From Methylococcus geothermalis (GTDB taxonomy: Bacteria > Pseudomonadota > Gammaproteobacteria > Methylococcales > Methylococcaceae), in assembly GCF_012769535.1 (NCBI RefSeq), contig NZ_CP046565.1, positions 3,191,501 to 3,255,500 on the forward strand: DNA of 64,000 bases, read 5' to 3'. The translations under genes and the position numbers were made by a program. Shown one piece after another: positions 1-64,000 of the stretch (position 1 is the stretch's first letter; every line of letters starts with the position of its first letter). The notes beneath the pieces were generated by a model. That model was not told where the DNA came from and did not search any database. It worked only from the letters and a program-made list of their open reading frames with translations.

Positions 1-273
1 GGGAACGAAGGGATCGCCCGCCGCGCCGCCCTCCCCGTTCAGGAACCCCAAGGTCTCGACGATCCGGCCGCGGATGCGCTCGCGCAACTCGGCCGTCGCC
101 GCATGGGTGAAGGTGACGACCAGGATGTCCCGCACCTCCCGTTCCTGCTCCAGCAGCAGCCGCAGATACAGGCCGCAGATGTTCCAGGTCTTGCCGGTGC
201 CGGCGGAGGCTTCGATCAGGTTGACGCCCGCCAGCGGACAGCCGAAGACGTCGAGGGGATGTGCCGGGGTCAT
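1..273 (-). CDS. recB: RecBCD nuclease/helicase subunit RecB, N-terminal fragment (runs off the window)
   Basis: Only the first 91 codons are present; the gene continues past base 1. The translation begins MTPAHPLDVFGCPLAG and carries the Walker A motif EASAGTGKT near residue 22, followed by DILVVTFTHAATAELRERIR, the typical N-terminal pattern of RecB-type UvrD-like helicases. RecB is the 3'-5' helicase and nuclease subunit of exonuclease V, which processes double-strand ends for recombination and degrades foreign linear DNA. The ATG overlaps the recC stop by four bases (ATGA), so the two are translationally coupled. Confidence 0.9.
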   Translation of the reverse strand, partial: MTPAHPLDVFGCPLAGVNLIEASAGTGKTWNICGLYLRLLLEQEREVRDILVVTFTHAATAELRERIRGRIVETLGFLNGEGGAAGDPFVP

Positions 274-3200
274 GGTAGGCGCGGGTCGTCCAAGTGGCCC
301 AATAGCGGACCGAATACGGTTTCGGCAGCGAGAACGAACCCATCATCCAGGGGATCGGTCACGCCCCGCAACGCCAGCCGGTAGGCGGGGTCCATGGATT
401 CGCCATAGCTGAAATCGGAGGATTCCCAGCGCTTGCGCGCCTCCCGTTCGGCGAGCTCGAAGTCGTCCTGGCGTCGTTTCATGGCATAGGCCCAGGCGCT
501 CTTCGGAAAGAAATGCAGCGGCTGCCGTAACCCCAGGCGGTAGAGGCCGACCAGCTCCTGCAATCGTTCGCCCGCATCTGCGACGGGCTTGAGCCGGAAT
601 TCGCCGTCCCGCGAAACCCAGGTCGTGGCCGGCTCCACGCCTCGGGTAGCCATCGCATTCAGGAACAGGTGGTCGAGCCAGCCGGAAAGATAATCCGCCG
701 GCCGGGTGTCGTCGTAGCGCCAGCGCACCAGCCCGGTCACGCGGATATCGCCCAGCACGCCACTCAAGGTCCAGTCCTCGCCCTCGATCCGGAAATCGAA
801 CGTACCCGGCAGCGGATCGAGCGGGTCTTCCCGCGTGTACCCGGCGATCCTGCCGGCGTAATCCCGAATCCGCGCCAGCTCCTTCTGGAGCAGCAGTTCG
901 CCGAAACGGCCGTGGGGGTATTCGTTGCCGGCCTTCGCGGCCGCCTCGATCGCCTCTTCCGAAGCGCCCGACAGGATCAGCGGCAGCAATCTCGCCGCCA
1001 CCTTCCCGTGATCGAAAGGTCCCGCCAGGAACGGCTCGTCGTCGGCCAACTCCTCCTCGCCCTCGGCCAGGGTGAGCCCCAGGCGCTGCTCCAACAGATA
1101 GCGGCAGGGGTTGCGGAAGAAACGCTTCAAGCCATCCAGCGTCAGCTCGCGCCATTCCGGCTCCGGTGCGGCCAGCGGTGCGGGGAAGAAGGGGGCGGTT
1201 TCCTTGTCCGCATCCTCCTGATCGTCTTCCCCCGCGGGAACGGCCTTCGGCCCGCGGCCGTGTTCCTTCCCTCCCGCCACCCCGCCCCCGCCCATCGCCG
1301 CCGCCAAAGCCTCGCAATATTCCGCATTGAAGCTGACCAGACGCGGATCCTTGGGCAGCCCGGCGTCGAAATACACCGGCGAGAACGCCTGCAACGGATG
1401 CTCGACCACCAGCCGCCGGCGGGCCTCGTCCCGGCTTTCGCCCTCCGCGGCGACCAGCGGCAGCAGGTAGTCCAGCAACTCCGACAGCAGCGTCGAGGGC
1501 GGCAGGTGACTGTTGTCGCGCACGCTGCGGCCGGTGTAGCTGAGGTAGAGCCGCTCCCGTGCCGCCAGGAGCAGGTCGAGGAATACATTGCGCTCGTCGT
1601 GCCGGCGCTGGCGGTCGCCACGGCGCGGGGCCCGGGCGATCAGATCGAATTCGGCCGGCCGGTCCGGGCTGGGGAACACGCCGTCGTTCAAGCCGATGAC
1701 GCAGACCACGCGGTACGGCAGGTTACGCAGGCTAGTCATGGCGGTGAAGGTGACTCGCCCGGAGGGCATGCCGCCCCGGGCCGGGTCGTCCAGCAAGGAT
1801 TCCAGCGCCGCCCGCACCACGTCCGGCTCGATCGGCCCGGCCATGCCGGCCTCCGCCCAGTGCCGGGCCAGGGTGGCGATGGCCTCGCGGACCGCCTGCA
1901 GCGCGGTGATACCCTCCGCCGTCTCGGCCAGAAAATCGCCCACCAGGGCATTCAGCCGCTCGACCCACCGGTCGGGTGCCACCGGCGTACTCCAGGCGCG
2001 GTGCCAGTGATCCAGCGTGTCCACGAAATGGGCGAATCCACCCAGGGCCAGCGCCTCCGACCCTTCCGCATCCGCGGCCGGCAAGCGCCCGTCGAACGGC
2101 ATGGGGGTCTCCCCCATCGCATAGCCCAGAAACAGCCGGTCCAGGCCGTCGCGGAAACTGTGCCGCTCGACCTCCGGCAGCCCCGCCGACTTCCGGTGCG
2201 CTCCGTCCAGCCCCCAGCATATGCCCGCCGCCTGGAACCAGTCGTGGATGCGATCCAGATCGTCCTGGCTCAGGCCGAAACGCGCATGCACCAACGGACG
2301 CTGCAGGAACTCGTACACCATGCTGGCCTTGCAGCGGGAGGCGAACAGATCGAGCAGGGCCAGCAGCGCAGCCGCCGCCGGATTCTCCACCGCGCTGCGC
2401 CGGCCGGTGATCGTGTAGGGAATGCGCCGCGCCGGCGGCACCGTGCCGAACACCGCGTCGATGAGGGGCGCCGCCTCTTCCAGCCGCGGCGTGACCACCA
2501 GGACCTCCGAGACTTTCAGCGCATCGGGCTGGGCCAGCATCGCCAGCAACTGATCGTGCAGCACCTCCAGCTCCCGCACCAGCGAATGGCAGACATGCAC
2601 CTCGATGCTGCGGTCCCCCGCCAAACGCGAGCAGCAGCCCGGCTCGGGATCGCGCAGATCGAGGATGGCCTCCTGCACCGTCGCCAGCAGGCCGGGCCCG
2701 CCACGGGACTCGAACAAGGCATCGTCGACCACCGCGCCCTCCGCCCGGTCGAACAGCAGGTCGATGTGCGCCTGGGTCTGCTGCCCCCAGGTCGCCAACA
2801 GGCGATTGCCGGTCTCGCGGTACAGCGCATCGCCCCGCGCTTCCAGATAGCCCAGCCGCCTGGGCTCGACGATCTCGAACCAGTACTCCCGGCACGGATT
2901 CAGCACGTACAGATGCAGTTCCATCCAGCGCGCCAGCTTGCCGAGGATGTCCAGATACAGCGGCGGAATGGTCGGGAGACAGAACAGGTGGGCCCGCTCC
3001 GGCAGCCCGGCCCGCCGCGTCGCCTCCGGGCCCATCGCCTCCGCCGCCCGGAAGAACGCCACCGAAGGATGCTCCCGCCGCGCCCCCAGCTCATCCATCA
3101 GCACCCGCCACAGCGCCGCCTGCCAAGCCTCGTCTTCCCGGCTCTCCGCCAACCCGTCGGCCGGCTTCCCCTCCAGCCACGCCGCCAGCCAGTCGGGCCG

Positions 3201-3620
3201 GTAGGTGATGTACTGCTCCAGCAAACGCGCCACCCGCTGCGCCAGATCGAACCGCATCGCCGCATCGGCCCGGCTCAGGTAAGACACCAGGCGCGGATGC
3301 GCCGCAACCAGGGACTCCTCACCCAGCGCCCGGAACACCCGCCAGGCCAACGTCGCCGGCTCGAAAGGCGAGGCCTCCCGCACCTCGATCACATGGCCGA
3401 TCTGCGCCCACAGCCATTGCGCCAGGTAACTGAATTCGACGTTCGCGCACACCCCGAAGCGATCCGCGCAATCCAGCTCCAGTCGCCGCCGCACGCCCAC
3501 GCTGGGCACGATGAGCTGCTCCGCCACGAACGGATCGGCCGGCCCTTGCCCCAGATCGTCGAACAGACGCTCCGCCAGGGATTCGAAGCGGTTGGAGAAG
3601 ACGATGTTGAGGGGGGTCAT
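270..3620 (-). CDS. recC: Exodeoxyribonuclease V gamma subunit RecC
   Basis: The protein is about 1116 residues, close to the usual RecC length of about 1120. It opens MTPLNIVFSNRFESLAERL, the characteristic RecC start, and contains RecC-like blocks such as CVIGLNDGVFPS near residue 640. RecC is the helicase-like but inactive subunit that recognises Chi in the RecBCD complex. I chose the ATG at 3620 because family members start at this point; an in-frame start ten codons upstream (3650) is possible. Neither start has a strong ribosome binding site. recB follows with a 4-base overlap. recD is not in the window. Confidence 0.92.
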   Translation of the reverse strand: MTPLNIVFSNRFESLAERLFDDLGQGPADPFVAEQLIVPSVGVRRRLELDCADRFGVCANVEFSYLAQWLWAQIGHVIEVREASPFEPATLAWRVFRALGEESLVAAHPRLVSYLSRADAAMRFDLAQRVARLLEQYITYRPDWLAAWLEGKPADGLAESREDEAWQAALWRVLMDELGARREHPSVAFFRAAEAMGPEATRRAGLPERAHLFCLPTIPPLYLDILGKLARWMELHLYVLNPCREYWFEIVEPRRLGYLEARGDALYRETGNRLLATWGQQTQAHIDLLFDRAEGAVVDDALFESRGGPGLLATVQEAILDLRDPEPGCCSRLAGDRSIEVHVCHSLVRELEVLHDQLLAMLAQPDALKVSEVLVVTPRLEEAAPLIDAVFGTVPPARRIPYTITGRRSAVENPAAAALLALLDLFASRCKASMVYEFLQRPLVHARFGLSQDDLDRIHDWFQAAGICWGLDGAHRKSAGLPEVERHSFRDGLDRLFLGYAMGETPMPFDGRLPAADAEGSEALALGGFAHFVDTLDHWHRAWSTPVAPDRWVERLNALVGDFLAETAEGITALQAVREAIATLARHWAEAGMAGPIEPDVVRAALESLLDDPARGGMPSGRVTFTAMTSLRNLPYRVVCVIGLNDGVFPSPDRPAEFDLIARAPRRGDRQRRHDERNVFLDLLLAARERLYLSYTGRSVRDNSHLPPSTLLSELLDYLLPLVAAEGESRDEARRRLVVEHPLQAFSPVYFDAGLPKDPRLVSFNAEYCEALAAAMGGGGVAGGKEHGRGPKAVPAGEDDQEDADKETAPFFPAPLAAPEPEWRELTLDGLKRFFRNPCRYLLEQRLGLTLAEGEEELADDEPFLAGPFDHGKVAARLLPLILSGASEEAIEAAAKAGNEYPHGRFGELLLQKELARIRDYAGRIAGYTREDPLDPLPGTFDFRIEGEDWTLSGVLGDIRVTGLVRWRYDDTRPADYLSGWLDHLFLNAMATRGVEPATTWVSRDGEFRLKPVADAGERLQELVGLYRLGLRQPLHFFPKSAWAYAMKRRQDDFELAEREARKRWESSDFSYGESMDPAYRLALRGVTDPLDDGFVLAAETVFGPLLGHLDDPRLP

Positions 3621-3777
3621 GATGATGTGAAAGGGATATTGGGTATTCAACGAAGCAGTTCATCGTCCCCACGCTCCAGCATGGGAACGCAGCCAAGGAC
3701 GCTCCAGCGTCAATGCCGTTGAGTCAAGACGCGTGATGATATATGACTTTTAACACATTGAAATTAAAGGACAAAAT

Positions 3778-4061
3778 ATGAAGGCCGCTTAGCAGGTTCC
3801 ATGTCACTAGGGTCTCCGACATCGCCCAAACGCTCCATGATCCGGCTTTCATCGCCGCGCATCGCACCCATGAAACCGCCTTTTCCCGCCAGCGCATCCT
3901 CACCTTTCCGGTCCTGGTCGCCTTATCTGTTGTGTGCCTTCAAAGGCAGCCTGCAATCCCTGCTCGATGAGTTGTTCGCCACCCTCAACGGCTCCTTGGC
4001 CCGCGTGGCGAGCCAAAGCGCCCTGTCGCAAGCCCGACAAAAGCTGAAGGCGACCGTCTTC
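3778..4061 (+). pseudogene. IS4-type transposase N-terminal remnant, frameshifted and truncated
   Basis: An ATG at 3778 with AAAGGA seven bases upstream opens MKAA and then stops. In the next frame the text continues RFHVTRVSDIAQTLHDPAF and QRILTFPVLVA; after another frameshift near 3930 it continues LLCAFKGSLQSLLDELF and SALSQARQKLKATVF. These are the N-terminal blocks of IS4-family DDE transposases. Homology stops abruptly at about 4061, where the sequence joins the antisense 3' end of the WYL gene, so the catalytic DDE region is lost. Terminal inverted repeats were not found. This is a dead fragment at the edge of the degraded accessory region. Confidence 0.75.
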
Positions 4062-4388
4062 AGCGTGGTAGCGCTGCACGGCGTTGCTCAAGGTCCTGGC
4101 GATTTCCTCGCGCAGAACCGGCGGCCCCAGGACTTCGACCCGATCGCCGAAACCGAGCAGCCACCAGCGCAGGCGCTGGGTGTTGGCGACCGTGGCGCGG
4201 AACAGGACGCGGCCGTCCGTTTGGCGTTCGCTGCGCCGATCCTCGCTTAAGGGTGACTCCTCGAGATGGACGGCGGTTTCGGCATCGAACAGCAGTTGCA
4301 CCTTGAGCCTGGCCGGGGGCGTCACGGTACCGGAGGTGGTCACGCTCAGGGCGTCCAGCGGGTAGTCGAAACAGGCTTTTTTAAATCC
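3900..4388 (-). pseudogene. WYL-domain transcriptional regulator, severed C-terminal fragment
   Basis: Read on the minus strand from about 4376, the frame gives ACFDYPLDALSV, then VQLLFDAETAVHLEESPLS and RLRWWLLGFGDRVEVLGPP. This matches the C-terminal extension (WCX) found behind WYL domains. It lacks a start codon and is preceded by an in-frame TAA at 4389-4391. It is the natural continuation of the WYL N-terminal piece at 5025-5807, which ends FKLERYAK before leaving homology. Family-like sequence ends near 4062; the frame then runs open to 3900 through the antisense of the transposase remnant. The fragment is probably not expressed as a separate protein. Confidence 0.75.
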
Positions 4389-4391
4389 TTA

Positions 4392-4406
4392 CTTTAAAAG
4401 TTAAAG
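4392..4406 (-). terminator. Small AT-rich hairpin after the insert's ORFs
   Basis: CTTTAA and TTAAAG flank a 3-base loop just downstream of the 42-codon ORF ending at 4415. The stem is only six A/T-rich pairs and there is no long T tract, so termination is speculative. Confidence 0.2.
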
Positions 4407-4414
4407 ATTTTATA

Positions 4415-4543
4415 TTAGTTATTCATAGTTCTAGCAACTGCATTAATATATTTCAACTGATCAGTTATAAGTTCATCAATTGACGGACATTCTGGTACAG
4501 GAGTTTTATTACACCCTATAAAGATTGAAGTAGCGAGTCGCAA
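4415..4543 (-). CDS. Possible 42-aa lipoprotein (TTG start) in the AT-rich insert
   Basis: Immediately after the TAA of the upstream ORF, a TTG at 4543 opens a 42-residue frame: LRLATSIFIGCNKTPVPECP, then a short acidic/helical tail ending ARTMNN. The hydrophobic stretch followed by IGC resembles a minimal lipobox, with Cys at position 11. An AAGGA lies about ten bases before the TTG. Because the frame is the same as that of the 134-aa ORF, readthrough of the single TAA would make one longer protein. Small Cys- and Pro-containing lipoproteins occur in phage lysis modules, but no family was recognised. The TTG start and expression are uncertain. Confidence 0.4.
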   Translation of the reverse strand: MRLATSIFIGCNKTPVPECPSIDELITDQLKYINAVARTMNN

Positions 4544-4948
4544 TTAAGCACATTCCTTTGTCATTTCATAATTTTTTATAACTTCACAATATTTCATCAC
4601 TTTAAATGCTTCGGGAGAAGTCAATGAAGTAATTGTAGCATTAGGATCAATAGGCTTAAGGTTTTCATCCTCATATGCAGGAGATTTTGAAATTAGTATA
4701 AACGCGAGTAAGAAATAACCAATAACCGCAGCTGGATTAATTGAATAAACCTTTTTAACAAAATCTTTGATTTCTCCATTAAAAAGTAAAGCAATAATAG
4801 TTACTGCCAATACTATAGGGAAAGTAACCAAAGCTGCGGTGTAGACTAACAATGCAATATACTTCCAATGCGGATATTCATTCCAAAGTTTAAATAGTTG
4901 ATTTTCAAATTCATTAGAAGTTTCAGAGGTAGAAACTGTTTTATTCAT
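4544..4948 (-). CDS. Small membrane protein of unknown function in the AT-rich insert
   Basis: This is a 134-residue protein with a hydrophilic N-terminus (MNKTVSTSETSNEFENQLF), a long hydrophobic segment around residues 30-58 (IALLVYTAALVTFPIV onward), a second around residues 72-90 (AAVIGYFLLAFILISK), and a hydrophilic tail rich in D/E/K ending EMTKECA. GGAG sits seven bases before the ATG, a good ribosome binding site. Codon use is strongly AT-biased, unlike all neighbours. I recognise no family. It shares orientation with the disrupted WYL gene and is followed directly by a possible small lipoprotein. A membrane location is predicted; function is unknown. Confidence 0.65.
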   Translation of the reverse strand: MNKTVSTSETSNEFENQLFKLWNEYPHWKYIALLVYTAALVTFPIVLAVTIIALLFNGEIKDFVKKVYSINPAAVIGYFLLAFILISKSPAYEDENLKPIDPNATITSLTSPEAFKVMKYCEVIKNYEMTKECA

Positions 4949-5024
4949 TGTGATCTCCGAATATTTAGTAATTTATTTATATGAAATAACGCCACTAAGA
5001 CATAAATTTCTTGAATCAGAATTT

Positions 5025-5807
5025 TTAATTGAATAACACCTTCGCGTAGCGTTCCAGCTTGAAGTTGCGCATGGGAGTAACCGTGCTGTCGAGCAAGGAG
5101 GCGGTTTCCATCCGATGCAGCACCAAGTGCTTCAGATCCGTATATTCGAAAAGGGTGGCGACGACGTAGATGATTCCATCACGTATCACCAGTCCCCGTG
5201 GGCTGACTTCGTAATCCCGGGTCGGTCCATGACGGGGCCGGTAACGCGTCAGGAACCGCCGGTCCTCAAATAATGCGGTGTGGACAGTCGCGAGAATGTC
5301 CGGGGGCACGTCGGGGTAAAGCAGCGGCTGGCTGTTGGGAATGACCTGAACCTTGGCAGGCCAGACCGAGTGACGGTCATCGCCTGCCGTATCCAAGGTC
5401 TCCCGCGCCCGCCGGAAATGGGGCCCGAGTTCATCCAGCGTCGAACGCGGCAACAGCGGAGTGAGAAACGCCTCGGCCAGCCGGAACATTAAGGCGGTTT
5501 TGACATCCAGCTTGGGAACGTCGAGAACCGCATCCCGCTGCCAGAACCAGAGATTGCCGTTCGGTCCGCTCCGGTAATCCAGGACGTGAAACACCGAAGT
5601 CAGGGCCATGAGGTTGCGCTCTACAGTGCGCTTATGGACCTCGTAGAGGGGATTGATGCCGGTCAGCTTGGCTTGGAGTTGCTGGGCCGTGATCCCGTCC
5701 GGCTCCCGAGGAATGAGGTGAAGCATGACCCATTGGCGGAGGATGGCATCCTTGGGTTCGTTGCGATTGGGTTTTTTGGGGGGACGCGGATCCTGGAAAT
5801 CTGTCAT
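5025..5807 (-). pseudogene. WYL-domain transcriptional regulator, severed N-terminal part
   Basis: The 260-residue frame starts MTDFQDPRPPKKPNRNEPK. It has an N-terminal helix-turn-helix region (residues about 20-85, with QWVMLHLIPREPDGITAQQL) and a WYL domain (residues about 150-245, with RFLTRYRPRHGPTRDYEVSP, GLVIRDGIIYVVAT and LVLHRMETASLL). It ends FKLERYAKVLFN at the AT-rich insert; its C-terminal domain lies at 3900-4388. WYL proteins are regulators often found with phage-defence and DNA-repair genes and are thought to sense nucleic-acid ligands. The truncated product might still fold as HTH plus WYL, so residual function cannot be excluded. Confidence 0.8.
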
Positions 5808-5820
5808 TCGCTGTCCTGCC

Positions 5821-6077
5821 TCAGTAAAGTAACCGGAAATCGGCGAGCCAGACGATCCGCCCGAAGCCGCATGCCTTGTCGTGATAACGCCGGTCGGCGG
5901 TGACCAGCAGGGCGACGGCGTGGTAGCGTGTGTCGAAAAGATGGATGCTGGAGCAATTGAATCCGATCCTCGACCACGCCGGCCAAGATAGCCAACGCCA
6001 AGTCACTGTCGGACGGGTTGTCGCGGGCCTGAAAAAAACCATTTCAGCGCGACGCTGGCATCGACCATCAGGATCAT
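5821..6077 (-). pseudogene. VapC-like PIN-domain toxin remnant
   Basis: The ATG at 6077 overlaps the antitoxin stop (ATGA). The first frame reads MILMVDASVALKWFF, the PIN start with its acidic residue, and continues LALAILAGVVEDRIQLLQ. The matching end lies in another frame: HLFDTRYHAVALLVTADRR and DKACGFGRIVWLADF, the typical PIN C-terminal block. About 40 residues of the middle of the domain are missing and the frame is shifted near 5935-5950. The ribonuclease toxin is therefore almost certainly inactive. Confidence 0.75.
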
Positions 6078-6306
6078 GGACGGCCGTCTTCCCGTGCGGC
6101 GCGCAGCTCTTCATCCGTAACGGCCGGGGCATGCCTGCGGCGCTCCAAAATCCGGCCGATCGCCTCGGCGCCGCGCTGCTTGCGCGCCGCGCGCTCCACC
6201 GTTTCGCGCATCGGCTCGGCGATGATGGCGCTCTTGTTTTGTTCTTGAAGGCTTCGTTGAAGGCGTTCTTGACGTCTTCCGGCACGCTGAAATGGACGGT
6301 GGCCAT
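6074..6306 (-). pseudogene. VapB-like antitoxin remnant with a one-base frameshift
   Basis: The frame starts MATVHFSVPEDVKNAFNEAF and loses register in an A-rich run near 6236-6244. The adjacent frame continues NKSAIIAEPMRETVERAARK and ends DEELRAAREDGRP, overlapping the toxin ATG. With one base restored the product would be about 77 residues: an N-terminal DNA-binding segment and a C-terminal toxin-binding tail, the standard antitoxin layout. Its degenerate partner follows directly. A sequencing error could mimic a single-base shift, but the toxin has a separate, larger lesion. Confidence 0.7.
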
Positions 6307-6362
6307 GGGCGGCCTTGCTTGTTGGAAAGTTCAACAAAGTATCGGCCAGGGCTGGGAGAAGA

Positions 6363-6797
6363 TCAAACCCGCATCAGCCGCGCCAGCAGACTTTCGACCC
6401 CGTCCCGCCCGCGCAGCTGGTTTTTCCAGTCCGCCGGGATGCCCGCAATCCCGAATCGGATGCCGGCCAGGCGCTCCGGAAGGTGTCGACGACGTAGCCG
6501 GTGCCGGCGGGATGCGTTCGTTGCGGCGCGGTCATGAGCACGTCGAGTTCGGTTCGCTCGTCGTCATCGAGGAATTCACTCAGCCCTTCAGCAAGGGCGT
6601 CGGCCTCGGCGATTTCGCCTTCCAGCAAGCGCCGCGCCAGCAGGCAATAGAGCGCACACGTCACGCCGCTGCGGGGATGGCCGTGGGTGGGCCTGCCCTG
6701 CTCGATCGCCAGCCGGACCAACTCCGCATCATCGCCCCGGTGCCACAGCGCCGGCGATGGCATCCGAGCGTGGCTGTGCGCTGGGTTCGATGGACAT
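6363..6797 (-). pseudogene. ADP-ribosylglycohydrolase family protein, internally deleted
   Basis: The ATG at 6797 opens MSIEPSAQPRSDAIAGA, the start typical of ADP-ribosylglycohydrolase (DraG/ARH-like) proteins. The text then jumps frame into ELVRLAIEQGRPTHGHPRSG, ALYCLLARRLLEGE and HPAGTGYVVDTFRSAW, C-terminal blocks of the same family. After another shift it ends NQLRGRDGVESLLARLMRV. More than half of the normal ~300-residue enzyme, including the N-terminal metal-binding motifs, is missing. The family removes ADP-ribose from proteins; this copy cannot be functional. Confidence 0.65.
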
Positions 6798-6884
6798 GCT
6801 GGAGGTTCTCCCTGACCCGGAAGCCGGCTATGGAAAGAAGGATACCGCAGGACGACGACAGCTTTGCTCACGGGCGAGGACTTG

Positions 6885-6917
6885 GCGGAGGACGCGCCCC
6901 GAAGCCGCGTCCTCCGC
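6885..6917 (-). terminator. Strong hairpin downstream of the respiratory gene block
   Basis: GCGGAGGACGCG and its perfect complement CGCGTCCTCCGC flank a 9-base loop, giving a 12-bp GC-rich stem 13 bases past the stop of the cytochrome c gene. There is no T tract on the minus strand, so it may be a stability element or a factor-assisted terminator. Confidence 0.55.
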
Positions 6918-6929
6918 AATCCCGGACCG

Positions 6930-7559
6930 CTATTTCAGTTTGGCATAGTAATCGGCCAGTTGACGGATCTCGGCGTCGCTGAGTTTTCCGGCGATCAGCC
7001 GCATGCGGCTGTAGATGTCGTTGGCGCGCCGGCCGCTCTTGTAGGCCAGGAGGGTCGCTTCGAGATAGGCCGCGCTCTGGCCGGCCAGGCGGGGGGTGTC
7101 GACCTTCTCGCCTTGGCCCGCCGCGCCGTGACAGGACGAACAGGCCGGCTCCATGCGCCGGCCTTCCCCGCGTTCGGCGATGCCGGTGGCATCCGCCGCT
7201 CCGCCGGCACCGAGCATCGGCGGCTGTTTGCCGTACCAGGCGGCCAGGTCGGCCATATCCTGGTCGCTCAAGGCCGATGCCATGGCGTTCATGATCGTCG
7301 CCGGGTCCTGCCGGTTACCGTTCTTGTAGTCCTGCAGTTGCCGGTACAGATAGGTCGGCAACTGGCCGTTCAGGTTGGGATTGGTACCGGTGCCGTCGTG
7401 GCAACCGGCGCAAGGGGCGGACAGCGCCTTGCCGCGGTCGGCGTCGCCCTTCTTGACGAAGTCGAGCACCGCCGGGGTCCAGGCCACCTTGCTGGAAGGC
7501 TCGGCTTCGGCGCCGGCCGCCAGCGTCATGCCGATCGTCGCAAGTAGAATGGCTTTCAT
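6930..7559 (-). CDS. Periplasmic diheme cytochrome c (c4-like)
   Basis: The 209-residue protein has a signal peptide (MKAILLATIGMTLAAGAEA) and two haem-binding motifs, CAGCH near residue 50 and CSSCH near residue 145, each starting a cytochrome c domain of about 90 residues, as in cytochrome c4. It is expected to carry electrons in the periplasm. The start at 7559 is two bases after the oxidase subunit I stop, so it is the last gene of the block and a likely electron donor to the ba3-type oxidase or to NorCB. The ending QLADYYAKLK is typical of the family. Confidence 0.85.
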   Translation of the reverse strand: MKAILLATIGMTLAAGAEAEPSSKVAWTPAVLDFVKKGDADRGKALSAPCAGCHDGTGTNPNLNGQLPTYLYRQLQDYKNGNRQDPATIMNAMASALSDQDMADLAAWYGKQPPMLGAGGAADATGIAERGEGRRMEPACSSCHGAAGQGEKVDTPRLAGQSAAYLEATLLAYKSGRRANDIYSRMRLIAGKLSDAEIRQLADYYAKLK

Positions 7560-7561
7560 CT

Positions 7562-9175
7562 TCAGTATCCCCAAGCGCTCGGATTGTAGGTTTTCAAGAC
7601 GAAGAACTGCAGGATGGGATAGCCGTAGCTCAACACCATCAGCACCAGAATCACCCTGTTCCACAGGGTGAACCCGTTCAGCCAGGCGGGCGGCGGCCGA
7701 ACGGCATCATCCGCCGCTGCCGGCTCGGCTTCCAGCGTTTCCCCCGCGGTCTGGGTCTTGTACAGGATGTAGACGAACTGGCAGGCGGAAACCAGCAGGA
7801 TGAAACCGCCGATGACCATCAGCGACTCGTAAGGGTCCCAGGACAGGGTGAGCACGCTGTTGTACTGCACGGCCGAGATGCGGCGCGGCTGGCCCAGCAG
7901 GCCCAGGATATGCCAGGGCGTGGTCATGACGACCATGCCGATGAACCAGCCCCACAGCTGCACCAAGGGCAGGTCTTCAGAATACAGCTTGCGTCCCACC
8001 AAACGCGGCCAGAGTTGGTAGGCGATGGCGAGATACATGGTGACCACCGTGCCGGCGAAGATCAGGTGGAAATGGCCGGGTACCCAGGCGGTGTTGTGGA
8101 CCATGGCGTTCATGGCATAGCTGGCGTTGACGATGCCGCCGAAGCCGCCCAGCACCAGCATGAGCAGGGACAGGATCGCCGCCAGCACCATCGGGTTCTT
8201 CCACGGCAGCGCGCCGATCCAGCCGAACAGCCCGGCACCGCCCTGCCTGCGTCCGGCCAGCTCCAGCGAGGCGATGACGGTGAAGCCGGTCAGCAGGGTG
8301 GGAATGGCGACCGCGAAGGTGCCGACCATGTGCAGGAATTTCCAGCCCACGGCCTGTTCGGGGTCCATGTAGAGATGGTGGAAGCCGATGGGCAGGCCCA
8401 GCACCAGGATCAGCACGAACGCCGTGCGCGCCAGCACGTCGCTGAACAGCTTGCCGCCGGCGGCCTGCGGCACGTAGCAGTACAGCGCGATATAGGCCGG
8501 GATCAGCCAGAAGTAGACGATGGGGTGCAGGGTCCAGGCGAACAGGGTGCGGGCCAGGCCCACGTCGATGGTGTCGGTCAGCCCGAGCGCCCACGGCAAC
8601 AACTGGAATACCGACTCCAGGGCCACACCGAGGCTGGTCCACAGCCACAGCAAGGCGTTGGCTACGGTCGCGAACATGGGCAACGGTACCGTTTCGCCGG
8701 GATGGTCCTTCTTCCAGCGGGCCAGCATGACCAGCATGATCGCGCACCAGAACCACGAGCCCACCACCAGCAGCGTCGCTCCGATGTAGAAGAAGACGTT
8801 GGCCTGGATCGGCGGGTAGAAGGTATACAGCACCGAGGCCTTGCCGAGCAGCAGCGGGATCGCCGCCAGCACGACCCCGCCCACGCAGACCCCATAGCCG
8901 GTCCAGGCCAGCCGCGGATTCCACACCGGCTGGCCCAGGCTATGCGCCGCCGTGTAATAGCCGAAGCCCATGATGAAAAAGGTCGTCAGCACGAAGGCCA
9001 TCAGCACCCCATGGGTGCTGACCGAGGCGAAATAGACGGCGGGCGACTGCAGGAAGGCGAACAGGCCGCTGCGTTCCAGGACCTGGTACATGCCGAAGAA
9101 ACAGGCCAGTCCGAATGCGCCGAAGGCCACCCAGAAATTGAAGAGCGTAAGGCGGGTCGAAGTTGCATCGTTCAT
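7562..9175 (-). CDS. cbaA: ba3-type cytochrome c oxidase subunit I
   Basis: This 537-residue, many-pass membrane protein is a haem-copper oxidase catalytic subunit of the B (ba3/CbaA) type. WTLHPIVYFWLIPAYIALY supplies a CuB histidine and the nearby tyrosine, GFHHLY the other CuB histidines, and VPGHFHLIFAG the haem-ligand helix. It begins MNDATSTRLTLFNFW; the ATG at 9175 overlaps the subunit II stop (ATGA), so an upstream extension is unlikely. It reduces O2 to water with electrons passed from the CuA centre of subunit II. B-type oxidases generally have high O2 affinity, and some are known to reduce NO slowly, which fits the norCB neighbourhood. Confidence 0.88.
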   Translation of the reverse strand: MNDATSTRLTLFNFWVAFGAFGLACFFGMYQVLERSGLFAFLQSPAVYFASVSTHGVLMAFVLTTFFIMGFGYYTAAHSLGQPVWNPRLAWTGYGVCVGGVVLAAIPLLLGKASVLYTFYPPIQANVFFYIGATLLVVGSWFWCAIMLVMLARWKKDHPGETVPLPMFATVANALLWLWTSLGVALESVFQLLPWALGLTDTIDVGLARTLFAWTLHPIVYFWLIPAYIALYCYVPQAAGGKLFSDVLARTAFVLILVLGLPIGFHHLYMDPEQAVGWKFLHMVGTFAVAIPTLLTGFTVIASLELAGRRQGGAGLFGWIGALPWKNPMVLAAILSLLMLVLGGFGGIVNASYAMNAMVHNTAWVPGHFHLIFAGTVVTMYLAIAYQLWPRLVGRKLYSEDLPLVQLWGWFIGMVVMTTPWHILGLLGQPRRISAVQYNSVLTLSWDPYESLMVIGGFILLVSACQFVYILYKTQTAGETLEAEPAAADDAVRPPPAWLNGFTLWNRVILVLMVLSYGYPILQFFVLKTYNPSAWGY

Positions 9176-9768
9176 TGCTGACTTCCTCCGGTAGCGGGCT
9201 TGCGCCAGTTTTCCTGGGCGACGACGGTGACCTTGCTCCACATGTGGTCATGGCCCAGGCCACAGTATTCGTTGCAGAGCATGGGATATTCCCCCGGCTT
9301 GGGGAAAACGCTGACCACCTCGGACACGTAGCCCGGCACGATCATGGCGCTCATGTTGGTCATGGGGATGTGGGCGCCATGCAGCACGTCCATGCTGGCC
9401 ATGCGGAAAACGATCCGGCGCCCGGCCGGCACCTCGATTTCCCGCGGATAGAAGCCGTAACGGCCGGCCACCAGCCGGACCTGGATGGAACCGTCGGCAA
9501 GCGGCGTGGGCTGCACGCCCAGCTTGTCCTCGGCGAACTCCTGGCTCAGATGCAGGCTGGCGGAATCGATGGTTTCGACATGGCCGGGGGGATGAATACC
9601 GTGGCTGACGGCGGTGACGACGATCGCGCCGACGAACAGGCCGATCATGGCGATGGACACCAACAGCCATTTCCTTTCCAGTTCATTGATTTCCAGCTGG
9701 GACAGTTGTACCCCAAGCCCGGCCAGTTTTTCGTGTAGCCAATTCTTGTCTGGCGAACGGATTTGCAT
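9172..9768 (-). CDS. cbaB: ba3-type cytochrome c oxidase subunit II (CuA)
   Basis: The 198-residue protein has one N-terminal membrane anchor (LLVSIAMIGLFVGAIVVTAV, about residues 35-54) and a periplasmic cupredoxin domain. The CuA site is visible: an upstream histidine in VLHGAHIPM, then CNEYCGLGHDHM with the two cysteines, histidine and methionine. It accepts electrons from cytochrome c and passes them to subunit I. AGAGGAAAAGG lies just before the ATG at 9768. The stop overlaps the cbaA start. Confidence 0.88.
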   Translation of the reverse strand: MQIRSPDKNWLHEKLAGLGVQLSQLEINELERKWLLVSIAMIGLFVGAIVVTAVSHGIHPPGHVETIDSASLHLSQEFAEDKLGVQPTPLADGSIQVRLVAGRYGFYPREIEVPAGRRIVFRMASMDVLHGAHIPMTNMSAMIVPGYVSEVVSVFPKPGEYPMLCNEYCGLGHDHMWSKVTVVAQENWRKPATGGSQQ

Positions 9769-9808
9769 AACCTTTTCCTCTTATTTTCCATTGACGCGCC
9801 GGTTTCGC

Positions 9809-9834
9809 GCTGCGGGGATGCGTTGCCCCGCAGC
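9809..9834 (-). promoter_or_regulatory. Intercistronic hairpin between the small oxidase subunit and cbaB
   Basis: GCTGCGGGG and CCCCGCAGC form a perfect 9-bp stem with an 8-base loop in the 82-bp gap. No T tract follows on the minus strand. It may be an mRNA processing or stability element that sets different expression of norCB and cbaBA. Confidence 0.4.
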
Positions 9835-9850
9835 CGGGGTTTGGGAATCG

Positions 9851-9991
9851 CTAACCCACTTGGCCGCGGGGCAGGAACACCCCGAAATAGAGGAACAACC
9901 AGGCCGCGGTCATCCCCAGAGCCACCAGGCAAAGCAATACCCACGTGCCCCGCGGCGATTCTTCGTGTCCGGAATCGTGTTCAGCTGACAT
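9851..9991 (-). CDS. Small single-pass subunit of the ba3-type oxidase (subunit IIa-like)
   Basis: This 46-residue protein has a hydrophilic start (MSAEHDSGHEESPRGTW) and one membrane helix (VLLCLVALGMTAAWLFLYFG). GAGAGGGG lies just before the ATG. Size, single helix and position directly before subunits II and I match the accessory subunit IIa of ba3 oxidases, which completes the helix that subunit II lacks. The assignment rests on size and context rather than on conserved residues. Confidence 0.7.
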   Translation of the reverse strand: MSAEHDSGHEESPRGTWVLLCLVALGMTAAWLFLYFGVFLPRGQVG

Positions 9992-10011
9992 AACCCCTCT
10001 CCAAGCCGTTG

Positions 10012-10035
10012 AAAAAAAATCAAACCCGCCCCGGG
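10012..10035 (-). terminator. Weak hairpin plus T8 tract after norB
   Basis: On the minus strand CCCG-GGG-CGGG is followed by TTTGA and a run of eight T, 30-50 bases past the norB stop. The stem is only four pairs, so at most partial termination is expected, letting some transcripts continue into the oxidase genes. Confidence 0.3.
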
Positions 10036-10064
10036 CCGCACAGACCTATCCATGGCCCTCCTGA

Positions 10065-11510
10065 CTATCCGGCCTCGGTTGCGAGCTGCGGCGCCCGGCG
10101 CATCTCACCCACGCCGATGGTGAGGAGATCCCACACCAGCAGCAAGACACCCGCCAGCGTCACCACACCGAACACCAGGCGCCAGGCCATGGCCTGCTGG
10201 AACCAAGGATGCATCTGGGCAGCGAAATACCCCCCCCAGGTCGAGCCCTCCACCGCCCGTTCGATGAACGACTGCTCGTAGCCGGCGATCAATAGCGCCA
10301 CCGTCATGCCTATCACGCCGAAATTGAGCAAGGCGAGCGCCCATTTCCACTTCCAGCCGCCACCGGCCAGGCCGCCGCCCAGCCAGATATTGCCCCGCCA
10401 AGTTTGCACCGCGATGTAGAAGAAAGCGATGTTGATGGTGGCATAGGCGCCGAAGAAGGCCAGGTGGCCGTGCGACGCCGTCCATTGGGTGCCGTGGGTA
10501 TACAGATTGATCTGCGGCAGGGTATGCATGAAGCCCCAGACGCCTGCACCGAGAAAATTGCCGAAGGTGTGGGCGATGATCCAGGCCAGCGCCGGATGGT
10601 TGCCGTTCTTGAACTTGTGGACGCCAGCGTCGTACACCGAATGCACCACCATGGCGACCAGAGGAATCGGTTCCAGCGCCGAGAAGAAGCCGCCGATGGA
10701 GAACCAGTAATCCGGCGTGCCGATCCAGAAATAATGATGGCCGAGGCCGAGGATGCCCGAGCCGAACATCAGCGCCACCTCGATGTACAGCCAGGTTTCC
10801 ACGATCCGGCGCCGCACGCCGAGCACGTGCATCAGGCCCCAGGCCATGATGCAGCCGACCAGGACCTCCCAGGTCGCCTCCACCCACAGGTGGATGACCC
10901 ACCACCACCAGTACTGGTCCGCCGTGATGTTGGTCAGATAGAACATGCCGGCGCCATACAGTCCCGCCAGAGCGACCAGATCCAGGGTCAGCACGCCGGC
11001 AATGCCGGACCAGCGGCCTTTCGAGAAGGTGGCCGCGACGTTGTAGAAGAACACGCCCAGCACGGCGACGATGCCGAGATCGGCCCAGCGCGGGGCTTCG
11101 AGGTATTCGCGGCCCTCGTTGACGAACCAGCGGGTGAGGTCGTTGCCGGGACCGGTCTGAACCAACAGGTAGACCACCACCACGACGGCGACCGCCGCGG
11201 TCAGCACCCAGAACGCCAGGTTGCCCAAGCCCAGCCCGACGATGCGGGTGCCGCTCTCCTCCTCCAGCAGCCAGTACACCGCGCCGACGAAGCCGTACAG
11301 CATCCACACCACCATGGCGTTGATGTGCACCATGCGGTTGACGCTGAAATCGAGCACGTTGTAGAGAAAATCCGGCCGGATGAACTGGATCGCGGCCAGC
11401 AGACCGAACAGCATCTGAGCCAGGAACAGCACGACCGCGACGCTGAAATACTTGACCGCCAGTTGCTGCCCCCCGTTGAGGTTGGCGCTATCGATGATTC
11501 CGGTGCGCAT
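10065..11510 (-). CDS. norB: Nitric oxide reductase, catalytic subunit NorB
   Basis: The 481-residue, about 12-helix protein belongs to the haem-copper superfamily. Diagnostic cNOR blocks are QYWWWWVIHLWVEATWE (haem/FeB region with the conserved glutamates), GLGHHYFWIG (FeB histidines), FLGAGVWGFMHTLPQIN and THGTQWTASHGHLAFFGAYA (haem ligands). It reduces two NO to N2O at the membrane. No N-terminal cytochrome or quinol domain is fused; the cytochrome subunit NorC lies two bases upstream, so this is the cytochrome-c-dependent type. Start ATG 11510 gives MRTGIIDSANLNGGQ. Confidence 0.93.
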   Translation of the reverse strand: MRTGIIDSANLNGGQQLAVKYFSVAVVLFLAQMLFGLLAAIQFIRPDFLYNVLDFSVNRMVHINAMVVWMLYGFVGAVYWLLEEESGTRIVGLGLGNLAFWVLTAAVAVVVVVYLLVQTGPGNDLTRWFVNEGREYLEAPRWADLGIVAVLGVFFYNVAATFSKGRWSGIAGVLTLDLVALAGLYGAGMFYLTNITADQYWWWWVIHLWVEATWEVLVGCIMAWGLMHVLGVRRRIVETWLYIEVALMFGSGILGLGHHYFWIGTPDYWFSIGGFFSALEPIPLVAMVVHSVYDAGVHKFKNGNHPALAWIIAHTFGNFLGAGVWGFMHTLPQINLYTHGTQWTASHGHLAFFGAYATINIAFFYIAVQTWRGNIWLGGGLAGGGWKWKWALALLNFGVIGMTVALLIAGYEQSFIERAVEGSTWGGYFAAQMHPWFQQAMAWRLVFGVVTLAGVLLLVWDLLTIGVGEMRRAPQLATEAG

Positions 11511-11512
11511 GT

Positions 11513-12115
11513 TCAGTCCTCCTGGTGACCGATGGTCTTGAAGTTCGTCGGGAAGCCGTTGGTGTCGATGGCCGACATCCATTTCAGGAAGGCGACGATG
11601 GCGTGGGCTTCGGCGTCGGTGATCCCGAGTCTTGGCATCTTGCGCCCCGAGCTGAAGGTGACGGCGTTTTTTTCCGGGTCCTGCAAAAAAGCCAGCATCC
11701 TGGCTTCGCGTTCCTCGATGCTGCCCCAGTTGGGATCGAGCCAGGCCTTGGTGAGATCGGGAGCATAATAAGCGCCGTTGCCGAGCAGGGTGTGGCAGTT
11801 CATGCAGTTCTTGGCCTGCACCGTCTTCTTGCCCAGGGTGACCAGAGCCGCCGCCTCTTCCTCGCTCAGAGGCCGACCGAACAGCGGTTCGTCGCCACCG
11901 AATACCGGGCGGTAGCGGTTCTTGCTGTAATCGAAGCGGTAGTCGATGGCCTTGTTGATGACGCTGTAAGCCTGCACCCGGCTGCCGCCGACCGCGGTCT
12001 TCGACAGCGTGTCGAAGGTCAGGATGATGAGGATGACGAAAGAACCGGCCGTGACCCAGATCGCGACCTTTTTCCAAAAGCTCTCGGAAGCCCAGACGGG
12101 CGGTGTGGTACTCAT
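11513..12115 (-). CDS. norC: Nitric oxide reductase, cytochrome c subunit NorC
   Basis: The 200-residue protein has an N-terminal membrane anchor (residues about 18-35, VAIWVTAGSFVILIILTF) and one periplasmic cytochrome c domain with CMNCH near residue 110 and a methionine ligand candidate in GRKMPRLGI. This is the classic NorC layout; it passes electrons from soluble cytochromes to NorB. GGGGGAG lies ahead of the ATG at 12115. The gene ends two bases before norB. Confidence 0.93.
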   Translation of the reverse strand: MSTTPPVWASESFWKKVAIWVTAGSFVILIILTFDTLSKTAVGGSRVQAYSVINKAIDYRFDYSKNRYRPVFGGDEPLFGRPLSEEEAAALVTLGKKTVQAKNCMNCHTLLGNGAYYAPDLTKAWLDPNWGSIEEREARMLAFLQDPEKNAVTFSSGRKMPRLGITDAEAHAIVAFLKWMSAIDTNGFPTNFKTIGHQED

Positions 12116-12139
12116 GCCAACTCCCCCTTGCGGTTGCTC

Positions 12140-12150
12140 TTGATTATCAA
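12140..12150 (-). promoter_or_regulatory. Palindrome TTGATTATCAA upstream of norC
   Basis: A perfect 11-base palindrome lies 25 bases before the norC start. Its halves match FNR/Dnr half-sites (TTGAT/ATCAA), but they are separated by one base instead of four, so a CRP/FNR-family site is doubtful. Confidence 0.2.
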
Positions 12151-12177
12151 AACCGGCACGATTTTCGACGATGAGGA

Positions 12178-12504
12178 TCAGTCTCCTGGCGGAGCCCTGG
12201 AACCTCTTTCGAGACGATGGCTGGCGGCGCACAAATGCCAGATGCCGTGAGGAGCCAGCAGGTAACCGACCAGCATCAGAACCACCACCCCCTGCCACGC
12301 GCCGTCGAGGTGGGCGGTCCGGGCCAGCAGCAGCACGGCAGCGGCCAACGCCGCATAACAGACGTAGGCCCCGACCAGCCACCGCCGCCGGTTCTTCAAG
12401 CGCGCCCAGGCGAACAGTCCTGCGTATCCCGCCCCTCCGAGGACGATCGCCGCGGCGGCCGCGAACACCAGCCGGAGATCCGCCGGATCGACGGGTTCGA
12501 TCAC
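12178..12504 (-). CDS. Small three-helix membrane protein between the HPP gene and norC
   Basis: A GTG at 12504 overlaps the stop of the HPP gene (GTGA), giving 108 residues starting MIEPVDPADLRLVFAAAAAI. Three hydrophobic segments are seen, at about residues 10-32, 43-63 and 68-88; the tail is basic (HRLERGSRAPPGD). It ends 62 bases before norC. No family was recognised. Accessory membrane proteins such as NorE/NorF accompany norCB elsewhere, but I see no convincing match to either. Coupling to HPP and position in the nor block suggest a role with one of them. Confidence 0.65.
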   Translation of the reverse strand: MIEPVDPADLRLVFAAAAAIVLGGAGYAGLFAWARLKNRRRWLVGAYVCYAALAAAVLLLARTAHLDGAWQGVVVLMLVGYLLAPHGIWHLCAASHRLERGSRAPPGD

Positions 12505-13673
12505 GAGGCCACCGCCAGCGCCGGCTGCGTCAGTCCGGTTGGAACACTGCGATAGAGGGCGGCGATCAAATCGGTTTGCGTCACCAGGCCGACCAGCTTG
12601 CCGCGCTCGTCGACGATGGGGACCTGGTGGATGCCGTGTTCGCTCAGCAGCCGGGCCAGTTCGGCGATATGCACGTCTTGGCGAGCGGTAATGGCGGGCG
12701 CGGTCATGATCTGACCTACGACCTCCGGCTTGGTCGAGGTCACCCCAGGCGAGCGAAGCAGGAGGGCCCTCAGCCTTGCGCTCAGGCTGCCGAAACTCTC
12801 GGCGCGGGCATGGCGGAAGAAGTCCTTGAGCGTGACCATGCCGATGACATGCCGCCCCCGGTCCACCACCGGCAAGGCGCGAATGCCCTTGCGCTGCATC
12901 AGTTGCCAGACCGGCTCCAAATCGTCGCCGAATTCCGCGGTCAGCGGCTGGGGGGTCATGATATGGGCACAGGTGGTCTCGCCGAAGGTGCGGCGGAAGG
13001 CCCGGCTGGCGGCGAAGTGGTAGATGTCGCTCAGTTCGTCGGCGCTGACGTCGACGAACACCCCGACGTCCTGCAGGGCCGCGTGAAAGTCCTCGGCCCG
13101 GATGCCGATGCGCCCCAGCGGGCTGGGCGGATGCGGCTCGGTAGAGGGAGCCGGTCTGGCGGCATGCGCCCAGCGGCCATAGAGTCGGGAGACCGCCAGA
13201 ATGACCGCCACATTCAGCGCCAGCGGCGTCAGCAGGAACTGGAACCCCAGCGCCTGGATGCCCGCATCCCCCAGCACCGGGATCAAGGCGGACGCACCGC
13301 CCGGCGGATGCAGACAGCGCGTGAGTTGCATGGCGAATATGGCCAGCCCCACCGCGGCCGCCGCCGCCGGCCAGGTATCCGGTACCCAGCGGACGCACAG
13401 GATGCCGATCAGGCCGGAAATCAAGTGTCCGCCTACGAGGGACCAAGGCCGCGCCATGGGGCTGTGCGGCACCACGAACAGGATCACCGCCGAGGCGCCC
13501 ATCGACGCCACCAGGGTCTTCAAGCCGCCACCCTCGATGAACCGGCTGCTGATCAGGCCGATCAGGAAGATCGCCAGCCCCGCGGCCAAGGCGGAGCGGA
13601 ATTGTTCCGGCAAACTGGTCGGCAAGGGCTCGGGCCGCCAGAGACGGGGTATCTTCAAGCATTTGATTGGCAT
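12501..13673 (-). CDS. HPP-family membrane protein with C-terminal CBS-domain pair
   Basis: The 390-residue protein has an N-terminal HPP domain (about residues 30-175, four or more helices) including QLTRCLHPPGGASALIPVLG, which holds the HPP signature. Two CBS domains follow (about 230-290, IMTPQPLTAEFGDDLEPV; and 320-380, IMTAPAITARQDVHIAELAR). HPP proteins of cyanobacteria and chloroplasts have been reported to transport nitrite; CBS pairs bind adenine nucleotides. It is the first gene of the block leading to norCB. ATG 13673 has AGGGA upstream. Nitrite handling here is inference from family and context. Confidence 0.82.
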   Translation of the reverse strand: MPIKCLKIPRLWRPEPLPTSLPEQFRSALAAGLAIFLIGLISSRFIEGGGLKTLVASMGASAVILFVVPHSPMARPWSLVGGHLISGLIGILCVRWVPDTWPAAAAAVGLAIFAMQLTRCLHPPGGASALIPVLGDAGIQALGFQFLLTPLALNVAVILAVSRLYGRWAHAARPAPSTEPHPPSPLGRIGIRAEDFHAALQDVGVFVDVSADELSDIYHFAASRAFRRTFGETTCAHIMTPQPLTAEFGDDLEPVWQLMQRKGIRALPVVDRGRHVIGMVTLKDFFRHARAESFGSLSARLRALLLRSPGVTSTKPEVVGQIMTAPAITARQDVHIAELARLLSEHGIHQVPIVDERGKLVGLVTQTDLIAALYRSVPTGLTQPALAVAS

Positions 13674-13756
13674 CGCGGTCCCTGTGGCTGCACTTTCGCC
13701 GATGAATGCCGTGCGCCCACAGGGCATTCCGTGGAGACGGCGAAGCCCGGAGCACT

Positions 13757-13779
13757 AACATGCATTATGCGTACATATT
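13757..13779 (-). promoter_or_regulatory. NsrR-like operator overlapping the HPP-nor promoter
   Basis: A 23-base site reads AACATGCATT in its left half and CGTACATATT in its right half, separated by ATG. Compared with the published NsrR consensus (two AANATGCATTT-type inverted halves, 23 bases), 15 of 21 defined positions match and the left half is nearly perfect. It overlaps the predicted -10 and start point of the promoter at 13775-13802, the right place for a repressor. NsrR is an Fe-S, NO-sensing repressor of NO-detoxification genes. No nsrR gene is in the window. Confidence 0.55.
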
Positions 13780-13802
13780 ATTGCGCGATATGCCCATGTC
13801 AA
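13775..13802 (-). promoter_or_regulatory. Sigma70-type promoter for the HPP-norCB-cba block
   Basis: On the minus strand TTGACA (13797-13802) is separated by 16 bases from TAATAT (13775-13780). The -35 is a perfect match and the -10 matches four of six. The expected transcript start, near 13768, leaves a leader of about 95 bases before the HPP ATG. Confidence 0.6.
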
Positions 13803-13852
13803 GCGAAGCGGTCTCGTCATGGATCGAGGAGACATCCAGGATGCCACCGACT

Positions 13853-15139
13853 TCAGGCCGGATAGACCAGCAGCGCCTGCCCGGGTTTGAGGCGGCTGTT
13901 GGGCGTCAGGCCGTTCCAGCCGGCCAGGGCCGTCTCGGAAACTCCGTGGCGCCTGGCGATTGCGGCCAGCGTTTCGCCCTTCTTCACCACGACGGTCTTT
14001 GCCGACACCAGTTCCGCCCCTTCGAGGCTGGCGGCCATGGCTTGTGCGTTCTTCAGCGGGAGCATCAGGCCGTATTTGCGCTGCGGCGCGTCATGGATGG
14101 ATTTCAGCGCCGGGTTCAACAGCTTGAACACGGGCTCGGGCAGACCGGCGGCGCTGCCGATGTCGGCCGGGCGGATACCGGGCTCGATCTCCAGCCGCGC
14201 CAGGGCCGGCGTGCCCGGCACCGGTTCGAGCTTGAGGCCGTAGCGGTCGGGGCCCGCGAGAATGCGCGACAAGGCGAGAATTTTCGGCACATAGCCACGG
14301 GTCTCGGGCGGCAAGGGCAGACTCCAGAAATCGGTGCCGCGGCCCGCCGCGCGGTTGCTCGCGATCGCATGCTGCACCGCGCCCTCCCCCGCGTTGTAGG
14401 CGGCCAGGGCCAGCAGCCAGTCGCCCTCGAACCGGCTGTGCAGATGCTGCAAATAGGACAGGGCCGCAGCGGTGGACGCGTGAATGTCATAGCGGCCATC
14501 GTAGTCCGCCGCCATCTCCACGCCGAAACGCTGGCCGGTGGAGGGAATCAACTGCCAAAGACCGGCGGCGGTCTTCGCCGAAAGCGCGCTCGGGTCGCAT
14601 GCGCTCTCCACCATCGGCACCAGTACCAGATCCAGCGGCAACCCCCGCCGCTCGACCTCGCCGACCAAATAATGCAGAAACGGCTCGGCCCGCTTGGCCA
14701 GGCTCCGAACCCGCGCCGGCCTGTCCCGGAAGCCCGCCAGCTCCGCTTCGACCGATTCATGGTTCCAGCGGGCGAGTTCCAGACGCTCCCTGACGTAATG
14801 CCACAAACCGTTCTTGTGGGTCTTGGGCGGACCGACGGGAATCACCCGGATGCCCTTGCCCGACAGACGGCGGACGGGCTCGGGCGCCGCGTTCTCCGGC
14901 GCCATCGCCGTCTGAACCGGGACGGCGTCGGACGCCAGCGACCTGAAGTAGTCCGCCAGCAGGGTTTCGATCAGGTCCCCATCGGCGGAGGAATTCAGGC
15001 GCGGAATCCGGTCGTCTCCGGCATCGGCTTTCTCGGCATCGCTCGTGTCCTCCAACATGGCCCACCGGAAAGGCGTTTCGGCGCATCCGGCAAGGAGCGA
15101 CAGCAGCACGGCGGCTATCGTGAATCGTGGCAAGCTCAT
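13853..15139 (-). CDS. mltD: Membrane-bound lytic murein transglycosylase D with LysM domain
   Basis: This 428-residue lipoprotein has the lipobox LLAGC at residues 15-19. The SLT/goose-lysozyme-like domain spans about residues 155-290: VESACDPSALSAKTAAGLWQ contains the catalytic glutamate, and LALAAYNAGEGAVQ the AYNAG motif. A C-terminal LysM domain (VVVKKGETLAAIARRHGVSE, about 378-425) binds peptidoglycan. It cleaves glycan strands to 1,6-anhydro products at the outer membrane. A single LysM is fewer than in some MltD proteins. It is transcribed away from the cytochrome c gene at 15345. Confidence 0.88.
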   Translation of the reverse strand: MSLPRFTIAAVLLSLLAGCAETPFRWAMLEDTSDAEKADAGDDRIPRLNSSADGDLIETLLADYFRSLASDAVPVQTAMAPENAAPEPVRRLSGKGIRVIPVGPPKTHKNGLWHYVRERLELARWNHESVEAELAGFRDRPARVRSLAKRAEPFLHYLVGEVERRGLPLDLVLVPMVESACDPSALSAKTAAGLWQLIPSTGQRFGVEMAADYDGRYDIHASTAAALSYLQHLHSRFEGDWLLALAAYNAGEGAVQHAIASNRAAGRGTDFWSLPLPPETRGYVPKILALSRILAGPDRYGLKLEPVPGTPALARLEIEPGIRPADIGSAAGLPEPVFKLLNPALKSIHDAPQRKYGLMLPLKNAQAMAASLEGAELVSAKTVVVKKGETLAAIARRHGVSETALAGWNGLTPNSRLKPGQALLVYPA

Positions 15140-15344
15140 TTCCAGCGGTCCTGTTGTGGTCTGGACGAGATTAGGCCCTCATAACGTATAGCAGCAAAGT
15201 GGGGTCTTTTCAAAAAAACAAGCCACGGATTCTTGTTGCAAGCGGCGTGGCCGTGCCATCATCCGGCGGGCGCGCTCGCACGGCGTGGACACCGCGCACG
15301 ACGAGCGCCGCGGTTCACCATCATCCCATTGGAGGAGAACGACC

Positions 15345-15662
15345 ATGCCTAGAAGAACGATGCACCTCTTCCTGTCCGCCGCCCTCGGTGCCGCTGTCGG
15401 CGGCCCTGCGCAGGCCAGCGAGGAACTCGCCAAAGCCAAGAACTGTGTCATGTGCCATTCGGTCGACAAGAAAATCCTGGGGCCGGCATTCAAGGACGTC
15501 GCCCAGAAATACGCAGGCCAGCAAGGCGTCGATGCCAAGCTCGCCGAGAAGGTGATGAAGGGAGGCTCCGGCGTCTGGGGAACCATGGCGATGCCCCCCA
15601 ATCCGCAGGTCAGCGAAGCGGAAGCGAAACAGCTGGTGCAGTGGATTTTGAGCCTGAAATAG
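15345..15662 (+). CDS. Small periplasmic cytochrome c (c551-like)
   Basis: The 105-residue protein has a signal peptide cleaved near GPAQA, the haem motif CVMCH at about residue 31, and the methionine ligand in TMAMPPNPQVS. Length and spacing fit class I c551/c5-type cytochromes, soluble periplasmic electron carriers. The ATG at 15345 has GGAGGA at 15331-15336. It stands alone between mltD (divergent) and an antitoxin remnant, and could serve the nor/cba enzymes encoded nearby. Confidence 0.85.
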   Translation: MPRRTMHLFLSAALGAAVGGPAQASEELAKAKNCVMCHSVDKKILGPAFKDVAQKYAGQQGVDAKLAEKVMKGGSGVWGTMAMPPNPQVSEAEAKQLVQWILSLK

Positions 15663-15719
15663 GCGCGAACCGGCTTGACGAAAACCTGTATCCTTCAAAG
15701 TACGACGAGTCAAACCCCG

Positions 15720-15748
15720 GCAAATCCCCCCATAAGCGGGGGATTTGC
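15720..15748. terminator. Perfect 11-bp hairpin downstream of the cytochrome c gene
   Basis: GCAAATCCCCC and GGGGGATTTGC flank a 7-base loop, about 60 bases after the cytochrome stop. No T tract follows, so it may be a terminator assisted by Rho or an mRNA stabiliser. Confidence 0.5.
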
Positions 15749-15857
15749 CTCGGCTTACAAATCTTGCGTCTGAGTTCCGGGACGCGCCATCGATAGACGC
15801 CCCCCCTGCAACGATGGGTTGGGCACCTTGTGAGCTATGGCTGGCCTTAGCAAGCAG

Positions 15858-16049
15858 TTACAGTCCAAGGGCGCCGATGACCTTGAGGATGGTGGCGAAG
15901 CCCGGACTGCGTTCGCCAGAAAGCGCGTTGTAGAGGCTTTCACGAGACAGGCCAGCGTCTCCCCCGGGCCATTCCCTTGGCGCGAGCGATGTCACCGAGA
16001 GCTTTGGCGATACTAGCCAGACCCCGCTGCTGCCGGCATAATCTTGCAT
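15858..16049 (-). pseudogene. HigA-like (HTH) antitoxin remnant, frameshifted
   Basis: The minus strand reads LASIAKALGDIARAKGMA in one frame and, after a small deletion near 15965, DAGLSRESLYNALSGERSPG and FATILKVIGALGL in another. Together these are the N- and C-terminal halves of a Xre-type addiction-module antidote with its helix-turn-helix. The frame ends at 15858, several residues short of the usual C-terminus. No intact toxin partner is seen on either side. It is a decayed toxin-antitoxin relic; the rest of the 15663-16076 interval holds only the hairpin at 15720. Confidence 0.65.
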
Positions 16050-16076
16050 CGGAACTCCCCATCGGAGGTAACGGGC

Positions 16077-16910
16077 ATGCTACCGAAAGCCGCTTATCTG
16101 CTTCCCATGACCGCCCTGCTGCTGACGGCCTGCGCCGGCTCGAACAAGCAGGCCGGCAAACCGAGCCTCGCGGCGGCGGCACCCGAGCGCACCCATCTCC
16201 CGAAACCCGCACTCCGCTCCGCCTATGTGCCACCTCTCTTCAGCGACACCGGCCAGCGCACGGTGTCGGACGTACTGCACGATTTCGGCCCTTATTCGGT
16301 CCGGAAGCTGAAACCCTATTTCGAACGGGCCGGCGTGGCCTATCCGCCGCGCGAAGTCGTGCTGATCGGCCTGAAACAGGAGAAGAAGCTCGAACTGTGG
16401 GCACGGGACCAGAACGAATATCGGCTGATCCGCGACTACGACATCCGGGCGGCCAGCGGCTCCGCGGGCCCCAAGCTGCGCCAGGGCGACCTGCAGGTGC
16501 CCGAGGGCATCTACCAGATCGTGGGGCTGAATCCGAACAGCCATTACCACCTGTCGATGAAGCTGAACTACCCCAACGATTTCGACCTGCATTACGCCCA
16601 GCTCGAAGGCCGCACCAATCCTGGATCGGACATCTTCATCCACGGCCGGGCGGTGTCGGCGGGATGCCTGGCGATGGGGGACGAAACCATCGAGGAGCTG
16701 TTCGTACTGGCGGCGCACGTCGGCAAGGAAAACATGAAGGTGGTGATCGCGCCGCACGACCCCAGGGCCTGGCCGCTGGACCAGACCGCCGCCGGACAGC
16801 CGGAATGGACGCGGGAGCTGTATGCGACGATCGCCGATGAAATTTTGTCGATATCGAGGCCGCTCGCGGTGTCGAGCAACCGGCCTTATTCGCCGCCGTA
16901 CCGCCGGTAA
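16077..16910 (+). CDS. YafK-like L,D-transpeptidase (YkuD domain) lipoprotein
   Basis: This 277-residue lipoprotein has the signal MLPKAAYLLPMTALLLTAC with Cys at 19. The YkuD domain lies at about residues 95-245; the catalytic motif reads DIFIHGRAVSAGCLAMGDE, with the histidine and the S-x-GC cysteine. PGIYQIVGLNPNSHYHLSM resembles YafK-type proteins. These enzymes make or cut L,D cross-links or protein-peptidoglycan links in the periplasm. GGAGG sits nine bases before the ATG at 16077. The gene ends one base from the stop of convergent yqaA. Confidence 0.85.
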   Translation: MLPKAAYLLPMTALLLTACAGSNKQAGKPSLAAAAPERTHLPKPALRSAYVPPLFSDTGQRTVSDVLHDFGPYSVRKLKPYFERAGVAYPPREVVLIGLKQEKKLELWARDQNEYRLIRDYDIRAASGSAGPKLRQGDLQVPEGIYQIVGLNPNSHYHLSMKLNYPNDFDLHYAQLEGRTNPGSDIFIHGRAVSAGCLAMGDETIEELFVLAAHVGKENMKVVIAPHDPRAWPLDQTAAGQPEWTRELYATIADEILSISRPLAVSSNRPYSPPYRR

Positions 16911-16911
16911 A

Positions 16912-17340
16912 TCAAACCGCCAGCCAAGCCACCACGGCATAGCGCACGGCCTTGCCGATGGCGATATGGATCACGGACAGGATCAACGACAGCCGCAGCC
17001 AGCCGGCGGCGAAACAGAAACCGTCGCCGAGCACCGGTATCCACGAGATCAGCAGCAGGCCGCTGCCCCACCGCTTGAGCGATTCCACCGCGCGGCGCTG
17101 ACGCGGATTCTCGATCGCCTCGATCGCCAGCGGGCGGCGGCGCGCCCATAGCCAGCCCATTCCCCAGGTCGTCATCGCGCCCAGCGTGTTGCCCAGACTG
17201 GCCACGGCCACGAGTTCGGCGGGCAGCGCGTACCCGGTGTGCACCAGATAGGCCAGCACCGCCTCCGATCCCCCCGGCGCCAGAGTGGCCGAGACGAAGG
17301 CGCTGAAGAACAGGCCCCAGATCCCCATCGAAGCATCCAT
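16912..17340 (-). CDS. yqaA: YqaA/DedA-family membrane protein
   Basis: The 142-residue protein has the YqaA pattern: MGIWGLFFSAFVSATLAPGG at the N-terminus (residues 5-24), ASLGNTLGAMTTWGMG, and RWGSGLLLISWIPVLGDGFC. It is predicted to be an inner-membrane protein with four helices. DedA-superfamily members act in membrane lipid handling, but YqaA itself is uncharacterised. It starts five bases after kdsB and is the last gene of the LPS operon. Confidence 0.8.
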   Translation of the reverse strand: MDASMGIWGLFFSAFVSATLAPGGSEAVLAYLVHTGYALPAELVAVASLGNTLGAMTTWGMGWLWARRRPLAIEAIENPRQRRAVESLKRWGSGLLLISWIPVLGDGFCFAAGWLRLSLILSVIHIAIGKAVRYAVVAWLAV

Positions 17341-17345
17341 CGCAG

Positions 17346-18125
17346 TCAGGGCGTCCCGCCGCTCAGATGGCGCTCGGCCCGTTCGAGATCGGCGGCGGTG
17401 TCTACGCCCGGCGCGGGCGCGCCCTCCACCGGCACCACCAGGATGCGGTCGCCGTGCCAGAGAATGCGCAACTGCTCCAGCCGCTCGATGTGCTCCAGCG
17501 GCGACGGCGCCAGATCGACGTAGCGGCGCAGATAGGCCGCGGTGTAGGCATACACCCCGATATGGCGGCGATAAGGCATGCCCTGCCCCGGCTTCGGCGC
17601 CGCCATCCCTTGGGCGAAGGATTCGCGGTCCCAGGGCACGGCGGCCCGACTGAAATACAGCGCCCGGCTCTCCCCGTCGGTAACCACCTTGACCACGTTG
17701 GGATCGAAGATTTCTTCAGGCTGGTGAATCGGCGCAGCCAGGGTCGCCACCCGGCAGTCCTCGCGCCGCTCCAGCGCCGCGGCCAGGGCGCGCAGCAGCG
17801 CACTTTCCATGAAGGGCTCGTCGCCCTGGAGGTTGACCACGATGGTGTCGTCGCTCCAGGCCCGGCGCTCGGCCACCTCGGCCAGCCGCTCGGTGCCGCT
17901 GGCATGCTCGGGCCGGGTCAGCATCGCGGTCACCGGCAAGCCGTCCACCGCACGGGCGATGCGTTCGTCGTCGGTCGCCACCACGACCTCTGACGCGCCG
18001 GCTTCGAGCGCCCGCTCGCAGACATGCACGATCATCGGCTTGCCGCCGAGTTCGAGCAGGGGCTTGCCCGGCAGCCGGGTCGAACCGTAGCGCGCCGGAA
18101 TGACGATGGTGAATTCCGCCGGCAT
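17346..18125 (-). CDS. kdsB: 3-deoxy-manno-octulosonate cytidylyltransferase
   Basis: The 259-residue enzyme starts [20 protein letters not shown], the CMP-Kdo synthetase nucleotide-binding motif, with VNLQGDEPFM (residues about 95-105) and YRRHIGVYAY further on. It activates Kdo as CMP-Kdo for the LPS inner core, in the cytoplasm. Its ATG overlaps the trm112 stop (TGATG). It sits in the order exbB-exbD-lpxK-trm112-kdsB, common in proteobacteria. Confidence 0.95.
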   Translation of the reverse strand: MPAEFTIVIPARYGSTRLPGKPLLELGGKPMIVHVCERALEAGASEVVVATDDERIARAVDGLPVTAMLTRPEHASGTERLAEVAERRAWSDDTIVVNLQGDEPFMESALLRALAAALERREDCRVATLAAPIHQPEEIFDPNVVKVVTDGESRALYFSRAAVPWDRESFAQGMAAPKPGQGMPYRRHIGVYAYTAAYLRRYVDLAPSPLEHIERLEQLRILWHGDRILVVPVEGAPAPGVDTAADLERAERHLSGGTP

Positions 18126-18337
18126 CAGGCCGCCGGCGCCGTCCGCCGCTTGTGCAGGGCGTCGTATTCGTCGAGGCCGAGCTTCCTCGCCTCGCTCTCC
18201 AGCATCACCGGAATGTCGTCGCGGATGGGATAGGCCAGCTTGTCCGCCAGGCAGACCAGTTCCTGCTGCTCGCGCAGGTAGATCAGTTCGCCCTTGCACA
18301 GCGGGCAAACCAGAATTTCAAGCAGTTGTTTGTCCAT
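18125..18337 (-). CDS. Trm112/YcaR-family protein
   Basis: The 70-residue protein starts [20 protein letters not shown]. The CPLCK motif and the C-terminal block [18 protein letters not shown] are typical of the Trm112-like family; the second half has one further cysteine (LVC). The family includes zinc-bound activators of methyltransferases, but bacterial members between lpxK and kdsB are of unclear function. The ATG at 18337 lies inside the end of lpxK (20-base overlap), and the stop overlaps kdsB. Confidence 0.88.
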
Positions 18338-19331
18338 GTCGAATCCTCTCAAGGATGGTCAGTAATCGGGAAGCGAAGGCCGGATCGAGCCGGGCGGTGA
18401 CGGGAATGTACCAGATTCGCGGGTCCCCCAGCCTGCGGCATTTCACGGCGTCCTTCTCGGTCATCAGGACCGGCGTATCGGCCGGCACGCTGCAAAAATC
18501 GTCCGCGGAATAAACATGATGGTCAGGCCATGCCATAGACTCGAAGTTCAATCCGGCGGCCTCGAGGTGGGAAAAAAACCGGTCCGGATGGCCGATCCCC
18601 GCCATGGCGACGATCTTCCGTCCCGCCAAGTCTGTTAACGGGCGCCGCTCCCCATCGGCGAGATGCACCGCCGTATCGCCTTCAAGCGCCATGGATAATT
18701 CGCCAGCCGCCGGCTCGCCGCCGTTGCAGATCACGAAATCCACGCTCGCCAGCCGCTCGACCGGTTCCCGCAACGGCCCCGCCGGCAGCAGCCTGCCGTT
18801 GCCGAAGCGGCGCGCGCCATCGACCACGGCGATTTCGACGTCCCGCGGCAAGGCATAATGCTGAAGGCCATCGTCGGAAACGACGACATCGGCGCCGGCT
18901 TCGATCACGGCCCGGGCGGCTTCCAGCCGTTTCGGCGAAACGAATACCGGACAACCGGCGCGCTGCCGGATCAGCAAGGGCTCGTCGCCGACCTCGGCAG
19001 GGTCGCTGTCGCAGCGGACTTCACGCGGCGCCCGGGCGGAACCGCCGTAGCCGCGGCTGATCACGCCGGGCGACCAGCCCCGTTCGCGCAGCAGCGCCAC
19101 CAGAGCGATCACCAGCGGCGTCTTGCCGGTGCCGCCCACGCTGAGGTTGCCGACGACGATGACGGGGACGCCGAGAGCAGGCTGTCCCGCATGCGAGCGG
19201 TAATAATGACGGCGGAGCGCGACGGCGGCGCCGAATCCTGAACTCAGCGCACGCAACCCCCACGGCGGCTGCGCCTCGCCATACCATTGCCGCTGCAGCC
19301 AGGCGGCGATCACCCCCTTGGACCGGCTCAA
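18318..19331 (-). CDS. lpxK: Tetraacyldisaccharide 4'-kinase
   Basis: The 337-residue enzyme has an N-terminal membrane-associated helix and the P-loop [14 protein letters not shown] near residue 60, followed by [26 protein letters not shown] and MTEKDAVKC, all LpxK signatures. It phosphorylates the lipid A precursor at the 4' position. The start is TTG at 19331, overlapping the exbD stop (TTGA). Confidence 0.95.
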
Positions 19332-19753
19332 GGCTTGCTCTCGGGCGTGGCCTCGGCGGCGAAGCTGATATGGCCGAAGCCCAGTTGGCTGGCGGCATCC
19401 AGGACGGTGATGACGTGCTGGTGCTGCGTCGTCCGGTCGGCGCGGACGATGACCAGCGGGTCACGCCGCTCCCCGGCGGCCGCCTTCATCGCCTCCCGCA
19501 GGGTTTCGAGGCGGTTGTCGGGCAGCGGCGTGCCGTTCACCGAAAACTGGCCGTCCGGTCCGACGGCGATGTCCACGCCTTGGGGTGTCTCTTCGGAAGC
19601 CGGGCTTTGCGCCTTCGGCAACTGAAGTTCGAGCCCGGTTTCCCGGCTGAAGGTAGTGGTGAGCACCAGGAAGATCATCAGCACGATCAGCACGTCGATC
19701 ATCGGAATCAGATTCAATTCCGGCTCATCCCGATTCTGCGGACGGAAATTCAT
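19328..19753 (-). CDS. exbD: ExbD/TolR-family biopolymer transport protein
   Basis: The 141-residue protein begins [20 protein letters not shown]. Its single membrane helix ([20 protein letters not shown]) bears the conserved aspartate of ExbD/TolR, and a periplasmic domain follows. With ExbB it converts proton flow into work on the outer membrane, or here possibly serves LPS export as implied by the linkage with lpxK and kdsB. It lies seven bases after exbB. Confidence 0.9.
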
Positions 19754-19760
19754 GGCGAAC

Positions 19761-20375
19761 TCACTCTTCGCGCTCGCCGTGCAGAATCGCGATCAGACGG
19801 ACGGCTTCCTCTTCCAGACGCATCGACAGCTCGTTCACCCGCCCCCGGAAATAGCGGTAGAACATCAGGCTGGGAATGGCCACGGCCAAGCCGGCGGCGG
19901 TGGTGATGAGGATTTCCGACAGGCCGCCGGCCAGCGCGGCCGGATTACCGGCCCCCTGCGCCGCGGAAAAGCCGGCGAACACCTTCATCATCCCCAGCAC
20001 GCTGCCGAGGAGGCCAAGGTAAGGGGAAATCGAGGCGATGGTGCCGAGGGTATTGAGATAGCGCTCCATGGCGTGGACCACTTGGCGTCCGGCCTGCTCG
20101 ATGCAGCTCTGCATGACCTCGCGGCCATGCTTGTGGTTGGCCAGCCCCGCCGCCAATACCGTACCCAGCGGCGAATTCAGGGCGAGCTGGCGGATGCTGC
20201 CGCCATCGAGCTGATTGTTCCGCCAGAGCGTCCAGACCGTCGATGCCAGTTCGGCCGGGAGGATGCGGCTGGTACGCAGCGCCCACAAGCGCTCCAGGAT
20301 GATGGCCAGAGCGACAACCGAGCAGATCAGAATCGGCCAGATCAGCAGCCCGCCGCCCTTGATGATATCCAGCAC
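19761..20375 (-). CDS. exbB: ExbB/TolQ/MotA-family proton channel protein
   Basis: The 204-residue protein has three membrane helices: about 10-30, 100-125 (SPYLGLLGSVLGMMKVFAG) and 145-170 (LITTAAGLAVAIPSLMFYRY). These are the MotA/TolQ/ExbB domain blocks. It starts with GTG at 20375 preceded by GGAGGAG. It heads the operon exbB-exbD-lpxK-trm112-kdsB-yqaA. Confidence 0.92.
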   Translation of the reverse strand: MLDIIKGGGLLIWPILICSVVALAIILERLWALRTSRILPAELASTVWTLWRNNQLDGGSIRQLALNSPLGTVLAAGLANHKHGREVMQSCIEQAGRQVVHAMERYLNTLGTIASISPYLGLLGSVLGMMKVFAGFSAAQGAGNPAALAGGLSEILITTAAGLAVAIPSLMFYRYFRGRVNELSMRLEEEAVRLIAILHGEREE

Positions 20376-20476
20376 CCCTTACTCCTCCGATAGGTCCGGC
20401 AATTACGATATCCTGGAATTTTACCGCAACAACGCGAAGCAGGCCGAACCCGGCCGCCTGGGCGACAGGTGAGAAA

Positions 20477-21055
20477 TCAGTGAAGCGTGACCTTGTGCTT
20501 CAACTGGGACCGCAGATTCGCCAGATGATAGCCCCAGTTGACATCGAAACCCGACAGCCATTCGCTGACCGCGGCGCCAGCCTCGCCCGGCCCTTTGTGC
20601 CAGAAGGCCAATCCACGCTTCAATGCGAAATAGATTTCGGTGATGTTGTCCGCCAGACTGCCGGTCATTACGCCGTCGCCGACCTCGAGATCGGCATCGG
20701 TCCAGTAGTCGTCCATCGGCCCCAGGAAGGTTTTGAGCTCCACGAACATGTGATGCCGTTGCTCGATGTCCGCCAGCATGGAGTATTCACCGATGCCTGC
20801 CGTGCCCGTGAGCTCCCTCACGGCCATTTCCAGCGGAATCAGCGCGCGTGAGATGAGCGCAAGCCAATCCAGCGGTTCATAATGTGAGAAACCGTCCACC
20901 AGCCGACAGAACTTCTCGGCAACTTTCGCAAACTCTGCGGCGGCGGGAGTCGAAGAAGCCACTCTGCTAGTTGCACTCCATTTCATTCGAGCCGTCACTC
21001 CCGCACCGAAGACCTCATCGATCAACGTGCATGCCGATGTCGCTATCGGATGCAC
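20477..21055 (-). CDS. Uncharacterised protein, resembles the DUF5063 family
   Basis: The open frame is 192 residues from a GTG at 21055; an ATG at 20986 (MKWSATSRVASST) would give 169 residues. The body reads FAKVAEKFCRLVDGFSHYEP, SRALIPLEMAVREL, DDYWTDADLEVGDGVMTGSL and FALKRGLAFWHKG, an all-helical acidic protein with no signal or membrane segment. The pattern of an early FC..V block and a later DL.DIY/F-like block recalls DUF5063, whose role is unknown. Neither start has a good ribosome binding site. It is divergent from thiD. Confidence 0.7.
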   Translation of the reverse strand: MHPIATSACTLIDEVFGAGVTARMKWSATSRVASSTPAAAEFAKVAEKFCRLVDGFSHYEPLDWLALISRALIPLEMAVRELTGTAGIGEYSMLADIEQRHHMFVELKTFLGPMDDYWTDADLEVGDGVMTGSLADNITEIYFALKRGLAFWHKGPGEAGAAVSEWLSGFDVNWGYHLANLRSQLKHKVTLH

Positions 21056-21230
21056 CCTTTACTCTTTACGGTTAAGAGTAGACAGCAAATCCGGGAAAGG
21101 TAGACCATGGAATCAAGTAAACCGGACATTCCGGAAGACGTTGCCCGCCTCGGGCCAGACAGATCGAGAACCCTGCTCCGCCCGGCAAGCCTGTCGCGCC
21201 GGAGCGACATTTCATCCCATTCGGACCCTG

Positions 21231-22022
21231 ATGACAACCCGCGGACCTCTGCCATCCATCGTCCTCAGCCTGTCCGGGCATGACCCGACAGGGGGGGCCG
21301 GCATCCAGGCCGACATCGAAGCGATCGGCGCGACCGGCTGCCGGGCCTGTACGGTGATCACCGCGCTGACGGTGCAGGACACCTCGAACGTATACGCCGT
21401 GCAGCCCCAATCCCCTGACGCCTTCCTCGCGCAGGGGCGGGCCCTGATTCGTGATCTGCCGGTCGCCGCGGTCAAAATCGGCCTGCTGGGCAGCGCGGGA
21501 ATCGCCCGCAGCGTGGCAGCCCTGCTGGACACCCTCGGCGGCGCCGTTCCGGTGGTGCTCGATCCCGTCCTCGCCGCCGGCGGAGGCACCGATCTGGCAT
21601 CGGAACAACTGATCGAAACCGTGCGCGCCGAACTCCTGCCGCGCGCAGTCCTTGTAACGCCCAATGTGCCGGAAGCTTCCCGGCTCGGCGGAGGCGCGAC
21701 CGAAGCGGAAAATGCGGAGCGGCTCCGCCTCCTGGGCTGCCCGAATGTCCTCATCACCGGCACGCACGCTCCCACGGATGACGTCGTCAACCGGCTGTAT
21801 TCAGCGACCGGGAGGCGGGACTACCGATGGCCCCGGCTGCCGCACGGCTATCACGGCTCCGGCTGCACCCTCGCCGCCGCCGTGGCAGGGCATCTCGCCC
21901 AGGGACACGCCATGGAATCCGCCGTCGAGCTGGCCCAGCGGTTCACCTGGCAAGCCCTCCGTGCCGGCTGGCATCCCGGAGGCGGACAACATCTGCCCAG
22001 ACGCGATCCACCCGGCCGATGA
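21231..22022 (+). CDS. thiD: Hydroxymethylpyrimidine/phosphomethylpyrimidine kinase
   Basis: The 263-residue ribokinase-like enzyme has VLSLSGHDPTGGAGIQADIE at the N-terminus (residues 9-28), ALTVQDT, VLDPVLAAGGG, LVTPNVPEASRL and the anion-hole motif GYHGSGCTLAAAVAGHLAQG near residue 204; Ser replaces the more usual Thr of GTGC. It phosphorylates HMP and HMP-P for thiamine synthesis. I chose ATG 21231 because the family starts just before the SGHDP motif. It converges on recJ, 10 bases away. Confidence 0.9.
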   Translation: MTTRGPLPSIVLSLSGHDPTGGAGIQADIEAIGATGCRACTVITALTVQDTSNVYAVQPQSPDAFLAQGRALIRDLPVAAVKIGLLGSAGIARSVAALLDTLGGAVPVVLDPVLAAGGGTDLASEQLIETVRAELLPRAVLVTPNVPEASRLGGGATEAENAERLRLLGCPNVLITGTHAPTDDVVNRLYSATGRRDYRWPRLPHGYHGSGCTLAAAVAGHLAQGHAMESAVELAQRFTWQALRAGWHPGGGQHLPRRDPPGR

Positions 22023-22032
22023 CCCACCCCGG

Positions 22033-23805
22033 TCACGGTACCGGCTCCATGTACTCGATGCCGAGCTGAAGGCTGGAAACGCCCCGGAATTCATTGACGT
22101 CCAACCTATACGCCGCGCGCAGCCGCCGACATCCCAGCCATTCCTGCGGCTCGGCGACGAAAAAGGCGATCCCCTCGACCTGACGCGAGACGCCCGGCAC
22201 CTTGAACGTCAGCCGAAGATGCTTCTCTCCGACGATCCGCATGCCCAGCACATCGAACTCCCCGTCGAACAGCGGCTCGGGGAAGCCCTGGCCCCAGGGT
22301 CCGGCGTCGCGCAAGCAGCGAGCGGTTTCGAGCTGAAAATGGTCCGGCGGCAACTCGCCGTCCGTCACCACCGTATGCTCCAGGTCCATGCCATCGAGCA
22401 GGACTGCGACCTCCGCCTCGAACGCAGCCGCAAACGCCGCCAGACGGTTCTCCTCCAGGGTCAGGCCGGCCGCCATGGCATGCCCGCCAAAGCGGACGAT
22501 CAGCCCGGGATGGCGGGCGGTGACCGCGCACAAAACATCGCGGATGTGCACCCCGGCGATCGACCGCGCCGACCCCTTGAGCAACCCATCCTCCCCGCGC
22601 GCGAACGCGATCACCGGCCGATGCAGCCTGTCCTTGATCCGCGAGGCCAAAATGCCGATCACTCCCTGATGCCACGCGGGATCGAACAAACAGACACCGT
22701 GGCGATCCCCGCCACCGGAGCGGGCTTCCAGCTCGTCGAGAATCGCCCAGGCTTCCGACTGCATCTGCGCCTCGATCGTCTTCCTCTCACGGTTCATCTC
22801 GTCCAGCAGCTCCGCGAACTCCTTCGCGGCAGCCATATCGTCCGTCAGCAGACAGGCTATACCTAAGCTCATGTCGTCGAGCCGGCCGGCCGCGTTCAGC
22901 CGCGGTCCCAGCGCGAATCCGAGCGCGTCCGAAGCCAGCGTCCGCCAGTTCTTTCCGGCCACCTCCAGCAGCGCCCGGATGCCGGGGCAGGCGCGGCCTG
23001 CGCGAATGCGCTGCAATCCCTGATGCACCAGAATGCGGTTGATCCGGTCCAGGGGAACCACGTCCGCCACCGTCCCCAAGGCCACCAGATCCAACCATTC
23101 CGCCAAGTTCGGCGGCTGTCGAACGCCATCGAACCAGCCGCTCTCGCGCAAGCGGCTGCGCAGCCCCAAAAGCACATAGAAAATGACGCCGACGCCGGCC
23201 AGCGCCTTCCCGGGAAACCCGTCGCCTGGCAGATTGGGGTTGACGATCGCATCCGCCGCCGGCAGCGACTCCCCCGGCAAGTGGTGATCGGTCACCAGCA
23301 CCGTCATGCCCCTCGCCTTGGCCGCCGCCACGCCGGCATGACAGGCAATGCCGGTATCCACCGTGAGCAGTACGTCCGGTTGCTGCCCGGCCGCCAGTTC
23401 GACCAGCTCCGGCGTGAGACCGTAACCGCAAGTGAACCGATTGGGCACGATGAAGGACAGCCGCTCCGCGCCCAGCGCCCCCAGGCCCCGCATCGCCACC
23501 GCGCAGCTGGTCGCGCCGTCCGCGTCGAAATCGGCCACGATCATGATCGACTTGCGCGCGCGGATCGCCGCTTCGAGCTCCGCGGTCATGGCATCCATGC
23601 CTTTCAGCAACGCGGGCGGTGGGAGTTCATTGAGCGAGCGTCCCAAGTCTTCCGGCGAGAAAATCGAACGGCTTTCGTAGAGGCAGGCGAGCAGTGGCGA
23701 AGCATCCGGCGCCGACCCTAGGGGCAAACTCTTCGAAAACTCGATACCACCTTCTGATGAACGCCGAACGATTCTTTTTTTCACTGGATGGTGAAGCTTA
23801 ATCAT
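22033..23805 (-). CDS. recJ: Single-stranded-DNA-specific exonuclease RecJ
   Basis: The 590-residue protein has DHH-family motifs: IMIVADFDADGATSCAVAMR (motif I, near residue 80), VTDHHLPGES (DHH), ALGTVADVVPL, GPRLNAAGRL, and the DHHA1 motif RFGGHAMAAGLTL. RecJ degrades single strands 5' to 3' in recombination and mismatch repair, with two metal ions at the DHH site. The ATG at 23805 (MIKLHHPVKKRIVRR) matches family starts; the ribosome binding site is weak. The length is near the usual 570-590. Confidence 0.93.
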   Translation of the reverse strand: MIKLHHPVKKRIVRRSSEGGIEFSKSLPLGSAPDASPLLACLYESRSIFSPEDLGRSLNELPPPALLKGMDAMTAELEAAIRARKSIMIVADFDADGATSCAVAMRGLGALGAERLSFIVPNRFTCGYGLTPELVELAAGQQPDVLLTVDTGIACHAGVAAAKARGMTVLVTDHHLPGESLPAADAIVNPNLPGDGFPGKALAGVGVIFYVLLGLRSRLRESGWFDGVRQPPNLAEWLDLVALGTVADVVPLDRINRILVHQGLQRIRAGRACPGIRALLEVAGKNWRTLASDALGFALGPRLNAAGRLDDMSLGIACLLTDDMAAAKEFAELLDEMNRERKTIEAQMQSEAWAILDELEARSGGGDRHGVCLFDPAWHQGVIGILASRIKDRLHRPVIAFARGEDGLLKGSARSIAGVHIRDVLCAVTARHPGLIVRFGGHAMAAGLTLEENRLAAFAAAFEAEVAVLLDGMDLEHTVVTDGELPPDHFQLETARCLRDAGPWGQGFPEPLFDGEFDVLGMRIVGEKHLRLTFKVPGVSRQVEGIAFFVAEPQEWLGCRRLRAAYRLDVNEFRGVSSLQLGIEYMEPVP

Positions 23806-23876
23806 CAATAAGCCGCCATGAGTATAATCCCCCAGCACCCAGCCGAGCAGGACAGAATGAAATCCACTCCGATATC

Positions 23877-24779
23877 TTACACCGCAAACTTCAACATTTT
23901 ATCAAGAAAATCCGGGTATCCTGTAAATTTCCTTGCTACCGACTCCCGAAAATACGAAACGAACGAATCACTGTGATGATATTTGGATTCGACGGAACAT
24001 GCTCTCAATGCTGCCGAAGCCCATTCGGCATTGGGAGTCAGGTGGAGAAATTTCTCCATATCCACCAGTACATTCCAGCCAAGATCAAACTCAAAATAAT
24101 GAAAAAAACGATCTGGCGCAGCGGATTCAAGCTCCTTGAACCAAAGAATTTCGTCCAGCACCAAGTCTAAAACATCTTCTTCGGATGGCTGATCGAGCTG
24201 TCGACCAAACAAACCCACATGCCCGGTCAAGAGATTTGATCTGGCACAGTCCATGGGATTTCTTATTGGCATCATAAACCTTATTCTTGGCTCGCTCTCA
24301 AGCAACTCAACAATGTCGACCGCATTCGACCTGATGTGATTTGATATCCGCAAGGATTCCTTCCAGAATAAGCACTCGATCCTTTCTTTCACCAGACCGA
24401 GAGCAGCCTCCATGAAAAGAGAAGATATATTGTACTTTTCATCAAACGCATGCGAATGAACTATTGACCCACCATACTGCCCCCGCCTTCCTCCTTTCGA
24501 TATATAAATGGCGTAACGCAAGAAATTTTCAAATACGCCTTTGTCATCATGCGCGACCCAGTCCAGCCTGCCATCTCCAAATATTCTCTGACCGCCATGA
24601 TTTAGCACTTGGCATGTTGGGTGAAGAAACAAAACGGATGCGGTCAACGTCGTCAAATTGCGGTACGGCCCCAAGGCCATACATACCGTTCTCACGGACT
24701 CCGTATCGATCGCTCTCGATCGCATCAAACCCCATTCCTTACGAAACCTCTCTGCTAACAACCCAAAATTCATCACCAT
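23877..24779 (-). CDS. Sulfotransferase-like protein at the edge of the polysaccharide locus
   Basis: The protein of about 300 residues has an N-terminal P-loop-like region (MALGPYRNLTTLTASVLF) and RFMMPIRNPMDCARSNLLTG near residue 175, which resembles the PAPS 3'-phosphate-binding R-x-P...S motif of sulfotransferases. ISNHIRSNAVDIVELLESEP precedes it. GC content is lower than in recJ and there is no clear ribosome binding site; ATG 24779 or 24773 are both plausible starts. It is transcribed away from wzm. The family call is moderate, because the first motif is not the canonical PKTGTT-type sequence. Confidence 0.6.
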   Translation of the reverse strand: MVMNFGLLAERFRKEWGLMRSRAIDTESVRTVCMALGPYRNLTTLTASVLFLHPTCQVLNHGGQRIFGDGRLDWVAHDDKGVFENFLRYAIYISKGGRRGQYGGSIVHSHAFDEKYNISSLFMEAALGLVKERIECLFWKESLRISNHIRSNAVDIVELLESEPRIRFMMPIRNPMDCARSNLLTGHVGLFGRQLDQPSEEDVLDLVLDEILWFKELESAAPDRFFHYFEFDLGWNVLVDMEKFLHLTPNAEWASAALRACSVESKYHHSDSFVSYFRESVARKFTGYPDFLDKMLKFAV

Positions 24780-25369
24780 AACAATAAGCACCAAAGTTAA
24801 TATATCAAGCAGGAAGCCCTTACAACTGCATTCAGCTCCCTATACGCCTCATTTTGCAAAAAAGCTAGACCTCAGCCATCCAACAGATGCAAGCGATCTC
24901 GATTAAAGCACATCGCCCCTTCGTCATGTTGTAGATCCAGCCTTTACTCGGACCGAAAAAAAACCGAACGAGCCATGTCAACGGTAACGTAGATCGTCTA
25001 CGCCACGAAAGCCAAATGATCCGCCGAAGCAACACGCAGCTCTGCGAAGGCACCGCCATCAGCAGCCCTCGCGCCGTAGGATCAGTCTCCGCTCTTGAGC
25101 GATAAAACCGCGTTCACGCACGCCGTAAACGGCCAACTCTTGGACGCACCTGGGCGTTTCCTGGTAAAATCACATTCGAGAGAGATCAGCGACGCCCTGC
25201 CATTAGCATCCAGACGTGACAATAAAGTACAACAATTATCATTAGCACGCCACACACGGGACATCCCAACCCGGCGCCATTGATTATAACCTCATTAATT
25301 TTGGTACAGCCATCTTGAGTAATTCGATAGGTGGTGGCGAGCACTAAGTTCAATTATTGAAAATACTAG
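24780..25369. other. Intergenic region of about 590 bp with no recognised gene
   Basis: This AT-richer stretch separates the leftward sulfotransferase-like gene from the rightward ABC transporter genes and should contain both promoters. Short open frames exist on both strands (for example 24865-25059 minus and 25095-25283 plus), but none has recognisable motifs or a good ribosome binding site. I saw no JUMPstart/ops element. Confidence 0.6.
25349..25361 (+). promoter_or_regulatory. Perfect palindrome immediately before the wzm start
   Basis: TTCAAT-T-ATTGAA ends eight bases before the wzm ATG and occupies the ribosome-binding position, where no Shine-Dalgarno sequence is present. It could be an operator or a small RNA hairpin limiting translation. 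No factor can be named. Confidence 0.25.
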
Positions 25370-26245
25370 ATGTCAACCTCAATACAAAATTTCACCATCA
25401 CCACAAATTCGATATCCGTGTCTAGTCATCCAGAAATCATCATAGAAGCAGGAAAAAGCGAACGCCATTACTGGCGAGATGTCTGGCGCTACCGTGAGCT
25501 GTTTTACTTCCTGGCTTGGCGCGACATTCTCGTCAGATACAAGCAGACGGTGATCGGTTTTGCCTGGGCGATCATCCGGCCACTACTCACCATCATTGTA
25601 TTCACCCTCATTTTCGGGCGGTTAGCACGGCTTCCTTCGGACGGCGCACCCTATTCGACGCTGGTATTGGTCGGAATGATTCCATGGCAGTTTTTCGCGA
25701 GCGCGCTCAACGAAGCGAGCCTCAGTCTTGCCAACAAAGAAAACATCATTACCAAGGTCTATTTTCCGCGCATCATCATCCCCATCAGCGGTGTCATCGT
25801 CAATTTGGCTGAACTCGCCATAGGACTCGCCATGCTGACGGTATTGCTCGCTTGGCAGCGTGTCCCGATTACGCTCAATCTTCTTTTCCTCCCCCTTATC
25901 CTGCTGCTGACGCTGTTGCTGACCTTCGGCTGCGCCATCTGGGTGTCTGCACTGAGCGCACGATTCCGCGATTTCCGCCAAATCGTACCATTCCTCTTGC
26001 AAATGGGCCTCTACATCTCTCCCATCGCCTACAGCGCCACAATCGTCCCCGAGACATGGCGCACTTGGTATGCGCTCAACCCTTTCACCGGTATCATTGA
26101 GGGGTTACGTTGGTCTGTCTTCGCCAATACCCCGGCACCGCCGACCCATGGGCTCGCGATTTCGCTAGGCATTGCCGCTCTCGCGACAGCCAGCGGCATC
26201 GCCTATTTCCGCAGCATCGAAAAACGCTTCGCCGAACTGCTCTGA
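25370..26245 (+). CDS. wzm: ABC-2 type polysaccharide export permease (Wzm-like)
   Basis: The 291-residue inner-membrane protein has the typical start of the export domain: HYWRDVWRYRELFYFLAWRD followed by ILVRYKQTVIGFAWAIIRP, then about six helices (TIIVFTLIFGRLA; LVLVGMIPWQFFASA; IGLAMLTVLLAW; LFLPLILLLTLLLTFGCAIW; FLLQMGLYISPIAYSA; ISLGIAALATASGIAYF). It forms the channel for lipid-linked glycan with the ATPase encoded four bases downstream. No Shine-Dalgarno sequence is seen; a palindrome occupies that position. Confidence 0.9.
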   Translation: MSTSIQNFTITTNSISVSSHPEIIIEAGKSERHYWRDVWRYRELFYFLAWRDILVRYKQTVIGFAWAIIRPLLTIIVFTLIFGRLARLPSDGAPYSTLVLVGMIPWQFFASALNEASLSLANKENIITKVYFPRIIIPISGVIVNLAELAIGLAMLTVLLAWQRVPITLNLLFLPLILLLTLLLTFGCAIWVSALSARFRDFRQIVPFLLQMGLYISPIAYSATIVPETWRTWYALNPFTGIIEGLRWSVFANTPAPPTHGLAISLGIAALATASGIAYFRSIEKRFAELL

Positions 26246-26249
26246 GCCC

Positions 26250-27512
26250 ATGTCTTACGCGATCCTCGCCGAATCAGTCGGTAAGTCTTTCACCCTGCAC
26301 CACCTGCGCAACCGCCCCAATGACAGTCTGCGGGATGCCCTTGCCGGCTCGTTATCCCACCTCAGCCGCTCCCTCCTCCGCCGAACCCGCGGAAACCAGC
26401 AAGACGAGACGGAAGAATTCTGGGCACTGAAGGACATCTTTTTTCAAATCCGGCCCGGCGAAAGAATCGGACTCCTGGGCCGGAACGGCGCGGGCAAATC
26501 GACCCTCTTGAAAATCCTCTCGCGCACGCTGGAACCTTCCACCGGCAGGATCAGAATCCGGGGACGCATCGCCAGCCTGCTCGAGGTGGGCACCGGCTTC
26601 CACCCGGAATTGACGGGACGTGAAAACATCTATTTCAATGGCGCCATGTTGGGCATGTCGAAGGCCGAGATCGGCAGAAAATTTGACGAAATCGTCGACT
26701 TCGCCGAGGTCGAGCAGTTCCTCGATACGCCGGTCAAGCATTACTCGTCCGGCATGTATGTCCGCCTTGGCTTTGCCGTCGCGGCCCATATCGATCCCGA
26801 AATTTTGATCGTCGATGAAGTCCTTGCGGTCGGCGACGCCCGATTCCAGAAAAAATCCATCGGAAAAATGCACCAAATCGGACAGGAAGGGCGAACGCTA
26901 CTTTTCGTTAGCCATAATATGAACTCGATCATGCAGTTGACGCAGCGGGCGCTGGTTTTGGAACATGGCAAAATCGTTTGCGATTCGGCCACCGGTGACG
27001 CCGTGACCAGGTACTTAAGCGTAGATGCCACGGAAGACGGCGTTCGACCATTGAAACCAAGAGTCGATTGGCTTTCTGACGTACATTTCCGCTGGTTACG
27101 AGAGGAAACCGACCCCGGCTTCAACAACCCATTGAATTTCCGTCTTGGATTCGCTACGGAACGGCGCATTTCCCGGCTTGTATTCACCATCGGCTTCGTC
27201 AATACTGTTGGGGCGCGCGTCTTGACATGCAAAGCAAATCTGGACGATATCGAATCTGGGCAACATAGCTTGGGACTTGGCATTACCGACCATCATTTAA
27301 TACCAGGCACCTATTTCGTTCAGCTCGATTTATGGGACTCAGCAGAAGAACTTTTTTCGTACGAGAATATTTGCACGGTCGATCTATTTGCGGCCAGCAC
27401 GGACGATCGCCTGATTCAACATATCAGCAGGCGCAGAGGAGACAAACTAGGATGCTACGCCCCCATTACGCTTCAAACTCTCCCCGCATCGGAAAGCCAT
27501 CAACACGATTAA
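26250..27512 (+). CDS. wzt: Polysaccharide ABC transporter ATPase with C-terminal glycan-binding domain (Wzt-like)
   Basis: The 420-residue protein has an ABC ATPase at about residues 30-245: Walker A GLLGRNGAGKSTLLKILSRT, HYSSGMYVRLGFAVA (the Wzt-type signature replacing LSGGQ), Walker B ILIVDEVLAVGD and the switch FVSHNM. The C-terminal domain (about 270-400) is a beta-sandwich-like region with LGLGITDHHLIPGTYFVQLD, as in Wzt proteins that read the glycan end before export. It follows wzm directly. Start ATG 26250. Confidence 0.9.
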   Translation: MSYAILAESVGKSFTLHHLRNRPNDSLRDALAGSLSHLSRSLLRRTRGNQQDETEEFWALKDIFFQIRPGERIGLLGRNGAGKSTLLKILSRTLEPSTGRIRIRGRIASLLEVGTGFHPELTGRENIYFNGAMLGMSKAEIGRKFDEIVDFAEVEQFLDTPVKHYSSGMYVRLGFAVAAHIDPEILIVDEVLAVGDARFQKKSIGKMHQIGQEGRTLLFVSHNMNSIMQLTQRALVLEHGKIVCDSATGDAVTRYLSVDATEDGVRPLKPRVDWLSDVHFRWLREETDPGFNNPLNFRLGFATERRISRLVFTIGFVNTVGARVLTCKANLDDIESGQHSLGLGITDHHLIPGTYFVQLDLWDSAEELFSYENICTVDLFAASTDDRLIQHISRRRGDKLGCYAPITLQTLPASESHQHD

Positions 27513-27521
27513 CGAATAGCC

Positions 27522-28793
27522 ATGCGATTGCCCCGTGTTCTTTTTACCCGTCTTCCGACAGATACTCGCTATCCATTCGCGGGCCAACTGCCTTTTTCGG
27601 ACAGCATGCCACGCCCGGCCCGGACATCGTTGCGCAATATAGAAACGAATGTTTCGCTCACCGAAAATACCGGCAACATGCTTATCGGCGAGTCATTAGG
27701 TCGAATCCTGGAACTCGACCGACTCCGCTCCTGCCGTCTGAATCTCACACGGCTATTGGCGCTCGGATGGAGTGCTGAACACATACGGGATGAAATCCAC
27801 AAACACTTCGATCTCGTTGTATTCCTGATGGCAAATGCCATCAGGGAAGATTTCGACTTGGGCGACCTTGCCGACGCTGTCAGCGCACTCGAAACCGACT
27901 TCATGGTTTTCGGTATAGGCATGCAGGATTCTCTACCCCCTACCCTCTCGACCTTACCGGAAGGGTCGCAACGGTTGTTACACCTGTTTGACAAAAAGGC
28001 ACTGATCTTCGGCGTGCGAGGAAAAGAAACCGAAAACTGGCTTCACAAGGTCGGATTGAATCGTGCAAAGGCACTTGGCTGCCCCAGCCTTTATGTATAT
28101 CCACAGAATCTGCTCGCTGTCGCCCCTCCCTCGGAAAGCAGCACCGCCACGGCAATTGCTTCCGGACATCTCACCAACCCGTCGCCAAGGAGCCGGAAGC
28201 TCATATCGCTGTTCCGCGACACAAAGAGCCACTACATCATGCAGGATGAATTACTAGCCGTTGCGCGAGCCTGCAAGGGCGACGAACGTCTGTACAACGA
28301 TGCGACCGGTCGAGTCCGGACGGAGCTTTGCAAACCGGTATTGGAGCGTATTCTTGGCAGCAAGATTCCATTCGACAATTTCTGGTATTTTCAAAATCTT
28401 GATGCATGGCGGGTTTTCTGCGCCCAAGCGGATTTCTATCTCGGGGATCGGTTCCATGGCGGCATTGTCGCCATGCAGGCCGGCATACCAAGCATCTTTA
28501 TCTGGAACGATCAACGGGCTCGCGAATTGACCGATTTTTTTGCACTTCCGAACATTTGTGTCTCCGACATCGGCGATGCCCAAGCACACGATCTGGCCGA
28601 CCACTTGCTCACCACGCAGGCATTCACAGAGTTCCGAGCCACCTATCGGCAACGGCTGGCTATTTTCGAGCGCACTCTCGGCGAGCATGGAATCCGCATG
28701 GATATTGATAGCCGATACTCCACATCGAAGAAATATAATATGAGACAGATTGTCCCTAAGGCGTACCAGAAATTATTCCGCGGATTCCATTGA
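27522..28793 (+). CDS. Polysaccharide pyruvyl transferase family protein
   Basis: The 423-residue protein has NTGNMLIGESLGRIL near residue 50, FMVFGIGMQDSL, and the C-terminal signature YLGDRFHGGIVAMQAGIPSI (residues about 305-325), diagnostic of the PS_pyruv_trans family. Members transfer pyruvate from phosphoenolpyruvate to make ketals on sugars, adding negative charge, though some are uncharacterised. It starts nine bases after wzt. No membrane segments; cytoplasmic. Confidence 0.85.
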   Translation: MRLPRVLFTRLPTDTRYPFAGQLPFSDSMPRPARTSLRNIETNVSLTENTGNMLIGESLGRILELDRLRSCRLNLTRLLALGWSAEHIRDEIHKHFDLVVFLMANAIREDFDLGDLADAVSALETDFMVFGIGMQDSLPPTLSTLPEGSQRLLHLFDKKALIFGVRGKETENWLHKVGLNRAKALGCPSLYVYPQNLLAVAPPSESSTATAIASGHLTNPSPRSRKLISLFRDTKSHYIMQDELLAVARACKGDERLYNDATGRVRTELCKPVLERILGSKIPFDNFWYFQNLDAWRVFCAQADFYLGDRFHGGIVAMQAGIPSIFIWNDQRARELTDFFALPNICVSDIGDAQAHDLADHLLTTQAFTEFRATYRQRLAIFERTLGEHGIRMDIDSRYSTSKKYNMRQIVPKAYQKLFRGFH

Positions 28794-28829
28794 AATCCAC
28801 CCCAATGCTCACCGAGACCAGAAAACAGC

Positions 28830-29624
28830 ATGGCTTTTCATAAGCGTTTGACCCGCATCGAGCGTGCTAGGCTTGCAGTCACGAAACTCACCTGCCCCAT
28901 GACCCGCAATGCCTTGCGTGTGATTCCGCTCACGGATTTCCTCTTCGGAATTTATGTTTCACGCCGCTATCGCTATGTATATATAGACAACCCAAAGACC
29001 GGCTGCACCTCGCTGAAATCCGCCATGGCCGAATTGGAACTTCGGGGAAGCGAGAGCAATCTCGATCCATTGAATCCAGAGGTCATTCATTATGATGCAT
29101 CTCCACTCAAATCTTTCGTGCCCATCTTTCCAAATCCGACCCTAAGCAACCTCGCAGGGAAAGGGTATCGATTCGTTACTTTCGTGAGAAATCCTTATCA
29201 GCGCTTGCTTTCCTGTTACCTGAATAAATTCGACAGCAACGTGACGACAGACAACCCCCAGGCTCGAAGAATGCCCAATGGTGCAGCTCCTGCCAATTTC
29301 GCGGAGTTCATCGAGGCAGTCATTGGGCAGGCCGACCACGATATGGATCCGCACTGGCGGAGCCAGACAACCAACATCCAATTCGGCAGGATCCAATACA
29401 CCCATATTGGCCGATTTGAAAACTATTCGGTCGATTATATGGAAACATTCCGCAAGCTAGGCATTCCGGACGCCGATATTCCTCGGCTTCGGCATCTCAA
29501 CAAGACGGAAGCGGGACGTGGCAGACTCAGCGAGTTCTACGACGAGAGGAGCCAGAATGCGGTTTACGCGAGATATCGGGATGACTTCTTAAACTTCGGT
29601 TACCCCTATGAACTTCCCGATTAA
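28830..29624 (+). CDS. Carbohydrate sulfotransferase-like protein (Sulfotransfer_2 type)
   Basis: The 264-residue protein has YVYIDNPKTGCTSLKSAMAE near residue 49, the 5'-phosphosulfate-binding PKTGCTS motif, and FVTFVRNPYQRLLSCYLNKF near residue 114, the 3'-phosphate-binding RNP..R..S motif. This is the classic PAPS-dependent carbohydrate sulfotransferase pair. HLNKTEAGRGRLSEFYDER near the end is also typical. It would sulfate a sugar of the glycan in the cytoplasm. PAPS synthesis genes are not in the window. Confidence 0.82.
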   Translation: MAFHKRLTRIERARLAVTKLTCPMTRNALRVIPLTDFLFGIYVSRRYRYVYIDNPKTGCTSLKSAMAELELRGSESNLDPLNPEVIHYDASPLKSFVPIFPNPTLSNLAGKGYRFVTFVRNPYQRLLSCYLNKFDSNVTTDNPQARRMPNGAAPANFAEFIEAVIGQADHDMDPHWRSQTTNIQFGRIQYTHIGRFENYSVDYMETFRKLGIPDADIPRLRHLNKTEAGRGRLSEFYDERSQNAVYARYRDDFLNFGYPYELPD

Positions 29625-29684
29625 CGCTCGCCCGAACATACCACCTCATTGTGATGCTCTCCGCCGACTGACAGCCCTGAAATC

Positions 29685-30710
29685 GTGACAACCCCAGCAT
29701 CCCCACCACGAGTTACTGTTTTATTTCCCGTTTATAATGGCGAACAGTATCTACGCGAGGCGCTGGAAAGTCTCCTGACACAAACCTTTCCGAATTTCTC
29801 ACTGCTCGCCATCGATGACGGTTCGACGGATTCCAGTTTGGAAATCCTTCGGTCCATCAAGGACCCTCGGCTTTCCGTGAAGGTCAACCCTACGAACAGA
29901 GGGCTGATCAACACATTGAATGAAGGACTGGAGCTTGTTCAATCCGAATATGTCGCCCGCATGGACGCCGACGACATCGCGACACCTTATCGACTGGAAG
30001 AGCAATTGGCATTCATGGATGCCCACCCCGACGTCGGTTTATGTGGCGGGTATTACGAGCGCTTTACGGATACCGAAAGCATCGTGGTGCGCCCTCCCAC
30101 CACCCATGAAGACATCAGTTATGCGCTGATTTTCGACAACGTGATGGCTCACAATACCGTCATGTTCAGGCGCAGCGTGCTGGAGCGCTACCGGCTTCGA
30201 TATGATCCGGCATTCGCCTACGCCGAGGATTATGAGCTATGGGTCCGTTTCGCACGCTACAGCCGCCTGGCCAACCTGCCGCGTGTGCTGGTCCGGTACC
30301 GCTTTCACCCCGCCAACACCAGCTCCCGCTTCAAAACGGAGCAGGAAGCCACCGCAGCCAAGGTGAGACATATCCACCGCGCCAATCTCGGACTCGAGCC
30401 CCAAGTCGGCGATGCCCTGTTGCATCGCCAGTTGTTCGATATGCGATTCGAAGGCGATCTGCGGCAGCTGAACGCGGCAGGCACCTGGCTTTCCAAACTC
30501 TACCGGATAGGCGTCTGGCGTTGCCGCCAGAATCCCGTCTCGCTCTTCGTTCAATTCAACAGGCTTTGGTATTCCGCGTGCGGCAAACTCGCTGATGACG
30601 GGTTGACGGTGTTCCTTCAATTCCTGAGGAAACCCTATGGGATGTTTGGAAATCCGTTATACACGTTGAAGTTGGCCTACCGTTGCTGGAAGCGTACCAA
30701 GATCGCATGA
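29685..30710 (+). CDS. Family 2 glycosyltransferase (tandem copy 1)
   Basis: The 341-residue protein starts with GTG. The GT-A domain occupies residues about 8-230: VTVLFPVYNGEQYLREALES, LLAIDDGSTDSSLEIL, and the DXD-like motif VARMDADDIATPYRLEEQLA, then YAEDYELWVRFARY. It transfers a sugar from a nucleotide donor to the growing chain. It closely resembles the next gene across its whole length, including the C-terminal part, so the two are paralogues from duplication. There is no clear ribosome binding site before the GTG. Confidence 0.87.
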   Translation: MTTPASPPRVTVLFPVYNGEQYLREALESLLTQTFPNFSLLAIDDGSTDSSLEILRSIKDPRLSVKVNPTNRGLINTLNEGLELVQSEYVARMDADDIATPYRLEEQLAFMDAHPDVGLCGGYYERFTDTESIVVRPPTTHEDISYALIFDNVMAHNTVMFRRSVLERYRLRYDPAFAYAEDYELWVRFARYSRLANLPRVLVRYRFHPANTSSRFKTEQEATAAKVRHIHRANLGLEPQVGDALLHRQLFDMRFEGDLRQLNAAGTWLSKLYRIGVWRCRQNPVSLFVQFNRLWYSACGKLADDGLTVFLQFLRKPYGMFGNPLYTLKLAYRCWKRTKIA

Positions 30711-30817
30711 GACATGCGGCAGCCGACTTGGTATCCTTACCGCCGCAAGAGCAACTACGTTGTTCGACTGCCGGTTTCACAGTGCATCGGCGAATGCCAA
30801 CAGCCAGTCGGCGCAAT

Positions 30818-31867
30818 ATGACACATCCTCCCAGTGATTCGGGCCGCGCCCCGCGCGTGACCATCCTCATGCCGGTCTTCAACGGCGAGAAGTACCTCGC
30901 CGTCGCCATGGAGAGCATTCTCTGCCAGACTTTCCGCGACTTCGTCCTGCTGGTCATCGACGACGGGTCGAGCGATTCCAGCCTCGCCATCGCTCAGTCC
31001 TTCGACGATCCCCGCATCCGAGTCGAACGGAATCCAGGGAATATGGGGCTGGTGAAGACGCTGAATCGGGGACTCGACCTGGTGCAGACCGAATTCGTCG
31101 CCCGGATGGACAGTGACGACATTTCACTCCCGCAGCGCCTCGAAAAGCAGGTGGCATTTTTGGACGAGAATCCCGACATCGGCATGTGTGGCACCGCCTA
31201 CGAACTGTTTCACGACTCGGTCCGGCAAACGATCCGGCCGCCGTGCCGGCACGAGGAGATCGTTTACGGGCTGCTCGACGACAACGTGTTCCTTCATAGC
31301 TCGGTGATCGTACGCATGGAGGTCCTGAATCGACATGGCCTCCGCTACAGCGAGGGCTACCGGCATGCGGAAGACTACGAGCTCTGGGCACGACTGGCCC
31401 GGCATACGCATATCGGCAACCTGCCCGAAGTCCTGGTGCGTTACCGTTCACACCCTGAAAACGTCAGCAACACCAACAAGCCCGAACAGATCGCGACCAG
31501 GGACAGGGTCAGGCTGGACCATCTGGCGTCGTTCGGGTTGGCACCGGACCCCGACCAAAAGGCGCTTCACATCGACCTTTTTTCCCTCGCCTTTCAGGGT
31601 TCCCCAGACCAGTTGGCCGAAGCCCGCCGCTGGCTGGAGACACTGGCCCGCGCGGTATCCGGTAAATGCGGCATCCCGGTAGGGCGGCTCCATCGCGATT
31701 TCGCGCTGTTGTGGTACGCGGCCTGCGGCCGCTCCGCTCATGAGGGACTCAAGGTGCTATTGTCCTATCTGAACTCGGCCATGGCCTGGCAGGGCCCCAA
31801 AAGCTATATGGTCAAGTTGCTTTTTCGCTGCCTGATGCGGGAGCCCATCCCGGCCATCACGAAATAG
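30818..31867 (+). CDS. Family 2 glycosyltransferase (tandem copy 2)
   Basis: The 349-residue protein shares every block with copy 1: VTILMPVFNGEKYLAVAMES, LLVIDDGSSDSSLAIAQSF, VARMDSDDISLPQRLEKQVA, HAEDYELWARLARH and LPEVLVRYRSHPENVS. The frame is open further upstream to 30683, overlapping copy 1, but ATG 30818 (MTHPPSDSGRAPRVTIL) aligns with the start of copy 1. Acceptor and donor are unknown. Confidence 0.86.
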   Translation: MTHPPSDSGRAPRVTILMPVFNGEKYLAVAMESILCQTFRDFVLLVIDDGSSDSSLAIAQSFDDPRIRVERNPGNMGLVKTLNRGLDLVQTEFVARMDSDDISLPQRLEKQVAFLDENPDIGMCGTAYELFHDSVRQTIRPPCRHEEIVYGLLDDNVFLHSSVIVRMEVLNRHGLRYSEGYRHAEDYELWARLARHTHIGNLPEVLVRYRSHPENVSNTNKPEQIATRDRVRLDHLASFGLAPDPDQKALHIDLFSLAFQGSPDQLAEARRWLETLARAVSGKCGIPVGRLHRDFALLWYAACGRSAHEGLKVLLSYLNSAMAWQGPKSYMVKLLFRCLMREPIPAITK

Positions 31868-31895
31868 CCTGACTTTTCTCCGTTCAAGCCCCTCG

Positions 31896-33734
31896 ATGCG
31901 TACCGTCCGTTTCCGGATCAGCCCGACGATCCCTCGCCACTCCTTGCTGCCAGGATTCCTGAAGCGCTCGCGCGTGGTAAAAACCTTGCGCTACACCGCT
32001 CTGTCGGTCTTCGGACTGCCGTTCGTTCCCCTCTACCGGCACCCCCTTGGACGTGCTTTGAAAAGCGCGCTCGGCATGCTGCTGGCGGGTGAGATCAAGA
32101 AACCGGCCATGCTGCTCTTGGGCACCCTGAATTACACCGTGTATTACGCCCTGTGGGTCCGCCACCCGTGGGGAGAGGCGAAGATACGGTCCAAGGTGGA
32201 AACCTCCAGTCTGCCCGCGCTCGATATCGCCTTCATCATCGGATCGACCGGGTCGGCGTCGCTGGAAGATATCGAGGTGACGCTGGAGTCGATCCGTACC
32301 CAGGATTTCCAGGGGCTTACCAGCCATATCGCGGTCATGGACCCTGCCTTGCCGCCCCTCACCTTCCGGCCGAACGAGGTCGTGCCCGACGGTTCGGAAT
32401 TCGTGTGTTTCCTGCAGGCGGGAGACAGACTGACCGCCGATGCGATCAGCCGGGTCGCGGCGTGCATCGACGGCTACCCGAAGTTCAAGCTGATCTATAG
32501 CGACCACGACTATCTGATCAAGGGGAAACATCGTTGTTTCGCCGAGTTCAAGCCGGACTGGAACTACGAGCTTTCGCTGGCCCGGTTTTATCTCCAGACG
32601 CCGGTTTTCTTCAGCGCCGCCAGTCTGGAAAAGCTGGGGTTCATGGCTCTTTCCGAGCCGTGTTCCCTCCCCGAAGTCGTATTCACGATCTACGAAAACC
32701 ACGGCAGCGAAAGCATCGCCCACATTCCCGCCATCCTCTGCCATCGCCCCTATTCCTGCCGAGACGACTGCGGTGGCGAACTCGACATCTACGGCAAGGC
32801 GGTCGCTGCTCATTTGGCACGGCGGGGGGAGTTGGCGAGGATCGAACGCAACCGGGAAGCGACCCGCGGCCTGTCGGTGCATTTCCCGCCTGCTCCGGAG
32901 CGTCCGCTGGTCTCCATCATCATCCCCACCCGGAACCGGGCCGACCTCCTGCGCAATTGCATCCAGAGCATCGAATCACGCACGGCGTACGACCACTACG
33001 AAATCCTGATCATCGACAACGGCAGCGACGAAGCGCAGACGCTGGATTACTTCCGTGAAATCGGGTCCCGCGGCGTGCGGGTGATTCCGGACCCCAGCCC
33101 GTTCAATTTTTCGGCCATCAACAACCGGGCGGCCGAGCATGCCCGGGGCCAGTATCTGGCCTTCCTGAACAACGACATCGAGGTGATCACCCCCGAGTGG
33201 CTGGGCGAGATGCTCGGCCTCGCGGCCCGGCCCGGCATCGGCGCCGTGGGCGCGCGCCTGTGGTACCCGAACGACCGCCTGCAGCACGCCGGCGTGATCC
33301 TGGTCGGCGGCGTGGCCGGACATGCCCACAAATTCCTCCCGCGTGGCCTGCCGGGCTACTGCGACCGGGCGGTGCTGCTGCAGGAGTTCTCCGCCGTCAC
33401 CGCGGCCTGCATGGTGATCCGCAAAACGAGCTTCGTGGACGTGGGCGGCTTCGACCCGGACCTGGCCGTGGCGTTCAACGACGTGGACCTCTGCCTGCGC
33501 CTGAAAGCCGCCGGTTACCGGAACGTCTGGACACCCGCCGCGGAACTTTACCACCACGAATCCTTGAGCCGCGGCAATGACACCGCGCCGGACAAGATCG
33601 AGCGGTTCCTGCGCGAATGCGCCTACATGCGTGAGCGCTGGGGCGATTTTCTGCGCAACGACCCGGCCTACAGCCCCAATCTGGCCTGGGACAACTACGA
33701 CTTCTCGCTGAGCTGGGAACGGCCGAAATTCTAA
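31896..33734 (+). CDS. Large two-domain family 2 glycosyltransferase
   Basis: In this 612-residue protein the N-terminal half (about 100-320) is a degenerate GT2-like domain (DIAFIIGSTGSASLEDIEVT, LIYSDHDYLIKGKHRCFAEF). The C-terminal half (about 335-600) is a full GT-A domain with VSIIIPTRNRADLLRNCIQS, ILIIDNGSDEAQTL, AFLNNDIEVITPEWLGEM and GGFDPDLAVAFNDVDLCLRL. This layout is common in O-antigen and capsule glycosyltransferases, where one module may be inactive or serve a second linkage. Start ATG 31896, 28 bases after copy 2. Confidence 0.87.
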   Translation: MRTVRFRISPTIPRHSLLPGFLKRSRVVKTLRYTALSVFGLPFVPLYRHPLGRALKSALGMLLAGEIKKPAMLLLGTLNYTVYYALWVRHPWGEAKIRSKVETSSLPALDIAFIIGSTGSASLEDIEVTLESIRTQDFQGLTSHIAVMDPALPPLTFRPNEVVPDGSEFVCFLQAGDRLTADAISRVAACIDGYPKFKLIYSDHDYLIKGKHRCFAEFKPDWNYELSLARFYLQTPVFFSAASLEKLGFMALSEPCSLPEVVFTIYENHGSESIAHIPAILCHRPYSCRDDCGGELDIYGKAVAAHLARRGELARIERNREATRGLSVHFPPAPERPLVSIIIPTRNRADLLRNCIQSIESRTAYDHYEILIIDNGSDEAQTLDYFREIGSRGVRVIPDPSPFNFSAINNRAAEHARGQYLAFLNNDIEVITPEWLGEMLGLAARPGIGAVGARLWYPNDRLQHAGVILVGGVAGHAHKFLPRGLPGYCDRAVLLQEFSAVTAACMVIRKTSFVDVGGFDPDLAVAFNDVDLCLRLKAAGYRNVWTPAAELYHHESLSRGNDTAPDKIERFLRECAYMRERWGDFLRNDPAYSPNLAWDNYDFSLSWERPKF

Positions 33735-33765
33735 GAATCCCGCTGCCACGCGTGAAACCCCGAGC

Positions 33766-34701
33766 ATGAAAGGCATCGATATCGTCATCGTCAACTGGAA
33801 TTCCGGAGCCCAGCTCCGCGAATGCCTGCAGTCGATTGGAAACCTCTTCGGCGAGGTGGAAGCGCTCACGGTGACCGTCGTCGACAACGCATCCTGCGAC
33901 GGCTCGGCGGAAGGCCTGCCGGAGCTGCCCTGCCCTTTGCGGGTGATCCGCAACCCGGCCAACCAAGGCTTCGGCCGTGCCAGCAATCTCGGCGCACGCG
34001 AGGGAAGCGCCGACTATCTGCTGTTTCTGAATCCGGATACCCGGCTCCATCCCGGCGCCCTGAGCATGCCGTTCCGCTTCATGGAGTCCGAAGCCGGGGC
34101 GGACGTCGGTATCTGCGGCGTGCAGTGCCTGGAGGAAGACGGCGGCATTGCCCGTTGCTGCGCCCGTTTTCCCTCGACCTGGCGACTGATCGGACAGGCA
34201 CTCGGCCTGGACCGCCTGCTTCCGGGCCTTGTCCCGCCGCATTTCCTGAGCGAATGGGCCCACGACACCGACCGCGACGTCGATCAGGTGATCGGCGCGT
34301 TCTTTTTCGTCCGGCGTGCCGTGTTCGATCTGCTCGGCGGTTTCGACGAGCGCTTCTTCGTCTACTACGAAGACCTGGACTTCGCCTTGCGTGCCCGCCG
34401 GGCCGGATGGCGTAGCCGTTACCTCGCCGGGGCCAGGATCTTCCATCGCGGCGGCGGCGTCTCCCGCCAGATCAGCGCGCGCCGGCTCCATTACCTCACG
34501 AACAGCAAATTACGGTACGCCCGGAAACACTTTTCCCGCATCGAAGCATGGCTGATCGAGGGGGCCGTCTTGCTGCTCGAACCGCCGGCGCGGTCGGCTT
34601 ATGCATTGGGCCGCGGCAGGCTGGGCGAGTTTGTTGACACCTGGAAGGCATTCGGCTGGCTTTACGGTTCCCTCGGCCGGACCGGCGAGGACAAGCGATG
34701 A
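33766..34701 (+). CDS. Family 2 glycosyltransferase (rhamnosyltransferase-like)
   Basis: In this 311-residue protein, IDIVIVNWNSGAQLRECLQS, VTVVDNASCDGSAEGL, LFLNPDTRLHPGALSM and GGFDERFFVYYEDLDFALRA are the blocks of the WbbL/rhamnosyltransferase-like GT2 group. The stop overlaps the next ATG (ATGA), so the two are coupled. Substrate unknown. Confidence 0.87.
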   Translation: MKGIDIVIVNWNSGAQLRECLQSIGNLFGEVEALTVTVVDNASCDGSAEGLPELPCPLRVIRNPANQGFGRASNLGAREGSADYLLFLNPDTRLHPGALSMPFRFMESEAGADVGICGVQCLEEDGGIARCCARFPSTWRLIGQALGLDRLLPGLVPPHFLSEWAHDTDRDVDQVIGAFFFVRRAVFDLLGGFDERFFVYYEDLDFALRARRAGWRSRYLAGARIFHRGGGVSRQISARRLHYLTNSKLRYARKHFSRIEAWLIEGAVLLLEPPARSAYALGRGRLGEFVDTWKAFGWLYGSLGRTGEDKR

Positions 34702-35783
34702 GAGTTCTTGCGCTGGGCCGCTACGACTCCCTGGGCGCCAGCAGCCGCGTGCGGATTCATCAGTACCTCCCTTATCTGGCCGAGTCCGGAATCGAGGTCG
34801 AAACTTCCGCTTTCTTGTCGAACGCCTATCTGGAATCCTTGTACAAACATCAAGGCCGCCCGCTTCGCCACATCGCCGCGGCCTACTTCCGGCGCCTCTG
34901 GGCGCTTTCCCGCGCCGGGCGCTTCGACCTGCTGTGGATCGAAAAGGAATGGTTTCCCTGGCTGCCGGCGCTGGCGGAAACGCTGTTGAAGCGGAGGGGC
35001 GTGCCGTATGTCGTCGATTATGACGATGCCGTTTTCCACAACTACGATCGCCATCGGAATCCGCTGTTCCGGGCCTTGCTCGGCAAAAAGATCGACAAGG
35101 TGATGCGCAACGCCGAGATCGTGGTCGCCGGCAACCCCTACCTCGCGGAACGCGCCCGGCAGGCAGGCGCAAGGCGGGTGGAAATCATTCCCAGCGTGAT
35201 CGACCTCAACCGCTATCCGGAGCCCAAGCCCAACCCGCCGCGAAACCCTCCCGGCCCCGTCCGGATCGGCTGGATCGGCACCCCCTCGACCGCCAGTTTC
35301 CTGCGCCCCATACGGATTCCGCTGCAGCGAGTCGCCGATGTGCCGGACCTGCGCCTCACCCTGATCGGCGCTGGCGATACCGACATCGGCGTGTCCGGTG
35401 CCGAGCGCCTCGCCTGGTCCGAGAAACGGGAATACGAGTTGCTCCACATGCTGGACGTCGGCATCATGCCCCTGGCCGATCTCCCGTGGGAGCGCGGAAA
35501 ATGCGGCTACAAGCTGATCCAGTACATGGCCTGCGGCAAACCCGTCATCGCCTCGCCCGTGGGAGTGAATGCCGAGATCGTCGAACACGGCGTCAACGGC
35601 TTTCTCGCATCCAGCGATGAGGAATGGGCGGAGGCCATCGCGATACTGGCAAACGACGCCGCGTTGCGCGAGCGCATGGGCAAAGCCGCGCGCGAAAAAG
35701 TGGTGCGCGGCTATTCACTGCAAAGCCAACTCCCCAGGCTGCGCGAGATACTGGCATCCGCCTGCCGCCCCCCCCGTCGCTAA
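34698..35783 (+). CDS. Glycosyltransferase group 1 (GT4-like)
   Basis: The 361-residue protein has a two-domain GT-B fold. The N-terminal half has SSRVRIHQYLPYLAESGIEV and YVVDYDDAVFHNYDRHRNPL; the C-terminal half has RIGWIGTPSTASFLRPI, DVGIMPLADLPWERGKCGYK and CGKPVIASPVGVNAEIVEHG, the nucleotide-sugar-binding region with the conserved E/K pair. Coupled to the previous GT2 by ATGA. Confidence 0.87.
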   Translation: MRVLALGRYDSLGASSRVRIHQYLPYLAESGIEVETSAFLSNAYLESLYKHQGRPLRHIAAAYFRRLWALSRAGRFDLLWIEKEWFPWLPALAETLLKRRGVPYVVDYDDAVFHNYDRHRNPLFRALLGKKIDKVMRNAEIVVAGNPYLAERARQAGARRVEIIPSVIDLNRYPEPKPNPPRNPPGPVRIGWIGTPSTASFLRPIRIPLQRVADVPDLRLTLIGAGDTDIGVSGAERLAWSEKREYELLHMLDVGIMPLADLPWERGKCGYKLIQYMACGKPVIASPVGVNAEIVEHGVNGFLASSDEEWAEAIAILANDAALRERMGKAAREKVVRGYSLQSQLPRLREILASACRPPRR

Positions 35784-35800
35784 CGCCGGAGAACCCTTTC

Positions 35801-36784
35801 ATGAGCCTCGACCACGGCGTGTTCACCGTATCCCTCGATTTCGAACTGTACTGGGGAGTCAGGGACAAGCACGGTATCGACCAATACCGGGACAATCTGG
35901 CCGGCGTAGGCACCGCCATCCGGGAAATGCTCAAGGTATTCGAAACCCACGGGATTCATGCCACTTGGGCAACGGTCGGATTTTTGTTCTTCGAGAGCCT
36001 CGGCCGGCTCAAGCAAAACCTGCCGGCCTCCCTGCCCAGGTATAGCCGGAACCAGCTTTGCCCTTACCGCTACATCGAAAGGGCCGACACCCTGGACCCG
36101 CTTTATCACTTCGCCCCCGAACTGATAGGGCACATCGCCGCCCATCGGGGCCAGGAAATCGCCACGCATACCTTCTCGCACTACTATTGCCTGGAGGATG
36201 GCCAGTCGGCGAGCGATTTCAAGGCCGACATCACATCGGCGATGGCCGCCGCGCAAAGCCGGGGAATGTCGATCGAGAGTCTGGTTTTTCCCAGAAACCA
36301 GTGGAATCCGGATTATCTTTCCATCCTGAACGAGATGGGGATCAGGTGTTATCGAGGCAATGCATCAGGCTGGATTCACCGAGCCACCGATGATTCCGGC
36401 CAGAACCGGCTGAGGCGCGCCATCAGGCTGCTGGATGCCTATTTCAACATTTCCGGGCATCATACTTATACCCTGGCCCCGAGCGCCTCCGCACGGCCCC
36501 ACAACTTCCCTGCGAGTCGGTTCCTGCGGCCTTATTCCAGAAACCTCTCCTTCCTGGACGGGCTGCGCCTGAACCGGATCACGAAAGCCATGGACGATGC
36601 CGCCATCCGTCATCGCATTTTTCACCTCTGGTGGCACCCGCACAACTTCGGAAAGAACACCGCACAGAACACGGCATTCCTCGAACGGATCGCCGCTCAT
36701 TATTGCCGGCTCCGCGAAAATCACGGCATGCGGTCGTTGAACATGGGAGAGCTTTGCACACTAGCGGAATCCGCCAATGCCTGA
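35801..36784 (+). CDS. Polysaccharide deacetylase (NodB-like) family protein
   Basis: In this 327-residue protein, VFTVSLDFELYWGVRDKHGI carries motif 1 as D-x-E rather than the usual DD; ATWATVGFLFFESLGRLKQN follows, and EIATHTFSHYYCLEDGQSAS carries the H-x3-H metal motif. FHLWWHPHNFGKNTAQNTAF is the C-terminal histidine block. It has no signal peptide, so it probably removes acetyl from a sugar intermediate in the cytoplasm. The ATG at 35801 follows GGAGAA. The stop overlaps the formyltransferase start by eight bases. Confidence 0.83.
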   Translation: MSLDHGVFTVSLDFELYWGVRDKHGIDQYRDNLAGVGTAIREMLKVFETHGIHATWATVGFLFFESLGRLKQNLPASLPRYSRNQLCPYRYIERADTLDPLYHFAPELIGHIAAHRGQEIATHTFSHYYCLEDGQSASDFKADITSAMAAAQSRGMSIESLVFPRNQWNPDYLSILNEMGIRCYRGNASGWIHRATDDSGQNRLRRAIRLLDAYFNISGHHTYTLAPSASARPHNFPASRFLRPYSRNLSFLDGLRLNRITKAMDDAAIRHRIFHLWWHPHNFGKNTAQNTAFLERIAAHYCRLRENHGMRSLNMGELCTLAESANA

Positions 36785-37550
36785 TGAGAAAACAAGAATC
36801 GTATTGCTGTGCACCGACAGCCCCTCTTCCCGCATCATGTATCATGGCCTCTCGTCCCATGTCGACATCGCCGCAGTCATCATCGAAAATCCCGTATCGT
36901 TGATGCATTTCGTTCGCCGCAGAATAAAAAAGCTGGGGTTGATGGCGACGGCAGGCCAACTGCTTTTCATTGCCTGCAATAAACTGATGGCGCGGTTTTC
37001 GGCGAGAAGAATCGCTGAACTCATCTCGGTTTACGAATTAAACGATGCGCCGCTGCCCGAAAATCTTTCGATCCGTGTCCGTACCGTCAACGGCAGCGAG
37101 ACGATAGGGCTGCTTCGTGAATTCAAGCCCGACGCCGTCGTCATCAACGGCACGCGGCTCCTTTCCAAAGAGGTCCTGGATGCAGTCGAAGCGCCTTTCA
37201 TTAACACGCACATGGGCATGACGCCGCGTTACCGCGGGGTACACGGCGGGTATTGGGCACTCGCCAATAAGGACCGCGAAAACTGCGGCGTAACCGTGCA
37301 TCTCGTGGACACCGGCATCGATACCGGCGGCGTCCTCTACCAAGACACCATCGAAATCGACGACAACGACAACTTCAATACCTATCCCATACATCAGATC
37401 GCCAAGGCCATTCCCTTGATGAAAACCGCTCTGGACGACGTACGCGCCCACAGTATCAGGATAGCTCCTGGCGTATCTCCTTCACGCTTGTGGCACCACC
37501 CGACCTTATTCGGATATATCAGGAACAGGATATTGCTGGCAGTAAAGTAA
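36777..37550 (+). CDS. Formyltransferase-family protein (sugar N-formyltransferase-like)
   Basis: In this 257-residue protein, IVLLCTDSPSSRIMYHGL begins a Rossmann-like domain; PFINTHMGMTPRYRGVHGGY carries the catalytic N-x-H and the folate loop, and TVHLVDTGIDTGGVLYQDTI the conserved aspartate. It lacks the C-terminal tRNA-binding domain of Fmt. Members in polysaccharide loci usually formylate amino sugars with 10-formyl-THF. It is coupled to the deacetylase, which could expose the amine it would modify; that pairing is inference. Confidence 0.8.
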   Translation: MPDEKTRIVLLCTDSPSSRIMYHGLSSHVDIAAVIIENPVSLMHFVRRRIKKLGLMATAGQLLFIACNKLMARFSARRIAELISVYELNDAPLPENLSIRVRTVNGSETIGLLREFKPDAVVINGTRLLSKEVLDAVEAPFINTHMGMTPRYRGVHGGYWALANKDRENCGVTVHLVDTGIDTGGVLYQDTIEIDDNDNFNTYPIHQIAKAIPLMKTALDDVRAHSIRIAPGVSPSRLWHHPTLFGYIRNRILLAVK

Positions 37551-37563
37551 CATCAAACCACAC

Positions 37564-38610
37564 TCATTTCACGTCCATGCGTCTCATCTCGCCCGAGATG
37601 ACTTCGCCCAACGCCAGATACCCCCTGGTACTGACATGAGTGTCGTCCGGCAGGTAGAAATCGACCTCTTTTTCAATGCGCTCACGGAACGGCGTAAGCA
37701 CATCGGCTGCCGCCACCCCGCCCCTGCGCAAACTCTGTATGATGGGCGTATATCGATCCCCATCCGGCCGTCCAACGATGAAATCCGAATACACACTCGA
37801 TTTATTGGGCACGAGCACGAATAGAAACCGGCCACCGGCCGCCTCGATGCGGCGCTGTATCGCCGCGATCGAACGGACGGACTCTTCGACCTGCTCGGTG
37901 GTCCAGCCGCTTTCGGCGTCGTCTTCGTAATAATAAAGAATACGGTCCGAACGACGATTGGAAAAAAGCCGCGTCGAGGAAAGCGGCGCATTGACGGCCA
38001 CGCCGGGAAGGATGGCCTGGTCCCCGCGTATCGCCCCCATAGCGTAATTCTTGAGCACCTTGAGCAGGTACACGACATCGGTAGGTATTTCTCCTCCCGT
38101 TCGCCTGGAGGTGGGAATCTCACCATGAGTAAAAGCCTCGAACGGCTTCACTACCGATAGGTCTCGCGACTTCGATTTGCGGCAGGCTCCGATATTCCCG
38201 AAACGGCTGGCGAAGAAGCGTTCCAGACTTTCCACGATAACCGTCTTGCCGCCCAACATGCCGTTCGACTCGAGCATCTCCAGCCATTGTTCGATGCAGA
38301 CGAACTGCTCATAGTTATGCGATGCGATATTCAAGCCCCACTCGCGGCCGACCAAAGTCTGCCAGATATTGGCTAATGAAAAGGAATCGCCCAGCACCAA
38401 AACTCCGGCTGCTTTTATATCCTGAAAGTTGGCATCGATAGGCATTTCCGGCAGCGGCTCCCTCCAGCCGAAGTCCCGTTCCGTCCAACCGCCCACTCGC
38501 GTCAGGTCACCGCTCAGCGGCTCAGCGTAAAATCCGGCACTGAAGATCAGGAGCAACCCCGCCGCCATCGCACCGAAAAAATACAGCAAATAGTGTTTAT
38601 CGTATGACAT
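37564..38610 (-). CDS. AlgJ/AlgX-like SGNH protein for glycan O-acetylation
   Basis: The 348-residue protein has an N-terminal membrane anchor (YLLYFFGAMAAGLLLIFSAG). VLVLGDSFSLANIWQTLVGR holds the GDS serine and YLPDDTHVSTRGYLALGEVI the catalytic D-x-x-H pair. This is the periplasmic partner that passes acetyl groups from the MBOAT protein to the glycan, as in alginate acetylation. The ATG at 38610 follows the MBOAT stop by six bases. These two genes are opposite in direction to the rest of the locus. Confidence 0.8.
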   Translation of the reverse strand: MSYDKHYLLYFFGAMAAGLLLIFSAGFYAEPLSGDLTRVGGWTERDFGWREPLPEMPIDANFQDIKAAGVLVLGDSFSLANIWQTLVGREWGLNIASHNYEQFVCIEQWLEMLESNGMLGGKTVIVESLERFFASRFGNIGACRKSKSRDLSVVKPFEAFTHGEIPTSRRTGGEIPTDVVYLLKVLKNYAMGAIRGDQAILPGVAVNAPLSSTRLFSNRRSDRILYYYEDDAESGWTTEQVEESVRSIAAIQRRIEAAGGRFLFVLVPNKSSVYSDFIVGRPDGDRYTPIIQSLRRGGVAAADVLTPFRERIEKEVDFYLPDDTHVSTRGYLALGEVISGEMRRMDVK

Positions 38611-38616
38611 CAACGA

Positions 38617-40173
38617 TCAGAATTGATAATACAAAAAGGCGCTGATTTTGCTGATACTGGATAACGCCACGGCCGCCATACAGCCGGTGGTAATCGCAAG
38701 CCAACGCATGAAACGCGGATGGGATAGAATCGGCCGAGCCGTCCGATACTCAGGCAATACAAGATTCTGACTATTAGGAAACACCCATATCAGCAGAGAA
38801 CCCGTGAACACCAGTATCGCGATCTTCACGCCACCCAGCAGGTTGAGCGCAGCATTGCCCTCGAACCAGCCCGTGAAAACGAGGCTGTTTCCAGTATTCA
38901 CCCCGTCATTTCGCAGTATCTCTCCGATACTTTCCAGTCGATGGGACAAGGCAAGTCCCGACAAGCCAAAGCAGCCCTTGGCTATGACGAGACCGGCCGC
39001 CAAGGATTCAGCCCGGAAAAAGACCCAGGCGACCACCACGCAGAGAAAAGTGATTGCCACACCGGTCATTCGACCCAAACCCGTCGGCTCGACCAATGGA
39101 ATCCCGAGTCGCAGCCGGAGCGCCCTCCAGGCATGGTTGGACACCAGAAAAAAGCCGTGCAATCCGCCCCAGACGACGAAGGTCCAGTTAGCGCCATGCC
39201 ATAATCCGCCCAGCAACATCGTGATCATCAGGTTGACGTGGCGCCTGACGGGGCCCAGACGATTGCCTCCGAGCGGAATATAGAGGTAGTCGCGTAGAAA
39301 AGCCGACAGCGTCATGTGCCAGCGCCGCCAGAATTCGATGACGTTCCACGCTTTGTAAGGCGAATTGAAGTTGACCGGGAGTTGGACGCCGAACATACGC
39401 GACAAGCCGACGGCCATGTCGGAGTATCCTGAAAAATCAAAATACAGTTGGAAAGTGTATGCCAAGGCCCCTGTCCAAGCCATGATGAACCGAGGCTCAA
39501 AGCCATCTTTGGCCGCAGCGAACACGGGATCGGCATATTGCCCGAAAGAGTCGGCCAGCAGGACCTTCTTGGCTAAGCCGATCGTGAACAGGGTCAACCC
39601 TATTCCCATATTTGAATATTGCGGACGGTAGATCGAAGCCGAAGCGAACTGAGGCATCATCTGCTTGTGATGCAGCACGGGCCCTGCGATGAGATGTGGG
39701 AAATAGGTTACGAACAGCAGATAGTGAATAAAGTCATACTCCCTGGCGATGCCTCGATAGACATCGACGAGATATGCGATTTGCGTGAACGTAAAAAACG
39801 ATATACCCAAGGGCAGGACAATTCTTGCCAGCTCGATATTCAAGCCGAAAAAATCGTTGATGCTGCCGATGAAGAAATGGGTATATTTAAATACGCCGAG
39901 CAGCACCAAATCCGCGACGATACCCGCGGCCAGCAGATGCCTCGCCGAACTGGAAACGCGCGCATGTCCGATGGCATACCCTATAGCGTAATTGAATGCG
40001 ATCGACGCCAGCAGCAGAGGAACGAATTTCACATTCCACCACCCATAAAAGAATACCGACGCAGCAGCGAGCCACAAGGCGGCCAGTCTATGGCTATTTC
40101 TCGCGATAAGAAAAAAGCCACCCAGGACGATGGGCAGATATCCTAAAATGAATCCGTATGAATTGAACAGCAT
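38617..40173 (-). CDS. MBOAT-family membrane O-acyltransferase (AlgI-like)
   Basis: The 518-residue polytopic protein has the AlgI pattern: MLFNSYGFILGYLPIVLG at the start, YFPHLIAGPVLHHKQMMPQF, LYFDFSGYSDMAVGLSRMFG, FWRRWHMTLSAFLRDYLYIP and the catalytic histidine in LGGLWHGANWTFVVWGGLHG. It transfers acetyl from a cytoplasmic donor across the inner membrane. The ATG at 40173 is the family start; the frame is open a further 20 codons upstream. Confidence 0.9.
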   Translation of the reverse strand: MLFNSYGFILGYLPIVLGGFFLIARNSHRLAALWLAAASVFFYGWWNVKFVPLLLASIAFNYAIGYAIGHARVSSSARHLLAAGIVADLVLLGVFKYTHFFIGSINDFFGLNIELARIVLPLGISFFTFTQIAYLVDVYRGIAREYDFIHYLLFVTYFPHLIAGPVLHHKQMMPQFASASIYRPQYSNMGIGLTLFTIGLAKKVLLADSFGQYADPVFAAAKDGFEPRFIMAWTGALAYTFQLYFDFSGYSDMAVGLSRMFGVQLPVNFNSPYKAWNVIEFWRRWHMTLSAFLRDYLYIPLGGNRLGPVRRHVNLMITMLLGGLWHGANWTFVVWGGLHGFFLVSNHAWRALRLRLGIPLVEPTGLGRMTGVAITFLCVVVAWVFFRAESLAAGLVIAKGCFGLSGLALSHRLESIGEILRNDGVNTGNSLVFTGWFEGNAALNLLGGVKIAILVFTGSLLIWVFPNSQNLVLPEYRTARPILSHPRFMRWLAITTGCMAAVALSSISKISAFLYYQF

Positions 40174-40436
40174 GAAGTCATTGCCGAGGAACGATTTTCC
40201 CAGACCACTATTGCCGGGATCATGACGCTGCACCGGCAGCGCATAAAGGGTCGATTCTAACGATATCCCGCTAACCGCTGCAAATTTACCGACATGGCGC
40301 GTGGAAAATCAGGCTTGTATGCCGCAAGCGGGCTTTGCCGTGTAGAATTCCGGGCCGGCCACCATCTTCCGGATTTCGGTCCGCCGGTCCTGCCAGCCTC
40401 AGAATTGCTCTCAAGATTCGACAAGCCGACTCCTTC

Positions 40437-41567
40437 ATGACCCCACCGCATCTCTTGTTTGTCGTCACCGAGGACTGGTTCTTCTGCCTGCATCGCCTGT
40501 CGCTGGCTGTCGCGGCCAAACGGGCCGGTTTCGAGGTGAGTGTTGCCACCCGCGTCGCCGAACACGGCGCGGTCATCGAAGCCGCCGGGCTGCGGCTGAT
40601 TCCGCTCCGTCTGTCGCGGCGCAGCAGGAATCCCGTCACCGAAATCCGGCTGATCGCCGATCTGGTGAAGCTGTACCGGCGCGAACGCCCCGACATCGTC
40701 CACCACGTTGCCATGAAACCGGTGATCTACGGCTCGCTTGCCGCCCGCCTGACGGGCCGGCGCGCCGCGGTCAATGCGCTGACCGGGCTCGGCTTCCTGT
40801 TCACTTCGGACCGCCTGAGCGCGAAGCTCCTGCGGCCGCTGGTGGAGACCGCGTTCCGGGGCCTGCTGAATGCGCCAATCTGCCGGACCATCGTGGAAAA
40901 CCCCGACGACCTGCGCCAGCTCACGAATGACGGGGCCGTCGACGCCGAACGCATCCGCCTGATCCGGGGTTCGGGCGTCGACTTGGCGAAATTCACGCCG
41001 AGCCCGGAGCCGGAGGGGCCGCCGCTCGTGGTGCTGCCGGCGCGGATGCTGTGGGACAAGGGCGTCGGCGAATTCGTCGAAGCCGCCCGACGGCTGCGCG
41101 AGGAAGGGGTACAGGCCCGTTTCGCCCTGGTGGGGCAGCGCGACGCCGAGAACCCTTCGGCGATAGCGGAAGATCAATTGCGGGACTGGGAGCGTTCGGG
41201 CGTGGTCGAATATTGGGGTTTTCGGAGTGACATGCCGAAGGTGTTCGCGCAGTGCCACATCGTTTGCCTGCCGTCCTACCGGGAGGGGCTGCCGGTGTCC
41301 CTGCTCGAAGCCGCCGCCTGTACCCGAGCCATCGTCACCACCGACGTGCCCGGCTGCCGGGAGGCGGTCCGCCATGAGGAGAACGGGCTGCTGGTTCCGC
41401 GCGGCGATTCGGCGGCTCTCGCGGCCGCCCTGGGCCGCCTGATCGCCGATCCGGCCCTCCGCCACGCCATGGGCGCGCGTGGCAGGGCCCGGGCGGAAGA
41501 CGAATTTTCCCTGGACGGCGTCGTGGCCCAGACGCTGTCCCTGTACCGCGAGATGCTGGCCCGATGA
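40437..41567 (+). CDS. Glycosyltransferase group 1 (GT4)
   Basis: In this 376-residue GT-B protein, LFVVTEDWFFCLHRLSLAVA, DIVHHVAMKPVIYGSLAARL, LIRGSGVDLAKFTPSPEPEG, MLWDKGVGEFVEAARRLREE and LPSYREGLPVSLLEAAACTR (with the E-x7-E donor motif) match the WbpT/Pgl-type GT4 group. It starts 263 bases from the divergent MBOAT gene, and the stop overlaps the epimerase start (ATGA). It probably adds a sugar early in chain assembly. Confidence 0.88.
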   Translation: MTPPHLLFVVTEDWFFCLHRLSLAVAAKRAGFEVSVATRVAEHGAVIEAAGLRLIPLRLSRRSRNPVTEIRLIADLVKLYRRERPDIVHHVAMKPVIYGSLAARLTGRRAAVNALTGLGFLFTSDRLSAKLLRPLVETAFRGLLNAPICRTIVENPDDLRQLTNDGAVDAERIRLIRGSGVDLAKFTPSPEPEGPPLVVLPARMLWDKGVGEFVEAARRLREEGVQARFALVGQRDAENPSAIAEDQLRDWERSGVVEYWGFRSDMPKVFAQCHIVCLPSYREGLPVSLLEAAACTRAIVTTDVPGCREAVRHEENGLLVPRGDSAALAAALGRLIADPALRHAMGARGRARAEDEFSLDGVVAQTLSLYREMLAR

Positions 41568-42544
41568 GAATTCTGGTCACCGGCGCCAACGGCTTCGTCG
41601 GACGCCAGCTTACAGCCCTGCTCGTCGAACAGGGGCATCGGGTTACCGCCGCGGTCAGGCGTGAAGGCGCGGCGCTGCCGGCAGGAATCGGCGAAATCCG
41701 TGCCATTGGCGACATCGGGCCGGACACCGATTGGAATCGCGTGCTCGACGGCATCGACGCGGTGATCCATCTCGCCGCCCGAGTCCATGTCATGCGCGAG
41801 ACCGCCCCCGATTCCTTGGCCCGTTTCCGCCGGGTCAACGTACTCGGCACGCAGCACCTCGCCCGGGCCGCGGCACAGGCCGGCGCCGGTCATTTCGTCT
41901 ATCTGAGTTCGGTCAAGGTCCACGGCGAAACCAGTCCGGAAGGTGCCCCTTTCACCGAGGCCATGGCCCCGGCGCCGGAAGACGCTTACGGGATCTCCAA
42001 ATGGGAGGCCGAACAGGCTCTCGCCAAAATCGCGGCCGAAACCGGGCTGGGCGTGACGGTATTCCGGCCGCCGCTGGTCTATGGCCCCGGCGTCCGGGCC
42101 AATTTCGAGCGGCTGGTCGAAGCGGTGCGGCGGGGCATTCCGCTGCCCTTCGGCGCCGTGCAGAACCGCCGCAGTCTGGTCTACGTCGGCAACCTGGCCG
42201 ACGCCGTCGCCACCAGCCTGTCGAGAGCCGAGGCCATCGGCCAGACCTTCCTGGTCAGCGATGGCCCGGCCGTCTCCACAGCGGAGCTGATCCGGAGCAT
42301 CGCAGAAGCCTTGCAGTGCAAACCAAGGCTGGCAAGCATTCCGCCAGCCCTGCTGAAGCTGACCGGCGCCTTGACCGGCAAGGAGGCCGAGATCGGCCGG
42401 CTGCTCGGCGATCTCGCCGTCAATGATGCCCTGCTGCGCAACCGTCTCGGTTGGCGTCCACCCTACAGCCTGCGGGAGGGGCTTGCAGCAACCGTTCTGA
42501 AAACGCCTTGGCCCGAACGCCTGGGCGGAATGCATCGGATATAA
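41564..42544 (+). CDS. NAD-dependent sugar epimerase/dehydratase (SDR family)
   Basis: In this 326-residue protein, MRILVTGANGFVGRQLTALL is the NAD-binding motif, HFVYLSSVKVHGE supplies the catalytic serine, and AYGISKWEAEQAL the Y-x3-K. VFRPPLVYGPGVRANFERLV is typical of the UDP-sugar 4-epimerase/reductase group (WbpV/GalE-like). Coupled to the GT4 gene, it probably makes or modifies the nucleotide sugar used there. Exact substrate unknown. Confidence 0.85.
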   Translation: MRILVTGANGFVGRQLTALLVEQGHRVTAAVRREGAALPAGIGEIRAIGDIGPDTDWNRVLDGIDAVIHLAARVHVMRETAPDSLARFRRVNVLGTQHLARAAAQAGAGHFVYLSSVKVHGETSPEGAPFTEAMAPAPEDAYGISKWEAEQALAKIAAETGLGVTVFRPPLVYGPGVRANFERLVEAVRRGIPLPFGAVQNRRSLVYVGNLADAVATSLSRAEAIGQTFLVSDGPAVSTAELIRSIAEALQCKPRLASIPPALLKLTGALTGKEAEIGRLLGDLAVNDALLRNRLGWRPPYSLREGLAATVLKTPWPERLGGMHRI

Positions 42545-42598
42545 TCGCGACATGCCGGGAAAGCCCGGCGCCCCTTGTCCTCTCGCATGGAGACCACC

Positions 42599-42805
42599 AT
42601 GGCTACCATCCAGCTTCAAGTTACGGGCATGAAATGCGGCGGCTGCGAAAGCACCGTCACCAAGACCCTCACCGCCCTCGCCGGCGTCACCTCGGTCAAG
42701 GCGTCCCACAAGGACAACCGGGTCGATGTCGAATACGATCCGGCCCAGGTCGACCCGGACGCCATCCGCAAAGCCATCGCTGGCCAGGGGTTCACGGTCG
42801 CCTGA
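42599..42805 (+). CDS. Heavy-metal-associated (CopZ-like) metallochaperone
   Basis: The 68-residue HMA-domain protein has the metal site GMKCGGCES at residues 9-17 and IRKAIAGQGFTV at the end. Soluble proteins of this type carry Cu(I) to ATPases or cuproproteins. GGAG sits seven bases before the ATG at 42599. No copper ATPase is adjacent. Copper handling would suit an organism with copper enzymes, but nothing in the window demonstrates that. Confidence 0.85.
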   Translation: MATIQLQVTGMKCGGCESTVTKTLTALAGVTSVKASHKDNRVDVEYDPAQVDPDAIRKAIAGQGFTVA

Positions 42806-43016
42806 GGCTTTCGCGTTCGACGGCGAAACATGCGCCGCGAATATTGATTTTCAAGGCGGGATGCCTTCCAATAGCCGGCCATCGCTGCCTCACAGCGGTG
42901 TCCCCGTCGAACATTTGTCCCGAGTGTTCGGTCCGCATCGGCTGCCTATGCATCAGAGCGACATTGAATCAGGGTAGGACCCCGCGCCATAAATCAAGAA
43001 GTCGGAAGGTGATTGA

Positions 43017-43994
43017 ATGAAAACGCCGGTGCATGTCGCGGTAACGGGAGCCGCGGGGCAAATCGCATATTCCCTGCTGTTCCGGATCGCCGCGGGCGAT
43101 CTGTTCGGGCCGCATCAGCCGGTGGTTCTCAAGCTGCTCGACATTCCCTCGGCCGAGCGCGTGCTGGAGGGCGTAGGCATGGAGCTCGACGATTGCGCCT
43201 CGCCCCTGCTTCACGGGATCGAGGTATCCAGCGATCCAAGCGATGTCTTCGACGGCGCCGAAGCCGTCTTCATGCTCGGCGCCACGCCTCGCGGTCCCGG
43301 CATGGAACGGCGGGACCTGCTGCAGGTGAATGCCGACATCTTTTCGGCCCAGGGCCGCGCTCTCGACGAGGCGGCCAGCCGCAGGGTCAGGATTCTGGTG
43401 GTGGGCAATCCGGCCAACACCAATGCCCTGATCGCCCAGCGCAACGCGCCGGGCCTCGCCCCCGAATGCTTTTCCGCCATGACCCGGCTGGACCACAACC
43501 GCGCCATCGGGCTGCTGGCCCGGCATTGCGGCTGCAACGTGGCGGACATCGCCCGGGTCGCCATCTGGGGAAACCACTCTCCCAGCCAGTATCCCGACCT
43601 CCATCACGCCCTGGTCAAGGGCAGGCCGGCGCTGGAACAGGTGGATCCGGCCTGGTATGTCGATGAATTCATCCCCACGGTGCAGCAGCGGGGCGCCTCG
43701 GTCATCGCGATCCGCGGGAAATCCAGCGCGGCATCGGCGGCCAACGCGGCGCTGGACCACATGCGGAGCTGGTTTCTGGGCACGCCCAAGGACGACTGGG
43801 TCAGCATGGCCGTCGCCAGTGACGGCAGCTATGGGATTGCCGAAGGTCTGATGTTCTCGTTCCCGGTCGCCGTCGAAAACGGCCGTTTCCGGATCGTGCA
43901 GGACTTGCCGCTCAATGCCTTCAGCCGCGAGCGGTTACGGCTCACCGAGGCGGAACTCCTGGAAGAGCGCGCCATGGTGAGCCACCTGATCTGA
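43017..43994 (+). CDS. mdh: Malate dehydrogenase
   Basis: The 325-residue protein has [21 protein letters not shown]-type N-terminal residues (8-28), [33 protein letters not shown] (substrate arginine) and [17 protein letters not shown] (catalytic histidine). This is the cytosolic-type malate dehydrogenase group with the Q-for-G NAD motif. It oxidises malate to oxaloacetate in the TCA cycle. GGAAGG lies about eight bases before the ATG. A 211-bp gap without a recognised gene separates it from the HMA gene. Confidence 0.95.
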
Positions 43995-44003
43995 GCGGCG
44001 GAC

Positions 44004-45908
44004 TTACGAAGCCTCCGCCACCCGCGCTTCCAAGTCAGCCCAGCGCCGGTAGCCGTCCTCCAGCGAAGACTGGACGGCTTCCAGCTCCTCCAGAGTCCGT
44101 TTGACTTCGCCGGCATCGCGGCGATAGAAATCCGGGGCGTTCACCAGGGCATTCAATTCCGTTTGGCGGCTTTCCCAGGCTTCGATCGCGCCCGGCAGGC
44201 TCTCCAGCTCCCGCAGCTCCTTGTAGCTGAGCTTGGCGCGCGAACCGGCCGGCTTCGGCGCCTCCGGCTTGGGCGCGACAGGCTGCGCCGGCGGTGACGT
44301 CCGCTCGCCGGCGGCGGGCCGCTGCGACAGCCAGTCGGAATAACCCCCGACGTATTCGGCGATGACGCCATCGCCTTCGAACACCCAGACGCTGGTCGCC
44401 ACGTTGTCGACGAAGGCCCGGTCATGACTGACCAGGAGCACCGTGCCGTCGAACTCGCCCAGCAACTCCTCCAGCAGTTCCAGGGTTTCCAGGTCGAGGT
44501 CGTTGGTGGGCTCGTCCAGCACCAGGACGTTGCAGGGCTGGCTGAACAGACGCGCCAGCAGTACCCGGTTCTTCTCGCCGCCGGACAGGCTGCGCACCGG
44601 CGTGCGGGCGCGCTCCGGGGAAAACAGGAAATTGCCGAGATAGGACATGACGTGGATCTGCTGGCCATTCAGGCTGATCCACTCCTTGCCATCGCCCACC
44701 GCCTCGAGGATGGTCCGGTCGGGATCGAGCTGCGCGCGCAGCTGGTCGAAATAGGCGACTTTGAGATTGGTCCCGGTCTTGAGCCGTCCGGAATCGGGCT
44801 GCAGCTCGCCGAGCAGCAGCCGCAGCAGGGTCGACTTGCCGGCGCCATTGGGACCGATCAGCCCGACCCGGTCGCCGCGCAGCACCAAGGCGGAGAAATC
44901 CCGCACCACCGGCGCGCCGCCGCCGAAGGCGAGGGACAAGTGCTCGGCTTGGAACACCAGCTTGCCGGTGCGCTCGGCCTGCTCCAGCTCCAGCTTGGCG
45001 ACGCCCTGCCGCGCCCTGCGCTCGGCGCGCTCGCTGCGCATCCGCTTCAGCGCCCGCACCCGACCCTCGTTGCGGGTCCGTCTGGCCTTGATGCCCTGAC
45101 GGATCCAGGTTTCCTCGATCGCCAGCTTGCGGTCGAATTCGGCGTTACGCTTCTCCTCCTCCTCCAGCGAGGCCGCCTTCTTGGCCAGGTAATCCCGGTA
45201 GTCGCCGGGCCAGGAAGTGAGCCTGCCGCGGTCCAGGTCGACGATGCGGGTGGCGACCCGCTGCAGGAAGGCGCGGTCGTGGGTGATCAGCACGGCCGCC
45301 CCGGGGAACTGGAGCAACTGGTGTTCCAGCCAGACGATGGTTTCGAGGTCGAGGTGGTTGGTGGGCTCGTCCAAGAGCAGCAGATCCGGTTCGATGACCA
45401 GGGCGCGGGCCAGCGCAACCCGCCGCTGCCAGCCGCCGGACAAGCCCTGGACCGGTTTCTCCGCCGGCAGGTCGAGGCGGTCGAGCACCCGCTCCACCCG
45501 CTGCTGCAGGCGCCAGCCGTCGGCCGCTTCCAGCGCCTGCTGCAAGGTGCCGAGCCGGTCCAGGCAGGACATATCGCCGTCGGCGATCTTCTCGGACCAA
45601 TGGTGATATTCGGCGATCTGCCGGCCGATTTCGCCCAGGCCGTGGGCCACGGCATCGTAGATCGTCGCCGAGGCCGGCAGCGCGGGCATCTGCTCCAGAA
45701 AACCGATGCGCAATGCCGGCTGATGCCAGACTTCGCCACCGTCGGGCGTCATCTGGCCCGCCAGGATCTTCAGCAGGGTCGACTTGCCCTCCCCGTTGCG
45801 GCCGATGATGCCGACCCGCTCGCCCGGATCGACCTGAAAGCTGGCGGATTCCAGCAAGGGCTTGGCACCGAAGGCGACACCGATTTCTGAAAGTCGAACG
45901 AGAGGCAT
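44004..45908 (-). CDS. uup: ABC-F family ATPase Uup
   Basis: The 634-residue protein has two ABC modules: GIIGRNGEGKSTLLKILAGQ with LSGGWQRRVALA, and GLIGPNGAGKSTLLRLLLGE with LSGGEKNRVLLA. The interdomain linker contains a charged helix (EEEEKRNAEFDRKL). The C-terminal coiled coil (KLSYKELRELESLPGAIEAW to DLEARVAEAS) distinguishes Uup from EttA and YheS. It has no membrane domain; ABC-F proteins act on ribosomes, and Uup binds DNA and affects transposon excision. ATG 45908 has the family start MPLVRLSEIGVAFG. Confidence 0.92.
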   Translation of the reverse strand: MPLVRLSEIGVAFGAKPLLESASFQVDPGERVGIIGRNGEGKSTLLKILAGQMTPDGGEVWHQPALRIGFLEQMPALPASATIYDAVAHGLGEIGRQIAEYHHWSEKIADGDMSCLDRLGTLQQALEAADGWRLQQRVERVLDRLDLPAEKPVQGLSGGWQRRVALARALVIEPDLLLLDEPTNHLDLETIVWLEHQLLQFPGAAVLITHDRAFLQRVATRIVDLDRGRLTSWPGDYRDYLAKKAASLEEEEKRNAEFDRKLAIEETWIRQGIKARRTRNEGRVRALKRMRSERAERRARQGVAKLELEQAERTGKLVFQAEHLSLAFGGGAPVVRDFSALVLRGDRVGLIGPNGAGKSTLLRLLLGELQPDSGRLKTGTNLKVAYFDQLRAQLDPDRTILEAVGDGKEWISLNGQQIHVMSYLGNFLFSPERARTPVRSLSGGEKNRVLLARLFSQPCNVLVLDEPTNDLDLETLELLEELLGEFDGTVLLVSHDRAFVDNVATSVWVFEGDGVIAEYVGGYSDWLSQRPAAGERTSPPAQPVAPKPEAPKPAGSRAKLSYKELRELESLPGAIEAWESRQTELNALVNAPDFYRRDAGEVKRTLEELEAVQSSLEDGYRRWADLEARVAEAS

Positions 45909-45988
45909 GGCGGGGCGACGCGATTGCGCGGATGAGGAAAGACCCCATAGTATAACCGCCCGCCTCAACCCCAGGAGTTTTCCGCACA

Positions 45989-46465
45989 ATGGCCGCCCCC
46001 GCCCGCCCCAGCGAAGACAACGGATTTCTTGCCCCCCACATCGCCGTGCTGCGCCGCAGCTTCCGCCACTTCACCGGCCGCGAGCTGGTGCCGGCGCGCA
46101 TGACCGACCCGGAGGCCGGCCGTTACCTGTTCCGGGCCCCGCTGGCGCTGCTGTCGCACGACACCTCGCCGGATCCCATCTTCAATTACGCCAACGAGAC
46201 GGCGATGGAACTGTTCGGCATGAGCTGGGAGGAAATCACCGCCCTGCCTTCGCGGCTCTCCGCCGAACCCGTCGACCGGGAGGCGAGGGACGCGCTGCTG
46301 GCCAAAGTAGCGGCCCAGGGCCATATCGATGACTACTCGGGAATCCGGATCAGCCGCCAGGGACGCAAGTTCCGGATCGAAAACGCCGTGGTGTGGAATC
46401 TGTTCGACGAGCTCGGCAGCCCCTGCGGACAGGCGGCGATGTTCGAGCACTGGCAGTGGCTCTGA
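45989..46465 (+). CDS. MEKHLA-domain protein
   Basis: The 158-residue protein is essentially one MEKHLA domain, a PAS-like fold: HIAVLRRSFRHFTGRELVP, DPIFNYANETAMELFGMSWE, RKFRIENAVVWNLFDELGSP and GQAAMFEHWQWL at the end. Such stand-alone proteins are predicted sensory or ligand-binding modules without assigned function. It is divergent from uup and convergent with pgm. Confidence 0.82.
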   Translation: MAAPARPSEDNGFLAPHIAVLRRSFRHFTGRELVPARMTDPEAGRYLFRAPLALLSHDTSPDPIFNYANETAMELFGMSWEEITALPSRLSAEPVDREARDALLAKVAAQGHIDDYSGIRISRQGRKFRIENAVVWNLFDELGSPCGQAAMFEHWQWL

Positions 46466-46469
46466 TCGC

Positions 46470-48130
<1,661 letters not shown>

Positions 48131-48202
48131 TTACCCCTGAATTCGGGAATCTGATTGTTGTTATTGCCGGGCCCAAAGCGTTCCGCGGAAGCTCGAGATA
48201 CA

Positions 48203-48231
48203 TTTCGATTTCTGGGCTTTTTCGATAGTAT
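48203..48231 (+). promoter_or_regulatory. Possible sigma70 promoter for the L,D-transpeptidase gene
   Basis: TTTCGA and TAGTAT are spaced 17 bases apart and end 35 bases before the GTG start, with AGGAG at 48251. The -10 matches four of six and the -35 three of six, so support is modest. Confidence 0.3.
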
Positions 48232-48265
48232 TTTACCGTTTGCTTCACTTAGGAGAACAGAAAAG

Positions 48266-48823
48266 GTGTTAAAGCGCTTTCACCCATCGATGCTTTTCCT
48301 GTTGTTGCCAATGGCCGCGAACGCGGCGCAGACCGGGAACTCCGAGCCGTGGCTGCTGGTGGAAACCAAGCCCCACGTCCTGAAAGTGATGCAGGGCGAC
48401 ACGCCGCTGGAAGTGTTCACCAAGATCGCCATCGGACAGCACGGCGCCGGTGTCGAAAAACGCCGCAACGACAACAAGACCCCGCTGGGCGAATACCGCA
48501 TCGGCTGGATCAACGAGAACAGCAAGTTCCACCGATTCTTCGGCCTGACCTATCCGAATCCCGACATCGCCAAGCGCGGCTTCATCCGCGGCCTCATCGA
48601 CGAACATCTGGTGCGCCACATCCTCCGCGCCCATCTGGTGGAAGCGACGCCGCCGCAAGACACCCCGCTGGGCGGACAGATCGGCATACACGGTGTCGGT
48701 GCCGGCAACCGGGCGGTGCATGAGATGTTCGACTGGACCCACGGCTGCATCGCCTTGACCAACGAGCAAATCGACCAGCTTACCCCCTGGGTCAGGAAAG
48801 GAACCCTCGTGGTCATCCGCTGA
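48266..48823 (+). CDS. L,D-transpeptidase (YkuD domain), exported
   Basis: The 185-residue protein starts with GTG at 48266 after AGGAG. The signal peptide MLKRFHPSMLFLLLPMAANA is cleaved near residue 20. The YkuD domain covers most of the rest: IAIGQHGAGVEKRRNDNKTP, PLGEYRIGWINENSKFHRFF, GQIGIHGVGAGNRAVHEMFD and the catalytic THGCIALTN with the active cysteine. It acts on peptidoglycan stem peptides. The Lpp-like lipoprotein gene 137 bases downstream is a plausible substrate of an ErfK-type attachment reaction. Confidence 0.87.
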   Translation: MLKRFHPSMLFLLLPMAANAAQTGNSEPWLLVETKPHVLKVMQGDTPLEVFTKIAIGQHGAGVEKRRNDNKTPLGEYRIGWINENSKFHRFFGLTYPNPDIAKRGFIRGLIDEHLVRHILRAHLVEATPPQDTPLGGQIGIHGVGAGNRAVHEMFDWTHGCIALTNEQIDQLTPWVRKGTLVVIR

Positions 48824-48960
48824 TGCGATCAAAAGACCCGGAAATTCAAAAAACACTGGAAAGGCTTGCGATTTCGCGGCAAACTACGCCGCGGGATCAC
48901 TCCCTCCGGAATGGATACTCGTGTAGTAAATTTCGTTCACCGCAAAAGAAGGAAAGCGAC

Positions 48961-49239
48961 ATGATGAAAGCAACCAAGTTCGCAGTGGTTCTGATGGCCG
49001 CCGGTCTGACCGTCGGGTGCGCTTCGAAGTCTGACATCACCAACCTGCAGACCCAGATTGACGGTCTGAAGGCTGAGCAGGCTTCCATCAAGAGCACGGC
49101 TGACGAGGCTCTTTCCGCTGCTCAGGCAGCTGAATCCAAGGCCGGTGCAGCAGAAGCCGCTGCTCGCCGCGCTGCAGCCGCAGCCGAAGAAACCAACAGC
49201 AAGCTGGACCGCATGTTCAAGAAGACGATGATGAAATAA
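48961..49239 (+). CDS. Lpp/OprI-like murein lipoprotein
   Basis: In this 92-residue protein the signal MMKATKFAVVLMAAGLTVGC gives a lipobox VGC at residues 18-20. The mature part is one long amphipathic, alanine-rich helix with heptads (ITNLQTQIDGLKAEQASIKS onward) and ends with lysine (KKTMMK), as in Lpp and OprI, where the terminal lysine is linked to peptidoglycan. Codon choice (many GCT, CTG) differs from neighbours and suggests high expression. AAGGA precedes the ATG. A strong terminator follows. Confidence 0.85.
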   Translation: MMKATKFAVVLMAAGLTVGCASKSDITNLQTQIDGLKAEQASIKSTADEALSAAQAAESKAGAAEAAARRAAAAAEETNSKLDRMFKKTMMK

Positions 49240-49270
49240 TCATCGATGTCCTGAAGACATACGATCGAAT

Positions 49271-49303
49271 AAAACCCCGGCGGTATCTGCTGCCGGGGTT
49301 TTA
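49271..49303. terminator. Bidirectional terminator between the lipoprotein gene and rsmA
   Basis: AAAACCCCGGC and GCCGGGGTTTTA form a GC-rich stem of nine or more pairs with a 9-10-base loop. A T run follows on the plus strand and an A run precedes it, so it can stop both convergent genes. Confidence 0.85.
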
Positions 49304-49347
49304 TTATGCCTGTAAAAATCGGCCGCCTTCCCGTCCGAGGACAGGCC

Positions 49348-50130
49348 CTAATCCTTCGCCGGGTTCCACTGCCGGGCCAATCCGAGATAGTCCTCCAGCG
49401 ACAGTTCCTCCGCACGCACACCCGGATCGATTCCGGCGCGGTCTATCGCGGTTTCGTCCAGCACACCCTTGAGCGCGTTCCGCAGCGTTTTCCGGCGCTG
49501 GCCGAACGCAGCGGTGACAACGGCTCCCACCCTCCTGACCAGCTCGGGATCCGGGGGCGCGGCGTGCGGCACCAGGCGCACCACTGCCGATACGACCTTG
49601 GGCTGCGGGTAGAAACACTCCGGTCCCACATCGAACACATGCCGAGCCTCGCAATAGAGCGAGGCCATGACGCTCAAGCGTCCGTAACTTCCATCGCCAG
49701 GGCCGGCGCAAATGCGATCGACTACTTCTTTCTGCAGCATGAAATGCATGTCTTCGACCGCATCGAGCTGATCGAACAGACGGAACATCAGCGGGGTGGA
49801 GATGTTGTAGGGCAGATTGCCCACGACCCGGAGCCGGCCCTCCCGGGCGATGGTACGGAGGTCGAATTTCAGTGCATCGCCTTCGTGAATTCGCAACCGT
49901 TCTACGCCGGCAAACCGCTGCTTCAGCGCCGCGACCAGATCGCGGTCCAGCTCGACCACATCCAGGTGCGCCCCGGACTGCAGCAGCTCGCGGGTCAGCA
50001 CCCCTTCACCGGGGCCGATTTCCAGCAGCCGGTCCGATGACTTGGGGCTGATGGCCGCGACGATCTCGCGGATCACGCCGGGATCGCGCAGGAAATTCTG
50101 GCCGAAGCGCTTGCGCGGAATGTGCGTCAT
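49348..50130 (-). CDS. rsmA: 16S rRNA dimethyladenosine transferase RsmA (KsgA)
   Basis: The 260-residue protein starts MTHIPRKRFGQNFLRDPGVI; RLLEIGPGEGVLTRELLQSG is the SAM-binding motif I and RVVGNLPYNISTPLMFRL the catalytic NLPY motif. It dimethylates two adenines near the 3' end of 16S rRNA during 30S maturation. The ATG overlaps the pdxA stop (ATGA). Last gene of the lptD-surA-pdxA-rsmA operon in this window. Confidence 0.95.
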   Translation of the reverse strand: MTHIPRKRFGQNFLRDPGVIREIVAAISPKSSDRLLEIGPGEGVLTRELLQSGAHLDVVELDRDLVAALKQRFAGVERLRIHEGDALKFDLRTIAREGRLRVVGNLPYNISTPLMFRLFDQLDAVEDMHFMLQKEVVDRICAGPGDGSYGRLSVMASLYCEARHVFDVGPECFYPQPKVVSAVVRLVPHAAPPDPELVRRVGAVVTAAFGQRRKTLRNALKGVLDETAIDRAGIDPGVRAEELSLEDYLGLARQWNPAKD

Positions 50131-51128
50131 GCCAGCGCTGCCGGCCGGATTTCGGCCATGTCCATCGCAATCTGGATCGCCTCTTCCAAACTGCCGGTGT
50201 CGATCCGGCCGGTGCCGGCCAGTGCCAGCGCCGTGCCGTGGTCCACCGACGTGCGGATGATGGGAAGCCCCAGGGTAATGTTCACCGCCCGGCCGAATCC
50301 TGCGTATTTCAGCACCGGAAGACCCTGGTCGTGATACATCGCCAGCACCGCGTCGGCATGCTCGAGATTGCGGGGAAGAAACAGGGTGTCGGCCGGCAGC
50401 GGACCGGTCAGGTCCATACCCTCCTGCCGCAGCCGCGCAAGCACGGGTTCGATCACGGTGATCTCCTCTCTTCCCAGATGCCCGCCCTCGCCGGCATGCG
50501 GATTGAGCCCGCAGACCAGGATGCGCGGCCTGGGGAGGCCGAAGCGGCGGACCAGATCGTCGTGGAGGACCCGCAGCGTCCGCAGAAGTCGTTCCTCGGT
50601 GATGGCCCGGCTCACCTCGGCCAGGGGCAGATGGGTGGTGGCCAGGGCGACCCTCAGACCCTTGGTCGCCAACATCATCACCGGCCAGCCGCCCGTGATC
50701 TCCGCGATGAACTCGGTGTGGCCGGTGAAGGCGATGCCGGCATCGTTGATGACGGATTTCTGCACCGGGGCCGTCACCAGGGCATCATAATGCCCCGCCA
50801 GACAGGCGCGCGCGCCTTCGGAGATGGTTTCTAGCACATAGGCGGCATGGGCAGGATCGAGCTTTCCCGGCGCCGCTCCTGGCCGCTGGCGGGTCGGCAG
50901 GACGTGCAGCACGCCCCGTTCATGCGGAGGCACGGCATCGCCGGACGCGACCGGGCGCAGTTCGATTGGAACGCGCAGCAAGCGTGCCCGGCTTTCCAAC
51001 AGATCGGGATCACCCAGCACCGTGATGCTGCAGGGAGCGGACCGCCGCGCCAGCAGCACGCACAGATCCGGGCCGATTCCGGCCGGCTCTCCGCTGGTCA
51101 GCAGCAAACGGGGATGGACGGGAAACAT
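50127..51128 (-). CDS. pdxA: 4-hydroxythreonine-4-phosphate dehydrogenase
   Basis: The 333-residue protein starts MFPVHPRLLLTSGEPAGIGP; INDAGIAFTGHTEFIAEITG, ALATTHLPLAEVSRAI (metal histidine), LVCGLNPHAGEGGHLGREE and AMYHDQGLPVLKYAGF are PdxA signatures. It makes the vitamin B6 precursor from 4-phosphohydroxythreonine. It starts four bases after surA. Confidence 0.95.
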   Translation of the reverse strand: MFPVHPRLLLTSGEPAGIGPDLCVLLARRSAPCSITVLGDPDLLESRARLLRVPIELRPVASGDAVPPHERGVLHVLPTRQRPGAAPGKLDPAHAAYVLETISEGARACLAGHYDALVTAPVQKSVINDAGIAFTGHTEFIAEITGGWPVMMLATKGLRVALATTHLPLAEVSRAITEERLLRTLRVLHDDLVRRFGLPRPRILVCGLNPHAGEGGHLGREEITVIEPVLARLRQEGMDLTGPLPADTLFLPRNLEHADAVLAMYHDQGLPVLKYAGFGRAVNITLGLPIIRTSVDHGTALALAGTGRIDTGSLEEAIQIAMDMAEIRPAALA

Positions 51129-51132
51129 CCGT

Positions 51133-52497
51133 TCAGCGCATGAAGGTTTCCGGCGAGCCCTCGTCGGACGGCGCATCTTCGCCCGAAGAGGCCGGAGTCT
51201 CGTCGAGGCGGATTTCGACATAAGCCTCGTCGCGGATCTTCCGCAGCCACAGCTCGGTTTCCTCTTCCACCTTGCGCTTGAACAGTTCCTCCCGCGCCCG
51301 GTTTTTCAGCACTTCATTGGTGTCGCTCGACTCCTGCCGCTCCAGCACCTGGATCAGATGCCAGCCGAACTGGGTCTGGACGGGATCGCTGAGCTGGTTT
51401 TCGTCCAGCGCGTTCATCGCCTCCTCGAACGGCGGCACCAGGGCGCCCGGCTTGACCCAGCCCAGATCCCCGCCCTTGATCGCCGAACCCTTGTCGTCGG
51501 AATGGCCGCGCGCGAGCTCTCCGAAGTCGTCACCGTTTTCGATCCGGGTTTTCAAGGCCAGCAGCTTGTTCTTGGCATCCTCGTCGGACTGCACTTCGTT
51601 CGGCTTGATCAGGATGTGCCGGACGTGGGTCTTGGTCAGCTTGGCCTCGCCCGCGCCTCTCATGGCCAGCAGCTTGACGACATGATAGCCGCCGGGGCTG
51701 CGGATGGGGTCGCTCACCTCCCCGTCCTTCATCCCGGCCACCACCTCGGCGATATGGCTGGGAATCTCGCTGAGCTTGCGCCAGCCGAGATCGCCGCCTT
51801 CCAGCGCCTGCGGGTCGTCCGAGTAGCGGATCGAGGCGTCCTTGAAATCGAGGCCGGACTTCAACTCCTTCACCAGCCTGTCGGCACGCTCCCTGGCCTT
51901 CTTCACTTCGTCAGGCGAGGCCTCGCGCGGGGTGGCGATGAGAATGTGGCCCAGCCGGTATTCCCGGTCCGCAACCGCCCCGGTACTGCCCTGGACCTCC
52001 AGGTAGTGCTGGATCTCGCGGTCGCTGATCTTGATCTGATTGTTGACCTGGCTGGCGCGCAGACGGCCCATGGCGATCTCGCTGCGCACCTGCTCCAGAA
52101 AATCGCCGTAATCGAGCCCTTCCTGGGCGAGCGAGCGGCGGAACTGATCGGGCGTGAGGTTGTTGCGCTGGGCGATCTGGCCCACCGCCATGCGCAAGGT
52201 ATCGTCGTCCACCTGAATGCCCATTTTTTCGGCCATCTGGATCTGGATCTTGTCGACGATCATGCGCTCCAGCACCTGCCTGACCAGAATCGCATCCGGT
52301 GGCAGCGAAGTACGGCTGGCGCGAAGGCTGCGCTTGATCTCGTCGACCTTGCGGACGAGCTCGCTTTCCAGAATGACGCCATCGTCCACCACGGCCACGA
52401 TGCGATCGACGGCAGCCTCCGCCGGTGACAGACTCGCCATTGCGAACAAAGCGAGGCAGGCCAGCCGGGCCGCCTTTTTGAAACTAGAAATCTTCAT
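51133..52497 (-). CDS. surA: Periplasmic chaperone/peptidyl-prolyl isomerase SurA
   Basis: The 454-residue protein has a signal peptide (MKISSFKKAARLACLALFAM to PAEA), an N-terminal SurA domain (AAVDRIVAVVDDGVILESEL), and two parvulin domains, at about 185-285 (YRLGHILIATPREASPDEVK) and 295-395 (THVRHILIKPNEVQSDEDAK). It escorts outer-membrane proteins, including LptD, through the periplasm. Its start lies within the last codons of lptD (14-base overlap). The C-terminal tail after residue 420 is acidic and Ser/Pro-rich. Confidence 0.94.
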   Translation of the reverse strand: MKISSFKKAARLACLALFAMASLSPAEAAVDRIVAVVDDGVILESELVRKVDEIKRSLRASRTSLPPDAILVRQVLERMIVDKIQIQMAEKMGIQVDDDTLRMAVGQIAQRNNLTPDQFRRSLAQEGLDYGDFLEQVRSEIAMGRLRASQVNNQIKISDREIQHYLEVQGSTGAVADREYRLGHILIATPREASPDEVKKARERADRLVKELKSGLDFKDASIRYSDDPQALEGGDLGWRKLSEIPSHIAEVVAGMKDGEVSDPIRSPGGYHVVKLLAMRGAGEAKLTKTHVRHILIKPNEVQSDEDAKNKLLALKTRIENGDDFGELARGHSDDKGSAIKGGDLGWVKPGALVPPFEEAMNALDENQLSDPVQTQFGWHLIQVLERQESSDTNEVLKNRAREELFKRKVEEETELWLRKIRDEAYVEIRLDETPASSGEDAPSDEGSPETFMR

Positions 52498-55400
52498 TCG
52501 GCATCCGGTAACCATTGATGGCGCGATAGAGGAAGCGGTCGACCTGATCTCCCAAGCGGGTCAAACCCTTGAGTTCCATCTGGACGAAAATGGCGGTGTT
52601 GGTCGTGGGATCATTGGATTGATTGACGCCGTTGAGATATTCACGGCCCAGCACGGTGAAGCGCCAACAACAGGTTTCATGCTCCAACCCGACCAAACTC
52701 TCAAGCGTTCGATTGTAGAGCAGCGAATACTGCCAACGGCCGATCAGATGCCAATCCTTCAGGAAAGGGATACGGAAGGATACGTCCGTATTATTGAGGG
52801 CAGTCGTGTTCTGACCTATCGTCGCAGTCTGTTCTATCGCCGGCTGGTTGGGAAGCGGCACACGGTAACGGTAGCTCAAATTCAACAGATTGTTCTGCCG
52901 GTCATTGTATTGCAACCCTGCCGAACCTCGCTCGAAACGGCCGGTATAGGGCGATATCTGGGTCTCCCCGCCGAGGGAAAAGGTTTCCGTCAGCCGGGTA
53001 TCCACTTTCCCGATCACGTTGGCGTAACTCTTGTTGTAGTTATCGTAGGTCAACTGTCCTTGATCCGGCCCCAACACCACCCCCAGCGGGTTGCTGCCGT
53101 AAGGATTGACCAGTGTCACCGAAGGATCGGTGACGAAAAATACCTTGCCCAGACTCGCCGTCAGACGCTCCCACCCGGTTTCCTGGTCGATGAAGCGGGA
53201 CGTCAGCGCCACCGTCACCTGATTCATGTCCGCCAGGCGGTCGGCACCCGCGAAGCGGTTGGTGCGGAACAACTGGTAATACGTGAAGTCGTAATAGTTG
53301 CTGTCGAAGATCGGATAGTCGTTCTGGTTGATCTTCGGCACATAGGTATAGAACACGCGGGGTTCCAGCGTCTGCCGCAGCGATGCGGACCCCAGCTCGA
53401 AATCCCGGTCGAAAACCAGGCCGCTGTCCACCGAAAAGATGGGAGCGACACGATTCAGGCTGTTGGCGGTCCCCGCCGCCTGGTTTTGGAGCATATAGGT
53501 CGTGTTTTGCAAAGCGACGCTGGGAATGAGGAAACTGCCCGGCGACTGGATGGGATAGGAGATCTGCGGCCGGACGTTCAGCCGCTGGCCTTTGACATTG
53601 CTGCCGCCATGCCCGAAATTCACGACCTCCGCATTGGTCTGGAAGCGAAACCCTGTATCGCCGATCTGCTCGTTGTAATTTCCCCTGAGACTCGGAAGGC
53701 GGTAATAAGGGGTCTGCTCAACCGGAATCGACGGATCGATGTTCTGGTAATAGTCGCTCAGCAGCCTCACCGAACCGTTCGAATACGTGTAATCGGCATA
53801 CGCCTGGCTCTGGACGAAGGTGTTGGACACCAGACCCAGCGTATTGTTCAACTGGTTCAGATACTGGCTATCGGAAACGTAGTTCAAATCGACCAGGGTG
53901 AAAAGATTGTCGGTCCACCGCCCCATCGCGTCGAAGCCGGCCTGTCCTCGGGCTTTCTTCTCCTGGCTGTCTTCCGGGATGATTTCCCCCAGGAGGCGAA
54001 CGCGCTGGTGTTCCGTCAGCCAGCGGAAGTCCCCCCCGAACAGCGGCCCGCGGCTGGTCATCTCCCTCGCCTGCACCGTCAGGTCGTAATCGGGCGCGAG
54101 ATTGAAATAGTACGGGACGGATACATTGAAGCCGTTGACCTTGGACTGGCCGAACGTCGGCGACAGGAAGCCGGATTGCCGCCGGTCGTCCACCGGGAAA
54201 TCCATGTACGGGGTGTAGAACATCGGCACCCCCTTGAACTCCATCCAGGCATGGGTGGCGTCCCCTCGCCCCGTCTCCTTGTCGATGGTGACTTCGTCGG
54301 CATGCAGCAGCCAGTCCGTATTACCCGGCGGGCAGGTGGTGTAGGTGGCGGTTTCGTAGCGTGACCGGGTGTCGCTGTCCATGTGGGCTACTCGGGCGAC
54401 CCCGCGCGATGGCATCGTTTCGACGATGAACTGGCTGTTGCGCAGCACGCCCTTGTCTTCTTCCATCCGCATGAAGGCGGTGTCGCTCGAAAAGGCCAAG
54501 CCTTTTTCGCGGTAGAACACGCTGCCGCGGGCATTCACCGTGTCGGCCTCGGTATTGAGGCTCAGGAAATCACCCCTCACGTGCTGATCGTAACGCGTCA
54601 CCTCGGCATTGCCGGTGAAGGTCGCGACCTCCTGGTCGTCCATTTCGCCGTAATCCCCGTGGACTTCCACCGGCGCCCGTTTGCGGGCGAGCCGGTCCTT
54701 CGAGGTGAGGAGGAAATCCTTGGCCGCATCGGACTCGCGCTTTCCGCGGGCGCAGGTTCCCGCCCACGGATTGCTTGGCATCATGCCGAGCAGGCGATCG
54801 AAGCGCTGCTCATCGTATTCCGTGATCGTCGTCGCCTGAGCCCAGTCTGCGGGCGGTTCGCCGGCGGCGCCGACCGGCCGCGCGACGCCCCGTGGATCAG
54901 GCCCCACCAGGTTGCAGTCCCAGCTCCGGCTCTCCTTCTGCGGCCTGCAGGTCCAGCCGGTCGGCGCGCTCGGGGCATTGACGGCGACGGCCTGGGGAGC
55001 GGCCGCTTCCCGCTGCACCGACACGGTCCCCGAGGGTACGAAACGCGAGGCGGCGAGCGGCGTTTCCGGACGGGGCGCCCTGGCGGAGGGCGGCGTTTCC
55101 GACTCCTCGGCAGTTTCGCCTTCGGCCACCTCTGGCGTTTCTGCGGGCACCTCCTTTTCCGTCTCCGCCGCCTCGGTTTCTTCCTCTTCGTCGTCGGCAG
55201 GACCCGCGACGAACCGGCCTTGCGGCGGCGGCTCGGCGATGCGCGGTTCGGCAAGACGAGCCGGAGGGCGGGACGCCGGCAAAGCCGCCTCCCCCGGCCT
55301 GGCGGGCTGGGCCTTGCGCTCGGGCTCGACAGGCGCTTCCGCGCCGCCGTCCTTTTTCTTGGCCACGCATTCCCATTGTTTGTCGTCGGTACTGCGCGCA

Positions 55401-55504
55401 CAGTTCCAGTTGCCCGCCGCCAACACCGGTTGATGCCAGGCTGCGGCCAACGTCATGAGTACCGCGGTCCTCAGCGGGCGAGAAACGCAGGCGGCACCCG
55501 ACAC
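52484..55504 (-). CDS. lptD: LPS-assembly protein LptD
   Basis: With the GTG at 55504 the product is about 1006 residues; the frame is open to 55696 and the true start is uncertain. A signal-like segment (TAVLMTLAAAWHQPVLAAG) precedes two Trp-Cys motifs, GNWNCARSTDDKQWEC and GWTCRPQKESRSWDC, separated by a Pro/Glu-rich stretch. The OstA/LptA-like domain (about 330-430) holds GDFLSLNTEADTVNARGSVF; the C-terminal beta barrel holds NWPD-like YMDFPVDDRRQSGFLSPTFG and ends with aromatic strands. It inserts LPS in the outer leaflet with LptE. The protein is longer than E. coli LptD because of the low-complexity linker. Confidence 0.9.
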   Translation of the reverse strand: MSGAACVSRPLRTAVLMTLAAAWHQPVLAAGNWNCARSTDDKQWECVAKKKDGGAEAPVEPERKAQPARPGEAALPASRPPARLAEPRIAEPPPQGRFVAGPADDEEEETEAAETEKEVPAETPEVAEGETAEESETPPSARAPRPETPLAASRFVPSGTVSVQREAAAPQAVAVNAPSAPTGWTCRPQKESRSWDCNLVGPDPRGVARPVGAAGEPPADWAQATTITEYDEQRFDRLLGMMPSNPWAGTCARGKRESDAAKDFLLTSKDRLARKRAPVEVHGDYGEMDDQEVATFTGNAEVTRYDQHVRGDFLSLNTEADTVNARGSVFYREKGLAFSSDTAFMRMEEDKGVLRNSQFIVETMPSRGVARVAHMDSDTRSRYETATYTTCPPGNTDWLLHADEVTIDKETGRGDATHAWMEFKGVPMFYTPYMDFPVDDRRQSGFLSPTFGQSKVNGFNVSVPYYFNLAPDYDLTVQAREMTSRGPLFGGDFRWLTEHQRVRLLGEIIPEDSQEKKARGQAGFDAMGRWTDNLFTLVDLNYVSDSQYLNQLNNTLGLVSNTFVQSQAYADYTYSNGSVRLLSDYYQNIDPSIPVEQTPYYRLPSLRGNYNEQIGDTGFRFQTNAEVVNFGHGGSNVKGQRLNVRPQISYPIQSPGSFLIPSVALQNTTYMLQNQAAGTANSLNRVAPIFSVDSGLVFDRDFELGSASLRQTLEPRVFYTYVPKINQNDYPIFDSNYYDFTYYQLFRTNRFAGADRLADMNQVTVALTSRFIDQETGWERLTASLGKVFFVTDPSVTLVNPYGSNPLGVVLGPDQGQLTYDNYNKSYANVIGKVDTRLTETFSLGGETQISPYTGRFERGSAGLQYNDRQNNLLNLSYRYRVPLPNQPAIEQTATIGQNTTALNNTDVSFRIPFLKDWHLIGRWQYSLLYNRTLESLVGLEHETCCWRFTVLGREYLNGVNQSNDPTTNTAIFVQMELKGLTRLGDQVDRFLYRAINGYRMPNEDF

Positions 55505-55754
55505 CGCTTCCGCATTCGAGGGAACCGGTTCCGGCCCGCCCAAGATCAAACCGACACTCCTCCGGCGGGGCCGGACCAAGGAGCGCGGGCAGCGATGGAG
55601 AACCACCGGATCATCGAAGCGCAAGAAGCCTTGAAAGAGTGGTCCAGGATATGCTTGTACCAAGCTCGACAGAACGGACAGCCATGCAGCGCGCAAATCC
55701 TATATCATTAAGAACCATGGAAAATCGGATCATTGTAACCCAAGGTTTGCACAT

Positions 55755-56783
55755 TTGATTAACTCCCCCGGCATCGCTACCGACAACCGCTTCGAAGCGC
55801 TTCTGCGCTGGCTTCCAGTCGCCCTGGGACGGTGCCCCGACGACATCCGACCGATATCGGGCGACGCCAGCTTTCGCCGTTATTTCCGGATCCGGACGGG
55901 CGATGCCAGCCATATCGCGATGGACGCCCCGCCGGCACGGGAAAGACTGCGGCCCTTCGTTCACGCCGCCGGCCTCATGGAGAACGCGGGAGTACACATT
56001 CCCCGCATCTTCGCCGCCGACGAGGAACAAGGCTTCCTGCTGATGTCCGATCTCGGCGACACCAACTACCTGCAGCAACTGGCGTGCGGAGACGCCGACC
56101 TCCTGTACGCCGATGCGCTGGAAACGCTGACGCGCGTGCAACTCCGCATCGATGCCGCCGACTGTGGCCTTCCCGCCTATGATGAAGACCTGCTGCTGCG
56201 GGAACTGGAACTGTTTCCCGATTGGTTCCTCGGCGGACTGCTGGGCCTGGAACTCGGCACCGCAGAGGAAGCGCTTTACCGGCGGCTCTCCCTGCACCTG
56301 ATCGAATCGGCGGTGCGGCAACCCGTCGTCGTCGTCCATCGCGACTTCCATTCCCGCAACCTCATGGTCACCCAAGAACGCAATCCCGGCGTGCTCGATT
56401 TCCAGGACGCCGTCGTGGGCCCCATCACCTACGATCTGGTCTCCCTGCTGCGGGACTGCTACATCGCCTGGCCCGAGGCCCGCGTCAAGCGCTGGATGGA
56501 CGATTACCGCCAACGCCTCGCCGACAGCGGATCGCGAGCCGTAGCCGATAGCGAAACCTTCCAGCGCTGGTTCGACTTCATGGGTCTGCAGCGCCATCTC
56601 AAGGCCGTGGGCATCTTCGCCCGGCTCCATCTGCGCGACGGCAAGGACGGCTATCTGCCCGACATTCCCCGTACCCTGCGTTACATCCTGGATGTCGCCG
56701 GCAGATACCCGGAATTGGGGGAATTCCATCGTTTTCTCGACCTGCGCGTCTGCGCGGCCATGGACGAGGCCGCCGCCGCGTGA
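55755..56783 (+). CDS. amgK: N-acetylmuramate/N-acetylglucosamine kinase (aminoglycoside phosphotransferase fold)
   Basis: This 342-residue protein starts with TTG (AAGG nine bases upstream). PISGDASFRRYFRI is the nucleotide-binding start of AmgK-like kinases; VVVVHRDFHSRNLMV holds the catalytic aspartate and GVLDFQDAVVGPITYDL the metal site. In pseudomonads AmgK phosphorylates MurNAc at the anomeric position in a recycling route that bypasses MurB/MurA and confers intrinsic fosfomycin tolerance. It is coupled to murU (GTGA overlap) and divergent from lptD, the arrangement also known in pseudomonads. Confidence 0.88.
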   Translation: MINSPGIATDNRFEALLRWLPVALGRCPDDIRPISGDASFRRYFRIRTGDASHIAMDAPPARERLRPFVHAAGLMENAGVHIPRIFAADEEQGFLLMSDLGDTNYLQQLACGDADLLYADALETLTRVQLRIDAADCGLPAYDEDLLLRELELFPDWFLGGLLGLELGTAEEALYRRLSLHLIESAVRQPVVVVHRDFHSRNLMVTQERNPGVLDFQDAVVGPITYDLVSLLRDCYIAWPEARVKRWMDDYRQRLADSGSRAVADSETFQRWFDFMGLQRHLKAVGIFARLHLRDGKDGYLPDIPRTLRYILDVAGRYPELGEFHRFLDLRVCAAMDEAAAA

Positions 56784-57508
56784 AAGCCATGATCCTCGCC
56801 GCGGGCCGGGGCGAGCGCCTGCGTCCGCTGACCGATCACACCCCCAAGCCCCTCCTGCCGGCAGGCGGGCGCCCGCTGATCGAACACACTTTGGAAGCGC
56901 TGGTGCGGGCGGGATTCACCGACATCGTCATCAACATCGCCCATCTCGGGGAACAGATCCGCGCGCGGCTGGGCGACGGCGGGGGCTTCGGCGCCCGAAT
57001 CCGGTATTCCGACGAGGGCGATCATGCGCTCGAAACCGCCGGCGGCATCCGCCAGGCCCTGGACCTGCTCGGCCCGGGGCCTTTCGTCGTCGTGAACGGC
57101 GACATCGGCACCGACTACGACTTCGCCCGCCTGCGCCGCGAACCGGCCGGCGATGCCCACCTGGTGCTCGCGCCCAATCCCCCGCATCATCCGCAAGGCG
57201 ACTTCCGGCTGGACGGCGACCGGGTGACGCCCTCTCCCGACGGAATCTCCGTCTATACCTTCGCCGGGATCGGTCTGTACCGGCCGGAGCTGTTCGCTCC
57301 GCTCCCGACGGGACGGGCGCCTCTGGCGCCGTTGCTCCGGCAGGCCATGGCGGGCGGCCGGATCACCGGCGAACTTCACCCCGGCTTCTGGCTGGACATC
57401 GGTACGGCGGACCGCCTCGAGGCTTACGACCGCTGGCTCCATGGCCGCCGCGGGGCACAGACGCCGCCTACCGGCAGCTTGTTTGACATGCGCCGTCTCG
57501 GCCGGTAA
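56780..57508 (+). CDS. murU: N-acetylmuramate-1-phosphate uridylyltransferase
   Basis: The 242-residue protein starts with GTG, giving [20 protein letters not shown], the sugar-nucleotidyltransferase motif. [38 protein letters not shown] and [16 protein letters not shown] follow. It converts MurNAc-1-P to UDP-MurNAc, the step after AmgK. Its neighbour and overlap make MurU likelier than a glucose- or mannose-1-phosphate transferase. Confidence 0.88.
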
Positions 57509-57593
57509 CGTTGGATATTTTTTCCGGATTCCGGCCCCGGCCGCGACCACCGGTCCCGATTTGAGGCACAACTCCCCAGCCAGGCCCCCCAGG

Positions 57594-58778
57594 ATGGAAG
57601 AATTTCAGCGCATCAAACGCCTGCCCCCTTACGTTTTCAACATCGTCAACGAGCTCAAGGCGAAGGAGCGGGCGCAGGGCAAAGACGTCATCGACTTCGG
57701 CATGGGCAACCCCGATCAGCCGACGCCGCAGCACATCGTCGACAAACTGATCGAGTCCGCGCGCAAGGGCGCCACCCATCGCTATTCGGTGTCCAAGGGC
57801 ATCCCCCGCTTGCGCCGGGCCATCTGCAACTGGTACCGGGCACGCTATGGCGTCGAACTCGACCCCGAGTCCCAGGCCATCGTGACGATTGGCTCAAAGG
57901 AAGGCCTGGCGCATCTTGCGCTCGCCACCGTGGGACCGGGCGATGCCATCCTGGTGCCGAACCCGGCCTACCCGATCCACCCTTACGGCTTCGTCCTGGC
58001 CGGCGCCGATGTCCGCCACGTGCCGCTGGTGCCCGGGGTCGATTTCTTTGCCGAACTGGAAATGGCGATCAAGACGTCCTGGCCCAAACCCAAGATGCTG
58101 ATCCTGAATTTCCCGGCCAATCCCACGGCGCAATGCGTGGAGCTGGAATTCTTCGAGAAAGTCGTCGAAATCGCCCGAGAGTACAAGATCTGGGTGGTGC
58201 ACGACCTGGCCTATGCCGACCTGGTGTTCGACGGCTACGTCGCCCCCTCGATCCTGCAGGTACCGGGCGCGGAAGACATCGCCGTGGAGTTCTTCACGCT
58301 GTCCAAGAGTTACAACATGCCCGGCTGGCGGGTGGGCTTCATGTGCGGCAACCGCGAACTGGTATCGGCACTGGGGCGCATCAAGTCTTACCTGGACTAC
58401 GGCACCTTCACGCCGATCCAGGTCGCGGCGATCACGGCGCTGGAAGGCCCGCAGGACTGCGTGGAGGAAATCCGGCTGATGTACCAGAGCCGCCGCGATG
58501 TGCTGTGCAAAGGCCTCAACGACATCGGCTGGCCGGTGGAAAAACCCAAGGGCACCATGTTCGTCTGGGCCAGGATTCCCGAGCAGTACCAGAGCCTGGG
58601 CTCGCTGGAATTCGCCAAAAAAATGCTGCTCGACGCCCATGTCGCGGTGTCCCCCGGTATCGGCTTCGGTGAGTTCGGCGACGACCATGTGCGCTTCGGC
58701 CTGATCGAGAACGAGCACCGCACCCGCCAAGCCATCCGCGGCATCCGCGATATGATGCGCAAGGACAACGCCGTATAA
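57594..58778 (+). CDS. alaC: Alanine-type aminotransferase (AlaC-like, PLP class I)
   Basis: The 394-residue protein starts [20 protein letters not shown], the AlaC/YfdZ-type start. [40 protein letters not shown] and the PLP lysine in [20 protein letters not shown] are visible. It probably transaminates pyruvate with glutamate. Position directly before hom and thrC is common in proteobacteria and suggests linkage with aspartate-family synthesis. AGGATGG at the start provides only weak ribosome binding. Confidence 0.88.
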
Positions 58779-58811
58779 TTCCCGGTTTCCCCACGTCTTG
58801 AGGAACGCAGC

Positions 58812-60122
58812 TTGAATCCCGTAAAAATTGGCATCCTCGGCCTCGGCACGGTGGGCGGCGGCACGGTCAACGTGCTGCGCCGCAACGCCGACGAAATCAC
58901 CCGCCGCGCCGGCCGCGAGATCCAGGTTTGCCGAGCCTCCACCCGCGACCTGTCGCGCTCCCGCATCTGCGACACCACCGGCATCGCCCTGACCTCCGAC
59001 CCCGACGAGATCGTCTCCGATCCCGACATCCAGATCGTGGTCGAGACCATCGGCGGCGAGTTCCCGGCGCGGGACCTGGTCATGAAGGCGCTGGAAAACG
59101 GCAAGCACGTCGTCACCGCCAACAAGATGCTGATCGCCCTGCACGGCAACGAGATCTTCGCCGCCGCCCGCGAACGCGGCCTGATGGTCGCCTTCGAAGC
59201 CGCCGTGGCCGGGGGCATCCCCATCATCAAGACCATCCGCGAAGGCTTGGCCGGCAACAAGGTCGAATGGCTGGCCGGCATCATCAACGGCACCAGCAAC
59301 TTCATCCTCACCGAGATGTGGGAAAAAGGCCGCGATTTCGCCGACGTGCTGAAGGAGGCCCAGGCACTGGGCTACGCCGAAGCCGATCCGACCTTCGACA
59401 TCGAAGGGGTGGACGCCGCCCACAAGCTGACCATCCTGGCCTCGATCGCCTTCGGCATCCCGCTCCAGTTCGGCAAGGTCTACATCGAGGGCATCACCGG
59501 GATCACCGCGGCCGACGTCAAATACGCCGAAGCCCTGGGTTACCGCATCAAGCTGCTGGGGATCGCCCGCCGCACCCCCAAGGGCATCGAACTACGGGTC
59601 CACCCCACCCTGATTCCGGCGCGGAGGCTGATCGCCAACGTCAACGGCGTGATGAACGCGGTGCTGGTCAAGGGCGACGCGGTGGGACCCACGCTGCATT
59701 ACGGCGCCGGCGCCGGGGCGGAGCCGACCGCCTCCGCCGTGGTCGCCGACATCGTCGACGTGGTCCGCACCCTGACCTCCGATCCGGAGAACCGGGTGCC
59801 GCACCTGGCCTTCCAGCCCGCCGCGATTTCCGAAATTCCGATCCTGCCGATCGAAGAGGTCGAAACCGCCTATTACCTGCGGCTCTCCGCCGAGGACAAG
59901 CCCGGCGTACTGGCCGACGTGACCCGCATCCTCGCCAGCCACCACATCAGCATCGAGGCCGTGTTGCAGAAGGAAATGCCGGACGGCGAAAGCCATCTGC
60001 CTGTCATCATGCTGACGCAGAAGGTCGCCGAACGCGAGCTGAACGCCGCCCTGCGGGAAATCGAAGCCCTTCCGACCATCAAGGGCGCAGTGAAACGCAT
60101 CCGGCTCGAAACCCTGGGTTAG
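58812..60122 (+). CDS. hom: Homoserine dehydrogenase with ACT domain
   Basis: This 436-residue protein starts with TTG after [24 protein letters not shown] is the NAD(P) motif, [20 protein letters not shown] and [20 protein letters not shown] are catalytic-domain blocks, and [20 protein letters not shown] is the homoserine dehydrogenase signature. The C-terminal ACT domain (about 350-430; [20 protein letters not shown]) probably gives threonine feedback. It reduces aspartate semialdehyde to homoserine. It is seven bases from thrC. Confidence 0.95.
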
Positions 60123-60129
60123 AAAAACC

Positions 60130-61272
60130 ATGACTACGACGACACGCTACACCGGCCTCATCGAACGCTACCGCGACCGCCTGCCAGTCAGCGCCGACAC
60201 CCGCATCATCAGCCTGGGCGAAGGCAACACCCCGCTGATCCGGCTGGAAAACCTCCCCCGCCTCCTGGGCAAGCGTGTCGAACTCTATGTGAAATACGAA
60301 GGGCTCAATCCCACCGGCTCGTTCAAGGACCGCGGCATGACCATGGCGGTGACCCGCGCCGTCGAGGAAGGCAGCCGGGCCATCATCTGCGCCTCCACCG
60401 GCAACACCAGCGCCGCCGCGGCCGCCTATGCCGCGCGCGCCGGCATCACCGCCTTCGTGCTGATCCCGGACGGCAAGATCGCCATGGGCAAGCTGGCCCA
60501 GGCCATGATGTACGGCTCGGTGGTGATCCAGATCAAGGGCAATTTCGACGACGGCATGCGGCTGGTCAAGGAAGTGGCAGGAGAAGCGCCGGTGACCATC
60601 GTCAACTCGATCAATCCCTACCGGCTGCAGGGCCAGAAGACCGCGGCCTTCGAGATCGTCGACGAGCTCGGCCGGGCGCCGGACTACCACTGCCTGCCGG
60701 TCGGCAATGCCGGCAACATCACGGCGCACTGGATCGGCTACAGCGAATACGCCTGCGGCGGCCGCGACTGCGTGACCGAGTCCTGCGCCTTCTGCAGCGG
60801 CGATTGCCGCTTCGTAAGCGGCGGCCCGGTGTCGACCAACCGACCGAAGATGGTCGGCTATCAGGCCAGCGGCTCGGCCCCCTTCCTGCGCGGCCACATG
60901 GTGGACCATCCGGAAACGGTGGCGACCGCCATCCGCATCGGCCATCCGCAAAGCTGGGACCAGGCCTGGCAGGTCAACCGCGAATCCGGCGGCTGGTTCG
61001 ACGAATGCAGCGACGAGGAAATCCTGGCCGCGCAGAAGCTGCTCACGGAAAACGAAGGCATCTTCTGCGAGCCGGCCTCCGCCACCTCCCTGGCCGGCGC
61101 CCTGCGCGACATCCGGAGCGGCAAGATCCCCGAAGGCAGCACGGTGGTGCTGACCTTGACCGGCAACGGCCTGAAGGATCCCGACACCGCCATCGCCCAG
61201 TGCACCCAGAAGCCGCTCACCATCGAAGCCGAGCTGGATTCGGTCAAGCGCGCCATCCTCGACGTACTCTAA
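60130..61272 (+). CDS. thrC: Threonine synthase with a cysteine-rich insertion
   Basis: The 380-residue PLP enzyme has [20 protein letters not shown] at the start, the PLP lysine in [40 protein letters not shown], and the phosphate loop [18 protein letters not shown]. Directly after this, about 27 residues not usual in the short ThrC type contain five cysteines (C-x4-C-x4-C-x2-C-x3-C, ACGGRDC to SGDC), before [18 protein letters not shown] resumes the family pattern. It converts O-phosphohomoserine to threonine. The insertion may bind metal or form disulfides. Confidence 0.94.
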
Positions 61273-61399
61273 ACGCCCCCGCCCGCCGCTCCTCACGGGG
61301 CGGCGGCCTCTCCCTTTCCAAACCGCCGATTTTTTGACAATAGGCGTAAGGAGCGTCATACACTAACCCCAACGGACCAGGCCGCTCGGGGGTTATTTC

Positions 61400-62185
61400 A
61401 TGAAGCTGACGTTCATCGGTGTCGGTTCTGCCTTTGCCCTGCAAAACTACCAGTCGAATGTCCTGATCGAGAGCCAGGGCAGGAAACTCCTGATCGATTG
61501 CGGCAGCGATGCGCGCCTTGCCCTGCACCGGCTGGGACTCGGGGCGGAAGACATCGATGCCCTTTACGTCAGTCATCTGCATGCCGATCATATCGGCGGC
61601 ATCGAATGGCTGGGCTTTTCGCGTTATTTTTCCGGCGGAATGCGGCCGGAACTCTTCATCGAGAAGCGGCTGGCGGAGCATCTCTGGGAGCGATCGCTGC
61701 GGGGGGGCATGGCCTCCGTGCAGGGACGGTCGATGCGTCTGGACGACTTCTTCTCTACGGTCCACCGCCTGTCCCCCGGCGGGGCATTCCGGTTTGGGAG
61801 CCTTGGCTTACGTCTTTTCTCGACGCTGCATTATTTCGACTGCCGTGAGCTCGCTCCGAGCTACGGTCTGGTGATCGACGTTCATCCGGAAGGCGTCGCG
61901 CCGGAAAGGGCCGAGCCTCGTTGCAGCATCATGCTGACGACCGACACCCAGTTTTGCCCCGACCGCCTCGCCGGACTCTACGACAGCGCGGACGTCATTT
62001 TCCAGGACTGCGAGACGGCACCGCGGCGATCCGGCATCCACGCGCACTACGATCAGCTTTGCGGACTTCCGGCGCCGATCCGGAAAAAAATGTGGCTATA
62101 CCACTACCAAGACGGGCCCCTGCCCGACGCGGCCGGCGCGGGTTTCCACGGCTTCGTCCGGCAGGGGCAGGTTTTCGAGTTCTGA
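61400..62185 (+). CDS. Metallo-beta-lactamase-fold hydrolase
   Basis: The 261-residue protein starts MKLTFIGVGSAFALQNYQSN. LYVSHLHADHIGGIEWLGF carries the H-x-H-x-D-H zinc motif, RLFSTLHYFDC a further ligand candidate, and MLTTDTQFCP the aspartate; the final HYDQLCGLPAPIRKKMWLYH supplies the last histidine block. This is the RNase Z/phosphodiesterase-like branch of the fold, but the exact substrate is not evident. It is convergent with the response regulator gene. Confidence 0.85.
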   Translation: MKLTFIGVGSAFALQNYQSNVLIESQGRKLLIDCGSDARLALHRLGLGAEDIDALYVSHLHADHIGGIEWLGFSRYFSGGMRPELFIEKRLAEHLWERSLRGGMASVQGRSMRLDDFFSTVHRLSPGGAFRFGSLGLRLFSTLHYFDCRELAPSYGLVIDVHPEGVAPERAEPRCSIMLTTDTQFCPDRLAGLYDSADVIFQDCETAPRRSGIHAHYDQLCGLPAPIRKKMWLYHYQDGPLPDAAGAGFHGFVRQGQVFEF

Positions 62186-62206
62186 ACTCCAAAAGCCGGG
62201 TGACGG

Positions 62207-62578
62207 TCAGGTCCGCGGAACGAGCAGGGCTTCGATCTTGGCCAGCAGGCGGTCGAATTCGACCGGCTTGGTGTCGTAATCGTCGCAACCGGCTTCAATG
62301 GCCTTGTCGCGGTCGCCGGACATGGCGTGGGCGGTCAGTGCGATGACCGGAATGCCGCGGGTCGCTTCTTCGGCCTTCAGTTTCCTGGTCGCCTCCCATC
62401 CGTCCATGACCGGCAGGCTCATGTCCATCAGGACGACATCCGGCATTTCGGCCTGGGCCACCGCCACGCCTTCCGCGCCATCGACCGCAATGACCAGCTC
62501 GTAGCCGCGCCGCAGCAGACGCCGGCTGAGCATGTCCCGATTCATCTCGTTGTCTTCCACCAGCAATATCTTCGCCAT
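62207..62578 (-). CDS. Single-domain response regulator (CheY-like)
   Basis: The 123-residue receiver domain has MAKILLVEDNEMNRDMLSRR (acidic pair), the phospho-acceptor aspartate in VVLMDMSLPVMDGWEATRKL, the threonine in VIALTAHAMSGDRDKA and the lysine in YDTKPVEFDRLLAKI. No output domain. AGGAGAA precedes the ATG at 62578. It follows the hybrid kinase gene by 11 bases, so it probably receives phosphate from that system and signals by protein contact. Confidence 0.92.
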   Translation of the reverse strand: MAKILLVEDNEMNRDMLSRRLLRRGYELVIAVDGAEGVAVAQAEMPDVVLMDMSLPVMDGWEATRKLKAEEATRGIPVIALTAHAMSGDRDKAIEAGCDDYDTKPVEFDRLLAKIEALLVPRT

Positions 62579-62589
62579 GGCCGATTCTC

Positions 62590-64000
62590 CTAGGCTGTGA
62601 TCCCAAGGCACGCACTGACCCGGTCGCCGAGCTCCTGCAGCAGCTCCTCCCTTCCCCGCGTCCCTTTGTTGACCACGTATTCTACGTAGCCGTTCAGGCG
62701 CTGGCGATCTTCGGCGGTGAGATCCTTGGCGGTGACGACGATCACGGGTATCGAGCGCCAGGCTTCCTGCTGGCGCAATTCCTCCAGGAAACTGAAGCCA
62801 TCCATTTCCGGCATCATCAGGTCCAGGACGATCAGTTCGGGACGGTTTTCCGCCACCCGTTCGAGCGCCACCAGCCCGTTTTCGGCTTCCTCGACCACCC
62901 AGCCCTCGTGCTCCAGCATGCGCCGCATCAGCTCCCGGAGGTCGGCATGGTCTTCCACCAGCAGCACGGGACAAGGCGGATCGGCGCAGCGATACTTCTG
63001 CAACACCTTGGCCAGGTAGTCCCGGTCGATGGGCTTGGTCAGAAAATCGGTGGCGCCGAGGGCGAATCCCAGATTCCTCTCGTCCAGAAAGGTGGCCATG
63101 ATAACCGGAATCGGCGCCAGTTCCGGATCGGCCTTCAGCGCCGTCAATACCGCCCAGCCGTCCATTCCCGGCATCATGACGTCGAGAATGATCGCCCCCG
63201 GCCTCAGTTCCCTGGCGAGTTTCAGCCCTTTCTGACCGCTGTCCGCCTCCGCCGTGCGCAGGCCCTGCCGATCCAGGAAGCGCCGCATCAGGTCGCGCGC
63301 CGCCGGATCGTCGTCGATCACCAGCACGGTGGGAATCCCCTTGGCCAAAGCCGATCCAGGCTCCGCGGCCGGCCCCTTTTCCGGCACGCCGCCGTCGACG
63401 GGCAGGTGAATCGTGAAGGTCGAGCCGATCCCCGCCTCGCTCTCCACGGTGATGTCCCCGCCCATCATCTGGCAGAAACGGCGGCTCAGGACCAGCCCCA
63501 GGCCGGTGCCGCCGAAATTCCGCGTGGTCGACGCATCGGCCTGCGAAAACGCCTGGAAGAGGCGAGTCATCTGTTCCGGGGTGATGCCGATCCCGGTGTC
63601 GCGGACCGCGAAATGCAGCCAGTCCCTTCCAGCGACGCTTTCCCTGTCGACGGCCAGGGTGATGACACCGTCGCGGGTGAATTTGGAGGCATTGCTCAGC
63701 AGGTTGAACAGAGCCTGCCGCACCTTGGTCAAATCGGCCCGGATCGAGCCCGTGCCTTTGGCGTACTGGACCTCGAGGCGGTTGTTGTTCTTGGCGACCA
63801 CCGGCGCAATGGTCGCCACCACGTCGTCGAGCATGGGAACCACCTCGAAGGTCTCCAGGTAGACCTCCATTTTTCCCGCTTCGATCTTCGAAAGATCCAG
63901 CACGTCGTTGATCAGGGCCAGCAGATGCTTGCCGGACGCGCGGATCTTGTTCAGGTCGGCCAGTTCCTCTTCGCGCCCCGCATCCTCGGCATCTTCCGCC
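62590..64000 (-). CDS. Hybrid sensor histidine kinase, C-terminal part (runs off the window)
   Basis: The window holds about 470 C-terminal residues; the sensor region and most of the H-box helix lie beyond base 64000. Present are the end of the HisKA domain (HLLALINDVLDLSKIEAG), an HATPase domain (N box LFNLLSNASKFT, G boxes VRDTGIGITPEQM and GGTGLGLVLSRRF), and two receiver domains, each with an acceptor aspartate (AIILDVMMPGMDGWAVLTAL; LIVLDLMMPEMDGFSFLEEL). Two tandem receivers plus a separate CheY-like protein downstream suggest a multi-step phosphorelay. Confidence 0.9.
   Translation of the reverse strand, partial: AEDAEDAGREEELADLNKIRASGKHLLALINDVLDLSKIEAGKMEVYLETFEVVPMLDDVVATIAPVVAKNNNRLEVQYAKGTGSIRADLTKVRQALFNLLSNASKFTRDGVITLAVDRESVAGRDWLHFAVRDTGIGITPEQMTRLFQAFSQADASTTRNFGGTGLGLVLSRRFCQMMGGDITVESEAGIGSTFTIHLPVDGGVPEKGPAAEPGSALAKGIPTVLVIDDDPAARDLMRRFLDRQGLRTAEADSGQKGLKLARELRPGAIILDVMMPGMDGWAVLTALKADPELAPIPVIMATFLDERNLGFALGATDFLTKPIDRDYLAKVLQKYRCADPPCPVLLVEDHADLRELMRRMLEHEGWVVEEAENGLVALERVAENRPELIVLDLMMPEMDGFSFLEELRQQEAWRSIPVIVVTAKDLTAEDRQRLNGYVEYVVNKGTRGREELLQELGDRVSACLGITA

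Follow-up and report, generated by a model that had tools for sequence, protein, structure and literature searches.

A probable NsrR-repressed NO-response operon with a ba3-type oxidase joined downstream in Methylococcus

Introduction

Do the NO reductase genes and the ba3-type oxidase genes that lie one behind the other in Methylococcus geothermalis answer to a single NO-sensing switch? The methanotrophs of this group are N2O makers and are exposed to NO during ammonia co-oxidation. The window analysed here is a stretch of 64,000 nucleotides, and the locus in question had been read in the original prediction as one NO/O2 respiration module. The comparisons described below make it probable that in this methanotroph, a gammaproteobacterium, the locus is an operon which NsrR represses and which responds to NO, with the ba3 oxidase joined downstream. 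Its parts are of known kinds, and their joining behind one NO switch appears to be confined, among the genomes examined, to the genus Methylococcus.

Results

The gene coordinates confirmed eight co-oriented genes running from HPP-CBS to a diheme cytochrome c, all on the minus strand. The first encodes an HPP membrane domain with two CBS domains (12501..13673, function inferred); its start codon, kept in five species, is at 13673, which corrects the longest-ORF start at 13727. It is followed by orf2, an unnamed three-helix membrane protein that accompanies the NorB type of this locus (12178..12504), norC, the cytochrome c subunit of the NO reductase (11513..12115), and norB, its catalytic subunit (10065..11510). 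Then come a 46-aa single-helix protein (9851..9991), the CuA subunit II (9172..9768) and subunit I (7562..9175) of a ba3-type (B-family) oxidase, and the diheme cytochrome c (6930..7559). The joints, when measured, agreed with the start/stop overlaps, 2-bp gaps and wider gaps of 62-82 bp that had been predicted: HPP and orf2, as well as subunit II and subunit I, overlap by 4 bp, norC-norB and subunit I-diheme cytochrome c are separated by 2 bp, while the orf2-norC, norB-46-aa and 46-aa-subunit II gaps are 62, 73 and 82 bp, respectively. An Rfam search of the window gave 0 matches.

The HPP protein carries the TM_HPP domain (PF04982, 154.8 bits against a cut-off of 27.2). Nitrite transport has been attributed to plant and cyanobacterial HPP proteins; here the protein is a putative nitrite transporter. 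In an aerobic methanotroph, the combination of HPP and nor is suggestive of protection against NO no less than of respiration.

The NorB sequence aligns across its whole core with NorB of the cytochrome c-dependent NorCB of Pseudomonas aeruginosa, including the ligands and glutamates (HLWVE, GHHYFW, LEPxP, HGH), and NorC, with its cytochrome c domain, is the partner of NorB. NorB differs from the P. aeruginosa type in sharing about 40% identity with the ordinary NorB of gammaproteobacteria, in falling outside the ordinary cNOR grouping into a separate deep clade (100/100 support in a tree of 34 rows, two of them long), and in its companion orf2. No Pfam family was found for orf2, and a profile search of PDB sequences returned one chance-level match only (E 0.71); the fold predicted from 3 rows has three helices (mean pLDDT 83, but about 58 in two of five models). 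Among the candidates listed, orf2 was present in 14 of the 15 genomes with the distinct-clade NorB and in none of the 51 that have ordinary NorB only, which makes it a concrete candidate for a putative, unrecognised NO reductase subunit. A bolder reading, which we hold only tentatively and consider somewhat doubtful, is that orf2, NorC and NorB make up an NO reductase of a class of its own, with three subunits, orf2 being an integral subunit or an assembly factor, and that Methylococcus wired this enzyme and the ba3 oxidase to one NsrR switch, so that NO, acting on one transcript, would set off its own removal together with a switch of terminal oxidase.

The oxidase subunits I and II match those of the Thermus thermophilus ba3 oxidase. 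In subunit I the motifs HPIVY, FHH and HFH, with the tyrosine and the metal ligands, align with the Thermus enzyme, and a B-family-derived NO reductase was thereby ruled out for this gene. Subunit II matched its Thermus counterpart with E 1e-31, with the CuA motif CNxYCGLGH aligned. The 46-aa protein had no family match, was present in 79 of 80 oxidase loci (the sole miss lies at a contig end) and is probably subunit IIa. The Methylococcus genes differ from those of Thermus in standing behind NO reductase genes with an NsrR operator and in the attached diheme cytochrome c gene.

The predicted sigma70 promoter overlapped by an NsrR-like 23-base site was present ahead of HPP on the minus strand. 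The -35 element TTGACA (13797..13802) and, after a 16-bp spacer, the -10 element TAATAT (13775..13780) match in 10 of 12 letters, and the NsrR-type operator AATATGTACGCATAATGCATGTT (13757..13779) lies over the -10. This promoter is the better of two sigma70-like sites in 6700-14000; since shuffles of that region are expected to hold 1.3 (sd 1.1), the promoter by itself is not above chance. Promoter and operator were kept upstream of HPP in all five species read, of the six Methylococcus genomes. Against the published NsrR motif, ATGyAT-N5-ATrCAT (PMC1274295), the operator agrees in 11 of 12 core letters. The 3.37-Mb genome has seven places that fit this motif when up to one mismatch is allowed, the HPP operator and one upstream of nsrR among them, and 0 that fit its reversed control. 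Scored with a 22-letter NsrR consensus, distinct from the published motif, the operator reached 16/22, a value attained 9 times when the letters of the 125-bp gap between mltD and HPP were shuffled 20,000 times; it is the weakest among the five species, which counts against the NsrR reading. The window site was also the sole exact genomic match to the pattern AANATG-N8-ATNCATNTT, which with at most one mismatch occurs at six places, that of nsrR included (reversed control 0). Since this pattern was devised after the site had been seen, the published motif was relied on instead.

The pairing of an NO reductase with a ba3 oxidase, which had been called unusual, is indeed so. Searching related genomes for the same gene order, as had been proposed, we found norCB and ba3 in tandem in only 4 of 251 Methylococcales genomes, all four Methylococcus, so that four of the six genomes of the genus keep the order. 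In genome G045 orf2-norCB was lost, while the operator, HPP and the oxidase genes were retained. It does not represent a state preceding the arrival of nor, as the opening codons of orf2 survive in its gap and, in other genera, HPP adjoins orf2-norCB. In G021 HPP is only 212 aa and the subunit I frame ends early, and both norB and subunit I are missing from G093, a genome 87% complete. Of the single-module reading, NsrR control and the unusual pairing are supported, but the coupling it implied was too tight, because in sister species the HPP, nor and oxidase parts have disappeared or become shorter separately from one another.

This independent erosion would also be expected if two separate units merely adjoined, namely an NsrR-controlled HPP-orf2-norCB unit ending after norB and a ba3 operon with its own promoter, rearranged together without shared control. 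The oxidase quartet is a standalone operon in other Methylococcales, and the 73-bp gap between norB and the oxidase genes holds a weak terminator-like stem followed by a T run (10023..10037, minus strand), which counts against a single operon; the stretch with this stem, however, folds no better than shuffles (187/200 as good), and a search of the gap for sigma70-like sites gave none. Considering also the order kept in most of the genus and the operator that survived the loss of norCB in G045, we regard separate units as unlikely. A putative single transcript of all eight genes, in which transcription would continue past norB into those of the oxidase, is favoured by the spacing and the kept order and opposed by the terminator-like element. 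Its likely 3' end is a strong hairpin after the last gene, without a T run (6887..6917, minus strand; -38.8 kcal/mol, 0/200 shuffles as good).

The nsrR gene was present in all six Methylococcus genomes. NsrR is the best NCBIfam family of its product (E 1e-39), although the score of 135.5 bits is below the family cut-off of 182 and counts against this assignment. The gene points away from an adjoining truncated-hemoglobin/reductase pair, the promoter of which is built like that of HPP, with the operator over the -10, and this intergenic layout was kept in all five species read. A further 42 nor loci from Methylococcales were compared, 14 with nsrR and 28 without it; a site scoring 17/22 or more was present in 11 of the former and in none of the latter. 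In the relatives L132, L133 and L140 nsrR, hemoglobin, reductase, HPP, orf2 and norCB form one cluster, which by comparison is ancestral; L138 has the same cluster without nsrR in the stretch. The palindrome could be bound by another Rrf2 protein (the genome has six Rrf2 matches, four over the cut-off) or by an oxygen/redox regulator, the unit answering to oxygen or iron-sulphur state as the link of the Thermus ba3 oxidase, an enzyme of oxygen limitation, might suggest (PMC6446978), but this is highly improbable given that the sites travel with nsrR, that this operator recurs in the space separating nsrR from the hemoglobin gene, and that norB of M. capsulatus Bath is reported to respond to an NO donor.

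NO control of the HPP promoter through predicted NsrR binding is strongly supported by the comparison across species and agrees with that response, a 4.8-fold rise (PMC4594100). For the NO-to-N2O genes of Bath, PMC10623323 reports no significant change with nitrogen source or temperature, which counts against the preferred reading. In 78 Methylococcales ba3 operon loci no NsrR-like site was seen within the 330 bp upstream; with the 22-letter consensus the mean best score was 12.86, equal to that of the letter-shuffle control (12.86). An exact FNR-like pattern occurred upstream in 6 of the 78, too few to be used.

Discussion

NsrR would occupy the -10 of the HPP promoter until NO, for example from ammonia co-oxidation, reacted with its Fe-S cluster and the repressor departed. 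The derepression would lead to the synthesis of HPP, orf2 and NorCB, and to the removal of NO. In Methylococcus the ba3 genes, which other Methylococcales carry at a separate place, come immediately after norB, and NO may also raise this second terminal oxidase along with its cytochrome c, which would presumably be of benefit under NO. If true, one NO switch for both enzymes would help to explain respiration under NO. The orf2-linked NO reductase is common in methanotrophs and the enzyme is important for N2O release.

In the NsrR regulons with norB of Neisseria, Chromobacterium violaceum, Ralstonia solanacearum and Burkholderia (PMC1274295) an NsrR-type operator likewise lies upstream of the NO reductase gene, and NO-defence genes belong to the regulon, as in Methylococcus. 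Unlike there, in Methylococcus HPP and orf2 precede norCB and the ba3 oxidase follows it; the main text of PMC1274295 names neither HPP nor Methylococcus. In Vibrio fischeri NO acting via NsrR raises a terminal oxidase, as proposed here, but that enzyme is a non-pumping alternative oxidase (PMC5156696), whereas in Methylococcus it is a heme-copper ba3 oxidase downstream of the NO reductase. A CRISPRi screen of M. capsulatus Bath, in which genes are given by their MCA locus tags, has been published (PMC13108547).

Gene order and identity of the enzymes

The genome is that of a Methylococcus, assembled in a single contig of 3.37 Mb. The unit and its promoter lie at 13802-6930 on the minus strand, with the genes for HPP-CBS, orf2, norC, norB, a 46-aa protein, the CuA subunit II, the ba3 subunit I and a diheme cytochrome c. 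The gene joints of the original prediction proved correct, and the HPP start common to five species is 13673. A strong hairpin 3' of the diheme cytochrome c gene is likely the 3' end of the unit. Before the unit, in the window as in the four other species with a fetched locus, stands a lytic transglycosylase gene (15139-13853, minus strand); in the window, upstream of this gene, lies a single-heme cytochrome c gene (15339-15659, plus strand). M. capsulatus Texas (L012) has a gene order identical to that of the window.

Subunit I was aligned with the Thermus thermophilus ba3 enzyme (E 1e-109), the HPIVY, FHH and HFH motifs included, subunit II with the Thermus thermophilus CuA subunit (E 1e-31), and NorB with P. 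aeruginosa NorB (E 7e-93). The HLWVE, GHHYFW, LEPxP and HGH motifs aligned in NorB comprise the ligands and key glutamates. The three COX1-family matches of the genome are the ba3 subunit I gene, norB and one of 536 bits, which would be an aa3 oxidase. For M. capsulatus Bath, passages of PMC6956133 name MCA2396-MCA2397 as the ba3 genes and tabulate a single oxidase of each of the types aa3, bd and ba3.

A probable NsrR-type switch

The HPP promoter reads TTGACA-16-TAATAT and its -10 is covered by a 23-base palindrome (13757-13779, minus strand), which fits the NsrR motif printed in a passage of PMC1274295, gATGyAT-N5-ATrCATc, in 11 of 12 core letters. Scanning the whole genome (G000) for ATGYAT-N5-ATRCAT with at most one mismatch gave 7 places, and the reversed control gave 0. 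Two of them lie upstream of HPP and of nsrR, respectively; at the other five no NO gene was recognised by inspection of reading frames. A one-mismatch site at G000:C1:36496-36512 (L192) lies between divergent reading frames, one of them for a long membrane protein. The HPP promoter and operator were present in 5/5 species; in that of G021, another Methylococcus, a 12-base alignment gap shortens the spacer, and an inner TAATAC then stands 17 bp from the -35.

The nsrR gene itself (G000:C1:3330738-3331175) is outside the window, about 126 kb from the HPP operator, and is divergent from a truncated hemoglobin gene and a ferredoxin-reductase-like gene (L166). The promoter facing this pair is TTGACA-17-TAAAGT, with an operator placed as at the HPP promoter, and both the site and the -35 were found in all 5 species read; G093, a Methylococcus with nsrR whose start was not located by the search, was left out of this count. 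The nsrR gene and the hemoglobin and reductase genes facing it across the shared NsrR-type site are probably the other half of an NO-defence regulon.

Related nor loci and orf2

Fifty stretches were fetched: five from other Methylococcus, the nsrR region of G000, two with ordinary NorB (L167, L168), and 42 nor loci of Methylococcales (L131-L165, L169-L175) that have the NorB type of the window, a chosen spread of the 116/251 genomes with NorB. Among the 42, orf2 was found in 40, nsrR in 14, hemoglobin in 16, reductase in 15 and HPP in 6. An NsrR site of at least 17/22, scored against an NsrR consensus, occurred somewhere in the stretch in 11 of the 14 loci with nsrR and in 0 of the 28 without it. 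HPP sits between reductase and orf2 in L132 (where the HPP match is split into two pieces), L133, L138 and L140, so that the ancestral cluster of the family was probably nsrR divergent from hemoglobin-reductase-HPP-orf2-norC-norB. In Methylococcus this cluster is divided into halves, and an NsrR-type promoter stands in front of each; the direction of the change is what we infer.

The orf2 gene (12178-12504, minus strand, about 105 aa), just before norC, was also found in L131-L144 and L211-L220. The family in the 20-row alignment opens with a conserved MIEPV, closes with W-x-LC-x-x-(T/S)H and contains invariant tyrosines; no Pfam family scored above the cut-off, and the structure model predicts three helices. 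Among 321 genomes of the class, orf2 was found in 14, always no more than 0.75 kb from norB. A NorB sharing 56% identity or more with that of the window occurs in 15, including all 14 with orf2, the exception being G383 (56%). None of the 51 class genomes with only 38-42% NorB had orf2, an absence that is not absolute since at most 14 candidates per genome were scored. A NorB tree was built from 34 rows, namely the window, 13 loci of Methylococcales and 20 of the class; the program flagged L221 and L168 as long. It separated the two types with 100/100 support, and orf2 required three label changes on it, a number as low being reached in 0/500 shuffles. In L145 and L147, of one genus, orf2 is absent near norC, probably by secondary loss.

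Joining of the oxidase to norCB

In the best 80 of 127 ba3 loci from the subunit I search of Methylococcales, 63 of them with at least 3 kb of upstream sequence, the 46-aa protein, subunit II and diheme cytochrome were each present in 79, the misses being at contig ends; norB was inside the stretch in 3 (L012, L025, L027) and directly upstream of the oxidase only in L012. In 78 loci the sequence 5' of the oxidase genes showed no enrichment of NsrR-like sites. Of the 251 Methylococcales genomes, 116 gave NorB and 133 gave subunit I, and by eye the place tables put both on one contig less than 10 kb apart in five. The tandem norB-ba3 arrangement was found in G000, G003, G017 and G021, all Methylococcus; in G051 the two genes are convergent within 10 kb and in G169 about 12 kb apart. 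The 321 class genomes gave NorB in 66, subunit I in 14 and the two less than 10 kb apart in 2, both Methylococcus. Since one search of each genome set scored no more than the top 4 or 5 candidates per genome, and E-value limits applied, distant copies may be missed in these counts. G003 has, besides its nor-linked operon, a second, stand-alone ba3 operon (L130, G003:C1:1127000-1140000; subunit I 71% identical) with no site scoring at least 15 in the fetched stretch.

Several observations speak against a tight module. G045, another Methylococcus, has no NorB match genome-wide at E <= 1e-60, and the 206-bp gap between HPP and oxidase (L126) retains just the first codons of orf2 where sister species have orf2-norC-norB. 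The HPP promoter and operator are retained (18/22): the NO reductase was lost and the operator kept. In G021, HPP is an in-frame 212 aa with inner parts missing and the subunit I frame ends early; in G093 (87% complete) neither norB nor subunit I was found at the limits used. A terminator-like element lies 3' of norB, one of 11 such sites in the region against 4.4 expected, although its stretch folds no better than shuffles.

Proposed response to NO

The unit would best be read as an NsrR operon for NO removal, relieved by NO, which in Methylococcus would be extended to a second terminal oxidase. A precedent is Vibrio fischeri, where NsrR control of an NO-resistant oxidase is reported (passage of a review, PMC5156696). 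Since ba3 oxidases can reduce NO, though at a far lower rate than NO reductases, and may be nitrite-sensitive (passages of PMC8780969), a benefit of the ba3 oxidase to Methylococcus can only be inferred. In the titles, abstract starts and passages of open-licence papers we found no description of NsrR control of the locus in Methylococcus; in the examined papers that carry both names, these have no connection or come from a citation, or the terms refer to another methanotroph. Expression data come from the congener Bath: neither nitrogen source nor temperature significantly shifted the NO-to-N2O genes (passages of PMC10623323), whereas a passage of PMC4594100 reports, from Campbell 2011, a 4.8-fold rise of norB under 0.5 mM nitroprusside.
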